Source of the DNA: Maribacter sedimenticola | GTDB lineage: Bacteria; Bacteroidota; Bacteroidia; Flavobacteriales; Flavobacteriaceae | Assembly: GCF_900188415.1 (NCBI RefSeq) | Contig: NZ_FZNV01000003.1 | Coordinates: 434,001-498,000 of the forward strand | Direction of reading: 5' to 3' | Length of the DNA stretch: 64,000 nucleotides | Part shown: in pieces, positions 1 to 64,000 of the stretch | Position numbering within the stretch: the stretch's first letter is position 1 | Layout of the letters: every line of letters starts with the position of its first letter | Notes under the pieces: model-generated | Database searches by the model: none | Seen by the model: only the letters and a program-made list of their open reading frames with translations | What the model was told of the DNA's origin: nothing | Translations under genes and position numbers: made by a program

Positions 1-2892
1 CTTTATACGCTTTACCAATATACCCGAGGCATCATCTAGCAACTGAATATCCTTAACGTTAACTTCTGACTTAATTAATTCTGAAACCGCCTTGATATCT
101 TTCTTGTCCTGCTCATCCAGTACGGGAATCATAATTTTCTGCAATGGCTGGCGTACCTTGATCTTTTCTTTTTGACGTATGGAGAGTACCAAAGAGGATA
201 TGGTCTGCGCTTTTTGCATTCTAACTTCCAAACCTTTATCTATCAAAGATTCATTGGCTACCGGAAAATCCGATAAATGTACACTTTCAAAACCGCCCTT
301 TACGGTTGCCTTGTTCAGGTCCAAATACAAACGATCCATAAAAAATGGTGCTATAGGAGCAGATAATCTTGCCACTACATCCAAACATGTATATAATGTC
401 TGATAGGCCGCAATTTTATCCTGTGCGTATTCACCTTTCCAAAAACGTCTCCTGCACAATCGTACATACCAGTTGCTTAAATTTTCTTGAACAAAGTCAG
501 AAATTGACCTTGCCGCCCTTGTGGGTTCATATTCGCCATACGCCGTATCTACTACCTTGATCAGGGAATTTAATTCTGACAAAATCCAACGGTCTATCTC
601 TGGACGTTCTTGCACCGGTACATCTGGCTCTTTATAAGAGAACGCATCTAGATTGGCATATAACCCAAAGAAAGAATACGTATTATAAATGGTACCAAAG
701 AACTTTCTTTTGACTTCAATGATGCCTTCCGTGTCAAACTTTAAATTATCCCATGGATTTGCATTACTGATCATATACCACCTGGTTGCATCTGCACCAT
801 GTTCGTTCATGGTTTCAAAGGGATCAACGGCATTACCCAAACGTTTTGACATTTTTTTGCCTTCCTTATCCAACACTAAACCGTTGGATACCACATTCTT
901 ATAGGCAACGGAATCAAAAACCATAGTAGCTATTGCATGTAGGGTGTAGAACCAACCACGTGTTTGGTCAACACCTTCGGCGATAAAATCTGCAGGAAAC
1001 GTTTTTCCTTCATCTATCAAATCCTTATTCTCAAATGGATAATGCCATTGAGCGTAAGGCATAGACCCACTATCAAACCAAACGTCTATAAGGTCGCTCT
1101 CACGCTTCATAGGCTTTCCAGAAGCCGATACCAATGTAATTTGATCTACGATATTCTTATGTAAATCTATTTTATCATAATTTTCCTCTGACATGTCTCC
1201 CACAACGAAATCTGCATAGATATCTTCTTGCAATACACCGGCCTCAATGGCTTTTGCCATTTCAGATTTCAGTTCGGCAACGGAACCAACAATTAATTCT
1301 TCCTTACCATCCTCGGTTCTCCAAATAGGTAAAGGAATACCCCAGTAACGTGATCTTGATAAATTCCAATCATTGGCATTTGCCAACCAGTTTCCAAACC
1401 TGCCTTCACCTGTGGCTTTTGGTTTCCAATTTATGGTCTGGTTCAATTCAAACATTCGTTCCTTGACATCTGCCACTTTTATGAACCACGAATCCAATGG
1501 ATAATACAAAATAGGCTTATCCGTACGCCAACAATTAGGATAACTATGTACGTATTTTTCAACCTTAAAGGCTTTGTTCTCTTCCTTGAGCTTTATGGCA
1601 ATCTCTACATCTACCGATCGTTCCGGAGCCTTACCATCTTCGTAATACTCGTTTTTCACATATTTACCGCCTAGCTCCTTTAATTCCGGTCTAAATTTAC
1701 CCTGTAGATCTACCAAAGGCACCAAGTTTCCATTCTCGTCCAATACCAACATTGGCGGAATTTCCGGTACGGCCTGTTTGGCAACCATAGCATCATCTGC
1801 CCCAAACGTTGGAGCTGTATGTACTATACCCGTACCATCTTCTGTTGTAACAAAATCACCAGCAATTATCCTAAATGCATTTTCTGCATTTTCATAAGGC
1901 AATACATAATCTAACAGTTGCTCATATTTAATGTTCAACAAGTCTTTACCCTTAAATTCTTTTACGACATAAAAAGGAATTTTTTTATCACCAGACGCAT
2001 AAGACAACAAATCCGATTTCTCCGACACCTGATTGTATTTACCCGAGAATTGTTTTCCTACCAAATTTTTGGCAAGTATAACGTTCATGGGTTCAAACGT
2101 ATATTGGTTATACGTTTCTACTAACACGTAATCAATTTTTGGCCCTACAGTTAACGCAGTGTTAGACGGCAATGTCCAAGGTGTCGTCGTCCAAGCTAAA
2201 AAGTAGACAGTACCTTCGTTTTGTAAAAAATCCGGTAAGGTTTCTTCTATTGCTTTAAATTGTGCGGTAACCGTAGTATCCGTCACATCTTGATAGGTAC
2301 CCGGCTGATTTAGTTCATGTGAGCTTAATCCCGTACCGGCTTTTGGCGAGTATGGTTGAATGGTGTACCCCTTGTAAATAAGGTCCTTGGAATATATTTG
2401 TTTTAACAACCACCATACGGTCTCCATGTATTTGGACTTGTAGGTAATATACGGGTCATCCATATCAACCCAATAACCAACCTGTTGGGTCATGGCGTTC
2501 CATACATCCGTATAGCGCATTACCGCTTTCTTACAAGCTGCATTGTATTCCTCAACGGATATCTTTACCCCAATATCCTCTTTGGTAATGCCCAGCTCTT
2601 TTTCCACTCCCAATTCTATTGGTAGTCCATGGGTATCCCAACCCGCTTTTCTTTTTACCTGAAATCCTTTCATGGTCTTATACCTAGGAAAAATATCCTT
2701 AATGGTACGTGCCATTACGTGATGGATACCGGGCATACCATTGGCCGATGGAGGACCTTCGTAAAACACATAGCTCTCCTTTCCCTCACGGGTAGAGATA
2801 CTTTTCTCAAAAATGGCATGGGTGGCCCAATAGTCCAAAATTTCTTCTGCAACCTTTGGTAAATCTAATCCTTGGTATTCTGCGAACTTCAT
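1..2892 (-). CDS. ileS: Isoleucyl-tRNA synthetase, 3' end cut by window edge
   Basis: Class I aminoacyl-tRNA synthetase that charges tRNA-Ile in the cytoplasm. 964 codons are visible; the C-terminal part lies beyond the left edge. The HIGH-type signature reads GIHH at about residues 55-58, the editing-domain block WTTTPWTLPSNT lies near residue 235, and the second class I signature reads KMSKR near residue 680. GIHH plus KMSKR (instead of KMSKS) is what I know from the eukaryote-like, type 2 IleRS clade common in Bacteroidetes, which includes mupirocin-insensitive enzymes; insensitivity here is inference. The ATG at 2892 is preceded on the minus strand by a TAATTTTG box (2928-2935). Transcribed divergently from the lipoprotein gene at 3079. 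Confidence 0.97.
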   Translation of the reverse strand, partial: MKFAEYQGLDLPKVAEEILDYWATHAIFEKSISTREGKESYVFYEGPPSANGMPGIHHVMARTIKDIFPRYKTMKGFQVKRKAGWDTHGLPIELGVEKELGITKEDIGVKISVEEYNAACKKAVMRYTDVWNAMTQQVGYWVDMDDPYITYKSKYMETVWWLLKQIYSKDLIYKGYTIQPYSPKAGTGLSSHELNQPGTYQDVTDTTVTAQFKAIEETLPDFLQNEGTVYFLAWTTTPWTLPSNTALTVGPKIDYVLVETYNQYTFEPMNVILAKNLVGKQFSGKYNQVSEKSDLLSYASGDKKIPFYVVKEFKGKDLLNIKYEQLLDYVLPYENAENAFRIIAGDFVTTEDGTGIVHTAPTFGADDAMVAKQAVPEIPPMLVLDENGNLVPLVDLQGKFRPELKELGGKYVKNEYYEDGKAPERSVDVEIAIKLKEENKAFKVEKYVHSYPNCWRTDKPILYYPLDSWFIKVADVKERMFELNQTINWKPKATGEGRFGNWLANANDWNLSRSRYWGIPLPIWRTEDGKEELIVGSVAELKSEMAKAIEAGVLQEDIYADFVVGDMSEENYDKIDLHKNIVDQITLVSASGKPMKRESDLIDVWFDSGSMPYAQWHYPFENKDLIDEGKTFPADFIAEGVDQTRGWFYTLHAIATMVFDSVAYKNVVSNGLVLDKEGKKMSKRLGNAVDPFETMNEHGADATRWYMISNANPWDNLKFDTEGIIEVKRKFFGTIYNTYSFFGLYANLDAFSYKEPDVPVQERPEIDRWILSELNSLIKVVDTAYGEYEPTRAARSISDFVQENLSNWYVRLCRRRFWKGEYAQDKIAAYQTLYTCLDVVARLSAPIAPFFMDRLYLDLNKATVKGGFESVHLSDFPVANESLIDKGLEVRMQKAQTISSLVLSIRQKEKIKVRQPLQKIMIPVLDEQDKKDIKAVSELIKSEVNVKDIQLLDDASGILVKRIK

Positions 2893-2927
2893 ACGAAAAT
2901 GCTTATGGCACTGGAATTTAAAGGCTG

Positions 2928-2935
2928 CAAAATTA
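2928..2935 (-). promoter_or_regulatory. Putative -7 box for ileS (TAATTTTG)
   Basis: On the minus strand this reads TAATTTTG, an exact match to the TAnnTTTG element of Bacteroidetes promoters, 36 bases before the ileS ATG. I see no clear -33 TTG, so this is motif evidence only. Confidence 0.4.
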
Positions 2936-3078
2936 TAAAATTTAGATTTAAATTATGGGTTTTGTCCACACTGAAATAGTAGGTTATATGCTAATGTGAA
3001 AAATATTAACATGTTTTACGTCCAAAATGTAAAATGACCCGTATATAACTCTAAACAATAACCATTTAACATAACACA

Positions 3079-3450
3079 ATGAAAAAAGTAATTTTAGGAT
3101 CATTAGCAATTTTAGCATTAAGTATGTCTATTTCCTGTAGAGAAACTGCAGACAAGGCAAAATCCGCTACAGAAGAAGCTGGTGCCGCTTTAGAGGAAGC
3201 TGGAGAAAGCTTGAAAGAAGCTGGTGAAGAGCTTGAAGAGGCTGGTGAAGGTGCTATGGATGCCGCCAAGGAAGCCAGTGAGGATGCTATGAAAGCTGCT
3301 GAAGATGCGGCCGAAACCGTAAAGGAAGCCGGTGAAAAAACCATGGATGCCGCAAAAGAAGCAGGTAACGACGTTAAGGATGCGGCCAATGAAGCTGCTG
3401 ACAAGGCTGCAAAAAAAGCCAATGAAATAGAAAAAGCGGTTAAAAACTAA
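3079..3450 (+). CDS. Ala/Glu/Lys-rich helical lipoprotein
   Basis: 123-residue predicted lipoprotein of unknown function. A hydrophobic signal (residues 2-19) ends in a lipobox with Cys at about residue 20. The rest is almost entirely A, E, K, D and G in imperfect repeats such as EEAGE, KEAGE and DAAKEA, so it should form one long amphipathic or coiled helix. The composition resembles LEA-like and YtxH-type proteins, but I cannot assign a family. It is a single-gene unit: ileS diverges upstream, and a strong hairpin terminator follows 24 bases after the stop. A cell-envelope or stress role is inference from the signal and composition. Confidence 0.8.
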   Translation: MKKVILGSLAILALSMSISCRETADKAKSATEEAGAALEEAGESLKEAGEELEEAGEGAMDAAKEASEDAMKAAEDAAETVKEAGEKTMDAAKEAGNDVKDAANEAADKAAKKANEIEKAVKN

Positions 3451-3473
3451 ATTAACCTCTCTCTTAAATTCTT

Positions 3474-3500
3474 AAAGACCCGTTATTGCGGGTCTTTTTT
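3474..3500. terminator. Bidirectional hairpin terminator
   Basis: Perfect 9-bp stem AAAGACCCG (3474-3482) and CGGGTCTTT (3489-3497) with loop TTATTG, followed by a T run on the plus strand and preceded by A-rich sequence. It sits between the converging genes ending at 3450 (+) and 3504 (-), so it can serve both. Confidence 0.85.
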
Positions 3501-3503
3501 TGT

Positions 3504-5915
3504 TTAAAAATAGTAGCCAAGTCCTAAGATGACATTACGCCCTGGTGCAACAATACCTGAGGAATAAGTCCTGTAACGTTGGTCCGTTATATTTTCCATA
3601 CTTGCGGATGCCTTTAAACTCTGCGAAATATCAAACTGCGAACGAAAATTCAACGTATACCATGACGGTGCAAACGGATTTCCATTTTCATCAACAGCAT
3701 AGATATATTCCTTTGATCGCTCAGACATTGAAAGATCATTATAAACTATCTCTCCATTATAGTTGACATAAAGATCTGTCTTTAACCTTTGGTTTTTCCA
3801 TATAATATGGAAATCCCCAAAAGTAGGTGCGGCATGTCTTGCGGGAGTCTCCGTACCATCTTCTTCCTCTTCCACACCTTGGGTAAAAGTAAGGTTGGAT
3901 CTCATGGACCATTGCTCGGTCAAATAGGCATCCAAACCAAATTCAAATCCGTAAACGAAAGCCTTGGCCGCATTTTGTATTGCTTGTACGTTACTTAGCT
4001 CACCGCCATATTCTATTTCAGAAACACCATTATAACTAAAATCCCTGCGCACCAATGCATCAACCAAATACGTATAATAGGCCGTACCCTTTATAATTAC
4101 CTTGTCCTTAATATTACGATGTATACCAAATTCTACATTATACGCATATTCAGGCTCCAGGTCTGGGTTGGGAACTACTACGGATCCCGGTTCAGAATCG
4201 AATATTTTACCTACATCATCAATATTGGGCGCCCTAAATCCTGTTGAACCGTTCAAGGTTATTTGTAAATTAGCCTTGGGAAACCAACTTAAACCTAAAC
4301 TACCCGTCAACGCCCCTGTACTTAAATCTGCTTTTTTAAATGGAAAGTCGTAAAACGTATCATCAAAATCCGCATTTACCCATACATGGCTATAACGAAG
4401 GCCGGACATTAATGTTAAATTAGGTTTGGCCTTATACTCACCATTGATATAACCCGCCAAACTCTGCCAAGTAGATCCATCTGGATAACGTGATGCCGAC
4501 GGATATTCCTCGTTGGTCACGATATTTCTATCGATACCTAAAGAACCAACCGTATTAAAAATATACTCCCCACCGTAATAAGTTTTAAAATTACCTATTT
4601 TCTTATTCTCCAAATCTATATTTACATTCAAGGCATTGACCTGTTCCTTGGTGGAATTCAACACATCATCCTGAAAATCCCTATTATGCCTACTTTCTTC
4701 AAAATGTTGATATGCCAAACCAAGCTTTAACCCATCATATACTTTACCATCACCTTTTCTTAAAACCTGGGCATTGGCCATAAACCATTTTTGAGGACCA
4801 TAATACCATTCTGCCGATCTTAACCCTTGCCCATCACTTGAAGGACGTATTAATCTATCATATCTAGAATAATCCGATGTTTCTGAAAAATATGCTCCCA
4901 GATTTAAATTCCATTTTGCATTGGGCCTGAACAATACTTTTTGCATTAGATTTATTTGATCATACCCTGTTGTAACCTGTGTTCTAGGTGACCCATTTTC
5001 CATTAATACATCCTCACCGTTATTACGCGTTACGTATGAATTCCTTAAATAAGAATCCGGTCCATGGGAACCCATTTTTAGATCTTGAAAATCGTTGTAG
5101 GTCACACTTGTTAGCGATGCCCACTTTTTTTTACCGATATTTATATTTGCATGCACCGTATTTTCATTGTTGGCCGATGAAAACCTATAATTGGTATTTC
5201 CCGCTACCAACAGGCTATCATTTTCTGCGAGTACTGGTTTTTTCGGGTAAAAGTTCATAACGCCCCCAATGGCATCACTCCCATAAATTACCGAACCCGG
5301 ACCAAATATTATTTCAGTATTCTTAATTGTATACGGATCTATTGAAATTATGTTTTGAATATTACCGCCCCTAAAAATAGCATTATTCATACGTACACCG
5401 TCTACGGACAATAGCAACCTATTAGTGGCAAAGCCCCTTATCATAGGACTACCACCACCTAATTGACTTTTTTGCACAAAGACCTTTCCGCTACTTTCAA
5501 GTAAATCTGCGGAAGTCTGGGGGGCAGTAAATGAAATAGACTTGGCATCTATGGATATGATTTTATTGGGTATATCCTTTTTCTGTTGCTCCCATTTGGA
5601 AACCGACATTACCACTTCATCCAATTGTTGGGCCTTCATAAATAAGTACACCTTATTTCCTTGTCGTAGCAACTGCTGTTTGGTGGTTTTATATTCTTCA
5701 TAACCAATATGCCGCAAGGTAATGCGTTCCCTATCCAAAAATAGGGATGCATTGAACCTGCCATCAAAATCTGAAAGGGCTATCTTGGATTTATCCTTGT
5801 TAAATATGGCCACATTGGATATGGCCTCGCCACTATCCTCATCTAGAACAGATATATACTGCGCATTGCCAATAAAGGCCATGAAAAACCATATGCCTAA
5901 AAAAAATTTATACAT
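3504..5915 (-). CDS. TonB-dependent outer-membrane receptor, heme/hemoglobin type
   Basis: 803-residue outer-membrane receptor for energy-dependent uptake. Signal peptide at about residues 1-18, then a carboxypeptidase-regulatory-like domain (about 20-90), a plug domain (about 105-225, with MIRGF and DGVRMNN motifs and the GPGSVIYGSDAIGG stretch), and a 22-strand-type barrel ending in an aromatic residue (GLGYYF). FRAP (near 557) followed by NPDL (near 582) are the two barrel motifs typical of heme/hemoglobin receptors, so heme is the best guess at the substrate; siderophore or another ligand is possible. The start overlaps the 3' end of recO by 8 bp, so it is probably co-transcribed with it. 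No heme-handling gene lies next to it. Confidence 0.9.
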   Translation of the reverse strand: MYKFFLGIWFFMAFIGNAQYISVLDEDSGEAISNVAIFNKDKSKIALSDFDGRFNASLFLDRERITLRHIGYEEYKTTKQQLLRQGNKVYLFMKAQQLDEVVMSVSKWEQQKKDIPNKIISIDAKSISFTAPQTSADLLESSGKVFVQKSQLGGGSPMIRGFATNRLLLSVDGVRMNNAIFRGGNIQNIISIDPYTIKNTEIIFGPGSVIYGSDAIGGVMNFYPKKPVLAENDSLLVAGNTNYRFSSANNENTVHANINIGKKKWASLTSVTYNDFQDLKMGSHGPDSYLRNSYVTRNNGEDVLMENGSPRTQVTTGYDQINLMQKVLFRPNAKWNLNLGAYFSETSDYSRYDRLIRPSSDGQGLRSAEWYYGPQKWFMANAQVLRKGDGKVYDGLKLGLAYQHFEESRHNRDFQDDVLNSTKEQVNALNVNIDLENKKIGNFKTYYGGEYIFNTVGSLGIDRNIVTNEEYPSASRYPDGSTWQSLAGYINGEYKAKPNLTLMSGLRYSHVWVNADFDDTFYDFPFKKADLSTGALTGSLGLSWFPKANLQITLNGSTGFRAPNIDDVGKIFDSEPGSVVVPNPDLEPEYAYNVEFGIHRNIKDKVIIKGTAYYTYLVDALVRRDFSYNGVSEIEYGGELSNVQAIQNAAKAFVYGFEFGLDAYLTEQWSMRSNLTFTQGVEEEEDGTETPARHAAPTFGDFHIIWKNQRLKTDLYVNYNGEIVYNDLSMSERSKEYIYAVDENGNPFAPSWYTLNFRSQFDISQSLKASASMENITDQRYRTYSSGIVAPGRNVILGLGYYF

Positions 5916-6636
5916 AAGTGTTAAAGACTTCGTTTAATACGGCAAGAGATTTTGGTTTTCTAAATCCCTGTAAATGCAATTCAAAATATAACACCAAAGA
6001 TTTAAGCAACTCTTGTCTATTGGTTTTTTTCATCTTTATGGTGTGAATTGCATCAAAATTTGTGCCTAAGAACGTCTTGAAATAATAAAAATTTTCTCCC
6101 CTCAACATTGGATTCAAGGTTTCCTTGCCCACAAATTCACCTTCCAAAAGGTCAAAATACGGTCTATCTTGTTGATAGACATCTGGATAGAAACCAAGGA
6201 ACTTTGTAAGGGACAGCATAAAATACAGATGAAAATTTGCAATATCATCATGTACGTCCAACCATTGTAGCGAAGCCTCTAAAAACTGAAACAAGTCTTC
6301 GTTTCTTTCTTCTTCACGAATACTGTTACCCAATAATTCCGCCAGAAATAGGGCCATGGCATTCTTGGCCATATTGGCGTATAACGTTTGGTAGTGGTAA
6401 TATACCTTGGCCTCCCTTATAGATTCCAATGAACCCTTGTTCTTATGGTTGACCACAATTTCCAATTGGGTAAGGGGTTGAAAATAGGCCGACTTTAATT
6501 TTCCTTTTTTAGAAGCTAGTACCCCGCGCAATAAATAGGACTTAACTCCGTCCGAAGCTGTAAATGCCTTAACGATGAGACTGGTATCGCCATATTTAAG
6601 TGCCGTAAAAACTATTGCCTTGGTCGTAACTTGCAT
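5908..6636 (-). CDS. recO: DNA repair protein RecO
   Basis: RecO of the RecFOR pathway, which helps load RecA onto SSB-coated single-stranded DNA. 242 residues starting MQVTTKAIV, with the N-terminal OB-fold (T-KAIV-----YGDTSLIV, then SYLLRGV) and the C-terminal helical region; the length is normal for the family. I chose the ATG at 6636. An in-frame extension to 6723 would run through the gdhA terminator hairpin (6698-6721) and across the TATCTTTG box (6657-6664), and it adds no conserved residues. The last 8 bp overlap the TonB-receptor start, giving an unusual recO-receptor transcription unit. Confidence 0.93.
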   Translation of the reverse strand: MQVTTKAIVFTALKYGDTSLIVKAFTASDGVKSYLLRGVLASKKGKLKSAYFQPLTQLEIVVNHKNKGSLESIREAKVYYHYQTLYANMAKNAMALFLAELLGNSIREEERNEDLFQFLEASLQWLDVHDDIANFHLYFMLSLTKFLGFYPDVYQQDRPYFDLLEGEFVGKETLNPMLRGENFYYFKTFLGTNFDAIHTIKMKKTNRQELLKSLVLYFELHLQGFRKPKSLAVLNEVFNTYV

Positions 6637-6656
6637 TGGAACGTGCTGTAAGACCA

Positions 6657-6664
6657 CAAAGATA
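6657..6664 (-). promoter_or_regulatory. Putative -7 box for recO (TATCTTTG)
   Basis: Reads TATCTTTG on the minus strand, an exact TAnnTTTG match 21 bases before the chosen recO ATG and downstream of the gdhA terminator. It supports the shorter recO start. Confidence 0.45.
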
Positions 6665-6689
6665 GCGGTTTGTATATTGGCCTTTGTAC

Positions 6690-6721
6690 AAAAAAAAGCG
6701 AGGTCTTTAGAAAGACCTCGC
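6690..6721 (-). terminator. Terminator of gdhA
   Basis: Perfect 11-bp stem GCGAGGTCTTT (6698-6708) and AAAGACCTCGC (6711-6721). On the minus strand it is followed by a run of T (complement of A at 6690-6697). It lies 38 bases past the gdhA stop. Confidence 0.85.
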
Positions 6722-6759
6722 AAATAAACACTTTAACCTTTTGGTTATGGACCAGGATT

Positions 6760-8103
6760 TTAAATCACCCCTTGAGCCAACATAGCATCGGCAACTTTCA
6801 CAAAACCTGCAATATTAGCACCTTTTACGTAGTTACAGAACCCATCTTCTTCCTTACCATATTGAATACAAGAATCATGTATATCTTCCATGATATCCCT
6901 TAATCTTTCATCTACTTCTTCCCTAGTCCAACTAATACGAAGGGAATTTTGGGACATTTCAAGTCCTGATGTGGCCACACCACCGGCATTTGATGCCTTC
7001 CCGGGAGCAAACAAAATTTTTGCGTTATTGAACTCATGAACGGCATCTGCATTACAAGGCATATTAGCTCCTTCCGCAACACACATACAGCCATTACTTA
7101 ATAAATTTTTGGCATCATTCTGGTCTAGTTCGTTTTGGGTGGCACAGGGCAAGGCAATATCACACTTTACGTTCCAAGGAGTCTGGCCTCCATGGAATTC
7201 TGCCGTTGGATATTTGTTGACGTATTCTGATATTCTACCGCGTTTGTTATTTTTCAAATCCATCACAAAGGCAAGTTTTTCATCATTTAATCCGTCTTTG
7301 TCATAAATAAATCCACTAGAATCCGAAAGAGTTACCACTTTGGCACCTAGGACAATGGCCTTTTCTGCTGCATACTGGGCAACGTTTCCTGAACCGGAAA
7401 TCACCACGGTTTTACCATTAAAACTTTCGTTTCTGGTCTTTAACATACTCTCAGCAAAATATACGGTACCATAGCCAGTAGCCTCTGGTCTAATCTTAGA
7501 CCCTCCCCAAGAAAGTCCCTTACCGGTCAATACACCCGTAAACTCATTTCTAATTTTTTTGTACATGCCAAAAAGGAATCCTATTTCACGCGCACCCACT
7601 CCAATATCTCCGGCAGGGACATCTGTATTGGGCCCTATGTGCCTATTAAGCTCCAACATAAAGGCATGGCAAAAACGCATGACCTCATCATCTGACTTAC
7701 CTTTTGGGTCAAAATCAGAACCCCCTTTACCACCACCCATAGGTAGGGTAGTTAGACTGTTCTTAAATACTTGCTCAAAAGCCAAAAACTTTAAGATACT
7801 TGCATTTACGGTTGGGTGAAAACGCAACCCTCCTTTATAAGGCCCAATGGCTGAGTTCATCTGAATTCTATATCCGCGGTTTACATGAATTTCCCCATCA
7901 TCATCTACCCATGCTACCCTAAACGACACTAAACGCTCTGGCTCAACCATTCTCAAAAGAATGTTCTTGCCATTATATATTTCATGCTTTGCAATATATG
8001 GTATAACAGTTTCTGCAACTTCTTGCACCGCCTGTATGAATTCTGGTTCGTGCCCATTCCTGGCAATAACCTCATCCATAAATGCTTTTATTTTATCTTC
8101 CAT
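6760..8103 (-). CDS. gdhA: NADP-type glutamate dehydrogenase
   Basis: 447-residue glutamate dehydrogenase, the usual length of the hexameric bacterial/fungal enzyme. It interconverts 2-oxoglutarate plus ammonium with glutamate in the cytoplasm. Visible are the N-terminal substrate-binding region with PMGGGKGG (catalytic-lysine region), the DVPAGDIGVG block, and the Rossmann segment VVISGSGNVAQYAAEKA. Length and these blocks fit the NADP(H)-dependent assimilatory type; cofactor preference cannot be read with certainty. Single-gene unit: its own -7 box at 8151-8158 and a strong terminator at 6690-6721. Confidence 0.96.
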   Translation of the reverse strand: MEDKIKAFMDEVIARNGHEPEFIQAVQEVAETVIPYIAKHEIYNGKNILLRMVEPERLVSFRVAWVDDDGEIHVNRGYRIQMNSAIGPYKGGLRFHPTVNASILKFLAFEQVFKNSLTTLPMGGGKGGSDFDPKGKSDDEVMRFCHAFMLELNRHIGPNTDVPAGDIGVGAREIGFLFGMYKKIRNEFTGVLTGKGLSWGGSKIRPEATGYGTVYFAESMLKTRNESFNGKTVVISGSGNVAQYAAEKAIVLGAKVVTLSDSSGFIYDKDGLNDEKLAFVMDLKNNKRGRISEYVNKYPTAEFHGGQTPWNVKCDIALPCATQNELDQNDAKNLLSNGCMCVAEGANMPCNADAVHEFNNAKILFAPGKASNAGGVATSGLEMSQNSLRISWTREEVDERLRDIMEDIHDSCIQYGKEEDGFCNYVKGANIAGFVKVADAMLAQGVI

Positions 8104-8150
8104 AAAGCTATTTACAATTGTATTAATTTATTGATTTCAAAATATAACGG

Positions 8151-8158
8151 CAAAATTA
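8151..8158 (-). promoter_or_regulatory. Putative -7 box for gdhA (TAATTTTG)
   Basis: Minus-strand TAATTTTG, an exact TAnnTTTG match 47 bases before the gdhA ATG. Confidence 0.4.
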
Positions 8159-8205
8159 TGTTATTCATGTAATTTATTACGTACTTTTTTTAAAAGTTGA
8201 TAATT

Positions 8206-8225
8206 TTTGTTGTTTTAACAACAAA
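8206..8225. promoter_or_regulatory. Perfect AT-rich palindrome upstream of gdhA
   Basis: TTTGTTGTT (8206-8214) and AACAACAAA (8217-8225) are exact reverse complements separated by two T. It lies between the 3' end of the cystathionine gamma-synthase-family gene and the gdhA promoter. No T run follows on the minus strand, so it is a poor terminator; an operator is possible. Confidence 0.35.
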
Positions 8226-8264
8226 TAATCGATTTTAGATTCTAAAGTTCAATAAAATTACATT

Positions 8265-9419
8265 TTAAGTTAACGCTTGCTTTAAATCCGCAATTAAATC
8301 CTCAGAATCCTCAATACCAACACTTAAGCGAATCAGTGCATCTACTACACCACTTTTTTCCCGCTCTTCTTTAGGAATACTGGCATGGGTCATACTTGCA
8401 GGGTGCCCAGCAAGACTTTCTACCCCTCCCAATGATTCCGCCAACGTAAATACCCGCAAGCTTTCAACAATTTTTATGGCATCTTCATAACTGCCGCCTT
8501 TTGGAATAAATGATATCATACCTCCAAAATCCTTCATTTGTGTCTTGGCAATGTCGTGGTTGGGATGATCGTCAAAACCTGGCCAATATACTTTTTCAAC
8601 GTTTGGACTGTTCCGTAAAAAATGGGCTATGGCCTTACCGTTTTCACAATGGCGCTGCATTCTTACATGAAGGGTCTTGATACCCCGCAATACCAAAAAA
8701 CTATCCATTGGACCACATACGGCACCGCTGGCATTCTGGATAAAATACAACCTATCTGCCAAAACCTTATCCTTAACAACCAATGCCCCCACGACCGTAT
8801 CACTATGTCCCCCTAAATATTTGGTAGCGGAATGCATTACGATATCAGCACCCAAATCTAATGGAGTTTGTAAATAGGGGGTTGCAAAGGTATTATCAAC
8901 GCCCAAAAGTATATTCTTTCCTTGTACCAAAGTTGCTACAGCCTTAATATCAATGATACCCATCATAGGATTGGTAGGTGTTTCTACCCAGATAAGTTTG
9001 GTATTTTTATTGATTTTGGACTGTATGGCAGCTGTACTTCTCATCCCCACAAAATGAAAAACAATACCATACTTTTCAAAAATTTTCTTGAAAATTCTAT
9101 AGGTACCCCCATAAAGATCATGCGTAGAAATTACCTCGTCTCCCGGTTCCAATAATTTTATTACGGCATCTATGGCTGCCAAACCACTTCCAAAAGCCAA
9201 ACCATGGGTGCCGTTCTCAATACTGGCCAAAGCATTTTCCAAAGCTGTCCTAGTAGGATTTGCACTTCTAGAATATTCATATCCCTTATGCCCTCCAGGT
9301 GTAGTTTGCGCATAGGTAGAGGTTTGATAGATAGGAGGCATTACGGCACCATATGCCTTTTCCGGTATTTGACCTCCATGAATTGCCTTTGTATTGAACT
9401 TTAAATCCTTACCACCCAT
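8265..9419 (-). CDS. Cystathionine gamma-synthase/lyase family PLP enzyme
   Basis: 384-residue Cys/Met-metabolism PLP-dependent transsulfuration enzyme. It shows the YEYSR-ANPTR block near residue 50, FGSGLAA, the aspartate region DNTFATPYLQ, and the PLP lysine in HSATKYLGGHSD near residue 195. The family includes cystathionine gamma-synthase, cystathionine gamma/beta-lyase and methionine gamma-lyase; the sequence alone does not choose between them, though gamma-synthase/lyase is most likely. I prefer ATG 9419 (MGGKDLKF) to ATG 9428, because the -7 box ends at 9439 and the upper ATG would leave almost no leader. No other methionine or cysteine gene is adjacent. Confidence 0.9.
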   Translation of the reverse strand: MGGKDLKFNTKAIHGGQIPEKAYGAVMPPIYQTSTYAQTTPGGHKGYEYSRSANPTRTALENALASIENGTHGLAFGSGLAAIDAVIKLLEPGDEVISTHDLYGGTYRIFKKIFEKYGIVFHFVGMRSTAAIQSKINKNTKLIWVETPTNPMMGIIDIKAVATLVQGKNILLGVDNTFATPYLQTPLDLGADIVMHSATKYLGGHSDTVVGALVVKDKVLADRLYFIQNASGAVCGPMDSFLVLRGIKTLHVRMQRHCENGKAIAHFLRNSPNVEKVYWPGFDDHPNHDIAKTQMKDFGGMISFIPKGGSYEDAIKIVESLRVFTLAESLGGVESLAGHPASMTHASIPKEEREKSGVVDALIRLSVGIEDSEDLIADLKQALT

Positions 9420-9438
9420 AGCTAACAAATATTTTACA

Positions 9439-9446
9439 CAAATGTA
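9439..9446 (-). promoter_or_regulatory. Putative -7 box (TACATTTG) for the CGS-family gene
   Basis: Minus-strand TACATTTG, an exact TAnnTTTG match about 20 bases from the preferred ATG at 9419. It argues against the start at 9428. Confidence 0.4.
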
Positions 9447-9503
9447 TCGTTATCTTCTGACGAATACAATGAAGGTGTATTTTTACATAAAACTTGACCT
9501 TAC

Positions 9504-10247
9504 ATGAACAATAGATTCTTTTGCCTACTTACACTATTCTTTATCTTAAGTTGTGAAACCAAAGAAGAACTGACCTTTGAACCTTTATCCATTTCAAAAA
9601 AAGAGTGCCAAGACTGTTCCTTTGTAACCATTAACGTTCCTAAGGCCATAGGAAATTCTAAATTGGCAAACACAATAAACATTGCCATTAGTGAGGAAAT
9701 TATTTCATGGTTAAGCTTTAACGAGACCGGGAAGGCCAATAATATCAAAGAAGGTATAGATGCATTTATAACGGACTATAACGAACTTAAAAATAAATAT
9801 CCAGAGGAATCCATGCCATGGGAGGCTACTATAAATGGAGATATTGTTTTTGACAATGGGCAGATATTGACCATACAATTAGAATCATACCTTTTTACAG
9901 GAGGGGCACACGGCATTAATTCTGTACGATTTTTGAATTTTAACAAGTTAAACGCAACGGAACTCTACAGAGAAGAATTATTTACATCCAAAGAAACTTT
10001 TACCTCCTATGCCGAAGAAGTTTTTAGAACACAGGAACATATACCTGCAGAAGCGAATATTAATAGTACTGGTTTTATGTTTGAAACAGAAACTTTTTAT
10101 TTACCTGAAAATATTGGATACACTGATGACGGGCTCCTACTTTATTATGAACCATATGAAATTGCATCCTATGCTGATGGGCCCATTACCTTGTTATTAC
10201 CCTATAAAGAAGTAAACAGCTATTTAAAACTTGCCGTAACTCCTTAA
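9504..10247 (+). CDS. Lipoprotein with DUF4163/DUF3298-like domains
   Basis: 247-residue predicted lipoprotein: signal MNNRFFCLLTLFFILSC with the acceptor Cys near residue 17. The body resembles the DUF4163 plus DUF3298 pair (RsiV-like fold): a strand-rich N-terminal half with LTIQLESYLFTGGAHG near residue 130, the TGGAHG motif being typical, and a C-terminal half with FYLPENIGYTDDGLLLYYEPYEIASYADG near residues 190-220. Members are secreted or membrane-tethered; RsiV binds lysozyme, but no such role can be claimed here. The stop codon shares the palindrome TTAA (10244-10247) with the stop of the converging gene. Confidence 0.85.
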   Translation: MNNRFFCLLTLFFILSCETKEELTFEPLSISKKECQDCSFVTINVPKAIGNSKLANTINIAISEEIISWLSFNETGKANNIKEGIDAFITDYNELKNKYPEESMPWEATINGDIVFDNGQILTIQLESYLFTGGAHGINSVRFLNFNKLNATELYREELFTSKETFTSYAEEVFRTQEHIPAEANINSTGFMFETETFYLPENIGYTDDGLLLYYEPYEIASYADGPITLLLPYKEVNSYLKLAVTP

Positions 10248-10705
10248 CCTAAATGTTTTAAAAGCAAGGTTATGGTATTAGCATGCAAGCCTTCATGAAA
10301 TAAATTAAACCCTATGGCGTCCTCTACGTTTCTTAAGGTAACTTTTGCGCTGGTAGTATACTCTTTATACTCTTTAAAAAGTTGGGTTTCATAATCCTCT
10401 TTGATCCATTCTACGGTAGAAATCAAAAAATCCGCAACCATCATTATTTCCTCATCCGAAGCAGTTCCATCAGGAACGGTGCCCTTCATAAATTTATCTA
10501 CTAATTCTTTTGGCACTCTCATTTGAAGCCCACTGAATTTATAACATAAAAGCTGTTGGGTCACTACCGTATGCGCAATATTCCAAAAAATATTATTGTT
10601 GAACCCTTCTGGTATTGCCAATAGTTTTTCTTTGGGGGTATTCGTTAAAACTTTATGTAGGTTTTTTCGATTTTGAAGTGTGATTTCCAATAAATTCTCG
10701 ACCAT
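10244..10705 (-). CDS. DinB-like (four-helix bundle) protein
   Basis: 153-residue DinB/YfiT-like four-helix-bundle protein, cytoplasmic, possibly metal-binding or thiol-transferase related. Histidines in NIAHTVVTQQ near residue 45 and in LFHEGLHANTITLLLK near residue 138 sit where the family usually places its metal triad. The ATG at 10705 (MVENLLEITL) was chosen; a frame extension to 10825 would overlap the divergent ArsC-like gene and encodes no family sequence. The product function is unknown. Confidence 0.85.
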   Translation of the reverse strand: MVENLLEITLQNRKNLHKVLTNTPKEKLLAIPEGFNNNIFWNIAHTVVTQQLLCYKFSGLQMRVPKELVDKFMKGTVPDGTASDEEIMMVADFLISTVEWIKEDYETQLFKEYKEYTTSAKVTLRNVEDAIGFNLFHEGLHANTITLLLKHLG

Positions 10706-10807
10706 TATTTCCTGTTTAATAGGATGTAAAAATAGTACAATTAAAGGGAAATGGGTTTCTTTGCAAACGATTAAGCAAAGAAAAGCAAAACAAACGTTTA
10801 ACCTATC

Positions 10808-11161
10808 ATGAAAAAAATATACCACCTAAGTTCTTGCTCTACGTGCCAGCGAATTATCAAAGAACTGCAACCACTTGCCAATTTTGAACTACAGGATATT
10901 AAAGCAACTCCTATTACCAAAAAGCAATTAGAACACATGCATACCTTATCCAATAGTTATGAAGCATTGTTCAGCAAAAGGGCCATACTATATAGGGAAC
11001 GCAATTTAAAGGAACAGAACCTTACAGAGGAAGATTTTAAAAATTTAATCTTGGAACAATATACCTTCTTAAAAAGACCTGTAATCATTAATGAGAATGA
11101 TATTTTTATTGGCAATAGCAAAAAAGTGGTAGAAGCCGCAAAAAAGGCTATACACCATTGA
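10808..11161 (+). CDS. ArsC/Spx-family thioredoxin-fold protein
   Basis: 117-residue ArsC-family protein with thioredoxin fold. The N-terminal motif SCSTCQR (Cys at about 9 and 12) gives a CxxC pair rather than the single Cys of glutaredoxin-linked arsenate reductase, closer to Spx/YffB-type members. The downstream KRPV (about residue 90) carries the arginine-containing loop before the cis-proline found across the family. Arsenate reductase is the common label; the CxxC makes a thiol-redox role equally likely. The TGA stop overlaps the TTG start of the next gene (TTGA), so the two are translationally coupled. Confidence 0.88.
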   Translation: MKKIYHLSSCSTCQRIIKELQPLANFELQDIKATPITKKQLEHMHTLSNSYEALFSKRAILYRERNLKEQNLTEEDFKNLILEQYTFLKRPVIINENDIFIGNSKKVVEAAKKAIHH

Positions 11162-12075
11162 GCAAAAGACTACTTGCAATACTTGCGGCCGTAGGGGCAA
11201 CTACTATCTATGGTATTAACCACACTATAGCCAAAGGCGTTATGCCCCATTATGTGCAGCCCTTTGGTTTTATAATCTTAAGGGTGTTGGGTGCGGCCAT
11301 TTTGTTTTGGGCCATTTCCTTCCTTGGACCCAAAGAACGTATAGACCCAAGAGATTACCTTAGAATGCTTGTTTGTGCCCTTTTGGGCATGGCCCTTAAT
11401 ATGTTGGTCTTTTTTAAAGGCTTATCCTTATCTACTCCGATCAACAGTGCGGTGTTGATTACAACCACGCCGATCATTGTATTGATTTTATCCGCAGTTA
11501 TTCTCAAGGAAAAGATTTCCGGTAGAAAAATTCTTGGTATAAGTATTGGTTTAATTGGTGCACTGGGCCTTATACTCTTTGGAACCGAGATACGTATGGA
11601 TGCTCCAAATATACCGTTGGGAAATTTTTTAATCTTTATGAATTCCATGTTCTACGGCTCATACCTAGTTGTAGTAAAAGTACTTATTACAAAATATCAC
11701 CCCTTTACCTTTATGAAATGGCTTTTTAGTTTAGGGGTACTTATATGTCTACCCTTTGGATATGAAGAATTTATGGACATATCATGGTCCACTCTTCCAA
11801 TAAATGCATATGGAGCTATTGCTTTTGTAATATTGGGCACAACTTTTTGCACCTATCTATTTAACATATTTGCCCTTTCCCAACTAAAGGCATCTACCTT
11901 AAGTGCATTTGTATATGTACAACCTCTAGTTGGTATTGCCTACGCCATTATCAGCGGACAAGACCATCTTACTTTTATTAAAATTATAGCAGCATGTCTT
12001 GTTCTAATTGGGGTTTATTTGGCCAGCAGAAAACCCAAATTATCCGGTACCAGGGTCAGCAATGGAGACAACTAA
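11158..12075 (+). CDS. EamA/DMT-family permease
   Basis: 305-residue inner-membrane protein with about ten hydrophobic segments in two EamA repeats (roughly 5-135 and 150-285), typical of drug/metabolite transporters. The first repeat carries the INHTIAKG and LRVLGAAILFW stretches. The substrate is unknown. The start is TTG at 11158, inside the stop of the ArsC-like gene; no in-frame ATG lies nearby before the first membrane segment. Charged residues at the C-terminus (RKPKLSG) face the cytoplasm by the usual rule. The gene converges on the GntR regulator gene 12 bases later. Confidence 0.88.
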   Translation: MSKRLLAILAAVGATTIYGINHTIAKGVMPHYVQPFGFIILRVLGAAILFWAISFLGPKERIDPRDYLRMLVCALLGMALNMLVFFKGLSLSTPINSAVLITTTPIIVLILSAVILKEKISGRKILGISIGLIGALGLILFGTEIRMDAPNIPLGNFLIFMNSMFYGSYLVVVKVLITKYHPFTFMKWLFSLGVLICLPFGYEEFMDISWSTLPINAYGAIAFVILGTTFCTYLFNIFALSQLKASTLSAFVYVQPLVGIAYAIISGQDHLTFIKIIAACLVLIGVYLASRKPKLSGTRVSNGDN

Positions 12076-12087
12076 GGAAATGATGTA

Positions 12088-12708
12088 TTAACTTAAATGA
12101 GATTTCCTGGTGTTTTCCAGATGCACCTTTATGGCATTCACGGCCACGTCCTCATCTCTATGGTGCATGGCAGATATTATATTCAAATGTTCCTGCATGA
12201 CCATATTCAACGGCCTTGAAATACCAACAAGATCCATAAGTGATGTAATCTTAGCAGTTTTAAAAAGGTTGTATAACATACTATTTCCACAATTTTTAGC
12301 AATAAATTCATGGAAATAACAATCTATCTTATGAAATACATAGAGGCTTTGAGGACCTTTTTCAAAAGGTACCAGCAATTGCCTTAAATCATCTATTTTA
12401 GATTGCGACGCATTTTTGGTAAAAAGTTGTACCGTCATGGTTTCAATGGCCATTCTACAATCAAACAAATCAGAAATTTCAATTTCACTCAACTCCCTCA
12501 CGGTAAGACCACTATCCGGTTCACCAACCAATAAGGACTCTTCCCTTAATTGTTGCAACACAATAGCAATGGAGCCATCGTTAATATTCAAGGTATGGGT
12601 CAAACGTTGATCGGTTATTAACTGTCCAGGAGATAATTTCTTGGTTACGATCAATTTTTTCACCTTTCCATATGTGTCTTGAAAAATATCTTCTGGGAGG
12701 TTGGCCAT
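12088..12708 (-). CDS. GntR-family regulator with FCD domain
   Basis: 206-residue one-component transcription factor. N-terminal winged helix (about residues 10-75, including LSPGQLITDQRL and the helix NDGSIAIVLQQLREESLL) and a C-terminal all-helical FCD ligand-binding domain (about 80-205). FCD metal-ligand-like residues are visible: Asp/His in DCYFHEFIA, His in MQEHLNII and His in KVHLENTR. FCD regulators usually respond to organic acids or sugar acids. The ligand and target cannot be read; the convergent EamA permease and the thioesterase upstream are the only neighbours. A TATATTTG box (12736-12743) precedes it. Confidence 0.88.
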   Translation of the reverse strand: MANLPEDIFQDTYGKVKKLIVTKKLSPGQLITDQRLTHTLNINDGSIAIVLQQLREESLLVGEPDSGLTVRELSEIEISDLFDCRMAIETMTVQLFTKNASQSKIDDLRQLLVPFEKGPQSLYVFHKIDCYFHEFIAKNCGNSMLYNLFKTAKITSLMDLVGISRPLNMVMQEHLNIISAMHHRDEDVAVNAIKVHLENTRKSHLS

Positions 12709-12735
12709 AAAGTAAATATACTAAAATAGGGTTAT

Positions 12736-12743
12736 CAAATATA
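12736..12743 (-). promoter_or_regulatory. Putative -7 box for the GntR regulator (TATATTTG)
   Basis: Minus-strand TATATTTG, an exact match 27 bases before the ATG at 12708. Confidence 0.4.
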
Positions 12744-12806
12744 ATAGAACACAATACAAATCAATGGGTTGCATAATTTGTTTAAAAAAATATCCTTTCT
12801 GTAATT

Positions 12807-13283
12807 TTATAACCCTTTATTGGGTACACGTGCAAACTTTCTTGAATCCTCTTTGGTAAGCACTTTAAAATTGGCCCCTTTTTCTACTGCGCTGAATGTT
12901 TTCAACAAATCATTGGTCAAGCCGGTCAATTTTCTAGTTTTCAAATCCATCCAAGCGCCCATCATTTCACAACGGGCTACATTTTCTCCTTTATGATTAT
13001 AAAAATTATGTTCAAATTCAAAAAACTTGGCATCTTCGCTCATCCCAACAATTTCCAACGAAACCTTCACTGGCTTTCCAGGAAACACTTCCTTGAAATA
13101 ATAAATATGCTCATAGAATACCACTGGTCCTATTTCATGAATTGCCATTGCCCTATGGTCAAACCCCAATTCCATTAAAAATGCCATTCTGGTATGACTC
13201 ATAAAATTCACATAGGCCGAATTAGCCAAATGCCGGTTTGCATCAACATCACTCCACCTAACTTCAAATTCTTTTAAGTACAT
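12807..13283 (-). CDS. Acyl-CoA thioesterase, hotdog fold
   Basis: 158-residue 4HBT-type hotdog thioesterase that hydrolyses acyl-CoA or related thioesters in the cytoplasm. The N-terminal block VRWSDVDANRHLANSAYVNF holds the catalytic Asp and the substrate-binding Asn/His of the YbgC/FatB-like branch. The rest is the usual beta-sheet, with a C-terminal basic tail. The substrate chain cannot be predicted. It stands alone, with the nitronate monooxygenase gene diverging 122 bases away. Confidence 0.88.
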   Translation of the reverse strand: MYLKEFEVRWSDVDANRHLANSAYVNFMSHTRMAFLMELGFDHRAMAIHEIGPVVFYEHIYYFKEVFPGKPVKVSLEIVGMSEDAKFFEFEHNFYNHKGENVARCEMMGAWMDLKTRKLTGLTNDLLKTFSAVEKGANFKVLTKEDSRKFARVPNKGL

Positions 13284-13405
13284 AAAATTATTTTTTTGCT
13301 ATGCATGCATAATACTCCCTAAAAATAACATAGTTTTGATTCGTATGGAATAAAGAACACGGTTTTTTATCCTTAATTTTAATTCTAGTTAAAAAATTAC
13401 ATATT

Positions 13406-14380
13406 ATGTCTATCAAACCTGCTTTCATTAATGAATTGGCATTACCGATCGTTGCTGCACCCATGTTTTTAATATCGGGGCCTAAATTGGTCATAGAATG
13501 TTGTAAAAATGGTATCGTAGGTACTTTTCCTGCGCTAAACCAACGAACTAGCGAAGGTTTTGAAGAATGGCTGATAGAAATAAAGACCGCATTGAAGAAA
13601 TATGAAGCGGAAACCGGCAAAAAAGCAGCACCCTTCGGCGTAAATTTAATAGTACATCCTACCAATCCTAGATTAGAGGCGGATATTAAACTGTGCGTAA
13701 AACATCAAGTACCATTGATAATTACTTCCTTAGGGGCAGTGTCGCAAGTAGTAGATGCCATTCATAGTTATGGCGGACTCGTATTCCATGATATCATTAA
13801 GAAAAGACATGCGGAAAAAGCGGCAGAGGCCGGGGTTGACGGATTAATTCTTGTTGCTGCGGGTGCAGGGGGTCATGCGGGTACCATTAATCCCATGCCA
13901 TTGGTAGCAGAAATAAAAAAATTCTTTCACAAGACCATCTTACTTTCCGGCTGTATCAGTACCGGTAGAGATGTTGCATCTGCACTTCAAATGGGAGCCG
14001 ACCTTGCCTACATGGGAACACGATTTATAAATACGGAAGAAAGTAAGGCTACACCGGAGTATAGAAAAATGATTATTGAAGCTGGCGCTAGCGATGTCGT
14101 ATATACCGCAGCAATCTCTGGAGTTCACGCCAACTTTCTAGGAGCAAGCCTTAAAGCCGCAGGTATTACCGAGGAGGATTTAAAAAAGGATGTAAAGATA
14201 GATTTTGGAAAAGAATTGGATACCGAAGCCAAGGCATGGAAAACCATTTGGTCTGCAGGGCAAGGTTCCGCTCTTATAAATGATACCGTACCTGTTTCAA
14301 CCTTAGTATCAAATTTAAAAACGGAATTTAAAGAGGCTATCCAGGAACAAATAAAAGTTTTGGAAACCTATCCTAAATAA
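13406..14380 (+). CDS. Nitronate monooxygenase (2-nitropropane dioxygenase family)
   Basis: 324-residue FMN-dependent TIM-barrel enzyme that oxidises alkyl nitronates such as propionate 3-nitronate. It shows the N-terminal PIVAAPMFLIS strand, the FGVNLIV strand, the FMN phosphate-binding GAGGHAG loop near residue 153, and LLSGCISTGRDVASALQMGADLAYMGTRF near 180-210. Length is normal. The downstream hydrolase starts 28 bases after the stop and has its own -7 box overlapping this stop codon, so co-transcription is possible but not required. Confidence 0.92.
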   Translation: MSIKPAFINELALPIVAAPMFLISGPKLVIECCKNGIVGTFPALNQRTSEGFEEWLIEIKTALKKYEAETGKKAAPFGVNLIVHPTNPRLEADIKLCVKHQVPLIITSLGAVSQVVDAIHSYGGLVFHDIIKKRHAEKAAEAGVDGLILVAAGAGGHAGTINPMPLVAEIKKFFHKTILLSGCISTGRDVASALQMGADLAYMGTRFINTEESKATPEYRKMIIEAGASDVVYTAAISGVHANFLGASLKAAGITEEDLKKDVKIDFGKELDTEAKAWKTIWSAGQGSALINDTVPVSTLVSNLKTEFKEAIQEQIKVLETYPK

Positions 14381-14385
14381 ATTTG
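14378..14385 (+). promoter_or_regulatory. Putative -7 box (TAAATTTG) for the YheT-like gene
   Basis: Exact TAnnTTTG match that includes the stop codon of the nitronate monooxygenase gene and lies 22 bases before the ATG at 14408. Confidence 0.35.
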
Positions 14386-14407
14386 TATTTAAAAGTTAAC
14401 CTCATAA

Positions 14408-15370
14408 ATGCCCATAATAGATTCATCATACCATCCTTCCCCAATATTTAGGAACGGACATTTCTCTACCATATATAACGGTCTATTTAGAAAGGTTGAT
14501 GATTTAGAACAGAAACGTATTAGAATTAACCTGCCCGATGAAGATTTTTTGGATACGGATTGGAGCTATGCCGCTGAAACCTCCAAAAAATTGGTCATTA
14601 TCATTCATGGACTGGAAGGAAGCTCCCAAAGGGCCTATGTAAAAGGCAGTGCTAAATTACTCTCACAAAAAGGTTTTGATATCTGCGCCATTAATCTAAG
14701 AGGCTGTAGCGGAACGGCCAACAATCTTTTTAGATCCTACCATTCTGGTGCTACGGAGGACTTACAATATGTAATGGACCATGTCCTGAACTTAAAAGTA
14801 TACCAGCAAATATTCCTCCATGGTTTTAGCCTTGGAGGCAATCTTTTACTAAAATATTTAGGGGAAAAAAGAAGCGTTCCGGACCAAATAAAAGGTGCAT
14901 CCGCCATTTCTGTACCCTGTCAACTAGCAGACTCCCTTTATCAACTATTGCAATATAAGAACGTACTTTATGCAAGAAGGTTTAAAGGAAACCTTTTAGA
15001 AAAATTAAAACAAAAGCAACAAGTATTTCCTGACCTGATCTCTAATGATGACATTAGAAACATAAAAAATCTTAAGGATTTTGATGATATCTATACCAGT
15101 AGGGCCCATGGTTTCAAAGATGCTATGGACTATTATGCAAAGAGCAGCAGTCTACAATTTTTAAAACATATTAATGTTCCTACTTTAATCATCAATGCCT
15201 TGAACGATTCCTTTTTAGGTCCTGAATGTTACCCTATAGAAATTGCAAAAAACCATACACACTTGTTTTTGGAGACTCCAAAATATGGTGGTCATGTTGG
15301 TTTTCATGGTGCAAAAAACCAAACGTATGCCGAAAGACGCACATTAGAATTTTTCGAGAATCTTTCCTGA
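14408..15370 (+). CDS. YheT-type alpha/beta hydrolase
   Basis: 320-residue alpha/beta hydrolase of the YheT/embryogenesis-associated EMB8 type. It shows the oxyanion strand IIIHGLEGSSQRAYV near residue 60, the nucleophile elbow GFSLGG near residue 140, the acid Asp in NALNDSFLG near 263, and the catalytic His in GGHVGFHG near 300. The family comprises probable carboxylesterases, some acting on membrane lipids; the substrate is unknown. The N-terminal FRNGHFSTIYNGLFR block is typical of this subgroup. Confidence 0.9.
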   Translation: MPIIDSSYHPSPIFRNGHFSTIYNGLFRKVDDLEQKRIRINLPDEDFLDTDWSYAAETSKKLVIIIHGLEGSSQRAYVKGSAKLLSQKGFDICAINLRGCSGTANNLFRSYHSGATEDLQYVMDHVLNLKVYQQIFLHGFSLGGNLLLKYLGEKRSVPDQIKGASAISVPCQLADSLYQLLQYKNVLYARRFKGNLLEKLKQKQQVFPDLISNDDIRNIKNLKDFDDIYTSRAHGFKDAMDYYAKSSSLQFLKHINVPTLIINALNDSFLGPECYPIEIAKNHTHLFLETPKYGGHVGFHGAKNQTYAERRTLEFFENLS

Positions 15371-15469
15371 ACATGAACATTTATACGTGCAATTTTTCAT
15401 AAATTTTTACAAAAATGTTAACCGTCTAAATATATTCCCTAAATCTATACGTACATTGCGTTTAAAAGC

Positions 15470-15505
15470 TAGGGTCACCATTAAAAATTCATATCTTAGA
15501 CCCTA
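15470..15505. promoter_or_regulatory. Inverted repeat upstream of the cytochrome c gene
   Basis: TAGGGTC (15470-15476) and GACCCTA (15499-15505) are exact reverse complements with a 22-base spacer, 35 bases before the cytochrome c ATG. It could be an operator half-site pair or a leader hairpin; no T run follows. Confidence 0.25.
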
Positions 15506-15539
15506 AATTGAGAGACAACTTTTAAAATATCGTAAACGT

Positions 15540-16019
15540 ATGCGCAAATTATTAACCTTATTAGCTCTTGGCACAATGATTATAGGTTGTGGTGAGAAAA
15601 AGGAAGAGAAGAAGGAAGGTTTTGAAATGAACAGAACCAAGAAGGAAGCTAAAACAGAAACTGCAACTGAAGGTGTTCCGGTTGATTTGGACAATAAAGG
15701 TGTTGGTCCAATAACCAGTGTAAAGTTCGATGATACTATAAACGAGGAAATGGCCGCTGCAGGAAAAGAAAAATTCCAAGCTATTTGTACCGCTTGCCAT
15801 ATGGCAGAACAACGTATGATAGGACCTGCGTTAAAAGGTGTTTATGAAAGAAGAAGTCCAGAATGGGTAATGAACATGATCATTAATCCAGACAAAATGT
15901 TGAAAGAAGACCCAATTGCCAAAGCTTTGTTGAAAGAATACAACAATGCCATTATGCTGAATCAAAACCTAAATGAGGAAGAAGCTCGCAACCTAGCGGA
16001 GTATTTACGTACTCTATAA
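15540..16019 (+). CDS. Lipoprotein class I cytochrome c
   Basis: 159-residue periplasmic, membrane-anchored cytochrome c. The signal ends at a lipobox Cys near residue 17 (MIIGCGEKK), followed by a Lys/Glu-rich linker. One heme site is visible: Cys83-x-x-Cys86-His87 (CTACH), with Met candidates for the sixth ligand in NMIINPDKM near residue 120. The spacing IGPALKGVYERR is typical of small class I cytochromes. The likely role is electron transfer to a terminal oxidase or a periplasmic enzyme; the partner is not in the window. A strong terminator follows, so it is monocistronic. Confidence 0.92.
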   Translation: MRKLLTLLALGTMIIGCGEKKEEKKEGFEMNRTKKEAKTETATEGVPVDLDNKGVGPITSVKFDDTINEEMAAAGKEKFQAICTACHMAEQRMIGPALKGVYERRSPEWVMNMIINPDKMLKEDPIAKALLKEYNNAIMLNQNLNEEEARNLAEYLRTL

Positions 16020-16040
16020 CTTCCATTGAAATTATACGCA

Positions 16041-16072
16041 AACCCTTTCAACAGTCTTGAAAGGGTTTTTTT
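16041..16072 (+). terminator. Terminator of the cytochrome c gene
   Basis: Perfect 10-bp stem AACCCTTTCA (16041-16050) and TGAAAGGGTT (16058-16067), 7-base loop, then five T (16068-16072). Confidence 0.85.
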
Positions 16073-16170
16073 ATGCTTTTTTTGTAATCCATTACTCCTC
16101 CAATCGGGTGAAGTATAAGAGAAAAATGTAATGAAAGGGTATTGCCTTACGACCAATGTAACCTAAGATA

Positions 16171-16872
16171 ATGAACATTACTATGCAAAATGATAAAATA
16201 AAAATAGATATAGTTTCTGATGTCGCCTGCCCTTGGTGCTATGTCGGAAAAAAAAGATTGGAAAAAGCCATTGCACAATGGAAAGGAGCTCCAATAGATA
16301 TAGAATGGCACCCTTTTCAATTAGATGCCAATATGCCTAAGGAAGGCTTGGACAGAGACACCTATCTTATAAATAAGTTCGGCAATTTGGAAGGCCCTTT
16401 GGAAATGACCAAGCGTTTGGTAGAAAACGGCAAAGAGGAAGGAATTACCTTTAACTTTGGACCAGAATGGCGCGCAGTAAATACGCTACCGCTTCACCAA
16501 TTACTACATGTTGCCGGTGAAGAAGGATTCAAGGATGTATTGAAAGAGCGATTGATGAAGGCATATTTTGATGAAAATCTCCATTTGAACAAACCGGAAG
16601 TACTCACTACCATTATGGAAGAATACGGCTGGCCAGAGGAAAAAACAAAAGAAATTTTAAAGAACGAAGACATTGCCTATAGTGTAAAACAAGAAATTGC
16701 ACATTATCAGCAACGTGGCGTAAACAGTGTACCGTTTTTTATCATAAATGATAAATATGGAATTAGCGGAGCACAACCTGCCACTGCTTTTTTAGAGGCA
16801 TTTGAGCAAGTGGCACCTTTGACCATTTTGAGCGAAGGTGACCATTGTGATTCCACAACAGGTATTTGTTAA
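16171..16872 (+). CDS. DsbA-family (FrnE-like) oxidoreductase
   Basis: 233-residue thioredoxin-fold protein with an inserted helical domain, of the FrnE/2-hydroxychromene-2-carboxylate isomerase-like DsbA subgroup. The active site CPWC is at about residues 20-23, the cis-Pro loop is GVNSVPFF near 188-195, and the C-terminal GDHCDSTTGIC carries two further Cys that could form a second redox pair. No signal peptide is visible, so it is probably cytoplasmic, as for FrnE. ATG 16171 or 16183 (MQNDKIKID) could be the start. The thioredoxin gene follows 28 bases later, suggesting a small thiol-redox operon. Confidence 0.9.
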   Translation: MNITMQNDKIKIDIVSDVACPWCYVGKKRLEKAIAQWKGAPIDIEWHPFQLDANMPKEGLDRDTYLINKFGNLEGPLEMTKRLVENGKEEGITFNFGPEWRAVNTLPLHQLLHVAGEEGFKDVLKERLMKAYFDENLHLNKPEVLTTIMEEYGWPEEKTKEILKNEDIAYSVKQEIAHYQQRGVNSVPFFIINDKYGISGAQPATAFLEAFEQVAPLTILSEGDHCDSTTGIC

Positions 16873-16900
16873 GCTATAAACCTATAAAAAGTAAGCTATT

Positions 16901-17197
16901 ATGAAAACATCATTTTCAAACATTATAGCCGGTGATACTCCGGTACTGGTAGACTTTTTTGCCGACTGGTGCGGCCCTTGTAAAACATTGGCCCCTATCC
17001 TTAAAGATGTCAAGGATGAACTGGGCGATGCAATTAAAATAGTAAAAATCGATGTCGATAAAAATCAATCCCTTGCCACTACCTATCAAGTAAGAGGGGT
17101 GCCTACCATGATATTGTACAAGAACGGAAAACAAGTTTGGAGACAATCTGGTGTAATACAGAAACGGGATTTGGTTGAAATCATAAAATCCCATTAA
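16901..17197 (+). CDS. Thioredoxin
   Basis: 98-residue thioredoxin-fold disulfide reductase, cytoplasmic. It shows FFADWCGPCK with Cys24 and Cys27, the KIDVDKN strand, and the cis-Pro loop GVPTMI. It lacks the first N-terminal strand and helix of long thioredoxins, as short Bacteroidetes forms do. It lies just behind the FrnE-like gene and probably shares its message. The stop codon shares the palindrome TTAA with the stop of the convergent lactonase-like gene. More than one thioredoxin is expected per genome, so I give no gene symbol. Confidence 0.92.
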   Translation: MKTSFSNIIAGDTPVLVDFFADWCGPCKTLAPILKDVKDELGDAIKIVKIDVDKNQSLATTYQVRGVPTMILYKNGKQVWRQSGVIQKRDLVEIIKSH

Positions 17198-18297
17198 TAA
17201 AATTTTAAACATACAGGACTTGGCAAATCAACCTCGTTGATAAAACTTAAGGTGCCTTTTTCAATATCCCTTTTGAAAACCACAATATTATTACTGCGTT
17301 GATTTGCCACAAGTACGTATGACCCACTGGGGTCAATAGTAAAATTCCTAGGCCAATCACCCTTTACAGGTTCTCTTGCCACCAAAGCTAATTTTCCGCT
17401 AGTTTCATTTACCTTGAAAATTACGATGGTATTTTCTCCACGATTAGATCCATAAAGATATTTACCGTCTGGGGACAAATGAATATCGGCACAGAAACTC
17501 TCGCCTTTAAAATTATCAGACAGGGTATTATAAACCGCTATGGTTTCATAACTCCCCCCTATTTTTTTAAACAAGGTAATCGTAGAGTTCAGCTCATTAA
17601 TGACATATAAAAAAATACCATTGGCAGAAGCCACAAAATGCCTTGGGCCTGCACCGCTTGCCAATACAAGTTCTTTCTGTTCGCTGGGAACAAAAACATT
17701 CTCCTGTTTACTATATTTTTTAATACGGTCCAAACCTAGATCGGCAACGAACAGTTCATCGTCGAAAAACTTGGCCATATGGGCATGGGCCGTCTTACTT
17801 GTATCTAATACCTTATGGTCAATTACTTGTGGAGATGGAAGCAAAGCTCCATTTTCTTGGGTATTATAAATTGTAAAATTGCCTCCTGTATAATTTGCCA
17901 CTGCAACATGACGACCATTGCCACTAACACCAACATAGCAAGGATTTGCCCCAAATGTGGACATCATATCCAATTTGGTAAGTACCGTATCCTTGACATC
18001 AAAAGTGGTAATTACTCCACTACCATCCTTATAATTATCTACCTCACCAACTGCATACAACGTTTTTTTATCCGGTGAAAACGTTATAAAGGAAGGATTT
18101 TCTATTTGGGCAGCCAAAGTTTGGTCACTAAGCCTTCCCGTATCCACATTAAAGTTAAACCTATAAATTCCCTCACTTCCATTCTTTGTATACGTGCCTA
18201 CAAAAAGTATTGCATCATTTGTATTTTTATCCATATCACAGCCAATCAAAAAAATGAAACCAAAAAACATTGGTAACAAAAATATTTTACTTTTCAT
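17194..18297 (-). CDS. Lactonase-family (YbhE-like) beta-propeller lipoprotein
   Basis: 367-residue seven-bladed beta-propeller of the lactonase/6-phosphogluconolactonase (YbhE) family. Repeats such as FITFSPDKKTLYAVGE, HVAVANYTGGN, HLSPDGKYLYGSNRGENT and FTIDPSGSYVLVANQRSNN mark the blades. Unlike cytosolic Pgl it carries a lipoprotein signal with acceptor Cys near residue 20 (FLIGCDMD), so it should be tethered in the envelope. A role in intracellular 6-phosphogluconolactone hydrolysis is therefore doubtful. Substrate unknown. Confidence 0.88.
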   Translation of the reverse strand: MKSKIFLLPMFFGFIFLIGCDMDKNTNDAILFVGTYTKNGSEGIYRFNFNVDTGRLSDQTLAAQIENPSFITFSPDKKTLYAVGEVDNYKDGSGVITTFDVKDTVLTKLDMMSTFGANPCYVGVSGNGRHVAVANYTGGNFTIYNTQENGALLPSPQVIDHKVLDTSKTAHAHMAKFFDDELFVADLGLDRIKKYSKQENVFVPSEQKELVLASGAGPRHFVASANGIFLYVINELNSTITLFKKIGGSYETIAVYNTLSDNFKGESFCADIHLSPDGKYLYGSNRGENTIVIFKVNETSGKLALVAREPVKGDWPRNFTIDPSGSYVLVANQRSNNIVVFKRDIEKGTLSFINEVDLPSPVCLKFY

Positions 18298-18453
18298 GTT
18301 GAAATAAATTTATCAGAATACTATAATTAAATATGATTCATATACCTATATAATTACTTCTATTAAAAATAGGAAAGTATTCGTCTATTCGTATGAATTT
18401 GCACAGGAATGTAACATTTACACTTTTATGGCACTAATATATAAAGTGATGAT

Positions 18454-18735
18454 ATGGGCGGTTATGGTGTACAATCAATGAAGGTAATCAAGGTCAATAG
18501 GGCGCTACTTAAAAAAAGTAGAAGCTTTAGGGAGCTACGCAAAGACTATATGGACCATACCCATAAAACAAAACTTCAATTCAAGGAGCTTACTGAGGGT
18601 GAACGTAAAAAAATAAGGGCAGCTATTATTGCACAGGTAAGAAAAAACCGTACTCAAGAAGTAATTTATTATATCATGGCACTGATAGGGACCATCTGTT
18701 TGCTATATGCCATTTACTATTTTGCCCGGTCCTAA
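18454..18735 (+). CDS. Small protein with C-terminal membrane segment
   Basis: 93-residue protein (85 if the ATG at 18478, MKVIKVNRALLKK, is used). The first two thirds are very basic (KKSRSFRELRKDYMD, GERKKIRAAIIAQVRKNRTQ) and the last 22 residues are one hydrophobic helix (YYIMALIGTICLLYAIYYF), so it should be a tail-anchored inner-membrane protein with a cytoplasmic basic domain. I do not recognise the family. It converges on the SulP gene with only 10 bases between the stops. Confidence 0.65.
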   Translation: MGGYGVQSMKVIKVNRALLKKSRSFRELRKDYMDHTHKTKLQFKELTEGERKKIRAAIIAQVRKNRTQEVIYYIMALIGTICLLYAIYYFARS

Positions 18736-18745
18736 CTACCTAGCC

Positions 18746-20371
18746 TTATAAGCCCCAGAGTTTAAAAGGGTTGTTTGCTGAATCGTTATTTTTTATGGGC
18801 TTGTCTATCATAACCTTATATGTGGGATCCTCCATTACGTTCACATCAATTATTTCCTCGGCATTTTCCAATAAGCGAATACAGTCTTTACTTAAATGGC
18901 GCAAATGAACTTTTTTACCAAGCTTGGCATACCGTTCCGTAATTTTGTTCAAAGCTTCAATACCACTCATATCTGCCACCCTACTCTCCTTAAAGTCTAT
19001 AATAACTTGTTCTGGATCTCCAGGTACATCAAATTTTTCACTAAATAACGTAGTAGAACCAAAAAATAACGGACCATAGATTTCATAATGCTTAACTCCG
19101 TTTTCATCTATATGCTTTCTTGCACGGATTCTTTTGGCATTTTCCCATGAATAGGCCAATGCAGAAATGACAACCCCTAAAAGCACAGCAATGGCCAAAT
19201 TATGAGTAATAGCGGTAATCAATGTCACCAAAATCATAACCACAACATCTGAATTTGGCATTTTCCGAAAGGTCTTAAAACTTGCCCATTCAAAAGTCCC
19301 AATGGCAACCATGAACATAAGTCCTACCAAAGCCGCCATAGGCAAACGCTCTATAACACTAGATCCAAACATAATAAATACCAATAACATTACGGCCGCA
19401 GTAATACCGGATAACCTAGCCCTTGCACCAGAAGAGGTATTGATCAAACTTTGACCGATCATTGCACAACCTCCCATGCCCGATAAAAATCCAGAAAGTA
19501 TGTTCGCCGAACCTTGCGCAACACATTCCCTATTACTGTTACCCCTAGTTTCAGTTATTTCATCAATAATATTTAGGGTAAGCAAACTTTCTATAAGTCC
19601 TACACCGGCAACAATGGCTGCATATGGAAAAATTATTTTAAAAGATTCAAAAGTTAGGGGTATCTGTGGTATGGACAATGGTGGAAAACCTCCCTTAATA
19701 GATTCACCTTCACGCATTGTATCCGCAACGGTAAGAGTATCTATTCCAAAACCCAATACAATGGCAGAAACCACTACAATGGCCACCAATGATGAAGGCA
19801 CCGCTTTGGTCAATTTGGGTAAGCCCCATATGATCAACATGGTCAATAAGGTAAGTCCCAACATCATTGCCATATTTGTTCCTGTCAACAACTGATCGGT
19901 CCCTTTCTGATAAAAATTTGGGAACTGCGCCATAAAAATGATGATTGCCAAACCATTGACAAAGCCGAACATAACCGGGTGAGGCACCAACCTGATAAAC
20001 TTTCCTAATTTTAAAACTCCGGCCAGTATTTGTAATATCCCCGCAATAATTACGGTTGCAAACACATAGTTTAAAATAGTTTCTGGCGCTATACCCGGAA
20101 AGTTTCTCTTTAATTCAAGTATTAAACCAATGAATACGACAGCAACTGCTCCCGTTGCACCCGAAATCATACCCGGCCTACCACCAAAAATTGAGGTAAT
20201 CAATGCCAGAACAAAAGCGGCATATAAACCGGTTAAGGGAGAAAACCCTGGTATTAATGCAAATGCTATTGCTTCTGGCACCAAGGCCAACGCTACGGTA
20301 AGTCCAGATAAAATTTCTGTCTTATAATCTACCTTTTGCTTAAAATCAAATAAATTGAAAATCTTCGCCAT
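18746..20371 (-). CDS. SulP-family anion permease with STAS domain
   Basis: 541-residue SulP/SLC26 transporter: about 12 hydrophobic segments (residues 20-400), including the signature region near GLTVALALVPEAIAFA, ISGATGAVAVVF, GSANILSGFLSGMGGCAMIGQS and NTSSGARARLSG. A cytoplasmic STAS domain follows (about 435-520, with IDFKESRVADMSGIEALNK). SulP proteins carry sulfate, bicarbonate or other anions; the substrate cannot be read. It is alone here, unlike the two SulP genes near 56-60 kb, and has a TATTTTTG box upstream. Confidence 0.93.
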   Translation of the reverse strand: MAKIFNLFDFKQKVDYKTEILSGLTVALALVPEAIAFALIPGFSPLTGLYAAFVLALITSIFGGRPGMISGATGAVAVVFIGLILELKRNFPGIAPETILNYVFATVIIAGILQILAGVLKLGKFIRLVPHPVMFGFVNGLAIIIFMAQFPNFYQKGTDQLLTGTNMAMMLGLTLLTMLIIWGLPKLTKAVPSSLVAIVVVSAIVLGFGIDTLTVADTMREGESIKGGFPPLSIPQIPLTFESFKIIFPYAAIVAGVGLIESLLTLNIIDEITETRGNSNRECVAQGSANILSGFLSGMGGCAMIGQSLINTSSGARARLSGITAAVMLLVFIMFGSSVIERLPMAALVGLMFMVAIGTFEWASFKTFRKMPNSDVVVMILVTLITAITHNLAIAVLLGVVISALAYSWENAKRIRARKHIDENGVKHYEIYGPLFFGSTTLFSEKFDVPGDPEQVIIDFKESRVADMSGIEALNKITERYAKLGKKVHLRHLSKDCIRLLENAEEIIDVNVMEDPTYKVMIDKPIKNNDSANNPFKLWGL

Positions 20372-20393
20372 GTATCAAAACCTTTAAAGGGCG

Positions 20394-20401
20394 CAAAAAT
20401 A
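20394..20401 (-). promoter_or_regulatory. Putative -7 box (TATTTTTG) for the first SulP gene
   Basis: Minus-strand TATTTTTG, an exact TAnnTTTG match 22 bases before the ATG at 20371. Confidence 0.4.
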
Positions 20402-20454
20402 GTAATATTTACCGGCCCTGCCACAAACATGTAGATTATTACCAAATTATCTGT

Positions 20455-21426
20455 TTACCAGTCCTTTAATCCCAATAACTTCTCTCCCAAAGGAGATAAT
20501 TTGGCAGTATCGTATTTGGTTTGTTCCCAATTACGGGGATCACCAGGAAAAGCATAGCCTTCCGGTGCAATCCTATTTTTCCAAGAATTGATTCTCCATT
20601 TTTTTAACGGAGTATTCTCAGGCTCTGCAGGCATCATGGAAATATATTGTGCAATTCTTACTTTGTCCTTAGATTTATTAGGTCTTATACCATGGGGTTC
20701 GGTACTATTAAAAATTAAAAGATCACCCGCTTTCATTTTTACCTTAACAATTTTACCTTCTAAACCTTTTAAGTTTGGTTGAAAACGGTCACGGTCATTA
20801 GGTTGGGTCAATTTCCAAGAATCATAATTTCTATATAACCATGGAATACATTGAAAACCGCCCATTTGCTCATCATCTTGATCTGCAAGGGCCAGTACAC
20901 CTTGAACATTCTGTGGCTTAGTTTCCGGATCATAATCCCAATGAATAAATCCTTTCTTATCCACTCCTTCCGGCAATGGAAAATTTAAATTGGCACGGTC
21001 AATGGTTACCCATAATTTTTCAGTTCCCCACACATCTACAAAGGCATCATAGACTTTTTGTGTTTGCCTGTTATTCCATAAGTGCTGATGATTATATACC
21101 TCAACCATTCCAGTTCCTGTAAGTTCTTTCATTTTCATTTCCGCTCTCGGTGCAGCATACCAAGAGGATTTATCATTTGGGTCTTTTTCATCGAACTCCC
21201 AAAGAAAATCAGCGGTTGCTTTTGCCTGCTCCAAAGGCACGGCATTTTTAATTACAATATACCCGTTCTCTATCCAAAATTGCCAATCATCCTCGCTGAG
21301 TACACGAAGTGGAACACCGTTAGATCGATCATTTAATTGCTGTTTGCTACTAGTTGCCGTAGACGGATTTCCCGGTATATCCTTATGGCCTTTATTTCCA
21401 AGCTCTACCTTGTTTAAATGTTTCAT
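20455..21426 (-). CDS. Phytanoyl-CoA dioxygenase (PhyH) family protein
   Basis: 323-residue Fe(II)/2-oxoglutarate oxygenase of the PhyH family. The metal triad is visible: HWD near residue 160 (FIHWDYDPE) and the distal His in PHGIRPNKSKDKVR near 245, whose following Arg probably binds 2-oxoglutarate. The N-terminal region has FWIENGYIVIKNAVP, the usual first strand. The substrate is unknown; the family hydroxylates acyl-CoAs, ectoine and secondary metabolites. The AraC-type gene diverges 147 bases away and is a likely regulator. ATG 21426 (MKHLNKVEL) was chosen. Confidence 0.88.
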   Translation of the reverse strand: MKHLNKVELGNKGHKDIPGNPSTATSSKQQLNDRSNGVPLRVLSEDDWQFWIENGYIVIKNAVPLEQAKATADFLWEFDEKDPNDKSSWYAAPRAEMKMKELTGTGMVEVYNHQHLWNNRQTQKVYDAFVDVWGTEKLWVTIDRANLNFPLPEGVDKKGFIHWDYDPETKPQNVQGVLALADQDDEQMGGFQCIPWLYRNYDSWKLTQPNDRDRFQPNLKGLEGKIVKVKMKAGDLLIFNSTEPHGIRPNKSKDKVRIAQYISMMPAEPENTPLKKWRINSWKNRIAPEGYAFPGDPRNWEQTKYDTAKLSPLGEKLLGLKDW

Positions 21427-21573
21427 GGTCTTAAAATTTAAGTTGAATCTATGATATAAATCTACTGACCTTTAAGCCCTTACACCACCTTGATATTAAC
21501 CACAATTTGAACTATATTGATTTTTAAGCCGGCTACATTTAAATATATGTGCAATTTTGTTACATTTATCCCT

Positions 21574-22422
21574 ATGAAAATTGAACTGGAAACTATAGAA
21601 CCTGAATCTAAAAGTCTTTTTAGATTGCTACATGACCCAAAATTAAGTCATCTTTTTTATTGGCACTTTCACCCAGAATATGAATTGGTCTACATTGAAG
21701 GTGCCAATGGAACAAGACATGTTGGTGATCATATTTCTGAATATGAAGAGACAGATTTGGTGCTAATTGGCTCTAATATACCCCACTTAAATTTTGACTA
21801 TGGGGTAAAGACGACCTATAGGGAAGAAGTATTACATATTAAACCTTCGTTCAAAAATACCTTTGTTGAACCAATGCCAGAATTACAGAGCCTTAACAGG
21901 TTACTTGATTTGTCCCGTTATGGCATAGCATTTCATGGCGAGACAAAAAAAACGGTAGGTAAATTGCTTAAGGAACTTCATACCTTAAAACCTTTTGAAT
22001 ATTTTATGGCTATAATGAATATTCTAAAAAGGCTTTCTCAAAGTAATGAATTTCAATTACTGCACAAAAAGCCGTACAAAAACAGGTACAGTAAAAAAGA
22101 ACAAAGTAGAATTCGTGAAATTTATGCCTTGATCGATGAACGCTACCAAGGTAAGATTTCTGTAGATGAAGTGGCTCAATTTTGTAATTTGACCAAACCT
22201 GCATTTTGCCGATACTTCAAAAAAGCTACAGGTAGTACTTTTATAGAATTCCTGAACCAGTACCGTATAAGCCAGTCTAAACGTTTGCTCTTAAGCGGTA
22301 AGAACGTTAGTGAAACCTGTTTTGAATGTGGCTTTGAAAGCCTATCATACTTTAATAGAACGTTTAAAAAAGTTACGGGAGAAAATCCTTCGGCATTTAA
22401 AAAAAGATTGCTTACCGTTTAA
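21574..22422 (+). CDS. AraC-family transcriptional regulator with cupin domain
   Basis: 282-residue regulator: an N-terminal cupin-like sensing domain (about 5-150, with FYWHFHPEYELVYIEG and GDHISEYEETDLVLIGSNIPH, including histidines that can bind metal or ligand) and a C-terminal AraC double helix-turn-helix (about 185-280, with ISVDEVAQFCNLTKPAFCRYFKK and VSETCFECGFESLSYFNRTFKK). ATG 21574 (MKIELETIE) was chosen; a frame extension to 21517 adds a hydrophobic stretch foreign to the family. It diverges from the PhyH-family gene and probably controls it. Confidence 0.92.
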   Translation: MKIELETIEPESKSLFRLLHDPKLSHLFYWHFHPEYELVYIEGANGTRHVGDHISEYEETDLVLIGSNIPHLNFDYGVKTTYREEVLHIKPSFKNTFVEPMPELQSLNRLLDLSRYGIAFHGETKKTVGKLLKELHTLKPFEYFMAIMNILKRLSQSNEFQLLHKKPYKNRYSKKEQSRIREIYALIDERYQGKISVDEVAQFCNLTKPAFCRYFKKATGSTFIEFLNQYRISQSKRLLLSGKNVSETCFECGFESLSYFNRTFKKVTGENPSAFKKRLLTV

Positions 22423-22437
22423 ATGAAGTAGTATTAT

Positions 22438-22480
22438 AGGTAATAGAGGAAAGTAATTGTGTACTAACGGATTACCTTTA
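22438..22480 (+). terminator. Weak hairpin after the AraC-type gene
   Basis: AGGTAAT (22438-22444) and ATTACCT (22471-22477) pair with a long 26-base loop, then TT-A-TT. Possible weak terminator between the AraC-type gene and the DUF421 gene. Confidence 0.25.
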
Positions 22481-22529
22481 TTATGCCAAGATACAGGCAT
22501 TGTAAAACATACCTCATAACCTAGAACAC

Positions 22530-23057
22530 ATGGAAATTTTTGAACCATTAACACTACAGACCGTATTGCAAATGTGCATTGCCGCAATTTGTATTTATCT
22601 TTATATCATGCTCATTACCCGGGTTACGGGCAAACGAACCTTTGCAAAAATGACCAGCTTTGATTTTGCCGTAACCATAGCAATGGGCTCCATTTTAGCG
22701 GATGCGGTAAACAAACCAGTGTCAAGCCTTATGCCCGCAATTGTTTCCCTGGCCTTGCTTGCAGGGTTACAAGCGCTGTTCGCCAAAATATTATCTTCTT
22801 CTGACAAAGCTCAAAAAATAATCACGAACACACCTATTTTATTGATGAAAGACGGAAAAATTTTCAAGGAGAACCTAAATAAGGCTCTGGTAAGCCAAGC
22901 CGACCTTATGGGTAAATTAAGAGAGGCGAACGTATTGCAGCTTTCACAAGTAAAAGCGGTAGTTTTTGAAACCACTGGAGATATTTCCGTATTACATACA
23001 GATTCTCCTGTAGAAATTGATGATATTATAATGACCGATGTAGCTGCCACTATATAA
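22530..23057 (+). CDS. DUF421 (YetF-like) membrane protein
   Basis: 175-residue YetF/YcaP-type protein: about three membrane helices (residues 10-90), including RVTGKRTFAKMTSFDFAVTIAMGSILADAV, which is the family's signature loop, then a soluble alpha/beta domain (about 95-175, with LLMKDGKIFKENLNKALVSQADLMGKLREAN). The family's biochemical role is unresolved in general, though some members affect spore or envelope properties. It stands alone between the AraC-type gene and the convergent lipoprotein gene. Confidence 0.88.
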   Translation: MEIFEPLTLQTVLQMCIAAICIYLYIMLITRVTGKRTFAKMTSFDFAVTIAMGSILADAVNKPVSSLMPAIVSLALLAGLQALFAKILSSSDKAQKIITNTPILLMKDGKIFKENLNKALVSQADLMGKLREANVLQLSQVKAVVFETTGDISVLHTDSPVEIDDIIMTDVAATI

Positions 23058-23109
23058 AAATACCCCGTTCTAAAAGACCAGGGCATTCTTAAGACAATCA
23101 ACCTAAAAA

Positions 23110-24024
23110 CTATTTTACCTTCTTTCTCTCCACTTTCATGATAGGGTTAGAAGTCTTTGTTCTTTTCTTGGTTAGGATATCCTTACCGGTTTTTAAATAT
23201 TGCTGATATCCTCTGCCACTAAATTCATAAGTAGTTCCACTACTAGGGTGATAAAGCTCAATAGTGCTATCGTTAATGACATATAACTCAAAATAATCAT
23301 CACCAAAAAAATCATAATCCAGCGTTAAGGCCTTTAAGGTATTATCTCCCTGTACATCATATACCACATAATTTCCTTCATAATCCCATTGCAGATTTGA
23401 AACCCTTGTATTAGGAGCATCTAAGGAAGACCTGAAAAAATCGGGTAGAAACTGTATATAATTTTCATTGTCAAAATCATTTATAGCACCTGTCTGACTT
23501 GTATAAATTTTCTCCCAAGCATCATATTCCTGTATAAAATAATTGATGTTGTCATAGAATACCATATTATAATCAAATGAATTGGTCTGGTATCCTTTTA
23601 AAAAATAGGATGTATCCGTACTTGCATCATAAAGCTCAATAGTATTTCTATTAACCGCATAGACTTCCAAGGCCCAACGCCCATCGATATCATGATCAAT
23701 TTCTACTATGCCCCTTAACGTACTATACGTACCTACATCAATACCGTAGCCGCCACCGGTTTTACCAATGCCTACAATGTTATTGTTGGCATAAACGATG
23801 CCACGGTCAAAGGAAATGGTAAAGGCACGTTGCAAAAATGGTACTTCCCCATATCCACGCGTTTCATTGATATCTACATACCACAAATCATAGTCTTGCA
23901 ATACTTGATCGGTATTATAGGCAGATTCCTCAATAAAATTATCTTCTATGATTACATCTGCATAACAAGAAACCATAAGCGTGGCCAAAAGAACATATCC
24001 TGTAAGTAGTTTTAATGTTTTCAT
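23110..24024 (-). CDS. Lipoprotein with internal duplication, function unknown
   Basis: 304-residue predicted lipoprotein (acceptor Cys near residue 20, MVSCYADV). Two similar segments are visible: about 105-150 (IDHDIDGRWALEVYAVNRNTI, then ELYDASTDTSYFLKGYQ) and about 235-275 (LDYDFFGDDYFELYVINDSTI, then ELYHPSSGTTYEFSGRGYQ). Each is a strand-turn-strand unit ending in a GYQ motif, so the protein looks like a tandem beta-sandwich. Relatives in Flavobacteriia are, to my recollection, often labelled nicotinic acid mononucleotide adenylyltransferase, but I see no nucleotidyltransferase motif (no HxGH) and reject that name. The C-terminus is strongly basic (KKRTKTSNP, VERKKVK). Confidence 0.82.
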   Translation of the reverse strand: MKTLKLLTGYVLLATLMVSCYADVIIEDNFIEESAYNTDQVLQDYDLWYVDINETRGYGEVPFLQRAFTISFDRGIVYANNNIVGIGKTGGGYGIDVGTYSTLRGIVEIDHDIDGRWALEVYAVNRNTIELYDASTDTSYFLKGYQTNSFDYNMVFYDNINYFIQEYDAWEKIYTSQTGAINDFDNENYIQFLPDFFRSSLDAPNTRVSNLQWDYEGNYVVYDVQGDNTLKALTLDYDFFGDDYFELYVINDSTIELYHPSSGTTYEFSGRGYQQYLKTGKDILTKKRTKTSNPIMKVERKKVK

Positions 24025-24121
24025 ACAATTTTATTTAAAGGTTATGTACTGATAAACAATCTCTATGCCAAAATCATCATAACCCTATAAACCAACGTAT
24101 TACAAGCATCTAAATAAATAG

Positions 24122-24129
24122 TAAATTTG
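24122..24129 (+). promoter_or_regulatory. Putative -7 box for gpsA (TAAATTTG)
   Basis: Exact TAnnTTTG match 16 bases before the gpsA ATG. Confidence 0.45.
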
Positions 24130-24145
24130 TACCATAAACATAGGC

Positions 24146-25147
24146 ATGAAAAAGGACGCTAAATTTGCAGTATTGGGAGGTGGTAGCTGGGCTACCGCCA
24201 TAGTGAAGATGTTGACCGAAAACCAAGAACGAGTAGGATGGTATATGCGAAATTCCGATGCTATTGGTTATATTAAAATACAAAAGCATAATCCCAATTA
24301 CCTCACTTCAGTTGAATTTAAAACAGAACAATTACTGTTAACTAACGATATTAACGATGCGGTAAATAATGCCGATATATTAATTTTTGCCATACCCTCT
24401 GCCTTTTTGGTATCCGAGTTGGAAAAATTAAATGAATCCATTAAGGATAAAATTATTTTTTCTGCCATAAAAGGGATCGTACCAGAATCCGGATTAATCG
24501 TAGGTGAACATTTTCATGAGGTATACAACATACCTTTTGACCATATTGGTGTAATTACCGGACCATGCCATGCAGAGGAAGTTGCCATGGAACGTTTATC
24601 CTATTTGACCATTGCCTGTGCCGATAAGCAAAAAGCGGAGTACGTAGCCAAAAACCTGTCCGGCAATTATATAAAAACAAATATCAGCAAGGATATTATA
24701 GGTACGGAATATGCGGCAATGTTAAAGAATATTTATGCCATTGCAGCGGGTATTGCTCACGGACTGGGCTATGGGGATAATTTTCAAAGTGTTTTGATGA
24801 GTAATGCCATAAGGGAAATGAAACGCTATACCAAAAGAATACACAACATTGACCGCAACATTAACAAATCTGCTTATTTAGGTGATCTGTTGGTCACAGG
24901 ATATTCCATTTTTAGCCGTAACCGCATGTTCGGCAATATGATCGGTAAAGGTTATACGGTAAAGAGTGCCCAAATGGAAATGAACATGGTGGCAGAAGGA
25001 TATTATGCCGCCAAAAGTGCATATGTCATAAAAGAAAAATTCAAGAAAAAAGTAAAGACGCCAATCATAGACGCCGTTTACCAAGTTCTTTACGAAAATA
25101 AAAACCCTAAAAAGGTGTTTCTTGCCCTGACGGATAAGCTGGACTAG
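24146..25147 (+). CDS. gpsA: NAD(P)-dependent glycerol-3-phosphate dehydrogenase
   Basis: 333-residue cytoplasmic enzyme that reduces dihydroxyacetone phosphate to sn-glycerol 3-phosphate for phospholipid synthesis. It shows the N-terminal nucleotide-binding motif GGGSWATAIVKML (about 9-21), the substrate-site block ITGPCHAEEVAMER near 140, the catalytic-lysine region TEYAAMLKNIYAIAAGIAHGLGYGDN near 190-215, and SRNRMFG near 250. Length is normal. It converges on glpD, which runs the opposite reaction direction, and the two stop codons share the palindrome CTAG (25144-25147). Confidence 0.95.
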   Translation: MKKDAKFAVLGGGSWATAIVKMLTENQERVGWYMRNSDAIGYIKIQKHNPNYLTSVEFKTEQLLLTNDINDAVNNADILIFAIPSAFLVSELEKLNESIKDKIIFSAIKGIVPESGLIVGEHFHEVYNIPFDHIGVITGPCHAEEVAMERLSYLTIACADKQKAEYVAKNLSGNYIKTNISKDIIGTEYAAMLKNIYAIAAGIAHGLGYGDNFQSVLMSNAIREMKRYTKRIHNIDRNINKSAYLGDLLVTGYSIFSRNRMFGNMIGKGYTVKSAQMEMNMVAEGYYAAKSAYVIKEKFKKKVKTPIIDAVYQVLYENKNPKKVFLALTDKLD

Positions 25148-26814
25148 TTTCTGGTAAGGGAAAAATCTGAATGTTCCTTTAATTCTGCCTCTAAGATTGT
25201 TCTCCAACCTTGAACTATTTCATCGGTCACTCCAAATTTGTTCTGGAATTCCTTTAAGATAGGCTCCATAAGCGATCTGATGCTGTCAATATCAAAATAT
25301 AACCTACCGGTTCTTCTTATAAAGAAATCCATTGGGTTTTGTACCATTTCATAATCAATACCAAAGGTAAGTTCCGCTTTGGCCAACCTAATATATTTAT
25401 CTTCTTCTACCAATTTTGTGTAGGTATCTAAAATAACTTCTGTCTGTTTGCCATAGTTGGTTACCAAAAACCAAGCGTCATGCTGTGTAAAACCGTCGTC
25501 TTTTATCTTATCATACACTTGGGCAATGTATTTTTTTACATGCTTGAATTTTTTAAAATCATCATTTCCGCACAGATATATTTTTTCTGTATAACATTCC
25601 TTGAGTTCAATATTATATTCCTCATCCATTTTTTTTGCAATACGATCAACTACCCTTTCGGCCATTTTGCGATAACCAGTCAATTTACCGCCGGCAATAC
25701 TGATCAACCCCGTTGCGGAAACAAAGATTTCATCTTTCCTGGAAAGTTCAGAAGCGGACTTACCTTCCTCATGTATCAGTGGGCGTAGACCTGCCCAAGA
25801 AGAAACTATATCCTCCAGTTCCAAATTAATATCAGGAAACATATTATTTACGGCCGATATTAAATAGATCGCATCGGCAATATCTGTCCTTACCTCATCT
25901 TTACTATCATTATAATTGGTATCCGTAGTGCCTACATAAGTAATTTTACCTCTTGGAATAGCGAACATCATTCGCCCATCGGGTATATCAAAATATACTG
26001 ATTGCTTTACGGGAAGTTTCTCATATGGAAAAACTAAATGGACACCTTTGGTCAAATGTAATTGTTTTCCCTTCTTGGAATTGTTCAGGCTCCTTAACTC
26101 ATCTACCCAAGGTCCCGCAGCACTGATTACATATTTAGAATTAATGGTAAATTCACTGCCTGAAATCATATCTACAGCCTTTACCCCCGCAACTTTATCA
26201 TTTTCATATAGAAAATCGTTCACCTTGGCATAGTTCAAGGCTTGAGCACCAAAAAGCAGACTGGTCTTTATATTTTCAATGGTAAGCCTTGCATCATCCG
26301 TTCTATATTCCGCATAGTAGCCCGCCCCGTTCAATATCTTTTTAGGTAATAAAGGTTCCAATTTAAGGGCTTCCTTCTTTTCAAGCATTTTTCGTTTATC
26401 ATCACCCGTTACCTGTGCAAGTATATCATAGACTTTAAGTCCAATAGAAGTTAGCCACTTACCATACGATCCATTTTCTATTAACGGAAGCAACATCTTT
26501 TCCGGTAGGACCAAATGTGGAGCCAATTTATGCACAATGGCCCTTTCCGAGCCTACTTCCTTTACCAACCAAAAATCAAATTGTTTGAGGTATCGCAATC
26601 CGCCATGTATCAATTTGGTCGATTTACTGCTGGTGCCCGATGCAAAATCACCTTTTTCCAAAAGGGCAACCTTTAGTCCACGTGATGCCGCATCCAATGC
26701 AATACCACCGCCTGTTATACCGCCACCTATGACCACAAGATCAAATTCTTCTCCCTGCAGTGATGCTATTGTTTTTTGACGTTCTAAATTGGTAAATTTT
26801 ATATTTTTCATCAA
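25144..26814 (-). CDS. glpD: FAD-dependent glycerol-3-phosphate dehydrogenase
   Basis: 556-residue membrane-associated flavoenzyme that oxidises glycerol 3-phosphate to dihydroxyacetone phosphate and passes electrons to quinone. The FAD-binding motif VVIGGGITGGGIALDAASRG (about 25-46), the GTSSKSTKLIHGGLRYL block (about 58-75) and LTKGVHLVFP near 250 match GlpD, and the C-terminal helical domain is present. The ATG at 26814 or the next codon serves as start. It follows glpK (gap 135 bases) but has its own TATCTTTG box. I see no glpF or glpR in the window. Confidence 0.95.
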   Translation of the reverse strand: MMKNIKFTNLERQKTIASLQGEEFDLVVIGGGITGGGIALDAASRGLKVALLEKGDFASGTSSKSTKLIHGGLRYLKQFDFWLVKEVGSERAIVHKLAPHLVLPEKMLLPLIENGSYGKWLTSIGLKVYDILAQVTGDDKRKMLEKKEALKLEPLLPKKILNGAGYYAEYRTDDARLTIENIKTSLLFGAQALNYAKVNDFLYENDKVAGVKAVDMISGSEFTINSKYVISAAGPWVDELRSLNNSKKGKQLHLTKGVHLVFPYEKLPVKQSVYFDIPDGRMMFAIPRGKITYVGTTDTNYNDSKDEVRTDIADAIYLISAVNNMFPDINLELEDIVSSWAGLRPLIHEEGKSASELSRKDEIFVSATGLISIAGGKLTGYRKMAERVVDRIAKKMDEEYNIELKECYTEKIYLCGNDDFKKFKHVKKYIAQVYDKIKDDGFTQHDAWFLVTNYGKQTEVILDTYTKLVEEDKYIRLAKAELTFGIDYEMVQNPMDFFIRRTGRLYFDIDSIRSLMEPILKEFQNKFGVTDEIVQGWRTILEAELKEHSDFSLTRN

Positions 26815-26877
26815 AGATGTTTATTTGCTATTAAAAAGTTGATTTCCAACTTTGTACTGTTACAACCCTAAGCAGCC

Positions 26878-26885
26878 CAAAGATA
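26878..26885 (-). promoter_or_regulatory. Putative -7 box for glpD (TATCTTTG)
   Basis: Minus-strand TATCTTTG, an exact TAnnTTTG match 63 bases before the glpD ATG, in the glpK-glpD gap. It suggests glpD can be transcribed independently of glpK. Confidence 0.35.
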
Positions 26886-26949
26886 TGGTTAGGACCACAT
26901 TTAAATATGCTCGATAAAATTATTTAATTGTAAAATTGATGTTTTAAAA

Positions 26950-28443
<1,494 letters not shown>

Positions 28444-28603
28444 TTACGATATTTTTTTAAATATAGCAGATTTAATATCGATTTCAAAGAAGATAAAAAC
28501 TAACTTATGCTATTCTATGCTACAGTAAATATTCTGCTCCTATATAATACCAAATTAGCGTACAATTTTCTATACTTTTAACTTTAAAAAGTTTTTGAAG
28601 TCC

Positions 28604-28960
28604 CTACTTAATAAACTCTTTTTCCAAAAAATAATTTACAATCGCCTCCTTCATCAATACGGTTTGTTCACCTGCTTTTAAAGGGGGCAACTCTTCGTTA
28701 ATGGTATAATGGGGCCAACCATCTTCATCAAAAAAACTAAATTCATAAAATCCATAAGGTTCCAACAGCCTACAGATGGCAATATGCATTAAATCTAATT
28801 TATCATCTTTCTTATACTTTCTATGGTATTGGCCCAACTCTTGGACACCAACTAAATAAATAATGGCATCCAGTTCCAATGGGTCCCCATCAGAAAATTT
28901 CACGGAAAGCTTTTCTACCAAATTCTCCCAACGTTCCTTTAATTGTATATCCCTGGCCAT
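28604..28960 (-). CDS. Conserved hypothetical small cytoplasmic protein
   Basis: 118-residue acidic protein without signal or membrane segment. Visible are ERWENLVEKLSVKF at the N-terminus, the central LDAIIYLVGVQELGQYHRKYKKDDKLDLMHIAICRLL block, and an aromatic/acidic YEFSFFDEDGWPHY stretch. It looks like a family confined to Bacteroidetes, but I do not recognise a function. It diverges from the CvpA-family gene: facing -7 boxes TACCTTTG (28995-29002, -) and TATATTTG (29016-29023, +) sit in the 79-base spacer. Confidence 0.75.
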   Translation of the reverse strand: MARDIQLKERWENLVEKLSVKFSDGDPLELDAIIYLVGVQELGQYHRKYKKDDKLDLMHIAICRLLEPYGFYEFSFFDEDGWPHYTINEELPPLKAGEQTVLMKEAIVNYFLEKEFIK

Positions 28961-28994
28961 AATATTTAATTTCTATCGTACTTTTTGGACATTT

Positions 28995-29002
28995 CAAAGG
29001 TA
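28995..29002 (-). promoter_or_regulatory. Putative -7 box (TACCTTTG) for the 118-aa hypothetical
   Basis: Minus-strand TACCTTTG, an exact TAnnTTTG match 34 bases before the ATG at 28960. Confidence 0.4.
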
Positions 29003-29015
29003 CAACTCAAAGTTC

Positions 29016-29023
29016 TATATTTG
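29016..29023 (+). promoter_or_regulatory. Putative -7 box (TATATTTG) for the CvpA-family gene
   Basis: Exact TAnnTTTG match 16 bases before the chosen ATG at 29040. It lies inside the upstream frame extension, which argues against starting at 28863. Confidence 0.45.
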
Positions 29024-29039
29024 TGAAAACACATTACAA

Positions 29040-29564
29040 ATGGGCCTTTTAGATATTTTACTACTATTACCATTGGTCTGGGGTCTTTACAAAGGCTTTA
29101 AAAATGGACTTTTTATGGAATTGGCTTCCATAGTAGCACTAATAGCAGGCATATTTGGGGCCATACACTTTTCATATATTACCGGAAACTATTTATCTAC
29201 CCATTTAGAATGGAATGAACGCAACATGAGTATTTTGGCGTTCATCATTACATTTATCCTAATCATCATTTTAGTAAACCTAGCGGGTAAATTACTGACC
29301 AAAGTGGCCAACTTGGCCATGTTGGGCCTTTTGAATAAAATAGCAGGAGCTATTTTTGGCGCCTTAAAAATAGCCATCATATTAGGTGCTGCATTCATTT
29401 TTTTTGACCGTGTGGACAATACCCTTAACCTTCTTGATGAACAAACAAAAAAAAATTCAATACTGTACCAGCCCATAAAGGAAATTGGCGCCTTATTGTT
29501 CGATCAAGTCCTTAACAATAACGAACATCCCAAAGAATCTACTAACGAGCCTGTTGTCATTTAG
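29040..29564 (+). CDS. CvpA-family membrane protein
   Basis: 174-residue inner-membrane protein of the CvpA (colicin V production) family: four hydrophobic helices across about residues 3-145 and a soluble polar C-terminus. The N-terminal LDILLLLPLVWGLYKGFKNGLFMELAS block and the central GKLLTKVANLAMLGLLNKIAGAIFGALK block are characteristic. The family affects envelope homeostasis; the molecular role is unresolved. The ATG at 29040 was chosen because the longer frame overlaps the divergent hypothetical gene and the promoter box. Confidence 0.9.
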   Translation: MGLLDILLLLPLVWGLYKGFKNGLFMELASIVALIAGIFGAIHFSYITGNYLSTHLEWNERNMSILAFIITFILIIILVNLAGKLLTKVANLAMLGLLNKIAGAIFGALKIAIILGAAFIFFDRVDNTLNLLDEQTKKNSILYQPIKEIGALLFDQVLNNNEHPKESTNEPVVI

Positions 29565-29656
29565 TGTAATTAAAGCACTTATTCCCTTAATTTTGACCTT
29601 TTAACGAATAAAGAACCAAGTATACCGTACAATGCCAAGATTTCTTTAATATTACT

Positions 29657-29677
29657 TATCGATATCCCCTATCGATA
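29657..29677. promoter_or_regulatory. TATCGAT inverted repeat
   Basis: TATCGAT (29657-29663) and ATCGATA (29671-29677) are exact reverse complements with a 7-base spacer ATCCCCT, about 75 bases before the first CAP-domain gene. It could be an operator or a leader hairpin. Confidence 0.3.
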
Positions 29678-29751
29678 GAGAACTTAGAACATTCTCATCT
29701 TACAAACCTACTTCGCTACGCCAAAAAGGCTTTATTACAAAATGACACTAT

Positions 29752-30231
29752 ATGAAAATGAGATTGCATTATGCGGTCGCTGTCCTATTTGTAGTAATTC
29801 TTGGTTCTTGCACCAGTGACCCTGTAGAAGGTTTGCCCTATGTAGAAACAGAGAATGTACTTGATATAGAACTCGACCTATTGGAGATTGTAAACAAGCA
29901 TAGAATTGGTTTAAACATCAATGCGCTTGAATTTAGTGAAGTGGCCTATAAATACGCCAATGTTCACACTGACTATATGATTGCAAAAGGCAGCATAAGC
30001 CATGATAATTTTAGTTCCAGGGCCGCTAAGATCAATTCTGAGATAGAAGTGAAAATGGTGGCAGAGAACGTGGCCAAGGATTATAAGTCTGCCATAGAGG
30101 CCTTTGAAGGGTGGTATTTAAGCAGTAGTCACAAAAAAACAATGGAAGGAGATTTTACCCATACCGGTGTTAGCGTCAAAAAGGATGATTTAGGGAATTA
30201 TTATTTTACGCAGCTTTTTTATAAGCAATAA
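29752..30231 (+). CDS. CAP-domain (SCP/PR-1-like) lipoprotein 1
   Basis: 159-residue predicted lipoprotein (acceptor Cys near residue 20, VILGSCTSD) with one CAP domain (about 40-158). Family landmarks are visible: a first-helix LLEIVNKHRIGLNIN, the HTDYMIAKGSISHDNF segment, MVAENVAKDYKSAIEAFEGW (CAP1/CAP2-like helix), and the closing strand NYYFTQLFYKQ. The His and Glu residues that line the CAP cavity are present. Secreted CAP proteins bind lipids, peptides or metals; the ligand is unknown. A paralogue follows at 30518 after a hairpin-rich spacer. Confidence 0.85.
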   Translation: MKMRLHYAVAVLFVVILGSCTSDPVEGLPYVETENVLDIELDLLEIVNKHRIGLNINALEFSEVAYKYANVHTDYMIAKGSISHDNFSSRAAKINSEIEVKMVAENVAKDYKSAIEAFEGWYLSSSHKKTMEGDFTHTGVSVKKDDLGNYYFTQLFYKQ

Positions 30232-30306
30232 CCTAATTGCAGATAATTTATACACTTTTTGGGATAAAATGAACCCTAAGAGATTTCTTACATATAGATA
30301 TTTCCG

Positions 30307-30332
30307 TTCATCCGTTTTATTTAGCGGATGAA
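30307..30332 (+). other. Hairpin 1 in the CAP-gene spacer
   Basis: TTCATCCG (30307-30314) pairs perfectly with CGGATGAA (30325-30332) around a 10-base loop. It is followed by GTGCGAAAAACC rather than T, so it is not a simple terminator. Confidence 0.45.
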
Positions 30333-30388
30333 GTGCGAAAAACCATACGAAATACACTTTTTTACGATGAAATGACCCATGCACTTGG

Positions 30389-30435
30389 TCGATAAGCGCC
30401 CATTAATGCTAAATTTACAGCTTATCGAGTTTTTT
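30389..30435 (+). terminator. Hairpin 2 in the CAP-gene spacer, terminator-like
   Basis: TCGATAAGC (30389-30397) pairs perfectly with GCTTATCGA (30420-30428), 22-base loop, then G and six T. It could end the first CAP message, or a small RNA containing hairpin 1. Confidence 0.6.
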
Positions 30436-30517
30436 GGCACCTCTATGGATATATTTCTTCCTAACATGATTCTTGGGAGTACTTTTGAATTGTAATTAAA
30501 ATTAAAGTTTCCCAAAA

Positions 30518-31024
30518 ATGAAATTATCCTTACCTACTTTAGCATTGTTCATCATCTTAATGTCCTCATGTTCCAAATATGAAAATTTTGCAGGCTATGA
30601 AGAAGTAAACGAAGAGCCGGCAACAAAGGTTACCTTAGTCAGTTCTGATAAACACAATGCTTTGGAAGCTGAACTGTTTGATATAATCAATACCTATAGA
30701 GTAAGTATTGGCCTAAACGAGATGACTTTTGAAGGTACTACCTATTATTATGCGGGTCTTCATACAGACTATATGATACAAAAAGGAAACACAAGCCATG
30801 CTAAATTTGGGGAACGTGCAGAAAAAATCTCAAAAAGAACAGGCGCCGTATACGTTGCGGAGAATGTAGCAAGAAATTATGATACGGTACAAGAAGCTTT
30901 TGAAGCTTGGATCGATAGCCCGGGACATAGAGTCAATATAGAAGGAGATTATGATTACTCTGCCATAAGCATTAAGGAAAACAACAATGGAGATCTATAT
31001 TTTACACAATTGTTCTTTAGATAG
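30518..31024 (+). CDS. CAP-domain (SCP/PR-1-like) lipoprotein 2
   Basis: 168-residue paralogue of the gene at 29752. Lipoprotein signal with acceptor Cys near residue 18 (LMSSCSKY) and one CAP domain (about 48-167): LFDIINTYRVSIGLNEMTF, HTDYMIQKGNTSHAKFGERAEKI, VAENVARNYDTVQEAFEAW and SPGHRVNIEGDYDYSAIS. Here the SPGHR motif of classical CAP domains is intact, while copy 1 has SSSHKK in its place, so the two have diverged in the pocket. A strong terminator follows. Confidence 0.86.
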   Translation: MKLSLPTLALFIILMSSCSKYENFAGYEEVNEEPATKVTLVSSDKHNALEAELFDIINTYRVSIGLNEMTFEGTTYYYAGLHTDYMIQKGNTSHAKFGERAEKISKRTGAVYVAENVARNYDTVQEAFEAWIDSPGHRVNIEGDYDYSAISIKENNNGDLYFTQLFFR

Positions 31025-31042
31025 TCAAATAATATAGTTTTT

Positions 31043-31073
31043 AAAAAGCCTTTGTTGAACAAAGGCTTTTTTT
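31043..31073 (+). terminator. Terminator of CAP gene 2
   Basis: Stem AAAAAGCCTTTG (31043-31054) and CAAAGGCTTTTT (31060-31071), 5-base loop, running into T. Confidence 0.85.
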
Positions 31074-31132
31074 ATGTCCAAGTTTTAGGTAAGCGCCATC
31101 CGTTTTTATAACTTTCAATTAAAATTATAACT

Positions 31133-31675
31133 ATGAGTATCAGAGCACCCTTTAATCTTAATAAATGGATTGAAGAAAATAGAGCTTCCTTAAAACCTCC
31201 CGTAGGCAATAAAAACCTTTACAAAGATGCCGGAGATTATATTGTCATGATCGTAGCGGGACCCAACGCAAGAAAAGATTACCACTATAACGAAACGGAA
31301 GAGCTTTTTTATCAATTAGAAGGAAATATTGAAGTGCATATTCAAGAAGATGGTAAAAAAAGAACCATGCACCTAGGGCCGGGAGATATGTATCTACATC
31401 CTGCAAAAATACCTCATTCCCCGGTGCGTAAGGAAGGATCCATTGGCTTAGTGATAGAACGAAAAAGAGCAGATATGAATGTTGATGACGGCTTGCTCTG
31501 GTTCTGTGATAATTGCAACCACAAATTATATGAAGCGTACTTTACCCTGACCGATATTGAAAAGGATTTTTTATCTCATTTTAAACACTTCTATAGCTCT
31601 AAAGCATTGCGAACATGTGATAATTGTGGTACGGTAATGCCTGTAGATGAACGTTTTATTGCAAAAGAAGAATGA
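31133..31675 (+). CDS. nbaC: 3-hydroxyanthranilate 3,4-dioxygenase
   Basis: 180-residue cupin dioxygenase that opens the ring of 3-hydroxyanthranilate in tryptophan (kynurenine) degradation or quinolinate synthesis. The catalytic iron site is visible in HYNETEELFYQLEG (about 50-63) and PAKIPHSPVR near 100. The second, rubredoxin-like metal site CDNC near 125 and CDNC near 163 is the hallmark of the bacterial enzyme. Length is normal. The start of the DUF1304 gene overlaps its stop by 4 bp. No kynureninase or kynurenine monooxygenase gene is in the window. Confidence 0.94.
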   Translation: MSIRAPFNLNKWIEENRASLKPPVGNKNLYKDAGDYIVMIVAGPNARKDYHYNETEELFYQLEGNIEVHIQEDGKKRTMHLGPGDMYLHPAKIPHSPVRKEGSIGLVIERKRADMNVDDGLLWFCDNCNHKLYEAYFTLTDIEKDFLSHFKHFYSSKALRTCDNCGTVMPVDERFIAKEE

Positions 31676-32046
31676 TTTTCCTAGCTAAGGTCATAACGAT
31701 TGTGGTAGCCACTATGCATATCTATTTTTTATATCTGGAAATGTTTGCTTGGACAACAAAAGGCAAAAAGGTTTTTAGAAATTTTCCTAGTGACCTTTTT
31801 GAACCCACTAAACAAATGGCCGCAAATCAAGGCCTCTATAATGGATTTTTGGCGGCCGGCCTACTATGGTCCTTATTCATTAACGACCCAGAATGGTCAG
31901 CAAATATAGCGTTGTTCTTTTTGGGCTGTGTAGTTGTTGCAGGGGTATATGGGGCATATTCCGTTGCTAAAAAAATATTTATTGTTCAAGGTATGCCCGC
32001 ATTGATAGGTTTTGTTCTATGGGCAGTCATAAAATATTTTTTATAA
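31672..32046 (+). CDS. DUF1304 membrane protein
   Basis: 124-residue small integral membrane protein with four hydrophobic helices, matching DUF1304: N-terminal VVATMHIYFLYLEMFAW, then NQGLYNGFLAAGLLW near residue 55, and IVQGMPALIGFV at the end. Function unknown in general. It overlaps the dioxygenase stop (ATGA), so the two are translationally coupled here. Whether it helps with kynurenine metabolites, for example in transport, is speculation. Confidence 0.88.
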   Translation: MIFLAKVITIVVATMHIYFLYLEMFAWTTKGKKVFRNFPSDLFEPTKQMAANQGLYNGFLAAGLLWSLFINDPEWSANIALFFLGCVVVAGVYGAYSVAKKIFIVQGMPALIGFVLWAVIKYFL

Positions 32047-32079
32047 ATTCTACCCGTCTATATTACATGATATTCTTTG

Positions 32080-32087
32080 TATTTTTG
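32080..32087 (+). promoter_or_regulatory. Putative -7 box (TATTTTTG) for the ALDH7 gene
   Basis: Exact TAnnTTTG match 37 bases before the ATG at 32125, downstream of the DUF1304 stop. Confidence 0.4.
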
Positions 32088-32124
32088 TAATATATCTAAC
32101 ATTAATTGCTTTAAAAGTTATAAA

Positions 32125-33678
32125 ATGTCAAAAATAGCCTCAGATTTCGGTATTTACGATGCCCTAAAAGTTTTAGGAATAAAGGAGATCAACGAAGGTT
32201 CCTCTACAGGTACCAACAATTTTTCATCCGGTGAAACTATAGCGTCATTTTCACCCGTAGACGGTTCTTTGATCGCCAAGGTTAAAACCACTACTAAAGA
32301 AGATTATGAACAAGTAATGGGCACCGCAACTGCCGCTTATAAGGAATGGAGGACCAAACCTGCACCACAAAGAGGTGAAATTGTCAGGCAATTTGGCGAT
32401 AAACTTCGTGAACTCAAGGAACCGCTAGGGAAATTGGTCTCTTATGAAATGGGTAAAAGCTACCAAGAAGGTTTGGGAGAAGTACAGGAAATGATAGACA
32501 TCTGCGATTTTGCGGTTGGCCTATCCAGGCAATTGCATGGTTTGACCATGCATTCGGAAAGACCGGGACATAGAATGTATGAACAATATCACCCCCTAGG
32601 TGTGGTGGGCATAATATCCGCATTTAATTTTCCAGTAGCCGTTTGGGCCTGGAATACTGCATTGGCATGGATCTGTGGAGATGTTTGTATTTGGAAACCT
32701 TCAGAAAAAACACCCCTGTGCGGCATTGCTTGTCAACATATAGCGGCTACGGTCTTCAAAGAGAATAATTTACCGGAAGGAATTTCATGTTTGATCAACG
32801 GGGATTATACCGTAGGTGAATTAATGACCGGTGATGCCCGTATTCCATTGGTATCAGCAACGGGATCTATACGAATGGGCAAAATTGTTGCCCAGGCCGT
32901 CGCGGCGCGGTTGGGTAAATCGTTATTGGAGTTAGGTGGCAACAATGCCATTATCGTAACTCCAGATGCCGATATTAAAATGACGGTAATCGGAGCAGTT
33001 TTTGGTGCAGTAGGAACAGCAGGGCAACGTTGTACATCTACCAGAAGATTGATTATACATGAATCTATGTATGATAAAGTAAAGAATGCCATAGTCGCTG
33101 CCTATAACCAATTAAGAATAGGAAATCCCTTAGATGAAAATAATCATGTGGGGCCATTGATTGATACGGATGCCGTATTACAATATAATAAAGCATTGCA
33201 ACAAGTGGTCAACGAGGGCGGCAACCTCATTGTAGAAGGTGGAGTATTGGAAGAACAAGGGTATGAAAGCGGTTGCTATGTACGTCCGGCCATAGCAGAG
33301 GCAGAAAACCACTTTAAAATTGTGCAGCATGAAACATTTGCTCCAGTTCTATATCTAATAAAATATTCCGGTGACGTGGAAAATGCCATTGCCATACAAA
33401 ATGGTGTGTTACAGGGACTATCTTCAGCAATAATGACCAATAACCTTCGTGAAGCGGAACAATTTCTTTCCGCTTGGGGAAGTGATTGTGGAATTGCCAA
33501 TGTAAATATAGGTACTTCAGGTGCTGAAATTGGCGGTGCTTTTGGTGGAGAAAAAGAAACAGGTGGCGGTAGGGAAAGTGGCTCAGATGCATGGAAAGTG
33601 TATATGAGAAGACAAACCAATACCATTAATTATACCACGGAACTGCCATTGGCCCAAGGTATAAAGTTCGACCTTTAA
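32125..33678 (+). CDS. Aldehyde dehydrogenase, ALDH7 type (alpha-aminoadipic semialdehyde dehydrogenase-like)
   Basis: 517-residue NAD-dependent aldehyde dehydrogenase. It shows the N-terminal GIYDALKVLGIKEINEG block and MTNNLREAEQFLSAWGSDCGI, both typical of ALDH7 (AMADH/antiquitin). The general-base region is LLELGGNNAIIV near 270, and the nucleophile Cys lies in GTAGQRCTSTRRL near 303. ALDH7 oxidises 2-aminoadipate 6-semialdehyde in lysine catabolism. The neighbouring 3-hydroxyanthranilate dioxygenase might suggest aminomuconate semialdehyde instead, but the family signal favours lysine. The ATG at 32125 (MSKIASDFG) was chosen over a frame extension to 32077 that crosses the -7 box. Confidence 0.92.
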   Translation: MSKIASDFGIYDALKVLGIKEINEGSSTGTNNFSSGETIASFSPVDGSLIAKVKTTTKEDYEQVMGTATAAYKEWRTKPAPQRGEIVRQFGDKLRELKEPLGKLVSYEMGKSYQEGLGEVQEMIDICDFAVGLSRQLHGLTMHSERPGHRMYEQYHPLGVVGIISAFNFPVAVWAWNTALAWICGDVCIWKPSEKTPLCGIACQHIAATVFKENNLPEGISCLINGDYTVGELMTGDARIPLVSATGSIRMGKIVAQAVAARLGKSLLELGGNNAIIVTPDADIKMTVIGAVFGAVGTAGQRCTSTRRLIIHESMYDKVKNAIVAAYNQLRIGNPLDENNHVGPLIDTDAVLQYNKALQQVVNEGGNLIVEGGVLEEQGYESGCYVRPAIAEAENHFKIVQHETFAPVLYLIKYSGDVENAIAIQNGVLQGLSSAIMTNNLREAEQFLSAWGSDCGIANVNIGTSGAEIGGAFGGEKETGGGRESGSDAWKVYMRRQTNTINYTTELPLAQGIKFDL

Positions 33679-33686
33679 AATAGTAG

Positions 33687-33797
33687 ATTAATTCCTTTGC
33701 ATGTTTTAAGCGGTCTTACCGTTTGCTGGCTCATTGGACCAGCTTCCTTGTAGCAGGGTTTGAAGCCCAAGTAGGAAGAACATGCAGAGGAAATTAA
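33687..33797. repeat. ATTAA direct repeats flanking the junction element
   Basis: ATTAA at 33687-33691 and again at 33793-33797 abut the two ends of the 14-bp inverted repeat (33692-33705 and 33779-33792) with no gap. This arrangement is what a short mobile element with terminal inverted repeats and a 5-bp target duplication would leave. The pentamer is AT-rich, so chance is possible. Confidence 0.4.
33692..33792 (+). ncRNA. Candidate structured RNA, compact four-way junction
   Basis: 101 bases that fold almost completely. P1: 14 bp, 33692-33705 with 33779-33792, one G-U. P2: 7 bp, AAGCGGT (33708-33714) with ACCGTTT (33718-33724), triloop CTT. P3: GCTGG (33725-33729) with CCAGC (33739-33743), extended by TC/GA past a bulged C. 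P4: TTCCT (33744-33748) with AGGAA (33773-33777), capped by GGGTT/AGCCC (33756-33760, 33764-33768). Junction linkers are 2, 0, 0 and 1 bases. The wobble pairs (33697-33787, 33710-33722, 33759-33765) are G-U on the plus strand but A-C on the minus strand, so plus-strand transcription is favoured. It lies 13 bases after the ALDH7 stop. I cannot name a family; a palindromic DNA element is the alternative. Confidence 0.55.
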
Positions 33798-33945
33798 ATA
33801 TATTTCTTATCCTTTTTTTCATTCCACTCCTTCATTTATAGTGCTTTAGAAAGCTAGCATTTTATATTTTATAGTGTTTTAAAATCTGTACAACTCACCG
33901 TAAAAATTGTATAATTGGATTTTTGCTACCTGAATAGTTTGCATA

Positions 33946-33983
33946 AAAAAATCTTGTCGACATGATAGAAGACAAGATTTTTT
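33946..33983. terminator. Bidirectional hairpin terminator
   Basis: 13-bp stem 33946-33958 (A5 then ATCTTGTC) with 33971-33983 (GACAAGAT then T5), 12-base loop. It could end the ALDH7 transcript together with the structured element at 33692. Confidence 0.75.
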
Positions 33984-34022
33984 AACCAACTAACTCAAAA
34001 CTTTAAAGGTCATATCAATGCC

Positions 34023-34122
34023 CAATCTTTGTGGGGAGATATATACCTGAAAACTATATTGCAAAAATGCAATAATTAAAGGGGTATACATTTCAACTTT
34101 TCATGTATAAACCCCAAGATTG
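34023..34122 (+). promoter_or_regulatory. Possible structured leader upstream of the OmpA gene
   Basis: CAATCTT (34023-34029) pairs with AAGATTG (34116-34122) and encloses two hairpins: TATTGCA (34057-34063) with TGCAATA (34068-34074) around AAAA, and GGGGT-ATACAT (34081-34091) with ATGTAT-AA-ACCCC (34103-34115, two-base bulge). A second GGGG at 34033-34036 could compete for the CCCC at 34112-34115, giving an alternative long-range pairing. It ends 133 bases before the ATG. Regulatory function is inference. Confidence 0.35.
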
Positions 34123-34255
34123 TACAAATAGTCATCTTTTAAGTATATCTGGAAAATAACCTATAGATTGACTATAAGGCAATTAGCTTTTAAAATTTTA
34201 ACATTGTTAAGATTTTTTTAATACATTGTACATCAAACACTAAACACTATATATA

Positions 34256-35170
34256 ATGTCTAAAACAACCACCAATTTATTATTGATGTTGATTACCATT
34301 GTAGCCGGTACGTTCCTGTATATTTATTTTTGCAGCGAATGTGGTTCATTTACCAAAGAGCCAGCCAAAACCGTTACGGAAACACCGGCAACCGTGGTAA
34401 CTCCTAAAGCCACTTCTTTTCCCTTTGCCATTCAGGGAGAAGGTCTCAATTTTTCCTCGAACGATAATTATAACTTCAACCTTTCATCCAATGATTTTGT
34501 TCAACCTTTAAGTGCTGAAGTTAACACGGGAATTTCAGAACTAAAATCATATTTGGACGGTAACGAAAATCAAATTCTTAATATCACCGGGTATTATACC
34601 AGTGATGAAGAAAACAATACAGCTTTTCCAAATTTAGGACTTGCAAGGGCCAATTCCGTTAAAAACGACTTGGCTTCTAAAGGCGTCTCAACAAGCCAAA
34701 TCAATACTTTGGGCAAACTTATGGATGATATGGTCGCTAAAGACGGTATATATTATGGTCCGGTTTCATTTGATCTTGACACTAAATCAGAAACGGCGGA
34801 TGATGAACTTAAAGCTCTTTATGATGCTATCCAGGCCGATCCCCTTATCCTATATTTCAACACCGCTCAAGCATCAATTACGCTAGATGCGGCACAGCGT
34901 CAAAAAATTGCCGATATCTCTAAATATCTTGATAGAGTAAAGGGAGCACAAGTTGACATTGTAGGCCATACCGATAACACCGGAAAAGCCAGCACCAATA
35001 TGAGATTAGGTTTGGACCGCGCAAATTTTGCCAAAGACTACCTATTAAAAAATGGTATATCTGAAGATAAGATCATAACATCCTCAAAAGGTCAAACTGA
35101 TCCAATTGCCGATAATGCCACTGAAGAGGGCAGGGACAAAAACAGAAGAACCGTTATTACTTTAAAATAA
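34256..35170 (+). CDS. OmpA-family peptidoglycan-binding protein
   Basis: 304-residue protein anchored by one N-terminal membrane helix (about residues 6-26, LLLMLITIVAGTFLYIYF). It has a degenerate first OmpA-like domain (about 75-165, with NLGLARANSVKNDLASKG) and a complete C-terminal OmpA domain (about 200-304, with VDIVGHTDNTGKASTNMRLGLDRANFAKDYL and the closing GRDKNRRTVITL). The intact domain has the Asp and Arg used to bind diaminopimelate of peptidoglycan. A double OmpA arrangement without a barrel suggests a wall-tethering protein. The helix-hairpin-helix gene follows 31 bases later. Confidence 0.9.
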   Translation: MSKTTTNLLLMLITIVAGTFLYIYFCSECGSFTKEPAKTVTETPATVVTPKATSFPFAIQGEGLNFSSNDNYNFNLSSNDFVQPLSAEVNTGISELKSYLDGNENQILNITGYYTSDEENNTAFPNLGLARANSVKNDLASKGVSTSQINTLGKLMDDMVAKDGIYYGPVSFDLDTKSETADDELKALYDAIQADPLILYFNTAQASITLDAAQRQKIADISKYLDRVKGAQVDIVGHTDNTGKASTNMRLGLDRANFAKDYLLKNGISEDKIITSSKGQTDPIADNATEEGRDKNRRTVITLK

Positions 35171-35201
35171 ACATACACTAATCTCCTAAATTAAATTAAA
35201 A

Positions 35202-35801
35202 ATGAATTTTGAAACTATGAATATTTGGTGCTGGATCATTCCAGCTTTAGTTGGAATCATCTGTGGTATCCTGGGCTATTTGATCGGCAAAGGTTCAAAC
35301 AACGAAATTGATAATTCTGCAGAAATCTCAACGCTAAAAGCAAGTAACAGCAAATTACAAGCAGACTTGGATGCGTGCAACAAAAAAGTCATTGCCGCCA
35401 GTAAAACAGTAGAACCGTCACCGGTGGCCAAAAGTGCTCCAAGCACCAATTTAGGTGCCACTGCAGCTTCTTTTGCAGCTGGGGCAGCAACAAGTTCCAT
35501 TGCTTTTGATGCTGCTGCGGCCAAGGCTGTATATGGAAAAACCATTAAACAGGACGATTTAAAAATTGTTGAGGGTATTGGTCCTAAAATTGAAGGCATG
35601 TTCAAGGACCATGGTATTAAAACATGGAAAGCACTATCTGAATCTACCGTAGCGGACTGCCAGAAAGTATTGGACACCGGCGGTAAAAGATATAAAATTC
35701 ATGACCCTGCCTCTTGGCCTATGCAGGCAAAAATGTGTTATGAAGGTAAATGGAAAGAACTTGCCAAATGGCAAGAAGAACATAAACATGGCAAACTGTA
35801 A
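35202..35801 (+). CDS. Membrane-anchored protein with C-terminal helix-hairpin-helix domain
   Basis: 199-residue protein: one N-terminal membrane helix with a glycine pattern (about 8-28, WIIPALVGIICGILGYLIG), a coiled-coil stretch (about 40-65), an Ala/Ser/Pro-rich linker (about 66-105), then a helix-hairpin-helix-like domain (about 118-185). The domain contains KIVEGIGPKIEGMFKDHGI and DPASWPMQAKMCYEGKWKEL. The GIGPKIE hairpin resembles the DUF4332/RpL21-like HhH modules; DNA binding is not established for them. It is co-directional with the OmpA gene and probably in one operon, so it may act at the inner membrane as its partner. Confidence 0.82.
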   Translation: MNFETMNIWCWIIPALVGIICGILGYLIGKGSNNEIDNSAEISTLKASNSKLQADLDACNKKVIAASKTVEPSPVAKSAPSTNLGATAASFAAGAATSSIAFDAAAAKAVYGKTIKQDDLKIVEGIGPKIEGMFKDHGIKTWKALSESTVADCQKVLDTGGKRYKIHDPASWPMQAKMCYEGKWKELAKWQEEHKHGKL

Positions 35802-35823
35802 CCACTGTTCAATAGCGATAATA

Positions 35824-35858
35824 AAAAAATCCCGATTCATTGAATCGGGATTTTTTAT
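35824..35858. terminator. Bidirectional hairpin terminator
   Basis: 15-bp stem 35824-35838 (A6 then TCCCGATTC) with 35842-35856 (GAATCGGGA then T6), loop ATT. It serves the OmpA-HhH unit and the converging desaturase gene. Confidence 0.88.
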
Positions 35859-35861
35859 ATC

Positions 35862-36860
35862 CTATAGTGCACCATTGGCCTCTACCCATTTAAAATGGTA
35901 TTGGTCTTCCGGAAACTTCATGCGTTCCGCAATTCGTTCCAACCTTGCTGGCAACTTCAATAGATAATCCCTGGCTTTTTCTGCTTCCTCGTTCAAGGAA
36001 CGCATGCTTTCCAGCTCCCAAAATGCATTTAGCTTAGCCAAAATATCTACATAATCCTGTGCCGTATATACTCCTAAACGTTGGGCACAATTTGAAAAAT
36101 TCTCAAATGCAGAACCAATGGTACCGCCAGACTCCCTTAAGAAATGGGCGGGCATTACAATTTTTTTCTTCATCATATCGGCAAATGCGATCATCATACC
36201 TGATGGGTCTTCACCAAAAATAGTTTTCACAAATTCCCTATAGGCCAAATGATGCCTCATTTCATCACCTGCAATAATAGTACACATTTTTCCTAATAGT
36301 GCATTTCCTTTTTTCTTGGCCAATTGACCAACACGTTTGTGCGAAATATTGGTAGCCAATTCCTGAAAAGAAGTATATACAAAGTTCTTATAGGGATCGC
36401 GATCGGTTCCAATATCAAAACCATCTGAAATTAAGTGTTGGGTCGTAAGTTCAACCTCTCTCATATTTACCCTACCGGACAGGTATAAATATTTGTTCAA
36501 TACATCACCATGCCTGTTTTCCTCTGCAGTCCATGCACGTACCCACTTGGCCCAGCCATTGGTCTTATAATCACCATGTTGGTCAATACCTACAACATCC
36601 ATTAACCAAGATTCATAGGTTGGTAAAGCTTCTTCTGTAATTGTATCTGCAACCATGGTCACCCAAAAGTCATATCCCAAATCCTTGGACTCCTCACGCA
36701 ATTCCTTTACTTCTTGCAAAAACGTATCTTTTTCTGAATTTGGAAGAAAATCCGTTGGCTGCCATATATCTTCAGGTTTTATAAGGAAAGAATCCATAAA
36801 TCCCTCAACCTTAGGCTCCAATGCCTGCATCACTTCCAATCTTATATTTTTAATCGGCAT
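35862..36860 (-). CDS. Acyl-ACP desaturase (soluble di-iron type)
   Basis: 332-residue soluble di-iron desaturase of the plant-type stearoyl-ACP desaturase family, which introduces a double bond into acyl-ACP. Both carboxylate/His iron motifs are visible: EENRHGD near residues 113-119 and DEMRHH near 199-204, with helices between. The ATG at 36860 (MPIKNIRLEV) was chosen; the frame continues upstream to 36971 across the end of the phosphatase gene, adding no family sequence. It lies downstream of the phosphatase gene on the same strand (gap 64 bases), so it may be read from the same message. Confidence 0.92.
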   Translation of the reverse strand: MPIKNIRLEVMQALEPKVEGFMDSFLIKPEDIWQPTDFLPNSEKDTFLQEVKELREESKDLGYDFWVTMVADTITEEALPTYESWLMDVVGIDQHGDYKTNGWAKWVRAWTAEENRHGDVLNKYLYLSGRVNMREVELTTQHLISDGFDIGTDRDPYKNFVYTSFQELATNISHKRVGQLAKKKGNALLGKMCTIIAGDEMRHHLAYREFVKTIFGEDPSGMMIAFADMMKKKIVMPAHFLRESGGTIGSAFENFSNCAQRLGVYTAQDYVDILAKLNAFWELESMRSLNEEAEKARDYLLKLPARLERIAERMKFPEDQYHFKWVEANGAL

Positions 36861-36924
36861 AGTATCTTTTTTTTCAAAGTTCGTCAATAAAACCCTCTCT
36901 TTTAAGGTAAAGTTACAGGTTTTA

Positions 36925-37659
36925 TCAATTCCTACCCATTTCATTGGGATAAAACGTATAAACCGGCTCACTTTGCCAATATTCCTTGGTATCTATATCC
37001 ATAATGGTCAACGGCCCCTTAAAGGCGGCTCCAGTATCTATGTTCCAAACATTGGCCGCATTTTGTGGTGTAGTCTTACCAATTCTTGTAACTGGGGTAT
37101 GGCCTATATAAATCTCATTATAGTTCTTTAGCCTTTTTGGATAATGAATATGTTCCTCATCCAATTTACGGTCCAAGGACAGGGCAAGTTCCCATAGGGT
37201 ACGGTCCCAATAAAATGTTTTTTGGAAATACTCATGCTCAATACCTTTTAAATTGGTAAAACCTGCATGCAGGAACAACCTGTTATTATTATCCAAATGA
37301 TAATTGTTTAGCCCTTCATAGAAATTCATATGAATTTCCTTAGCGGCCTCCGTTATCTTGTTATATGAATTAACGGTTGCTTCACCACCGTGCATGAACC
37401 AAGTAGGATTGTCTGCGGCACCCCTTAGCCATTCGTAACAAAGCTCGTCATGATTTCCCCGTAAAAATATGCAGTGGTACTGTTCCCTTAACGACAAAAG
37501 GAAATTAATGGTTTCTACCGCCTGGCTCCATCCGTCAATATAATCCCCTAAAAATACAAGGGTATCGTTTGTTGTTACAGCGGCCCTATCTAATACCTGC
37601 TCTAAACCTTTTAATCCTGAGTGGATATCCCCTACAACCAATGTTCGTTTTGTACTCAT
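36925..37659 (-). CDS. PPP-type metallophosphatase
   Basis: 244-residue calcineurin-like phosphoesterase of the PPP branch. The metal-binding motifs run in order: GDIHSG (about 9-14), GDYIDGW (about 38-44), RGNHDE (about 72-77), a His in LFLHAGF near 133, and GHTPVTRIG near 200. This set matches bacterial Ser/Thr phosphatases and related diadenosine-tetraphosphate hydrolases; the substrate cannot be told apart by sequence alone. Its start overlaps the stop of the zinc-ribbon gene by 4 bp, so it is translationally coupled to it. Confidence 0.9.
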   Translation of the reverse strand: MSTKRTLVVGDIHSGLKGLEQVLDRAAVTTNDTLVFLGDYIDGWSQAVETINFLLSLREQYHCIFLRGNHDELCYEWLRGAADNPTWFMHGGEATVNSYNKITEAAKEIHMNFYEGLNNYHLDNNNRLFLHAGFTNLKGIEHEYFQKTFYWDRTLWELALSLDRKLDEEHIHYPKRLKNYNEIYIGHTPVTRIGKTTPQNAANVWNIDTGAAFKGPLTIMDIDTKEYWQSEPVYTFYPNEMGRN

Positions 37660-38738
37660 TTAGCAAAAATCGCAAATACCGCAATTACAACAATGATAAA
37701 AACCACTAAAAAGAAAATTTTCCAGAAAGAATATGGCCTTCTACCACTTAACACACCGGTTTGCCCGTTTATATAAAAACTATACTCCTTACCGTCATAT
37801 CTATAAGAGCTTATATACACCGGTACCAAAATATGTTTAAAGGTTTCGTTGAACAATTTAATGTCCGCATTGGAAATTCTTTGGGTATCCCCACCTATAT
37901 CCCTTCTAATCCAGTTATAAGCCCTGTTTTTGGCTTCTTGAAAAGAACGATGATGACCTTCCTTTAATGAAACGGAATATTTTTCAGTTACAAATCCAGA
38001 TAAATATTTTGAATTGAATGCAACTAATTCCTTTAAATTCCAATGGCCTACTTTTGGTGGAATTTCCCTTTGTTTTTTTTCTGATGCGTTTATAAGAATA
38101 TCATCTACAAAGCCACTGATATTTCCGGAAACATATGTCCATTTGGTTTTTCTTACCTGCCTTGTCCTTTTACCTTTATTACTGTTATAGGTTTGCGTTT
38201 CATAATAATAATCTCCACGCTGCCCTTGATAGGATGCTTTTAGATTGGCATCAAAAGTCCAATAGGGCACATAAAGGCCATGTAACCCTTCTGGATCCAG
38301 AGCGGCCCTTTTTAATTTATTGGGGGCAAACCAAAGTTTTGCTACCCAATTCCTGAACACTGTCTGGGCTTTTCTTGCATCTAATTGAAAAGGTATCAGG
38401 GCTCCGGGCAATATCCATCCTTCTTTTTCTACATCTTCACGTATTAAAGGTTCACTACAATACACACATTGTAACGATTTATAATTTTCTTCTACATGTT
38501 GGTTTGCACCACAATTTTTACAATGTAGCAGTTCAATCGTCTGGGTATATGCATTTTCCCCAACTATCCGTAAATAGTGTTCCAGTTCAAGCTCCTCAAA
38601 ACTGCTTTTGGATTGTTCTATAAACTCCTCGTACCCACAATAATCACAAGTTAACTGATGCGAACCAGGTTTAAACTTTAACTCTGCCCCACAATTGGCA
38701 CATGCTTTTTTGTATTCTGACTTTTGAATTTCGTCCAT
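37656..38738 (-). CDS. Double zinc-ribbon, tail-anchored membrane protein
   Basis: 360-residue protein with two zinc ribbons: CANC (about 14-17) with CDYC (about 31-34), and CKNC (about 73-76) with CVYC (about 92-95). A strand-rich middle domain follows, with LHGLYVPYWTFDANLKASYQGQRGDYYYETQTY, and a C-terminal membrane helix (about 337-357, FFLVVFIIVVIAVFAIF). It is sometimes annotated as replication-factor-like because of the ribbons, but no helicase motif exists, so that name is wrong. It lies between the SPFH gene (48-base gap) and the phosphatase gene (4-bp overlap). Function unknown. Confidence 0.85.
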   Translation of the reverse strand: MDEIQKSEYKKACANCGAELKFKPGSHQLTCDYCGYEEFIEQSKSSFEELELEHYLRIVGENAYTQTIELLHCKNCGANQHVEENYKSLQCVYCSEPLIREDVEKEGWILPGALIPFQLDARKAQTVFRNWVAKLWFAPNKLKRAALDPEGLHGLYVPYWTFDANLKASYQGQRGDYYYETQTYNSNKGKRTRQVRKTKWTYVSGNISGFVDDILINASEKKQREIPPKVGHWNLKELVAFNSKYLSGFVTEKYSVSLKEGHHRSFQEAKNRAYNWIRRDIGGDTQRISNADIKLFNETFKHILVPVYISSYRYDGKEYSFYINGQTGVLSGRRPYSFWKIFFLVVFIIVVIAVFAIFAK

Positions 38739-38786
38739 AGTAAATTCCCTTGTGGTTAAAGGGTAGTGACCTACTTATAATCTTGT

Positions 38787-39920
38787 TTAGGCGGAGGGTA
38801 AAGGTGGCGGGGTATTTCCTCCTAAAAATGATTTAAGCTCCTCTATTTCCTTTAATGGTGCCCATTGCTCCATTCCCTGTTTCCAAATAAGAGAATCTCT
38901 ATTGATAGTCCTGCTAGCAAACAATTCCTTTAATTTATCTATAGGTACCGGACCGGATTGCTGCCCACCAACGGCATAAAAATATCCTACGGCAACCGGT
39001 ATTGGTGGTGGACTTGGCGGTTGGACCTGTTGCCCACCAAAAGGTTGTCCACTAGGTTGCCCCATCATACCGCCCATCTGTTGCGCCAACACAAAACCCA
39101 TACCCATGCCCATACCCGCACCGGCGGTACCACCTTCATTCTTTGCAGCGAGCTCCATTGCTTTGGCCGCCTTGAACTGAGCCAACTTGCCCATATCCAA
39201 CTTATCTAACCTACTATATTCAAATATTTCCTTTTTAAGTTCTTCCGGCATGGAAACATTTTCAATATAGAATTTTTCCAATTCTATACCTACCCTATTA
39301 AATTCCGGTTGCATGACCTCTTGGCAAGTTTCCGACAATTCACTAGTATTTGCAGCATATAGTTCTATAGGAAGGTTTGCCTCGCCTACGGTATCGGTAA
39401 AACGGGTTACGATCAAACTTTTTAAGTGCTCATTGACTTCATAGTTGGTAAAATTACCATCTGTACCTACCACATCGATCACAAATTTTCCTGGGTCATT
39501 TATTCTAAAGCTATAGGTACCAAAAGCCCGGATCTCTACCAACCCAAACCTGTCGTCACTTAGCATGAAAGGGTTTTTGGTTCCCCACTTCTCATCAGTA
39601 AAAAGTCTCGTATTTACAAAGTATACCTCAGCCTTGAACGGACTATCAAAACCATATTTCCAACCTTTTAGTGTGGTAAGAATAGGCAGGTTTTTAGTGT
39701 TCAATGTATAGGTGCCAGGTTTAAACACATCTGCCAATTGCCCCTCATTAATAAATACCGCCACTTGCCCTTCACGAACAATTAATTGTGCGTTATTTTT
39801 AATTTCGTTCTGATAGCGCTCAAAACGATGGACTATTGTTTCATTGTTAGCATCTAGCCACTCTATTATATCTATAAATTCGTGGCTAAGTTTCTTTTTA
39901 ATTTCATCGAATATGCTCAT
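38787..39920 (-). CDS. SPFH-domain protein with C-terminal GYF_2 domain
   Basis: 377-residue protein of the YdjI/virion-core-like SPFH group: an N-terminal SPFH domain (about 30-240, with LIVREGQVAVFINEGQLADVF and a Gly/Met/Gln-rich segment after it, about 270-305), then a GYF_2/DUF4339 module (about 315-370, with GPVPIDKLKELFASRTINRDSLIW and WAPLKEI). GYF_2 modules bind proline-rich or partner segments. There is no clear membrane helix, so it is peripheral or cytoplasmic. It heads the three-gene unit that continues with the zinc-ribbon and phosphatase genes. Confidence 0.88.
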   Translation of the reverse strand: MSIFDEIKKKLSHEFIDIIEWLDANNETIVHRFERYQNEIKNNAQLIVREGQVAVFINEGQLADVFKPGTYTLNTKNLPILTTLKGWKYGFDSPFKAEVYFVNTRLFTDEKWGTKNPFMLSDDRFGLVEIRAFGTYSFRINDPGKFVIDVVGTDGNFTNYEVNEHLKSLIVTRFTDTVGEANLPIELYAANTSELSETCQEVMQPEFNRVGIELEKFYIENVSMPEELKKEIFEYSRLDKLDMGKLAQFKAAKAMELAAKNEGGTAGAGMGMGMGFVLAQQMGGMMGQPSGQPFGGQQVQPPSPPPIPVAVGYFYAVGGQQSGPVPIDKLKELFASRTINRDSLIWKQGMEQWAPLKEIEELKSFLGGNTPPPLPSA

Positions 39921-40101
39921 GGTCAGCTAATTTTATTTTGTGCAATTCAAGATATGCATTTCAAGAGCAGAGCCAAAATATCACGGAATAATAATCGTTA
40001 ATAATGCGGCCCATAGTGGTATTTTAATATTTCATTAAGAATTTTTAGGAAATAGGTATATTTTCTAATTAACTTAGAATTTCTAATTACGGTTTAGATT
40101 T

Positions 40102-41046
40102 ATGAAAAAGATATTTTGTATTGGGGAATTATTGATTGATTTTGTTGCCGAAAATCAGGGGAACGATTTATCTAAAGCAAATGAATTCTCAAAAAAAGCA
40201 GGCGGAGCACCGGCAAATGTGGCTTGTGCCATCAGTAAATTAGGAGGGGACAGCTTCTTTATAGGCTGTGTAGGAAACGACCCTTTTGGAAAATTTCTGT
40301 TAAGGATATTAGAGGATGAAAAGGTAGATATATCCATGGCCCAAGAATCTGACATCTTTACGACCTTGGCCTTTGTTTCATTGGACGAGGATGGTGAAAG
40401 GGATTTTGTTTTCAGTAGAGGGGCAGACAGGGAATTGGTTTATGACTCCTCCCATAAAACTTATTTTGAACACAACATTGTACATTTTGGAGCCGCTACT
40501 GCATTATTGGGCGGCCCTTTAGAAGAAGCATATAGCAGATATTTATTTGACGGCCTTACCAAAAACGCATTTATAAGTTTTGACCCCAATTATAGGGTTG
40601 ACCTATGGAAAAACAAGGTGGATGTATTCAAACGTAAGTGCGAAACTTTCATAGAAAAATCACAATTATGTAAATTTAGTTTGGAAGAAGCACTATTGCT
40701 TTCCGGTAAAGAGAACGTAGAGGAAGCCTGTGAAGTTTTACATGAAATGGGAACGGAAATCATAGTAGTGACCTTAGGAAGTGAAGGGACCTGGTTAAGT
40801 ACTAAAAAATTTCAAAAAAATATAGCGAGTATTCCTGTAACCCCCAAAGATACTACGGGTGCAGGTGATGCCTTCATAGGCTGCCTATTGTATCAAATAG
40901 CCAAATATCCTACTATTGAAGCATTATTGGATAATGAAGAGGTACTTACCAATATGGTAACTAAAGCCAATAAAGCGGGTGCTATTACCACGACCAATTT
41001 TGGAGCCATAGAATCTTTGCCAACTATGCAACAACTAGACGCTTAA
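40102..41046 (+). CDS. PfkB-family carbohydrate kinase, probable fructokinase
   Basis: 314-residue ribokinase-fold sugar kinase. It shows the N-terminal GELLIDFV, the GGAPANVACAISKLGG substrate motif (about 33-48), and the C-terminal anion-hole motif DTTGAGDAFIG near 250-260 with the catalytic Asp. The next gene, an amylosucrase-type enzyme, starts 2 bases later, and the best reading is fructokinase: it would phosphorylate fructose released from sucrose. Other PfkB substrates such as 2-keto-3-deoxygluconate remain possible. Confidence 0.9.
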   Translation: MKKIFCIGELLIDFVAENQGNDLSKANEFSKKAGGAPANVACAISKLGGDSFFIGCVGNDPFGKFLLRILEDEKVDISMAQESDIFTTLAFVSLDEDGERDFVFSRGADRELVYDSSHKTYFEHNIVHFGAATALLGGPLEEAYSRYLFDGLTKNAFISFDPNYRVDLWKNKVDVFKRKCETFIEKSQLCKFSLEEALLLSGKENVEEACEVLHEMGTEIIVVTLGSEGTWLSTKKFQKNIASIPVTPKDTTGAGDAFIGCLLYQIAKYPTIEALLDNEEVLTNMVTKANKAGAITTTNFGAIESLPTMQQLDA

Positions 41047-41047
41047 A

Positions 41048-42988
41048 ATGAACCAAGCGGAACTACATCGTTATTTGGTTTCCAAAGAACCAAAGATAGA
41101 TGATGCACAACAGCTCAAAACCTATTTTGACCTGAGGCTGGCAACCAATCTCTCATTAATAAAATCTTTGTTTTTTTCACTTTATAACGAAAAGGAATAT
41201 GTAGATCAGTTCTATGTGCTCATTGATCAGCTTGAAACTCTTTACGGTCAACGTTCCTTGGCGTTACAACAACAGGATATTGAACGCTTAAGGGCGGGTA
41301 ACTGGTACCAGAGCGAACAAATGGTCGGCATGCAACTTTATGTGGACCGTTTTAACAAAAACATTAGCGGTCTAAATGAAAAATTGCCCTATTTCAAAGA
41401 TTTAGGAATCAATTTTTTACACCTAATGCCTGTAACCACCAGGCCAGCCGGGGAAAATGACGGTGGGTATGCAGTAAACAGCTATCATGAAATAGACCCC
41501 AGATATGGCACTAAGGACGAGTTTGTTGCCTTGACCAAAAATGCCCGTAAAAAAGGAATTTTCCTAATGCTGGATTTTGTGGTCAACCATACGAGCGATG
41601 AGTTTGAATGGGCCAAAAAAGCAAAAGCGGGCAATGCTAAGTATCAAGGGTATTATTACACATACCCAACACGCCATATTCCAGATGAATTTGAAAAAAC
41701 GCTCCCCGAAATCTTTCCACAGTCCGCACCGGGTAATTTTACCTATAACAAAGAAATGGAAAAATGGGTAATGACCTGTTTTAATCATTACCAATGGGAT
41801 CTAAACTATAGAAACCCCGAAGTTTTTATAGAAATGTTGACCAATTTAATGTCCTTGGCCAATTTGGGCGTTGACGTAATCCGTTTTGATGCCTTGGCCT
41901 TTCTATGGAAAAAGCTCGGCACCCAATCACAGAACTTACCGGAGGCCCACGCCTTAATCTCCCTTTTTAGAATGTGCCTTCAGGTTATTGCGCCAGGAGT
42001 AATACTTTTGGCCGAGGCCATTGTAGCTCCAAGAAACATTCTCAAGTATTTTGGCGAAGGAATGTTAGAGGGCAATGAATGTGAAATTGCCTATAATGCT
42101 TCTTTGATGGCGTTACTGTGGAACTCCATTGCAACCAAACAGGCATCTCTCATGCTAAAGAGCTTAACCGAGATACCAACCAAACCCAAAGACGCTACTT
42201 GGATAAATTATATTAGGTGCCATGATGATATCGGTCTTGGATATGACGATAATTTTATAGCCTCTATGGGCTGGGACCCAAGGGCACACAAAGAGTTTTT
42301 ATTAAATTACTATTGTGGTAAATTAGCATGGTCACCGGCCAAAGGATTAATGTTTATGTACAATCCTAAAAATGGAGACGGAAGAATTACCGGTAGTGCC
42401 GCATCCCTTTTGGGTCTAGAAACCGCATTGGCACAAAATAACAAAAACATAATCGATTACGCCATTGCCAAAATTTTAATGATGCACGGTATCATCTTAA
42501 CGATTGGCGGCATACCTATGATCTACGCCGGTGATGAAATAGGTACCTTGAACGACTATACTTTTGAGCAAGATGCCGATCATGTAAACGATAACCGTTG
42601 GGTGAATAGGCCACTTCAAGATTGGAATACTATTTCCACATTGAACAAAACACCAGATAGCCCCCCAACAATTATATTTAAAGGATTAAAAAATATGATC
42701 CGTATAAGGAAAGATCATACTGTCTTCAAAGACACCAATAACCTTAAAATATATGGATGTCCCAATCCGCATATATTCGTTTACAAACGTACAGAGGGTG
42801 AATGCAACATCTATATCCTTTCAAATTTTAACGAGGTAACGGAAAAATTAGATATTGGCTGGCTGCATTCCATTGGCATTCAAACCGGTAAAACGACTAT
42901 TGATCTTCTAACCGATCATCCTCTTGAGCTTATAAATAATGAGCTGCCCTTAAAACCTTTTCAACAACTGTGGATTAAAAATAGTTAA
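41048..42988 (+). CDS. GH13_4 enzyme, amylosucrase-like (sucrose cleaving)
   Basis: 646-residue alpha-amylase-superfamily enzyme whose blocks follow Neisseria amylosucrase closely: GGYAVNSY, VVNHTSDEFEWA, the aromatic IPDEFEKTLPEIFP segment, nucleophile Asp in GVDVIRFDALAFLW near 280, acid/base Glu in ILLAEAIVAP near 323, and the third acid in RCHDDIG near 390. No signal peptide is seen, so it is cytoplasmic. Amylosucrase makes alpha-glucan from sucrose and releases fructose; sucrose hydrolases are very close relatives and cannot be excluded. It is coupled to the fructokinase gene (2-base gap). Confidence 0.92.
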   Translation: MNQAELHRYLVSKEPKIDDAQQLKTYFDLRLATNLSLIKSLFFSLYNEKEYVDQFYVLIDQLETLYGQRSLALQQQDIERLRAGNWYQSEQMVGMQLYVDRFNKNISGLNEKLPYFKDLGINFLHLMPVTTRPAGENDGGYAVNSYHEIDPRYGTKDEFVALTKNARKKGIFLMLDFVVNHTSDEFEWAKKAKAGNAKYQGYYYTYPTRHIPDEFEKTLPEIFPQSAPGNFTYNKEMEKWVMTCFNHYQWDLNYRNPEVFIEMLTNLMSLANLGVDVIRFDALAFLWKKLGTQSQNLPEAHALISLFRMCLQVIAPGVILLAEAIVAPRNILKYFGEGMLEGNECEIAYNASLMALLWNSIATKQASLMLKSLTEIPTKPKDATWINYIRCHDDIGLGYDDNFIASMGWDPRAHKEFLLNYYCGKLAWSPAKGLMFMYNPKNGDGRITGSAASLLGLETALAQNNKNIIDYAIAKILMMHGIILTIGGIPMIYAGDEIGTLNDYTFEQDADHVNDNRWVNRPLQDWNTISTLNKTPDSPPTIIFKGLKNMIRIRKDHTVFKDTNNLKIYGCPNPHIFVYKRTEGECNIYILSNFNEVTEKLDIGWLHSIGIQTGKTTIDLLTDHPLELINNELPLKPFQQLWIKNS

Positions 42989-43027
42989 TGGTCGTTAAAT
43001 AATAACGAATACCTAATCATTAAAAAA

Positions 43028-43165
43028 ATGCATTTGGGCAACCTTTCTATTTGTAAATTGTTTGGTCATTATGGTTTTGATGAAGCCATATTAAAACATC
43101 AGTATACCAAAAATAAAATTCTAACTTATAGACCAAAAAGTGGTTTTTATATCATGGAACTTTAA
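43028..43165 (+). CDS. Possible 45-codon small ORF
   Basis: ATG at 43028, stop TAA at 43163-43165, 45 codons beginning MHLGNLSICKLFGHYGF. It is basic and aromatic without a membrane segment, lies 39 bases after the amylosucrase stop, and overlaps the stop of the convergent AlbA_2 gene by 4 bp. No homology is recognised; it could be a remnant or chance. Confidence 0.2.
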   Translation: MHLGNLSICKLFGHYGFDEAILKHQYTKNKILTYRPKSGFYIMEL

Positions 43166-44298
43166 TTGTACCTAACCTTCCTAAGTATTCTCAGTGCCTC
43201 TTTTATTGAGGTATTTACCTTGGGGTAGGCATGTTTTAAAAGCCCCCTTGCTATTTCCATCTGTTCCTTGGCCTGTTCAAATCCATTTAAATAACAAATA
43301 AGATAAGTATCTGCCAAATATTTTAAACTTTTGACCTCCATAGGACTAAATGCAATGTTAGCTTTGGCCTTCTCTATAATTAAATTATTGTTTTTATAAA
43401 TCTCCCCCAGTTTCTTTTGATTGTATTTAGGCGGATTAAAAAGCAAATCACTGTTAATTTGATAAGTGCCATTTTCATTAAAATTAATTACCACTTTTTC
43501 TAATGGATAATATTTTTGTTTGGCCCCTAGTCCCAATTGCACAAATTCTATTGTTGTAAATGAATTTTCATCAATACTGATTTTTACCTCATCTAAATTA
43601 GAGTAGAACAATTTCACCTGTTCGTTAATCAATTCAATATCTACCCTATAATAAAAGGTTTCCCCGTTAACTACTTTTTTATTGCCGGCCCAACAAACTA
43701 CAAATTGCTCTTTAAAAACCTTATAATCACTTTCTAAATCTTTATGCCTATTGTTTAAAAAGTCAATTACTCCGTCTAAGGTTAATTTTATATTGTTCTT
43801 TGCATGTTGCTCTATGGTAGCGACAGCCTCATTATTTATTTCCTTAAGTTCTATATCATACGCTTTTGGCAAACTAATGCTCCCTTCCCTAAAAAATACA
43901 GAACCTGCGTAATATTTCCAGATGGTCTTTCTTAGGGAACATACCTTACCTATGGATTTTATGGTGACCAACCCTACAACCTTGCCGTCCGGCAAATGCG
44001 GAAACGGTATATTCTCATATGAGATCAAGGGAGGGTTGTTTAAATATGCATTGACCAGATTTTGGATTTTACTATCATCAAAAAAATCTACCCCTACAAT
44101 GTTATTGTCCTCATCCTCTACACCTATTACTATAAAAGAATTATTGGAAGGATTGCTATTGGCCAAAGCACAGACATGCTTTAAAAATTTTGCCTTTCCC
44201 TCTTTTTCCCCAATGGATATAAAACGCTTTTTATCGTAAAAACTATTCTCGTCGTTATGGGCGAGCAAGTTTTTAACCAGTAGGCGTTTATTAATCAT
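43162..44298 (-). CDS. AlbA_2/Schlafen-type putative ATP- or nucleic-acid-binding protein
   Basis: 378-residue cytoplasmic protein. The N-terminal domain (about 25-135) matches AlbA_2 (Schlafen AAA_4-like): FISIGEKEGKAKFLKHVCALANS, SFIVIGVEDEDNNIVGVD, LNNPPLISYENIPF and VGLVTIKSI. The C-terminal half (about 150-378) is an all-helix/strand region I do not recognise. AlbA_2 proteins bind nucleic acids or nucleotides, and some act as transcriptional regulators or in phage defence; no defence partner is visible here. It is the last gene of the AKR-SDR-AlbA_2 unit (21-base gap from the SDR). Confidence 0.82.
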   Translation of the reverse strand: MINKRLLVKNLLAHNDENSFYDKKRFISIGEKEGKAKFLKHVCALANSNPSNNSFIVIGVEDEDNNIVGVDFFDDSKIQNLVNAYLNNPPLISYENIPFPHLPDGKVVGLVTIKSIGKVCSLRKTIWKYYAGSVFFREGSISLPKAYDIELKEINNEAVATIEQHAKNNIKLTLDGVIDFLNNRHKDLESDYKVFKEQFVVCWAGNKKVVNGETFYYRVDIELINEQVKLFYSNLDEVKISIDENSFTTIEFVQLGLGAKQKYYPLEKVVINFNENGTYQINSDLLFNPPKYNQKKLGEIYKNNNLIIEKAKANIAFSPMEVKSLKYLADTYLICYLNGFEQAKEQMEIARGLLKHAYPKVNTSIKEALRILRKVRYN

Positions 44299-44319
44299 TT
44301 GTTATAATGTTTTCAATAC

Positions 44320-45078
44320 CTAAGATTTATTTACAATGGTACTGGATGCCTGTGCCGTGGGCATGACAATTAAATCTGCAATATTTACATGATAGGGTCT
44401 TGTTACCACAAAATGGATAATGTCCGCAATATCTTCCGGATTTAGTGGCTGAAAACCTTTATATACATTATCCGCACGATTTTCATCTCCCTTAAAGCGC
44501 ACATTACTGAACTCCGTTTCCACCAAACCAGGGTTTATGGCCCCAACCCTAATTCCAAATGGGTTAAGGTCTATTCTCATGCCTTGGTTTATGGCGTCTA
44601 CGGCATGTTTACTTGCACAATAAACATTTCCTTTAGGGTACACTTCCTTACCGGCGGTGGACCCTATGTTGATAATGTGCCCGGATTTTCTCTGTACCAT
44701 CTGTGGTATAAGTGCCTTGGAAACATACAATAAGCCTTTTACGTTTATATCCAACATGGCGTCCCAATCTTCTAGATTCCCTTCATGAACGGGGTCTAAC
44801 CCATGCGCATTTCCCGCATTATTGATAAGAATATCTATTTGGGAAAATTCTTCCGGCAAGCCATCTATTGCCTTGTTAACCATGGTTTTATCCCTTATAT
44901 CAAAATTTAAGGTATGGATATCAACTTCTTTTTCCAATTCATTTTTAAGTTGGTCCAACCGCTCTTGACGCCTACCGCAGATTACCAAGTTTATTCCATT
45001 TTTGGCAAAAAGTACGGCGGTTGCTTTACCTATACCACTGGTAGCTCCCGTTATAAATGCTGTTTTTTTCATCTTCAA
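44320..45078 (-). CDS. Short-chain dehydrogenase/reductase (YdfG-like)
   Basis: 252-residue classical SDR that uses NAD(P)(H). It shows the cofactor motif ITGATSGIGKATAVLF (about 8-24), NNAG near 87, catalytic Ser in INIGSTAGKEV near 142, and Tyr/Lys in YCASK near 157-161. It resembles YdfG, which oxidises 3-hydroxy acids such as L-allo-threonine and serine. An ATG at 45078 or 45072 (MKKTAFITG) is possible. It follows the aldo/keto reductase with 5 bases between them. Confidence 0.92.
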   Translation of the reverse strand: MKMKKTAFITGATSGIGKATAVLFAKNGINLVICGRRQERLDQLKNELEKEVDIHTLNFDIRDKTMVNKAIDGLPEEFSQIDILINNAGNAHGLDPVHEGNLEDWDAMLDINVKGLLYVSKALIPQMVQRKSGHIINIGSTAGKEVYPKGNVYCASKHAVDAINQGMRIDLNPFGIRVGAINPGLVETEFSNVRFKGDENRADNVYKGFQPLNPEDIADIIHFVVTRPYHVNIADLIVMPTAQASSTIVNKS

Positions 45079-45083
45079 CTTTT

Positions 45084-45959
45084 TTATGCGACTTCATGAC
45101 CTTCGTTGGCTTCAAGTAAGATAAACCAATCTTGTAAATCCATCTCTATACGTACTGCCTCCATAGCTAATTTTAATCGCTCCGGAGTTGCCGTACCTAC
45201 CACAGGATGTATTTTAGAAGGGTGTTTAAGTATCCATGCTAATAACAACTGATCTTCAGTAGCATTATATTTCTTGGTAAATTCTTTTAACAATTTACCA
45301 ATTCTTTGGTTTACAGGGGTATCATTTCTAAAATAAGAACCTAAGGGACTCCATGACATGGCAAGCCTATCATGAACGATACAATCATCTAAAACACCAT
45401 TGTTCATTGCTTCATTGGAAGTCAATGAATACTCTGTCTGATTGGCCTCTACCGGAACCTTCTTTTCAATAAGCTTTATTTGGGACGGTGTAAAATTTGA
45501 GACCCCAAATTGTTTGATCTTTCCTTGTTGCTTTAAATGATCAATAGCCTCTGCAATCTCAAACGGATCCATGAGCGGACTTGGCCTGTGCAATAACAAT
45601 AGGTCCAAAAAATCTGTTCGTAAGAGTTTTAAGGACCTTTCCACAGATGCTATGATATAATCCTTTCCATACTCATAGTGTTTTACCCTATTGGTTCTAT
45701 CCTTTACATTAAACTGTATACCACACTTACTGATCAATTGTACGTTCTCCCTGGCAATACCGCTTTGTGCAAAGGCTTTACCAAATTGGTCCTCGTTCGT
45801 ATAATCCCCATAAATATCGGCATGGTCAAAAGAGGTAATTTTATTCTCCATACATTGGTTCATTAAAGAAACCATTTCCGTAATAGAAAGTTGTTTGCCC
45901 CAATTACCCCATGTCATGGTACCTGCTATAATTCTAGAATACGTGGTCGTGTTGTTCAT
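45084..45959 (-). CDS. Aldo/keto reductase
   Basis: 291-residue NADPH-dependent TIM-barrel oxidoreductase. It shows the catalytic Asp/Tyr in FDHADIYGDY (about 40-49), the KCG strand near 75, the active-site His in LLLLHRPSPLMD near 115, and the NADP-binding segment GTATPERLK near 258-266. The YdhF-type pattern is typical of general carbonyl reductases; the substrate is unknown. It begins the operon AKR-SDR-AlbA_2 on the minus strand. Confidence 0.92.
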   Translation of the reverse strand: MNNTTTYSRIIAGTMTWGNWGKQLSITEMVSLMNQCMENKITSFDHADIYGDYTNEDQFGKAFAQSGIARENVQLISKCGIQFNVKDRTNRVKHYEYGKDYIIASVERSLKLLRTDFLDLLLLHRPSPLMDPFEIAEAIDHLKQQGKIKQFGVSNFTPSQIKLIEKKVPVEANQTEYSLTSNEAMNNGVLDDCIVHDRLAMSWSPLGSYFRNDTPVNQRIGKLLKEFTKKYNATEDQLLLAWILKHPSKIHPVVGTATPERLKLAMEAVRIEMDLQDWFILLEANEGHEVA

Positions 45960-46118
45960 AGGTCGATGAATTTAAAAAGAAATCCCTTAAAGGCTTCATA
46001 AAAATATAGGGTTTTCGTTATTTTTAACCTATCATTAACAGCTACTGAGTGATTTAATTTTCAATTTGCATGACTGTTAAAATTCAGAAGGCTAATAACC
46101 AATTATATAACGATTTAA

Positions 46119-47120
46119 ATGGAAGAAAATACTTCAGTTGACATTAGTGCCGTAAATGAGAAAATTACTCGTGAAAGTGCTTTTATCGATTTATTGATGC
46201 TTGAAATGAACAAGGTAATCGTGGGCCAAAAATATATGGTAGAACGGTTATTGATAGGTCTTCTGGGCCAGGGACATATTTTATTGGAAGGTGTACCCGG
46301 GCTGGCAAAAACATTAGCAATAAACACCCTCTCCAAAGCCGTTAAAGGAAGTTTTAGCAGAATACAGTTTACCCCAGACCTGCTTCCAGCGGATGTTGTA
46401 GGTACTATGATATACAATATGAAAGTGAACGATTTTTCTATTAAGAAAGGTCCCATTTTCGCCAATTTTGTTTTGGCAGATGAAATTAACCGTGCCCCGG
46501 CAAAAGTACAGTCCGCCCTTTTGGAGGCCATGCAGGAAAAACAGGTAACCATTGGTGATGAAACGTTTACCTTGGACAAGCCTTTTTTGGTAATGGCTAC
46601 CCAAAACCCGGTAGAACAGGAAGGTACTTACCCTTTACCTGAAGCACAGGTAGATCGTTTTATGTTGAAAACGGTTATTGATTATCCAAAAATCAATGAG
46701 GAGCAACTCATAATGCGCCAAAATTTACTTGGTAATTATGAAGCGGTCAACGCCGTAGTATCCATAGATCAGATTCTTAGTGCCCAAAAAGCAGTTAGAG
46801 AAGTATATATGGACGAAAAAATAGAAAAGTATATTCTAGATATCGTATTTGCTACCAGGTATCCAGAAAAATACAACCTTGAAAGTTTAAAACCGTTGAT
46901 AAGTTTTGGTGCTTCTCCAAGGGGTAGTATAAACTTAGGTGTTGCCGCCAAGTGTTATGCGTTCATTAAAAGAAGGGGCTATGTGGTACCCGAGGATGTA
47001 AGGGCCGTTGTACACGATGTATTAAGGCATAGAATTGGTATTACCTATGAAGCGGAAGCAGAAAATATCACCTCTGTAGATATTATCAATAAAATCGTAA
47101 ACGAGATAGAAGTACCATAA
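46119..47120 (+). CDS. MoxR-family AAA+ ATPase
   Basis: 333-residue AAA+ chaperone-like ATPase that heads the Bat locus. Walker A GVPGLAKT (about 58-65), Walker B LADEINRAP near 115, sensor 1 MATQNPVEQEGTYPLPEAQVDRF near 160-180, and a C-terminal lid with GASPRGSINLG near 265. Such MoxR proteins pair with von Willebrand-domain partners, here BatA and BatB, in assembling or maturing other proteins. The DUF58 gene follows 100 bases after the stop and keeps the same direction. Confidence 0.95.
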   Translation: MEENTSVDISAVNEKITRESAFIDLLMLEMNKVIVGQKYMVERLLIGLLGQGHILLEGVPGLAKTLAINTLSKAVKGSFSRIQFTPDLLPADVVGTMIYNMKVNDFSIKKGPIFANFVLADEINRAPAKVQSALLEAMQEKQVTIGDETFTLDKPFLVMATQNPVEQEGTYPLPEAQVDRFMLKTVIDYPKINEEQLIMRQNLLGNYEAVNAVVSIDQILSAQKAVREVYMDEKIEKYILDIVFATRYPEKYNLESLKPLISFGASPRGSINLGVAAKCYAFIKRRGYVVPEDVRAVVHDVLRHRIGITYEAEAENITSVDIINKIVNEIEVP

Positions 47121-47220
47121 CGTTATTCGTTGGCGTTCAGCGTACAATTGGCGTATGTAAACCCAATTGCATTTATTTTATGCTGACAATTTTAGAAATA
47201 ACGGCTGTTTCAATAACAAA

Positions 47221-48087
47221 ATGGATACCAAAGAACTACTCAAAAAAGTACGAAAGATAGAGATAAAGACCAGGCGTCTTTCCGACCATATATTTGGTGG
47301 GGAATACCACTCTACCTTTAAGGGTAGGGGAATGACGTTTAGTGAAGTACGCCAGTACCAATTTGGGGATGATGTCAGAAATATAGATTGGAACGTAACG
47401 GCCCGGTACAATGAACCGTTCATAAAGGTGTTTGAGGAAGAACGGGAACTGACCATGATGCTTCTTGTGGATATAAGCGGTTCTGAACTGTTCGGTACCA
47501 CCAACCAGTTCAAAAATGAGATCATAACTGAAATTACGGCAACATTGGCATTCAGTGCATTGCAAAACAACGATAAGGTAGGATTGATCCTGTTCTCTGA
47601 CCAAGTTGAACTGTTCATACCTCCAAAAAAAGGAAAGACCCATGCACTACGCATCATTAGGGAACTATTGGAATTTAAACCAAAAAGCAACAAAACGGAT
47701 ATTGGCCAGGCACTAAAATTTTTGAGCAGTGTCATGAAAAAGAAGGCCATTGTCTTTGTTCTTTCTGATTTTATTGGCGATGACTACGAAAAAACATTAA
47801 AAATTACCGGAAACAAGCACGACGTTACCGGAATAAGGATTTATGATGAAAGGGAGCAGACTATTCCTAATTTGGGAATGGTTCAACTAGAAGATGTAGA
47901 AACAGGTAAATTACAATTGGTCAATACACAATCTAAAAAAGTACGTAATGCGTACGCCCAATTCAACAAGGAACGTGTTACCTACTTCAAAGAGGCTTTT
48001 ACAAAGGCCGGTTGTGGCACATTGGACTGTAGGGTAGATGAAAGTTATGTAAAGAAATTATTGGGCTATTTTAAAAGAAGAGGTTGA
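47221..48087 (+). CDS. DUF58-domain protein
   Basis: 288-residue cytoplasmic protein of the DUF58 family: DDVRNIDWNVTARYNEPFIKVFEEERELT near residues 50-80, then a vWA-like core with LLVDISGSELFG near 85 and VFVLSDFIGDDYE near 180. It always accompanies MoxR ATPases. The ATG at 47221 (MDTKELLKK) was chosen over a frame extension to 47167 that contributes no family sequence. The next start overlaps its stop by 4 bp. Confidence 0.92.
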   Translation: MDTKELLKKVRKIEIKTRRLSDHIFGGEYHSTFKGRGMTFSEVRQYQFGDDVRNIDWNVTARYNEPFIKVFEEERELTMMLLVDISGSELFGTTNQFKNEIITEITATLAFSALQNNDKVGLILFSDQVELFIPPKKGKTHALRIIRELLEFKPKSNKTDIGQALKFLSSVMKKKAIVFVLSDFIGDDYEKTLKITGNKHDVTGIRIYDEREQTIPNLGMVQLEDVETGKLQLVNTQSKKVRNAYAQFNKERVTYFKEAFTKAGCGTLDCRVDESYVKKLLGYFKRRG

Positions 48088-49754
48088 AACGAATGATTAA
48101 TGATAAGTACTTACTTAAAATAAGCTTTTCGTTCTATAAACGATATGTGCCGGTATTGGTTTTTTTAAGCTGTTTACTTCAGCTGTCCGCACAGGAAAAA
48201 CCAATTTTACAAACTTCAGTAGATACGACTTCCATAAAAATTGGCGAGCAGGTTCAATGGACCGTTACCGTTGAGGTGGATACCACTGCACAAGTCATTT
48301 TTCCTGAAGGACAAACATTTTCACCACTAGAGACCGTTGAGGCATTTGCTACCGATACTACTAGAAAAAAAGACCGCCTGACCTTGCAAAAAATTTATGC
48401 CCTTACCCAGTTTGATTCCGGTGCATATAAATTGCCTTCACAACGAATTGAAATTAATGGTACCGGCTATATGACGGATTCAATGTTGATCAATGTTGCA
48501 ACTGTGCCCGTAGACACCTTAAATCAAAAAATGTACGACATTAAACCCATTATAAATGTCGAAAAGAGCAATACGGAAATTTTAAAATTTATACTTTACG
48601 GAATACTGATTTTAATTCTTTTGGGCGGTATGTTCTATTGGTTCGTTCTTAGAAAAAAACCATTGACAGAGGAAGAAAAAGTAGCGCTTTTGCCCCCATA
48701 TGATAGAGCTATTTTGGAACTTAAGCGATTGGAGAATTCCAAATACTTAATACAGGATGAATACAAGGAATATTACTCTGAACTAACGACTATAGTACGT
48801 TCTTATTTAGAAGAAGATGTGCATGTTACGGCACTGGAAAGTACTACTGGCCAACTGATTGAAAAACTGGAACTTTTAAAGGATGCCGGTGAGCTAAATT
48901 TGGATGACGATACCATAAAACAGTTTCAACAGATATTGCAAACGGCAGATTTGGTGAAATTTGCAAGAAACAAACCATCTACCCAAGTAGCGGAACAAGA
49001 TCGCAAATTAGTAGAGCAAATTGTGGAGAAAACACATGAAGCCCTACCTGAACCTACTGAAGAGGAATTACTGGAGCAAGCGGAATACCAAGAAGAGCTG
49101 GAAAGAAAACAGAAAAAGAAAAAAATCATCCTTGGTATTGCATCGCTAGTGGCATTACTACTCGTTGCTACTACTATTGCCGGTATAAAATTTGGATTTG
49201 GATATGTAAAGGATACCGTTCTTGGACATCCTACCATGGAATTGCTTGAAGGGGATTGGGTACGTAGTTCATATGGTTTTCCACCTATTGAACTGGAAAC
49301 GCCCAAAGTAATGGTCAGGCAAGAGGTAAAATTACCGCCAGAAGCCAAAGCTGCCATAGCGGACATACAAGCTTTTACCTACTCAAGCCAAATTGGTCTG
49401 TTTAGTGTTGCCGCTACTTCCATTACATTGAACGATCCCAATGCAGAGCCCGATTTTGATAAGACCATTGAGCAGATTTTATCCAATTTTGAGGCCCAAG
49501 GGGCGAAAAACATTATTACCAAACAAGAAGAATTCTCTACGATAAGCGGTGTTACCGGTGTTAAGGTTTTTGGTAGCGGCAAATTTTCTACGCCAAAAGT
49601 AACCGAATCGTTAGACGGCAAATACACTGTTTTATTATTTGGCGGCAAGGGTTTTCAACAGTATGTAATCTTAACTTGGTTAGAAGATGATGATTACGCA
49701 CAAGAAATAGTTGACCGAATTTTAGCATCGGTAGAAGTTAAAACAGAAGTATAA
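48084..49754 (+). CDS. Two-TM Bat-locus protein with periplasmic N-terminal domain
   Basis: 556-residue membrane protein: N-terminal signal/anchor (about 18-37), a beta-rich periplasmic segment (about 40-155), a first membrane helix (about 165-186), a DUF4381-like cytoplasmic helical part (about 190-330, with PPYDRAILELKRLENSKYL), a long acidic/basic coil, a second helix near 345-370, and a C-terminal soluble domain (about 375-556). This gene sits at the place where Bacteroidetes Bat loci carry a poorly described DUF4381-like component. The beta-rich start resembles BatD. Molecular role unknown. The batA start follows with no gap. Confidence 0.8.
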   Translation: MKRMINDKYLLKISFSFYKRYVPVLVFLSCLLQLSAQEKPILQTSVDTTSIKIGEQVQWTVTVEVDTTAQVIFPEGQTFSPLETVEAFATDTTRKKDRLTLQKIYALTQFDSGAYKLPSQRIEINGTGYMTDSMLINVATVPVDTLNQKMYDIKPIINVEKSNTEILKFILYGILILILLGGMFYWFVLRKKPLTEEEKVALLPPYDRAILELKRLENSKYLIQDEYKEYYSELTTIVRSYLEEDVHVTALESTTGQLIEKLELLKDAGELNLDDDTIKQFQQILQTADLVKFARNKPSTQVAEQDRKLVEQIVEKTHEALPEPTEEELLEQAEYQEELERKQKKKKIILGIASLVALLLVATTIAGIKFGFGYVKDTVLGHPTMELLEGDWVRSSYGFPPIELETPKVMVRQEVKLPPEAKAAIADIQAFTYSSQIGLFSVAATSITLNDPNAEPDFDKTIEQILSNFEAQGAKNIITKQEEFSTISGVTGVKVFGSGKFSTPKVTESLDGKYTVLLFGGKGFQQYVILTWLEDDDYAQEIVDRILASVEVKTEV

Positions 49755-50753
49755 ATGTTAGAAAATATATCTTTTGCAAATCCAGGATTCTTTTGGCTGT
49801 TTCTACTACTGCCATTAGCCATTGCATGGTATATCTTTAAGCAAAAAGAACAGACTGCGTCTCTTCGTATATCAAGTTTAAAAGGGTTCGGTCAAAATAG
49901 CTTATTGCCAAAACTTAAACCCTTGTTGTTCTTCTTGCGTCTTATGGCTTTGAGTGCTATTATCGTAGCAATGGCAAGACCCCAGACAGAAGACATATCA
50001 ACACGTACCAAAACGACCAAGGGTATAGATATCGTTATGGCAATAGATGTGTCTTCAAGTATGTTGGCCCGTGATCTTAAGCCAAACAGATTATCAGCTT
50101 TAAAAGAAGTAGCCGCAGATTTTATAAAGAAAAGACCAAATGACCGTATAGGACTGGTAGCCTATGCTGGTGAAGGATATACCAAGACGCCAATTACTAC
50201 GGATAAAGCTATTGTCATCAATGCACTTTCAGAAATTAGTTATGGTCAATTGGAAGATGGTACGGCTATTGGTATGGGACTGGCAACTTCTGTCAATAGA
50301 CTAAAGGAAAGCAAGGCAAAGAGTAAAATAATCATTTTACTTACGGACGGTGTAAACAACTCTGGGTTCATAGAACCACAGACCGCAGCGGATTTGGCAA
50401 TTGAATTCGGAATTAAGACGTATACTATTGGCCTTGGCACCAATGGCAATGCATTGTCCCCGGTATCCTATAACGCAGACGGTTCGTTTAGATACGGTAT
50501 GAGACAAGTAGAAATAGATGAAGCACTTTTAAAGGAAATTGCACAGGCCACAGGCGGAAGATATTTTAGGGCTACGGATAATGAGTCTCTAGAAGAAATC
50601 TATGATGAGATCAACAAATTGGAAAAAACCGAAGTTGAAGAATTCAAATATTATCGTTATGAAGAGAAATTTAGACCTTGGATTTTATTAGCAGGAGCGC
50701 TTCTATTATTTGAATGGATTTTAAGGAACACTCTTTTTAGAAGTTTTGTATAA
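49755..50753 (+). CDS. batA: BatA, von Willebrand factor A protein
   Basis: 332-residue inner-membrane protein: two N-terminal helices (about 10-28 and 55-75), a periplasm- or cytoplasm-facing vWA domain (about 90-290) with the metal-ion site DVSSSM (about 97-102) and the second-loop Thr near KTPITTD, and a C-terminal helix (about 308-326). It partners with MoxR. The name follows the Bacteroides bat operon order. The stop and the batB start are separated by one base. Confidence 0.93.
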   Translation: MLENISFANPGFFWLFLLLPLAIAWYIFKQKEQTASLRISSLKGFGQNSLLPKLKPLLFFLRLMALSAIIVAMARPQTEDISTRTKTTKGIDIVMAIDVSSSMLARDLKPNRLSALKEVAADFIKKRPNDRIGLVAYAGEGYTKTPITTDKAIVINALSEISYGQLEDGTAIGMGLATSVNRLKESKAKSKIIILLTDGVNNSGFIEPQTAADLAIEFGIKTYTIGLGTNGNALSPVSYNADGSFRYGMRQVEIDEALLKEIAQATGGRYFRATDNESLEEIYDEINKLEKTEVEEFKYYRYEEKFRPWILLAGALLLFEWILRNTLFRSFV

Positions 50754-50754
50754 T

Positions 50755-51801
50755 ATGGTACAGTTAGACGAAAAAATATATTTCTACTTGCTCATTATCA
50801 TTCCGGTAATTGTGGTACTGTACCTAATGGTCTTGATTTGGAAAAAAAGAACCCAAAGAAAATTTGCGGATACCGCACTGCTTAAAAGACTTACCCCAAG
50901 CTACTCCACAAATAAAAGTGCTTTAAAGCTAATACTCTTCATCTTAAGCTTAGGATTATTGATCGTAGGTTTGGTCAATCCCAAAATTGGTACAAAATTA
51001 GAGACCGTTAAACGTGAAGGGGTAGATATTGTATTTGCTGTTGATGTTTCTAAAAGTATGTTGGCCGAAGATATAGCCCCAAACCGATTGGAAAAAGCAA
51101 AAAGACTGGTTTCGGAAATAATCAATCAATTGGCCAGTGATCGTATAGGGATTATTGCATATGCCGGGCAAGCATATCCACAACTGCCCATAACTACGGA
51201 TTACGGAGCGGCAAAAATGTTCTTGCAAGGTATGAACACAGATATGTTGACCTCACAAGGTACCGCTATAGACCAAGCCATTGAACTTGCCAGCACGTAT
51301 TACGATGATGCGGAGCAAACAAACAGGGTACTGTTCATTATTTCTGATGGAGAAGACCATTCCGAGGGTTCTACTATAGATGCCGTAGAGGATGCCGTAG
51401 ATGAGGGCATAACCATTTATACCATTGGTGTCGGAAAAGCAAAAGGTGCACCAATTCCTATCAAAAGAAACGGAATTTTAGAGAGCTTAAAGAAAGATAA
51501 TCAAGGGGAAACCGTAATAACCAGGTTAAATGAAGCTGTATTAGTTGATATTGCCAATGAAGGCAAAGGACAATATATAGATGGATCCAACACAGATGCA
51601 GCTGTGGAATTCATTAAAGAGGAATTGTTGAAAATGGACAAAAAAGAGTTTGAGGCCAAACAATTTGCAGAATACAAAGATCAGTTTCAATGGTTCATTG
51701 GGGCGGCCCTTTTGCTTCTCTTTTTAGATATTTTTATATTGGACCGTAAAACAAGCTGGTTAAAGAAATTAAACCTGTTCAACGAAAAAAGACATGAATA
51801 A
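50755..51801 (+). CDS. batB: BatB, von Willebrand factor A protein
   Basis: 348-residue paralogue of BatA with the same layout: helices about 10-28 and 60-77, vWA domain about 90-300 with the metal site DVSKSM near 95, and a closing helix near 315-335 (WFIGAALLLLFLDIFILD). I chose ATG 50755 (MVQLDEK); an upstream TTG at 50746 lies inside batA and is unlikely. It overlaps batC by 8 bp. Confidence 0.92.
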   Translation: MVQLDEKIYFYLLIIIPVIVVLYLMVLIWKKRTQRKFADTALLKRLTPSYSTNKSALKLILFILSLGLLIVGLVNPKIGTKLETVKREGVDIVFAVDVSKSMLAEDIAPNRLEKAKRLVSEIINQLASDRIGIIAYAGQAYPQLPITTDYGAAKMFLQGMNTDMLTSQGTAIDQAIELASTYYDDAEQTNRVLFIISDGEDHSEGSTIDAVEDAVDEGITIYTIGVGKAKGAPIPIKRNGILESLKKDNQGETVITRLNEAVLVDIANEGKGQYIDGSNTDAAVEFIKEELLKMDKKEFEAKQFAEYKDQFQWFIGAALLLLFLDIFILDRKTSWLKKLNLFNEKRHE

Positions 51802-52648
51802 AATCAGAATTATCACCCTATCGGTTTTTGTTTCTTTGTCTGCTAATAGTATTGCTCAGGAAATGAACGAGCAAGAAAAGGAAAAGGCATTGAAAACCTC
51901 TACTAATCTTACATGGGAAGGCAATAAAGCCTTATCCGAAGATGATTTTATTGCCGCAGAGGTCAATTATAGAAAAGCCATATCAGAAAGTCCGGAAAAT
52001 AGTGCCGCTCCTTATAATTTGGGCAATGCCTATTATTTGAACGAGACCTATAACGAAGCTTTCAGTAGATTTAAGGAAGCAGGAGAAACATCGACCTCCA
52101 AAAAAGACAAGCACAGCGCTTACCATAATATGGGCAACGTTTTTATGAAACGTAAGGAATATGAAAAAGCTGTTGAAGCTTATAAGGAAGCTTTAAGAAA
52201 TGACCCTACGGACGAAGAGACAAGGTACAACCTTGCCCTAGCAAAAGAACTACTTAAAAAAGACGAGGAAAACAAACAACAGAACCAAGACGATAAGGAC
52301 GAGGACAAAAAGGACAAGGACGAAAACAAGGACCAGGACAAAAAAGACGAAGGGGAAAACGAGGACAAAAAAGACCAAGGAGATGAAGGGGACAAAGGTG
52401 AGGAAGGCGATAAAAATGAAGAGCAAAAAGACGAGAACAAAGATGGTGAAGGCGATAAAAAAAATCAAAAGAAACAACCTGAACAAGGGGATAAGGAGCA
52501 ACAGCAGCAACCTAGGCCAAATCAACTTTCCAAACAGCAAGTTGAAAATTTATTAAGGGCAATGCAAAACGCCGAGAAAAAAGTTCAAGATAAAATTGAC
52601 GCCAAAAAAGTTAAAGGTGTTAAGATTAAAAACGAAAAAGATTGGTAA
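51794..52648 (+). CDS. batC: BatC, TPR protein with extreme charged tail
   Basis: 284-residue exported protein: signal peptide (about 1-21, SANSIAQE), three tetratricopeptide-like repeats (about 35-140, for example YNLGNAYYLNETYNEAFSRFKEAG and AYHNMGNVFMKRKEYEKAVEAYKEAL), then a low-complexity stretch of D, E, K, Q, N and G (about 155-240), and a basic tail ending KIKNEKDW. The charged region is far longer than a linker needs to be. Its 3' end overlaps the batD start by 7 bp. Confidence 0.9.
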   Translation: MNKIRIITLSVFVSLSANSIAQEMNEQEKEKALKTSTNLTWEGNKALSEDDFIAAEVNYRKAISESPENSAAPYNLGNAYYLNETYNEAFSRFKEAGETSTSKKDKHSAYHNMGNVFMKRKEYEKAVEAYKEALRNDPTDEETRYNLALAKELLKKDEENKQQNQDDKDEDKKDKDENKDQDKKDEGENEDKKDQGDEGDKGEEGDKNEEQKDENKDGEGDKKNQKKQPEQGDKEQQQQPRPNQLSKQQVENLLRAMQNAEKKVQDKIDAKKVKGVKIKNEKDW

Positions 52649-54432
52649 AGATTAAGGGCATTTTAAAATACTCATTGGCACTATTGTTTTTGCTATCGTC
52701 CTCTATGGTGATGGCACAGGACAATAGTGGAGTAACGTTTGAAATGAAATTAAGCAAACCCAAATTAGGCTTAAATGAACGTTTGCGGGTAGATTTTGTC
52801 ATGAACCGTGACGGCGATAATTTTAATCCCCCGGATTTTGAAGGATTTAGGGTCATCATGGGTCCGTCACAATCCATAAGTTCTTCATGGATAAATGGGG
52901 TAAGGAGTTACTCCAAATCCTATTCCTATACATTGGCCCCTACAGCAAAGGGAAAATTTACCATTAAGCAGGCATCCATATCAATTGGGGGAGAAACCTA
53001 CAAATCCTTGGCAAAAGAAGTTGAAGTGACCGCTGCGGTAGATAAACCAAGTGATCAAATGACGGCAGATGACATTGCCGATGAAAACTTACATTTAGTT
53101 GCTGAGATTTCCAAAACCAACCCCTATTTGAACGAGGCCATTACAGTGGTCTACAAATTATATGTAAGTCCAAATATTAGTGTATCCAATTATCAACCCT
53201 TGGACAATCCTACCTATAATAATTTCTGGAGCCAAGATATTAAGGTATCCGCGTTAAGTGCCCAAAATGGAACTTATAAGGGCAAACCTTATAGATACGT
53301 AACTTTAAAACGTGTAGTGCTGTATCCCCAAAAATCCGGTAAGCTAGACATTGAACCCTTATCCTTGGATGTAACCGTGGACGTTCCCACAGGAAGACGC
53401 GATTTTTTTGGTAGCCGTATGTACGCCCAAACCAACAAAACGGTTTCCGCAGGCAGTAGGACCATAAATGTAAAGCCGTTACCGGTTGAAAACCAACCGG
53501 CAAATTTTAACGGTGCCGTAGGGGAATTCAATTTTAACGTGTCTACCAGTAAAACAAGTTTAAACGCTACGGAATCATTACAGGCTACCGTAGAGGTCAG
53601 CGGTAAGGGAAACCTTAAACTTTTTAAACTTCCAGAACCTGAATTACCTAGTGCTTTAGAAGTATACGAACCTGAATTTACGGAAGGGGTAAGAACTACG
53701 TTGAGCGGCATGCAGGGAAAAATCAGTAACCAATATACCATTGTACCGGCCTTTAGGGGAAAATACCCAATTGCCCCAATGAGTTTTAGCTATTTCAACC
53801 CTTCAACAGAAAAGTACACTACCTTAACCTCTGATGAAATTATCATCAATGTCATAGAAGGTCCTTTAAATGGATTGAATACCCCATCTCCAAATGTAGC
53901 GAATAGCAAACAGGCCGTGATCGCCAGTGGTACAAAGTTCAATTTTATAAAACTGACCCCTAACCTATCCGACAAAACAGTTTCATACTTTTTTAGGTCC
54001 ACCAAATTTTATCTTTGGTTGCTACTACCTTTGTTATTAATACCCTTGGCAATCATTTTTAGGAAAAAGAGAGACGCCATAGCAGGAGACGTTGCCGGAA
54101 ACAAGGTCAGAAAGGCCAATAAATTGGCTCGTAAATATTTGTCGGCGGCCAAAAAGGAATTGGGTAACAAAGATTCCTTTTATGTGGCATTGGAAAGGGC
54201 ATTGCATAATTATTTAAAGGCCAAGCTTAAAATTGAGACCTCAGAATTCAGTAAAGATAAAATTGCCGTGTTATTGGACAAAAAAGGCATTGAAGAAAGC
54301 ACCATTACCAATTTCATATCCTTATTGCAAAGTTGCGAAGCCGCAAGATATAGTCCATTTTCCGATGTTCAAATGCAGGCCGATTATGAAAAGGCCAGTG
54401 AGGTAATTTCATTAATGGATAAACAATTATAA
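52642..54432 (+). CDS. batD: BatD, oxygen-tolerance family protein
   Basis: 596-residue BatD: signal peptide (about 1-25, ending MVMAQ), beta-sandwich repeats in the periplasm (about 30-440), one membrane helix (about 453-471, FYLWLLLPLLLIPLAIIF), then a cytoplasmic helical tail with FYVALERALHNYLKAKLKI. The start is TTG at 52642, overlapping the end of batC; no ATG exists before residue 22, inside the signal. In Bacteroides fragilis the bat operon contributes to aerotolerance; here the same role is inference. Confidence 0.9.
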   Translation: MVKIKGILKYSLALLFLLSSSMVMAQDNSGVTFEMKLSKPKLGLNERLRVDFVMNRDGDNFNPPDFEGFRVIMGPSQSISSSWINGVRSYSKSYSYTLAPTAKGKFTIKQASISIGGETYKSLAKEVEVTAAVDKPSDQMTADDIADENLHLVAEISKTNPYLNEAITVVYKLYVSPNISVSNYQPLDNPTYNNFWSQDIKVSALSAQNGTYKGKPYRYVTLKRVVLYPQKSGKLDIEPLSLDVTVDVPTGRRDFFGSRMYAQTNKTVSAGSRTINVKPLPVENQPANFNGAVGEFNFNVSTSKTSLNATESLQATVEVSGKGNLKLFKLPEPELPSALEVYEPEFTEGVRTTLSGMQGKISNQYTIVPAFRGKYPIAPMSFSYFNPSTEKYTTLTSDEIIINVIEGPLNGLNTPSPNVANSKQAVIASGTKFNFIKLTPNLSDKTVSYFFRSTKFYLWLLLPLLLIPLAIIFRKKRDAIAGDVAGNKVRKANKLARKYLSAAKKELGNKDSFYVALERALHNYLKAKLKIETSEFSKDKIAVLLDKKGIEESTITNFISLLQSCEAARYSPFSDVQMQADYEKASEVISLMDKQL

Positions 54433-54434
54433 TC

Positions 54435-55196
54435 ATGTTTAAAAAGATAGCATTCATCATTGGTCTTTTTACGGTTATTTGCTGTAGCGCCCAGAACAAT
54501 AAATTGTTCGATCAAGCTACCACAGCCTATAATGCCGGTGAATATGATAGTGCCATAGAGTATTATACCCAAATATTGGATAACGGCAAGCATTCTGCCG
54601 CGGTTTATTTTAATATGGGCAACGCCTATTATAAACTTAATAAAATTGCCGAAAGCATATATTACTACGAAAAAGCTTTGTTACTGGCGCCAAATGACCA
54701 AGAAATAAAGACCAATCTCAGTTATGCCCAAAATATGACCTTGGACGCTATAGATACCCTGCCAGAAACCGGACTATCCAAATTATATAAGAATATAACC
54801 GGCAAGCTAACCTTTGATCAATGGGCATACCTAGCAATTGCCGCTATGTTGGCATTTGTAATTCTGTACATCCTATTTTATTTTTCAAATTATTCCACAC
54901 GAAAAAGGTGGACCTTTATTGGTAGCCTTTTAGCATTGTTCGTTAGTTTGGTGGCCATTGTATTCGCCTATATTCAACAGAGCGATTTCAACGCTTGGCA
55001 ACCGGCCATCATTTTTGCTGAAGAAAGTGTCATAAAGTCCGAACCCAATACTGCCGGCCAACAATTATTTATTCTCCATTCGGGAACCAAAGTGAATGTG
55101 TTGGATGAATTGGAGCAATGGAACAAAATACAATTGACCGATGGTAAGACAGGGTGGGCCAATAAGGAAGATTTAAGGCTGTTGAAAGATTTTTAG
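54435..55196 (+). CDS. batE: BatE, TPR and SH3-domain protein
   Basis: 253-residue membrane protein: signal (about 1-20), TPR repeats (about 25-95: AYNAGEYDSAIEYYTQILDNG and AAVYFNMGNAYYKLNKIAESIYYYEKAL), two membrane helices (about 132-150 and 160-178), and a C-terminal bacterial SH3-type domain (about 190-253, SEPNTAGQQLFILHSGTKVNVL). It closes the Bat locus; only 2 bases separate it from batD. No terminator is evident before the next promoter box at 55230. Confidence 0.92.
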   Translation: MFKKIAFIIGLFTVICCSAQNNKLFDQATTAYNAGEYDSAIEYYTQILDNGKHSAAVYFNMGNAYYKLNKIAESIYYYEKALLLAPNDQEIKTNLSYAQNMTLDAIDTLPETGLSKLYKNITGKLTFDQWAYLAIAAMLAFVILYILFYFSNYSTRKRWTFIGSLLALFVSLVAIVFAYIQQSDFNAWQPAIIFAEESVIKSEPNTAGQQLFILHSGTKVNVLDELEQWNKIQLTDGKTGWANKEDLRLLKDF

Positions 55197-55229
55197 ATAT
55201 AATTTAACAGATATTTAAAGACTCGGGCT

Positions 55230-55237
55230 TATCTTTG
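55230..55237 (+). promoter_or_regulatory. Putative -7 box (TATCTTTG) for the small secreted protein
   Basis: Exact TAnnTTTG match 16 bases before the ATG at 55254. It marks a likely promoter for the carbon-transport cluster. Confidence 0.45.
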
Positions 55238-55253
55238 TCATCGATTCAAAAAA

Positions 55254-55550
55254 ATGAAACATATAGCGCGCATTTCTTTGTTATTATTATGGCTTTTTGC
55301 AATTACTGCACCTAGCATAATAACCTTGTGCGATACCGAAAACCCTATTGTGGTTACCAATCTTAATGAAGAGGAACAACAAGAGACCGGTAAAAAGTCA
55401 ATGGGCGAAGAAAAATATGTAAAGGAAAATGCTATTGATTTTTCCTTAATTGCGCTTACCCAAAACACCAACAGCCGTAAGCATTATTTACTAGGCTGTT
55501 TTGATTTTGCTTTAGAAGTTATCTCTCCCCCACCGGAATACCTAGGTTAG
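55254..55550 (+). CDS. Small exported protein ahead of the SulP cluster
   Basis: 98-residue protein with an N-terminal hydrophobic segment (about 6-25, SLLLLWLFAITAPSIITL) and a short polar remainder with two Cys (DTEN region and LLGCFDFAL). No family is recognised. It lies 72 bases before the SulP gene on the same strand with a good promoter box in front, so it may be part of that unit. Function unknown. Confidence 0.7.
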   Translation: MKHIARISLLLLWLFAITAPSIITLCDTENPIVVTNLNEEEQQETGKKSMGEEKYVKENAIDFSLIALTQNTNSRKHYLLGCFDFALEVISPPPEYLG

Positions 55551-55585
55551 TTTACCATTTTAATTTTTATTAAGTAACTAATCAA

Positions 55586-55605
55586 TCCTAAGCAGAGCGC
55601 TAGGA
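55586..55605 (+). promoter_or_regulatory. Hairpin just before the SulP start
   Basis: TCCTA-A-GC (55586-55593, one bulged A) pairs with GC-TAGGA (55599-55605) around AGAGC. It ends 17 bases before the SulP ATG at 55623 and could shield or separate the ribosome site. Low support. Confidence 0.25.
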
Positions 55606-55622
55606 TATAATTTCATTATTTT

Positions 55623-57215
55623 ATGTTTAAGCACATTAAGAGCGATATTCCATCGAGTATCGTAGTATTTTTCGTAGCACTACCTTTATGTTTAGGTATT
55701 GCATTGGCCAGTGGGGCCCCATTGTTTTCAGGATTAATCGCCGGTATTATTGGCGGTATAGTAGTAGGAGGTTTAAGTGGCTCTAAAATTGGGGTCAGTG
55801 GACCAGCAGCAGGTTTGGCGGCAATTGTATTAACAGCAATTGGAGCTTTGGGCGGTTACCAGAATTTTTTGGTTGCCGTTGTTTTAGGTGGTATAATCCA
55901 AATTATTTTTGGTGTTTTAAAGGCCGGTGTCATTGGATATTATTTTCCTTCTTCCGTTATTAAAGGAATGCTTACCGGTATTGGTATTATCATTATTTTG
56001 AAACAAATACCTCATTTTTTTGGTTATGACCCTGATCCGGAAGGAGATTGGGCCTTTTTCCAGGTTGATGGTGAAAACACTTTTTCAGAAATAATTAATA
56101 CCGTTAACAATATAAGTCCAGGAGCTACACTAATTGCAATTATAGGGTTCTCAATTTTGCTATTATGGGACAAGGTTTTATCCAAAAAAGGCAAAATATT
56201 TCAACTGATCCAAGGACCATTGGTGGCCGTGGCCGTAGGTATTTTGTTTTATTTGCTGACCAAGGACAGTGATGTACTGGCAATATCCTCTGACCATTTG
56301 GTAAGTGTACCTGTGCCAGAAGATGCCGCATCGTTTTTGGGACAATTTAGCTTTCCTAATTTCAGCGCCATAACTAACCCACAAGTATGGGTTACTGCGT
56401 TTACTATAGCTTTGGTAGCCAGTCTTGAAACCTTGCTTTGTGTTGAGGCTACGGATAAATTGGATCCCCACAAAAATGTTACCCCAACCAATAGGGAACT
56501 TTTGGCGCAAGGTACAGGTAACATTATATCTGGTTTGATCGGTGGTTTACCAATTACACAGGTAATCGTTAGGAGTTCTGCCAATATACAGTCTGGGGGT
56601 AGAACTAAATTATCTGCCATAATACATGGTTTCCTTTTATTGATTTCGGTAATTCTTATTCCAAGATTGTTGAACATGATTCCATTATCGGTCTTGGCAG
56701 CAATTCTGTTCATAGTAGGGTACAAATTGGCAAAACCTGCCCTTTTCAAAAAGATGTATAAACTAGGGTGGAAACAATCCGTGCCATTTTTCGTAACTGT
56801 ACTTGGTATTGTATTTACCGATCTTCTAATAGGTATAAGTTTAGGATTAGCGGTTGGTATTGTAGTTATTCTTTTAAAGAGTTACCAAAACTCGCATTTC
56901 TTACATATTGAGGACAATAGTAATGGTAAACACAAGATTAAGATGACCTTGGCAGAAGAAGTGACCTTTTTTAACAAAGGTGCTATTTTGAACGAATTGG
57001 ATAGTTTACCACGAGATACCTATTTAGAAATAGATATTATGAAAACGAGATATTTAGATCATGATATCGTTGAAATTTTAGAAGATTTCAGCCTAAAGGC
57101 CAAAGAAAGAAACATAGATATAAAATTGGTTTCTAAACGTGGGGTGGTAGAAAATCCTCCAAGCTACATAGGATTCTTTGAAGAAAGGCCCAAGTCAAAA
57201 TTGAGCCTTAGTTAA
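55623..57215 (+). CDS. SulP-family permease, candidate bicarbonate transporter
   Basis: 530-residue SulP/SLC26 membrane protein with about 12 helices (residues 12-420). Signature regions include PSSIVVFFVALPLCLGIALASGAPL near 10-35, KIGVSGPAAGLAAIV and NRELLAQGTGNIISGLIGGLPITQVIVRSSANI. A short STAS-like C-terminus (about 440-520, EEVTFFNKGAILNELD) is present. Its position beside a UspA-like gene and a beta-carbonic anhydrase suggests bicarbonate as substrate; sulfate is the other obvious option. A 40-base gap with a short hairpin leads to the next gene. Confidence 0.9.
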   Translation: MFKHIKSDIPSSIVVFFVALPLCLGIALASGAPLFSGLIAGIIGGIVVGGLSGSKIGVSGPAAGLAAIVLTAIGALGGYQNFLVAVVLGGIIQIIFGVLKAGVIGYYFPSSVIKGMLTGIGIIIILKQIPHFFGYDPDPEGDWAFFQVDGENTFSEIINTVNNISPGATLIAIIGFSILLLWDKVLSKKGKIFQLIQGPLVAVAVGILFYLLTKDSDVLAISSDHLVSVPVPEDAASFLGQFSFPNFSAITNPQVWVTAFTIALVASLETLLCVEATDKLDPHKNVTPTNRELLAQGTGNIISGLIGGLPITQVIVRSSANIQSGGRTKLSAIIHGFLLLISVILIPRLLNMIPLSVLAAILFIVGYKLAKPALFKKMYKLGWKQSVPFFVTVLGIVFTDLLIGISLGLAVGIVVILLKSYQNSHFLHIEDNSNGKHKIKMTLAEEVTFFNKGAILNELDSLPRDTYLEIDIMKTRYLDHDIVEILEDFSLKAKERNIDIKLVSKRGVVENPPSYIGFFEERPKSKLSLS

Positions 57216-57222
57216 TTAAAAT

Positions 57223-57239
57223 GACCGTTTCTTACGGTC
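57223..57239 (+). other. Short hairpin between SulP and UspA-like genes
   Basis: GACCGT (57223-57228) pairs with ACGGTC (57234-57239) around TTCTT. No T run follows, so it may only attenuate or protect the upstream message. Confidence 0.35.
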
Positions 57240-57254
57240 TATAAACTTGTAATT

Positions 57255-58082
57255 ATGAAAACTAAAAAATATAAAATTGTCATTTTTACAGAATTAAAGG
57301 ATTCCTTGGAAAATACCCTTAAAAGCACATTAAGCTTGGCAAAGGTATTTAAAGGTGAAATTGCCTTGTTTCATGTAAAAAAAGCAACCGATGTTGTAAA
57401 AAAAGAAAGTCAGTTATCTGCCATGCGCAATCTAAATGCAGGGTATATGGAAATGGAAAAGCAAATAAATGCCATAGTAAACACCTATTCTAAAAAATTT
57501 GGTGTTCCATTATCCTATTCCTGTGCCATAGGTAACGTAAAACATGAAATTGAACATTATATAGATAATGAGAAACCGGATTTTATAGTCATGGGCAAAA
57601 GAAAGCCTAAACTATTTAATCTATTAGGTGACCATATCATACCTTTTGTCCTGAAAAAACATCATGGACCGGTATTTTTTACCGATCAAAAAAATGTTCT
57701 GGAATTAAATGGAGACCTTTCTTTGGGTATGTTAAGCGAATCTGAGGAAAATTCATTGACAGAATTGGTAACACGGTTGGTAACACATACTCAAAAACCA
57801 TTGAAATCGTTTAAAATTTCCAAAAACAGTATACCAAAAAGTAGTGAAAAAGAGGAAATTGGCACTAAAAATATTGAATTTGTATTTGATAAAAACGACA
57901 ATACCTCAAAAACCATTTCCAACTATATAACCTTCAACAAGGTAAATCTACTATGTGTGGATAGAGGTGAATTAAACACGGATAAAAAAGGAAAATCTTT
58001 TTCAACGACCACCAATATTACCGATATTTTAGATAACCTTAATATTCCTTTATTATTAACAGGACAAATAACTAAAAATTAA
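57255..58082 (+). CDS. Universal-stress-like protein
   Basis: 275-residue cytoplasmic protein: an N-terminal UspA-like alpha/beta domain (about 5-150) with IVIFTELKDSLENTLKSTLSLAKVF and PDFIVMGKRKPKLFNLLGDHIIPFVLKKHHGPVFF, and a second, more divergent domain (about 155-275). The MGKR segment corresponds to the nucleotide-binding loop of UspA. It lies between SulP and carbonic anhydrase with only 6 bases to the latter, so it is probably a regulatory partner of the transporter. The ligand is unknown. Confidence 0.85.
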   Translation: MKTKKYKIVIFTELKDSLENTLKSTLSLAKVFKGEIALFHVKKATDVVKKESQLSAMRNLNAGYMEMEKQINAIVNTYSKKFGVPLSYSCAIGNVKHEIEHYIDNEKPDFIVMGKRKPKLFNLLGDHIIPFVLKKHHGPVFFTDQKNVLELNGDLSLGMLSESEENSLTELVTRLVTHTQKPLKSFKISKNSIPKSSEKEEIGTKNIEFVFDKNDNTSKTISNYITFNKVNLLCVDRGELNTDKKGKSFSTTTNITDILDNLNIPLLLTGQITKN

Positions 58083-58088
58083 AAACAT

Positions 58089-58721
58089 ATGAAAGCACAT
58101 ACTAAGGAAACACAAGCCACAATGACCCCGCAAAAGTCATTGGACTTTCTTAAGGAAGGAAATTTAAGGTTTCAAAATAACCTTAAGGCCAATAGAAATC
58201 TTTTAGAACAAGTAAATGATACTAGTGAAGGACAATTTCCTTTTGCTACGATATTGAGCTGTATAGACTCTAGGGTCTCTGCTGAGTTGGTGTTTGACCA
58301 AGGCTTGGGAGATATTTTCAGTGTAAGGATTGCAGGTAACTTTGTGAACGAGGATATCTTGGGCAGTATGGAATTTGGCTGTAAACTTGCAGGCACCAAA
58401 CTTATAGTAGTTTTGGGACACACAAGTTGTGGCGCAATAAAAGGGGCGTGTGATCACGCAAGGTTGGGTAACCTAACTGCATTGATCAACAAGATAGAAC
58501 CTGCAGTAGATGCCGTTAAAGAACCAAAGGACGAAAGCCTGAGAAATTCTAAGAATCTTGATTTCGTTGATAAAGTTGCCGCTAAAAATGTAGAAATGAC
58601 CATTGCCAATATAAAAAAGGACAGTCCGGTATTGGCAGAAATGGAAAAAAACGGAGAAGTTTTGATCGTGGGCGCCATGTATGATATTTCTACAGGTGCC
58701 GTGGAATTTTTCGAACAATAA
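58089..58721 (+). CDS. Beta-class carbonic anhydrase
   Basis: 210-residue zinc enzyme that interconverts carbon dioxide and bicarbonate. The zinc and catalytic set is complete: Cys58-x-Asp60-x-Arg62 (CIDSR), then His111 and Cys114 (HTSC). The extra N-terminal 20 residues and the GAIKGACDHA segment fit cytoplasmic beta-class enzymes. It sits 6 bases after the UspA-like gene and 183 bases before the next SulP. This location gives the best evidence that the cluster handles inorganic carbon. Confidence 0.95.
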   Translation: MKAHTKETQATMTPQKSLDFLKEGNLRFQNNLKANRNLLEQVNDTSEGQFPFATILSCIDSRVSAELVFDQGLGDIFSVRIAGNFVNEDILGSMEFGCKLAGTKLIVVLGHTSCGAIKGACDHARLGNLTALINKIEPAVDAVKEPKDESLRNSKNLDFVDKVAAKNVEMTIANIKKDSPVLAEMEKNGEVLIVGAMYDISTGAVEFFEQ

Positions 58722-58745
58722 TAATCCTTGGTTTAATCAATTATG

Positions 58746-58776
58746 AAAAACCGATGAATACTTCATCGGTTTTTTT
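58746..58776 (+). terminator. Terminator after carbonic anhydrase
   Basis: 13-bp stem 58746-58758 with 58762-58774 (AAAAACCGATGAA and TTCATCGGTTTTT), loop TAC, then T. It separates the first SulP unit from the second SulP gene. Confidence 0.88.
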
Positions 58777-58904
58777 AAACCAGTATGTTAAAGAACCAAT
58801 ACACCACTGTTTACTACTGGAATTTTGTAATTTAACTTTCACTAAGAAGCAAGAATCACTTCTAACAAATTTGATGCTATTTCATTAAAATATAATTAAA
58901 ATAT

Positions 58905-60779
58905 ATGAAGAATCTGTTTTCAAATTTTAAGGGAGATTTATTTGGCGGTATTACCGCTGGAATCGTAGCATTGCCATTGGCATTGGCATTTGGTGTAAGT
59001 TCCGGAATGGGTCCCAGTGCCGGTCTGTACGGAGCAATTTTCATTAGCTTTTTTGCTGCACTATTTGGAGGTACCAATACCCAAATTTCAGGACCTACCG
59101 CTCCAATGACAGCAGTTAGTATGGTCGTCATTGCCGGTATCGTTGCCATTAACGATGGTAGCTTAGAAAAAGCCCTGCCCGCCATATTAATTGTTTTTCT
59201 ACTTGCCGGACTTATGCAAATAGGTCTCGGACTATTGGGAATTGGTAAATATATACGTTACATACCCTATCCTGTAGTATCCGGCTTTATGACGGCAATT
59301 GGTGTCATAATCTTGGTTACCCAAATTTTACCTGCCATAGGGTATTACCCTAAGGAAGATTCCGAATTTGTAGCACAATACAAACCCATTGCCGAAGAAA
59401 TCATCCTTGACAATATTTTAAAGGAAGAAGCGGGCGAAGGTATTTTGGTTCTTGAAAATTTTAAGGAAACCATAGCACGGGCCGAGCATATTACCGATGA
59501 GGACATGCTCAAAGAAGCCCAAACTTTGGCAAAATCCGAAGCTTCTGGAGTTATCGGTGCAATTAAAGTAATGCCAAGGGCCTTGAAAAATATAAATTGG
59601 TTAGAATTGATCTTGGCACTTTCTACCATTATCATCATTTATGGATTTAAACGCATTACGACAACTATACCAAGTGCACTAGTGGCTTTGGTGGTAGTTT
59701 CTGGGGTGGCCTATGGTTTGGGCCTGGACTATAGGCCCATAGAGCAGATACCCAGTGGTTTCCCGATTCCAAACCTTGGTATATTTACCCAATTTGAACT
59801 TTCATCTGTTACACCATACATATTTACGGCATTGACCCTAGCACTTTTAGGTGCCATAGATTCCCTTTTAACTTCTGTAGTTGCGGATAATATGACAAAG
59901 ACAAAGCACCAACCAAACAAAGAACTTGTGGGTCAAGGTATAGGGAACAGTATTGCCGCAGTTTTTGGTGGTATACCAGGTGCCGGTGCAACCATTAGAA
60001 CCGTAGTCAATATCAATGCAGGCGGAAAAACCAAATTATCCGGAATGGTAGCCGGAGTTCTACTGTTGATTATTCTACTAGCTTTAGGTCCGGTTGCTTC
60101 ACAGATTCCTGCGGCCGTACTAGCGGGAATATTGGTAACAGTGGGTATAGGTGTAATGGATTATAAAGGCTTAAAGGCCATACCCAGCCTTCCCAAAGAT
60201 ATGAGTTTGGGTCCTTTTAAATTTAGTTCAGAAGTGGTGATCATGTTAGTGGTATTGGTACTTTCATCAGTATGGAACTTGGTTTATGCAGTAGGTATCG
60301 GTTTAGTGATCGCATCTTTAATGTTCATGAAAAAAATGGGAGATTTGACCGCGGAACGGTCAGATGTCAAAACGTTGGAAAAGGAAGTGAATTGGCCGGA
60401 CGAAGCAGGGTTTCCCAAAAATTTACAGGAAGAGGTTTTTATTAAACATTTAAAAGGACCTCTATTCTTTGGATCTACCAGTGATTTCCAGCAAATGGCA
60501 GATCAAATTCCACGAACGGCATCTACAGTAATCATTAGGATGGGAAGAATGCAATATATGGATCAATCCGGGCTTTATACTTTGGAAGATGTACTTATCA
60601 GCCTTAAAAAATCTGGGATTACCATATTATTCGTTGATGTCCTAAAACAACCAAGGTATATGATGGAACGTGTTGGCGTCATTCCAGATTTAATTCCAGA
60701 GGAACATATATTTGATAATTTTAAGGAATGTCTGGTTTGGGTCAAAGAGAACGTTAAGGACAAAATACCGTCAATGTAA
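58905..60779 (+). CDS. SulP-family permease with STAS domain, second copy in cluster
   Basis: 624-residue SulP/SLC26 transporter: membrane domain with about 12 helices (residues 10-470), including GGITAGIVALPLALAFGVSSG, QISGPTAPMTAVSMV, NKELVGQGIGNSIAAVFGGIPGAGATIR and KTKLSGMVAGVLL. An unusual soluble insert of about 80 residues (about 140-225, acidic, with EEAGEGILVLENFKET) sits in it, and a full STAS domain follows (about 505-610, RMGRMQYMDQSGLYTLEDV). The insert is not usual in bacterial SulP. It has its own terminator-bounded unit. The substrate is unknown; bicarbonate is possible from context. Confidence 0.92.
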   Translation: MKNLFSNFKGDLFGGITAGIVALPLALAFGVSSGMGPSAGLYGAIFISFFAALFGGTNTQISGPTAPMTAVSMVVIAGIVAINDGSLEKALPAILIVFLLAGLMQIGLGLLGIGKYIRYIPYPVVSGFMTAIGVIILVTQILPAIGYYPKEDSEFVAQYKPIAEEIILDNILKEEAGEGILVLENFKETIARAEHITDEDMLKEAQTLAKSEASGVIGAIKVMPRALKNINWLELILALSTIIIIYGFKRITTTIPSALVALVVVSGVAYGLGLDYRPIEQIPSGFPIPNLGIFTQFELSSVTPYIFTALTLALLGAIDSLLTSVVADNMTKTKHQPNKELVGQGIGNSIAAVFGGIPGAGATIRTVVNINAGGKTKLSGMVAGVLLLIILLALGPVASQIPAAVLAGILVTVGIGVMDYKGLKAIPSLPKDMSLGPFKFSSEVVIMLVVLVLSSVWNLVYAVGIGLVIASLMFMKKMGDLTAERSDVKTLEKEVNWPDEAGFPKNLQEEVFIKHLKGPLFFGSTSDFQQMADQIPRTASTVIIRMGRMQYMDQSGLYTLEDVLISLKKSGITILFVDVLKQPRYMMERVGVIPDLIPEEHIFDNFKECLVWVKENVKDKIPSM

Positions 60780-60784
60780 CCATC

Positions 60785-60815
60785 AAAAGGCAGAAAAACA
60801 TATTCTACCTTTTTT
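60785..60815 (+). terminator. Terminator after the second cluster SulP
   Basis: AAAAGG-C-AGAA (60785-60795) pairs with TTCT-A-CCTTTT (60803-60813), one C-A mismatch, then T. It lies before the pheS promoter box. Confidence 0.6.
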
Positions 60816-60823
60816 AAAAGTTT

Positions 60824-60831
60824 TAAATTTG
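60824..60831 (+). promoter_or_regulatory. Putative -7 box for pheS (TAAATTTG)
   Basis: Exact TAnnTTTG match 18 bases before the pheS ATG, just after the preceding terminator. Confidence 0.5.
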
Positions 60832-60849
60832 CGTCTTTAATCAACATGT

Positions 60850-61869
60850 ATGATTGATAAGATAAAGGAAAAGATTGCTGAAGTTAACTCGTTTACAGCC
60901 GATAATTTAGAAGCTGTAGAAACGTTTAGAATTAAATATTTAGGTAAAAAAGGAATATTAAATGACTTCTTTGCTGAGTTCAAAAATGTGCCGAACGAAC
61001 AAAAAAAAGAATTTGGCCAAACGATAAACGAATTAAAGCAAGCTGCTACAGAAAAAGTTGAATCTTTAAAAGAGGTTTTAGAAAGTGTAACTACTAACGA
61101 GCAAGTGTATGGGGATTTAACCAGACCGGGCAACCCAATTGAACTTGGTGCGCGACATCCTATTTCTATCGTAAAAAATAAAATCATAGATGTTTTTTCC
61201 AGAATAGGTTTCAATGTATCAGAAGGACCGGAAATAGAGGACGACTGGCATAATTTTACCGCATTAAACCTACCAGAATACCATCCGGCAAGAGATATGC
61301 AGGATACTTTTTTTGTTCAAACAGATCCAGATATATTGTTGCGTACCCATACTTCATCGGTACAAGTACGCTACATGGAAAACAACCAACCTCCCATAAG
61401 AACCATATCACCTGGTAGAGTTTATAGGAACGAGGCTATTTCCGCTAGATCTCACTGTTTCTTTCATCAAGTAGAAGGGCTTTATATTGACAAGGATGTT
61501 TCTTTTGCAGATTTAAAACAAACACTACAATATTTTACGACAGAACTTTTTGGGAAATCCAAAATTAGACTTAGACCTTCTTATTTTCCTTTTACCGAAC
61601 CAAGTGCAGAAGTAGATGTTTATTGGGGACTGGAAACTGAAACGGATTATAAAATGACCAAGGGTACCGGTTGGTTAGAGATTATGGGCTGTGGTATGGT
61701 AGACCCCAACGTGCTTAAGAACTGTGGCATAGACCCAGATATATATTCCGGATTTGCCTTTGGGATGGGTATTGACCGTATTGCACTTTTACTGCATCAA
61801 ATTTCAGATATCCGATTATTGAGCGAGAACGACCTTCGTTTTCTAGAGCAGTTTAAAAGTACCCTATAA
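60850..61869 (+). CDS. pheS: Phenylalanyl-tRNA synthetase alpha subunit
   Basis: 339-residue class II synthetase subunit that, with PheT, charges tRNA-Phe. An N-terminal coiled coil (about 1-90), motif 1 region HPISIVKNKIIDVFSRIGF, motif 2 near 195-225 (FHQVEGLYIDKD), and motif 3 GFAFGMGIDRIALLLHQISDIR at about 301-322 match the family. Length is normal. pheT is not adjacent in this window, as is common in Bacteroidetes. The next gene starts 7-10 bases after the stop. Confidence 0.96.
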   Translation: MIDKIKEKIAEVNSFTADNLEAVETFRIKYLGKKGILNDFFAEFKNVPNEQKKEFGQTINELKQAATEKVESLKEVLESVTTNEQVYGDLTRPGNPIELGARHPISIVKNKIIDVFSRIGFNVSEGPEIEDDWHNFTALNLPEYHPARDMQDTFFVQTDPDILLRTHTSSVQVRYMENNQPPIRTISPGRVYRNEAISARSHCFFHQVEGLYIDKDVSFADLKQTLQYFTTELFGKSKIRLRPSYFPFTEPSAEVDVYWGLETETDYKMTKGTGWLEIMGCGMVDPNVLKNCGIDPDIYSGFAFGMGIDRIALLLHQISDIRLLSENDLRFLEQFKSTL

Positions 61870-61878
61870 AATTCCTTG

Positions 61879-62274
61879 GTGAAAAAAGATATTGAAATAC
61901 CTATTTCCAAAGATGTATATATAGCCATTGTCCATGAATGGAACGATGAATTTTTGGATAAGGATTGGAATGCCTACATTATTAATGACCGCCCCAATGC
62001 CATAGAAATGACCATGGTCGTTTCTAAAGGATATGATGGGGATCGTAAAACTTCTATCATGAGACATGCCGTAGATGTGGTCCATGCCAAATCCTATAAA
62101 AAAATAGAAGTAGTGCAGGAAGATGTACTAGGCCTGCACAACGAGTTTTATGTAACCTATTTTGCTGACCAAAAATTATTTGAAAGAAAGTTCATTTTTG
62201 AGAAGAATACCGTAAACATTCAAAATTTGGTAACCATACCCCTTATTGAAAAAGAGGGAGTTCTTGCAAAATAG
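61879..62274 (+). CDS. Conserved hypothetical protein downstream of pheS
   Basis: 131-residue cytoplasmic protein without recognised domain; it is rich in strands and charged residues (IPISKDVYIAIVHEWNDEFLDKDWNAYIIND, then MTMVVSKGYDGDRKTSIMRHAVD). No ATG start exists: GTG at 61879 (VKKDIEIP) or TTG at 61876 must serve. It lies 10 bases after the pheS stop, so it is probably translated from the pheS message. I know of similar small genes beside pheS in Bacteroidetes, sometimes mislabelled as the synthetase subunit; function unknown. Confidence 0.75.
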   Translation: MKKDIEIPISKDVYIAIVHEWNDEFLDKDWNAYIINDRPNAIEMTMVVSKGYDGDRKTSIMRHAVDVVHAKSYKKIEVVQEDVLGLHNEFYVTYFADQKLFERKFIFEKNTVNIQNLVTIPLIEKEGVLAK

Positions 62275-62325
62275 TACTTTTCCAAAGCAACCATTTTTTG
62301 TTTACACGTCTTAGAGAAAAAGAAT

Positions 62326-62784
62326 ATGAGCTTTAAATTATTCGTTTCCCTATTTCTTTTAGCTTTCCTATATAACTGTAAAATTGATGACGGATTAGAT
62401 TGTACCGTAATTGATTGTGCTACCGAACAATTATTTTCCATTGAATTTCTGGATGAAGAAGGAACTAATTTAATTACCAACGAAACCTATAAACTAGATA
62501 CCATTGAAATTACAACTGATGGAACCAGTTTAGAGTTAATTCCGCTGGATTCTACCAAACTAGTGACTTTCATAATCGTTGGTGCTATTGGTGAAACCAG
62601 CTATTCCATAAAGCTAAACCCAAACGAAACCGATACCTTGGTCTTGACAACGGTTGAACCTACAACAAACATAAATCAATGTTGTACCGCCCTACCTATT
62701 ATAGAGAAAGTTAGTTATAATCAAAAACAGAAAAACATAATACAAATGGACAATGGTTTTGAAAAGATAAGTGTTATTAAATAA
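62326..62784 (+). CDS. Small predicted lipoprotein, function unknown
   Basis: 152-residue predicted lipoprotein (acceptor Cys near residue 18, LYNCKIDDGLDC). The mature part has several further Cys (DCTVIDCATEQ near 25-33 and QCCTAL near 127) and a beta-rich middle (TNETYKLDTIEITTDGTSLEL). I recognise no family. It lies 52 bases after the pheS-linked gene and converges on the CYTH gene with 3 bases between the stops. Confidence 0.7.
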   Translation: MSFKLFVSLFLLAFLYNCKIDDGLDCTVIDCATEQLFSIEFLDEEGTNLITNETYKLDTIEITTDGTSLELIPLDSTKLVTFIIVGAIGETSYSIKLNPNETDTLVLTTVEPTTNINQCCTALPIIEKVSYNQKQKNIIQMDNGFEKISVIK

Positions 62785-62787
62785 CCT

Positions 62788-63258
62788 TTAGTGCCATTTC
62801 TTAAAAGGGTTTTTACTCAATTGGGAATTATAATATTTAATTATGCCCGTAACCTCTTCACCCAACCAACTGGGTTTTTTAAATGATTCGTTTTCCGATT
62901 CCAGTTCTACCTCTGCAATGGTTAAACCCTCATTATCCCCAAAAAACTCATCCACTTCATATATATGCTTACCTAAAGGAACGTCATATCGGCATTTTTC
63001 AAGTACTCCTTTTTCACACAATTTCAATAACTCTTCAGCATCTACTACAGAAATTTCCTTTTCCCATTCAAATCTGGATGTGCCCGAAGCATTGGATTTC
63101 CCCTTTACGGTAATAAAGCCTAAATCTCCCTTTATTCTAATTCTAACCGTTCTGTTGGGGTCTGTATTTAAAAAGCCTTGTACTATTCTAGTTTTAGACC
63201 TTGCTTCAGATTTATAATCTTCTGATCTGACCAAAAACTTACGTTCTATTTCTATCAT
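62788..63258 (-). CDS. CYTH-domain protein (triphosphate-tunnel family)
   Basis: 156-residue CYTH-family protein. The N-terminal ExExK signature is visible as IEIERKF (residues 2-8). Alternating Arg/Lys and Glu strands follow (RTVRIRIKGDLGFITVKGKS, then FEWEKEISV, then IAEVELESE), which line the triphosphate tunnel. Members include tripolyphosphatase, thiamine triphosphatase and class IV adenylate cyclase; short bacterial ones mostly hydrolyse tripolyphosphate. The ATG at 63258 (MIEIERKF) was chosen over a frame extension to 63318 that overlaps dinB. Confidence 0.92.
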   Translation of the reverse strand: MIEIERKFLVRSEDYKSEARSKTRIVQGFLNTDPNRTVRIRIKGDLGFITVKGKSNASGTSRFEWEKEISVVDAEELLKLCEKGVLEKCRYDVPLGKHIYEVDEFFGDNEGLTIAEVELESENESFKKPSWLGEEVTGIIKYYNSQLSKNPFKKWH

Positions 63259-63299
63259 TTGAATGGGTAAAACTTCTATCCATAAACTAAGATAAGTCT

Positions 63300-63307
63300 T
63301 AAATTTG
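63300..63307 (+). promoter_or_regulatory. Putative -7 box for dinB (TAAATTTG)
   Basis: Exact TAnnTTTG match that ends only 3 bases before the ATG at 63311. Transcription would start near 63312-63315, so it suggests ATG 63323 as the real start, or a leaderless message. Confidence 0.45.
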
Positions 63308-63310
63308 CTT

Positions 63311-64000
63311 ATGCCCAATGAAATGCCTCTTCGAAAAATTATCCATGTGGATATGGATGCATTTTATGCGTCCGTAGAAGAGTTGGACAACCCAGAATTA
63401 AAGGGCAAACCCTTGGCCGTTGGTGGCAGTGAGAAAAGAGGCGTGGTATCGGCAGCTAATTATGAAGCCCGTAAGTATGGTGTGCGTAGTGCCATGAGCG
63501 GATTTCAAGCTAGAAAAAACTGCCCTCACCTTACTTTTGTAAAACCACGGTTTGATCGTTATAAGGAAATCTCAAAACAAATACGGGCCATTTTCTTTGA
63601 ATACACAGATTTGGTAGAACCATTGTCGCTTGATGAAGCATACCTAGATGTAACCGTAAATAAAAAAGGAAACCCTTCTGCCACTATGCTTGCCACAGAA
63701 ATTCGGCAACGTATTCTAGAAAAAACAGGCTTAAATGCATCCGCAGGAATCTCGATCAATAAATTTATAGCCAAAGTAGCAAGTGATATCAATAAACCTA
63801 ACGGACAAAAAACGGTTAATCCAGAAGAGGTAATTCCGTTTTTAGAAAATTTAGATATACGTAAGTTTTATGGCGTTGGTAAGGTTACTGCAGAAAAAAT
63901 GTATAAGCTGGGCATTTTTACTGGCAAGGACTTAAAATCGAAATCCATTGAATTTCTTGCCGAAAATTTTGGCAAAAGCGGACCATACTATTATCATGTA
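63311..64000 (+). CDS. dinB: DNA polymerase IV, 3' end cut by window edge
   Basis: Y-family translesion polymerase; 230 codons are visible of about 360-400. The catalytic motifs are intact: VDMDAFYASVEELD (about 11-24, first metal Asp) and SLDEAYLDV near 105 (second Asp/Glu), followed by AGISINKFIAKVASDINKPNGQ near 140 and the helix-hairpin-helix YGVGKVTAEKMYKLGI near 185. Two starts are possible, ATG 63311 (MPNEMPLRK) and ATG 63323 (MPLRKIIHV); the -7 box so close upstream favours 63323. It diverges from the CYTH gene. Confidence 0.95.
   Translation, partial: MPNEMPLRKIIHVDMDAFYASVEELDNPELKGKPLAVGGSEKRGVVSAANYEARKYGVRSAMSGFQARKNCPHLTFVKPRFDRYKEISKQIRAIFFEYTDLVEPLSLDEAYLDVTVNKKGNPSATMLATEIRQRILEKTGLNASAGISINKFIAKVASDINKPNGQKTVNPEEVIPFLENLDIRKFYGVGKVTAEKMYKLGIFTGKDLKSKSIEFLAENFGKSGPYYYHV

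Follow-up and report, generated by a model that had tools for sequence, protein, structure and literature searches.

A conserved small-protein gene behind ALDH7 in Maribacter and its relatives, with a closing stem conserved in one Maribacter group

Small bacterial membrane proteins overlooked by annotation offer one comparison for the gene described here, being 30–50 amino acids long, conserved, and composed of one helix; CydX and AapA are comparable in size to its product. The difference is that the present protein is without a Pfam, NCBIfam, or PDB-sequence match: searches of NCBIfam, Pfam, PADLOC, and PHROGs yielded no real match (the best E-values were 0.13 in Pfam, which is below the cut-off, and 0.96 in PHROGs), and nothing was found among PDB sequences at E ≤ 1. 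For the putative control of the gene, the precedent is the LytTR operator, which consists of 9 bp units with a 12 bp spacer and often lies 10 bp before the −35 (PMC6193735). The HdrRM/BrsRM promoters of Streptococcus mutans (PMC6193735) resemble the region upstream of the present gene in carrying direct repeats of ~9 bp, with 12 bp between them, just upstream of the promoter, but here the unit is CCANNTATACA, the window is without a LytTR gene, and the site is putative. For the arrangement of the genes, the comparison is with Staphylococcus aureus, where a lexA antisense RNA arising by read-through of the sbrB terminator was measured (PMC8745188); in both cases the genes are opposed, and an imperfect 3' hairpin could let an mRNA run antisense. 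However, the sbrB/lexA read-through was measured, whereas that in Maribacter is a possibility suggested by sequence, and here a hairpin arm lies inside the codons of the opposite gene.

The window is the whole stretch of DNA that was analyzed, 64,000 nucleotides from Maribacter sedimenticola. The features that concern us are as follows, with positions counted from the first letter of the window:

32122–33678, plus strand: ALDH7-like aldehyde dehydrogenase (Pfam Aldedh), the convergent neighbor of the small ORF
33692–33705, plus strand: noncoding stem arm, directly 3' of the small ORF stop codon and 3' of the ALDH7 stop
33706–33778, plus strand: loop that holds the window fold's three inner hairpins, which are not kept as drawn
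33779–33792, plus strand: coding stem arm, antisense of small ORF codons 11–15 (codons 10–15 in the 17-column version)
33706–33822, minus strand: small ORF of 38 amino acids, MKKRIRNIFNFLCMFFLLGLQTLLQGSWSNEPANGKTA, with its stop codon at 33706–33708, a Lys/Arg-rich N-terminus, and one predicted helix
33887–33918, minus strand: period-21 direct repeat near CCANNTATACA, spaced 9-12-9 as in LytTR sites and lying upstream of the small ORF; putative LytTR-like operator
33946–33983, plus strand: hairpin and U-run resembling an intrinsic terminator, beyond the upstream region of the small ORF; possible end of an ALDH7 read-through RNA

The name ALDH7 comes from the preliminary description of this DNA, which was made from sequence alone; the family match itself is to Pfam Aldedh. 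Two genes converge here, ALDH7 on the plus strand and the conserved small ORF on the minus strand, and the element at 33687–33797 is mostly the reverse-strand copy of the latter, a gene for a probable membrane protein of 38 amino acids that Maribacter shares with its relatives and that the preliminary description missed. That 33706–33822 on the minus strand is conserved coding sequence explains a large part of the conservation seen within the element.

The small protein has the core motif C-M-x3-L-G-x-Q-x4-G-S-W, and eight residues (C13, M14, L18, G19, Q21, G26, S27, and W28) are invariant over an alignment of 28 rows, one of which is a typed blend. The pN/pS ratio of the small ORF frame was 0.16 among 16 distinct core Maribacter sequences and 0.33 among 62 sequences across the family (locus L035 was excluded from the core group and included among the 62), as compared with 0.57–1.8 for the other forward frames and 0.37–2.1 for the plus-strand frames, all of which contain stops. 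Judged by these ratios, the minus-strand frame evolves under purifying selection, and we regard 33706–33822 with high confidence as a conserved small-protein gene. AlphaFold predicts a single helix over residues 2–29 (pLDDT 76, pTM 0.38), and the product is probably a single-span membrane protein. A 13-codon ORF (MKEWNEKKDKKYI, read by eye) at 33794–33835 of the minus strand lies out of frame over the beginning of the small ORF. In most core relatives, only one ATG stands at that point, and the window species thus seems to have gained an insertion near it. In L035 (G033), the A-run after the ATG is one base shorter, which puts the frame out, either through a sequencing error or by real loss. 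In L048, ALDH7 and the small ORF are separated by an ORF of 281 amino acids that carries collagen-like, Gly-rich repeats (positions 570–1415 of that locus), and the small ORF there has Ile in place of the otherwise invariant Cys.

Apart from the locus itself, a DNA search of 100 genomes turned up two same-genus matches, each with 74% identity and lying immediately behind ALDH7, and three others at E ≤ 0.01 that were only 21–26 bases long. The profile search gave matches at E ≤ 3.9e-9 in 28 of the 397 family genomes sampled, one in each, and seven further matches at 5e-4 to 0.0065 were taken as noise; over a class-wide sample of 395, strong matches were confined to the genome itself and one family member, with four weak ones (E 0.001–0.01). 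A pattern search run on a single genome for each species, which requires one conserved 9-residue stretch and therefore finds close relatives only, recovered 46 loci from Maribacter, Zobellia, Pricia, Eudoraea, Poritiphilus, and uncultured Flavobacteriaceae. The exact motif was present in 92 of 98 loci examined, duplicates included; those without it (L038, L048, L061, L064, L070, and L115) were left out of the counts. ALDH7 is convergent with and downstream of the small ORF in 89 of the 92 motif loci, at a distance of 29 to 1000 bases, and the remaining three lie no more than 1.4 kb from a contig end. Among the 34 same-genus genomes that gave an ALDH7 match, the region behind that gene was read in 30, most of which have an opposite-strand small ORF there. 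Neither the peptide nor the stem was named in any title or abstract start among the literature searches made, and we claim nothing wider.

In the window, the stem arms at 33692–33705 (TTCCTTTGCATGTT) and 33779–33792 (AACATGCAGAGGAA) form 14 pairs, including one U–G, and ATTAA stands at both stem ends, at 33687–33691 and 33793–33797; the preliminary description was correct in reporting this stem, the ATTAA copies abutting it, and three hairpins. As plus-strand RNA, the element folds into the closing stem and three hairpins at −44.2 kcal/mol (z −4.96) and, as minus-strand RNA, it reaches −34.3 (z −3.85), with none of 200 shuffles as good in either case; the fold pattern is beyond chance. It had been suggested that the element might be a MITE-like mobile palindrome with a 5 bp target duplication, a reading that the ATTAA at both ends in the window would favor. 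A search of the organism's own genome with the element found one full copy and 12 other matches of 14–31 bases, which speaks against a MITE with dispersed copies, and the 5 bp flanks at the element ends are equal in just 1 of 18 loci, which speaks against a MITE with a 5 bp target duplication. What the comparison with the host genome and other Flavobacteriaceae did reveal, in place of a second copy, was the element in the same position behind ALDH7 in relatives. Given also that the element overlaps conserved coding sequence, we consider a mobile origin extremely improbable.

The closing stem is a different matter. In 19 of 19 core Maribacter loci (18 distinct over the aligned region, with 17 distinct arm pairs), codons ~10–15 of the small ORF can pair with sequence at the stop or up to ~21 bases behind it. 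Over 17 columns and 18 loci, 94.1% of 306 cells are paired on the plus strand, as against 36–53% for slid controls, and 92.2% are paired on the minus strand, as against 38–53% for slid versions. The noncoding arm has a mean pairwise identity of 0.84, as compared with 0.52 and 0.43 for the neighboring flanks. Among the codons of the coding arm, Leu is encoded by CTT and Cys by TGC, each in 17 of 18 loci, and both Phe codons vary (13:5 and 15:3); the three other invariant Leu positions use CTT in 2, 0, and 11 of 18, respectively. Covariation is thin: both sides changed at 2 of 17 pairs, in four cells, and 167 of 500 shuffles reach the two pairs and 13 of 500 the four cells; in addition, the version slid by +3 has three pairs and six cells with two-sided changes, more than the true stem. 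The case for selection therefore rests on conservation of the arms and less on covariation. Comparison of these sequences shows a stem of 14–17 bp in one Maribacter group, with both arms conserved at the nucleotide level, and our confidence in the conservation of the closing stem is good.

A perfect complementary run of at least 12 bases between the ORF and its 3' flank occurs in 10 of the 18 stem loci and in none of 38 tested loci outside the group (38 of the 45 distinct non-stem loci were used). Because wobbles or mismatches interrupt it, the longest perfect run fails to exceed shuffles in 7 of the 18 stem loci. In a midpoint-rooted ALDH7 tree drawn without support values, the stem loci and L038 form one group, which suggests a single origin of the stem. 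L038 itself (positions 3058–4270) has a small ORF that looks decayed and a 39-nt palindrome, read by eye, that includes the coding arm; the ORF is adjoined by a gene in pieces, presumably transposase-like. It could be argued that template switching during replication (quasi-palindrome correction), rather than selection for pairing, keeps the arms alike, as the joint changes of both arms at two pairs and the palindrome around the coding arm of L038 would suggest. However, template switching alone leaves unexplained both the near-constancy of the Leu and Cys codons in the arm and the retention of the noncoding arm amid diverging flanks, and we think this explanation unlikely.

The interior of the fold did not share the conservation of its closing stem. 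Of the structured element proposed downstream of ALDH7, the stem is kept in 18 of 18 core loci, but the compact four-way junction is not conserved as drawn: across the core loci, pairing in the window fold's inner helices amounts to 59%, 88%, 9.7%, and 45% of cells, and the helix with 88% overlies the Gly-Ser-Trp codons. Over the 18 loci, RNAalifold kept the closing stem on the plus strand with a different inner helix (−14.9 kcal/mol), and on the minus strand it gave the stem and further helices with a slightly better energy (−16.0 kcal/mol). A check for compensatory changes had been recommended, and it yielded little for the closing stem, as seen above, but for the inner helices together the covariation score was reached by only 2 of 500 shuffles and was also above slid versions; some inner pairing may exist. 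The four-way junction in the window species is probably incidental, and the junction as drawn, together with the target duplication, is most likely peculiar to that species. The argument that G–U pairs favor a plus-strand RNA proved not to be decisive: 17 columns contain 13 wobble cells that are G–U on the plus strand and 7 on the minus, a count over 20 columns gives 13 and 12, and, counted as parsimony changes, wobbles number nine plus, five minus, and four of other kinds. As read from these counts, wobble polarity leans to the plus strand. Nor did the suggested comparison with flavo-1 bear fruit: Rfam gave no match at the gathering score over the whole window, three chance matches at E ≤ 10 over 33400–34100 (701 bases), none of them flavo-1, and nothing in four related loci.

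These data also bear on whether the element is instead a structured RNA of the plus strand, either a small RNA or part of the 3' UTR, derived from the ALDH7 transcript and built on the four-way junction, with the small ORF unimportant. The fold z-score on the plus strand, the excess of plus-strand wobbles over 17 columns, and the pooled covariation of the inner helices are all in its favor, but the incomplete pairing of those helices, the different inner helix obtained by RNAalifold, the codon-like conservation on the minus strand, and the want of an Rfam match speak against it, and we judge it improbable.

Between ALDH7 and the start of the small ORF, a hairpin with an immediate U-run was found in 0 of 18 stem loci; beyond that start, 17 of 18 share the hairpin at 33946–33983 of the window, and L028 has another candidate. 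The AACCAACTAACTCAAA that follows this terminator-like hairpin (window 33946–34008) is nearly letter-identical in many same-genus loci. The closing stem can be rejected as an intrinsic terminator, and it differs from those found between convergent genes, in that its loop is 73 nt and no U-run follows directly, a U-rich stretch beginning ~10–20 nt past the stem and not at once. Terminators were scanned in 32 of the 45 distinct non-stem loci. Among same-genus loci outside the stem group, a U-run hairpin behind ALDH7 overlaps the small ORF stop in seven of nine examined; both stem and terminator are missing from L040 and L041, which the midpoint-rooted ALDH7 tree places with the stem loci. Among the 23 loci examined from elsewhere, 17 are without a terminator candidate and six have only weak ones (−6.1 to −9.7 kcal/mol). 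The simple story of a stem that replaced an older terminator is weakened by L040 and L041 and by the 17 candidate-free loci. The distribution of terminators, present in 7/9 examined same-genus non-stem loci and in 0/18 stem loci before the ORF start, suggests that the stem acts on the 3' ends of the convergent transcripts, most likely that of ALDH7.

Upstream of the small ORF, the period-21 repeat near CCANNTATACA is found in most of the family. The mean best score was 14.5 at period 21, as compared with 11.1–12.7 for the rest of the 15–30 range, and in 49 of 63 loci the repeat score was reached by at most 1 of 100 mononucleotide shuffles; the scan covered all 63 loci, and the consensus was derived from those same loci. 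The second repeat unit of the window is degenerate (GTGAGTTGT). The end of the second unit lies 10 bp before a TTGATT in L085 and L114, and we take the promoter type upstream of the small ORF to be Bacteroidetes-like. The genome has 18 LytTR genes, none of them inside the window, and a genome-wide search for the operator pattern with at most two mismatches showed no enrichment (37 matches, and 37 for the reversed control). With moderate confidence, then, we read the repeat as a candidate LytTR operator. A second operator-like match, with one mismatch, lies in the same intergenic region at 34121–34152 of the minus strand, upstream of an OmpA-family ORF (34256–35170) on the opposite strand.

The explanation that we favor, and hold to be reasonably probable on the sequence evidence, is a convergent pair of ALDH7 and a small membrane-protein gene that would be switched by a LytTR regulator, with the group-specific stem as a 3'-end structure. 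A LytTR-type regulator would bind the period-21 repeat and switch on the small gene, and the stem would form the 3'-end structure of the convergent transcripts; on the plus strand it may stabilize or attenuate the ALDH7 3' UTR, and on the minus strand it may serve the stability or attenuation of the small mRNA. Some RNA perhaps runs antisense over the small ORF. Our confidence in the exact role of the stem is low. When the computed fold-back of the small mRNA forms (17 loci, with L035 left out), the mean unpaired value rises from 0.51 to 0.61 for the start region and falls from 0.37 to 0.11 for codons 10–15, which the fold-back occupies. The start region is thus uncovered by the computed fold-back, which argues against a simple block of initiation. 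In a rather unlikely elaboration, the LytTR-switched membrane protein would have codons 10–15 of its mRNA held by selection in a long duplex with the 3' UTR, and ALDH7 read-through would carry the stem antisense; if true, one short sequence would serve as code, as mRNA structure, and as antisense-RNA structure.

The same features invite comparison with type I toxin–antitoxin systems, in which case the peptide would be harmful in excess, ALDH7 read-through would supply the antisense RNA, and the stem would aid either the meeting of the RNAs or the fold-back of the mRNA. The Lys-rich N-terminus followed by one helix agrees with this in size and shape only; there is also long-range pairing inside the mRNA, and none of the 18 stem loci has a terminator candidate between ALDH7 and the small ORF, the plus strand offering its next one past the ORF. 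Such a system is nonetheless distinctly unlikely, as each matching genome has one match, kept in position beside ALDH7, the start region is not hidden, a stem of such length is absent from the 38 tested loci outside the group, and PADLOC gave no match.

What the locus contains is a new small-protein gene with a group-specific conserved stem, rather than a mobile element or a four-way junction conserved as drawn. The convergent pair with a 3'-end stem, which we prefer, offers a clear case of coding sequence and a noncoding arm held complementary to each other, in a position that an ordinary terminator takes up in some relatives. The small-protein family is absent from the libraries searched here and belongs to a Flavobacteriaceae lineage that includes Maribacter and Zobellia, and the candidate regulatory site upstream makes its control testable.
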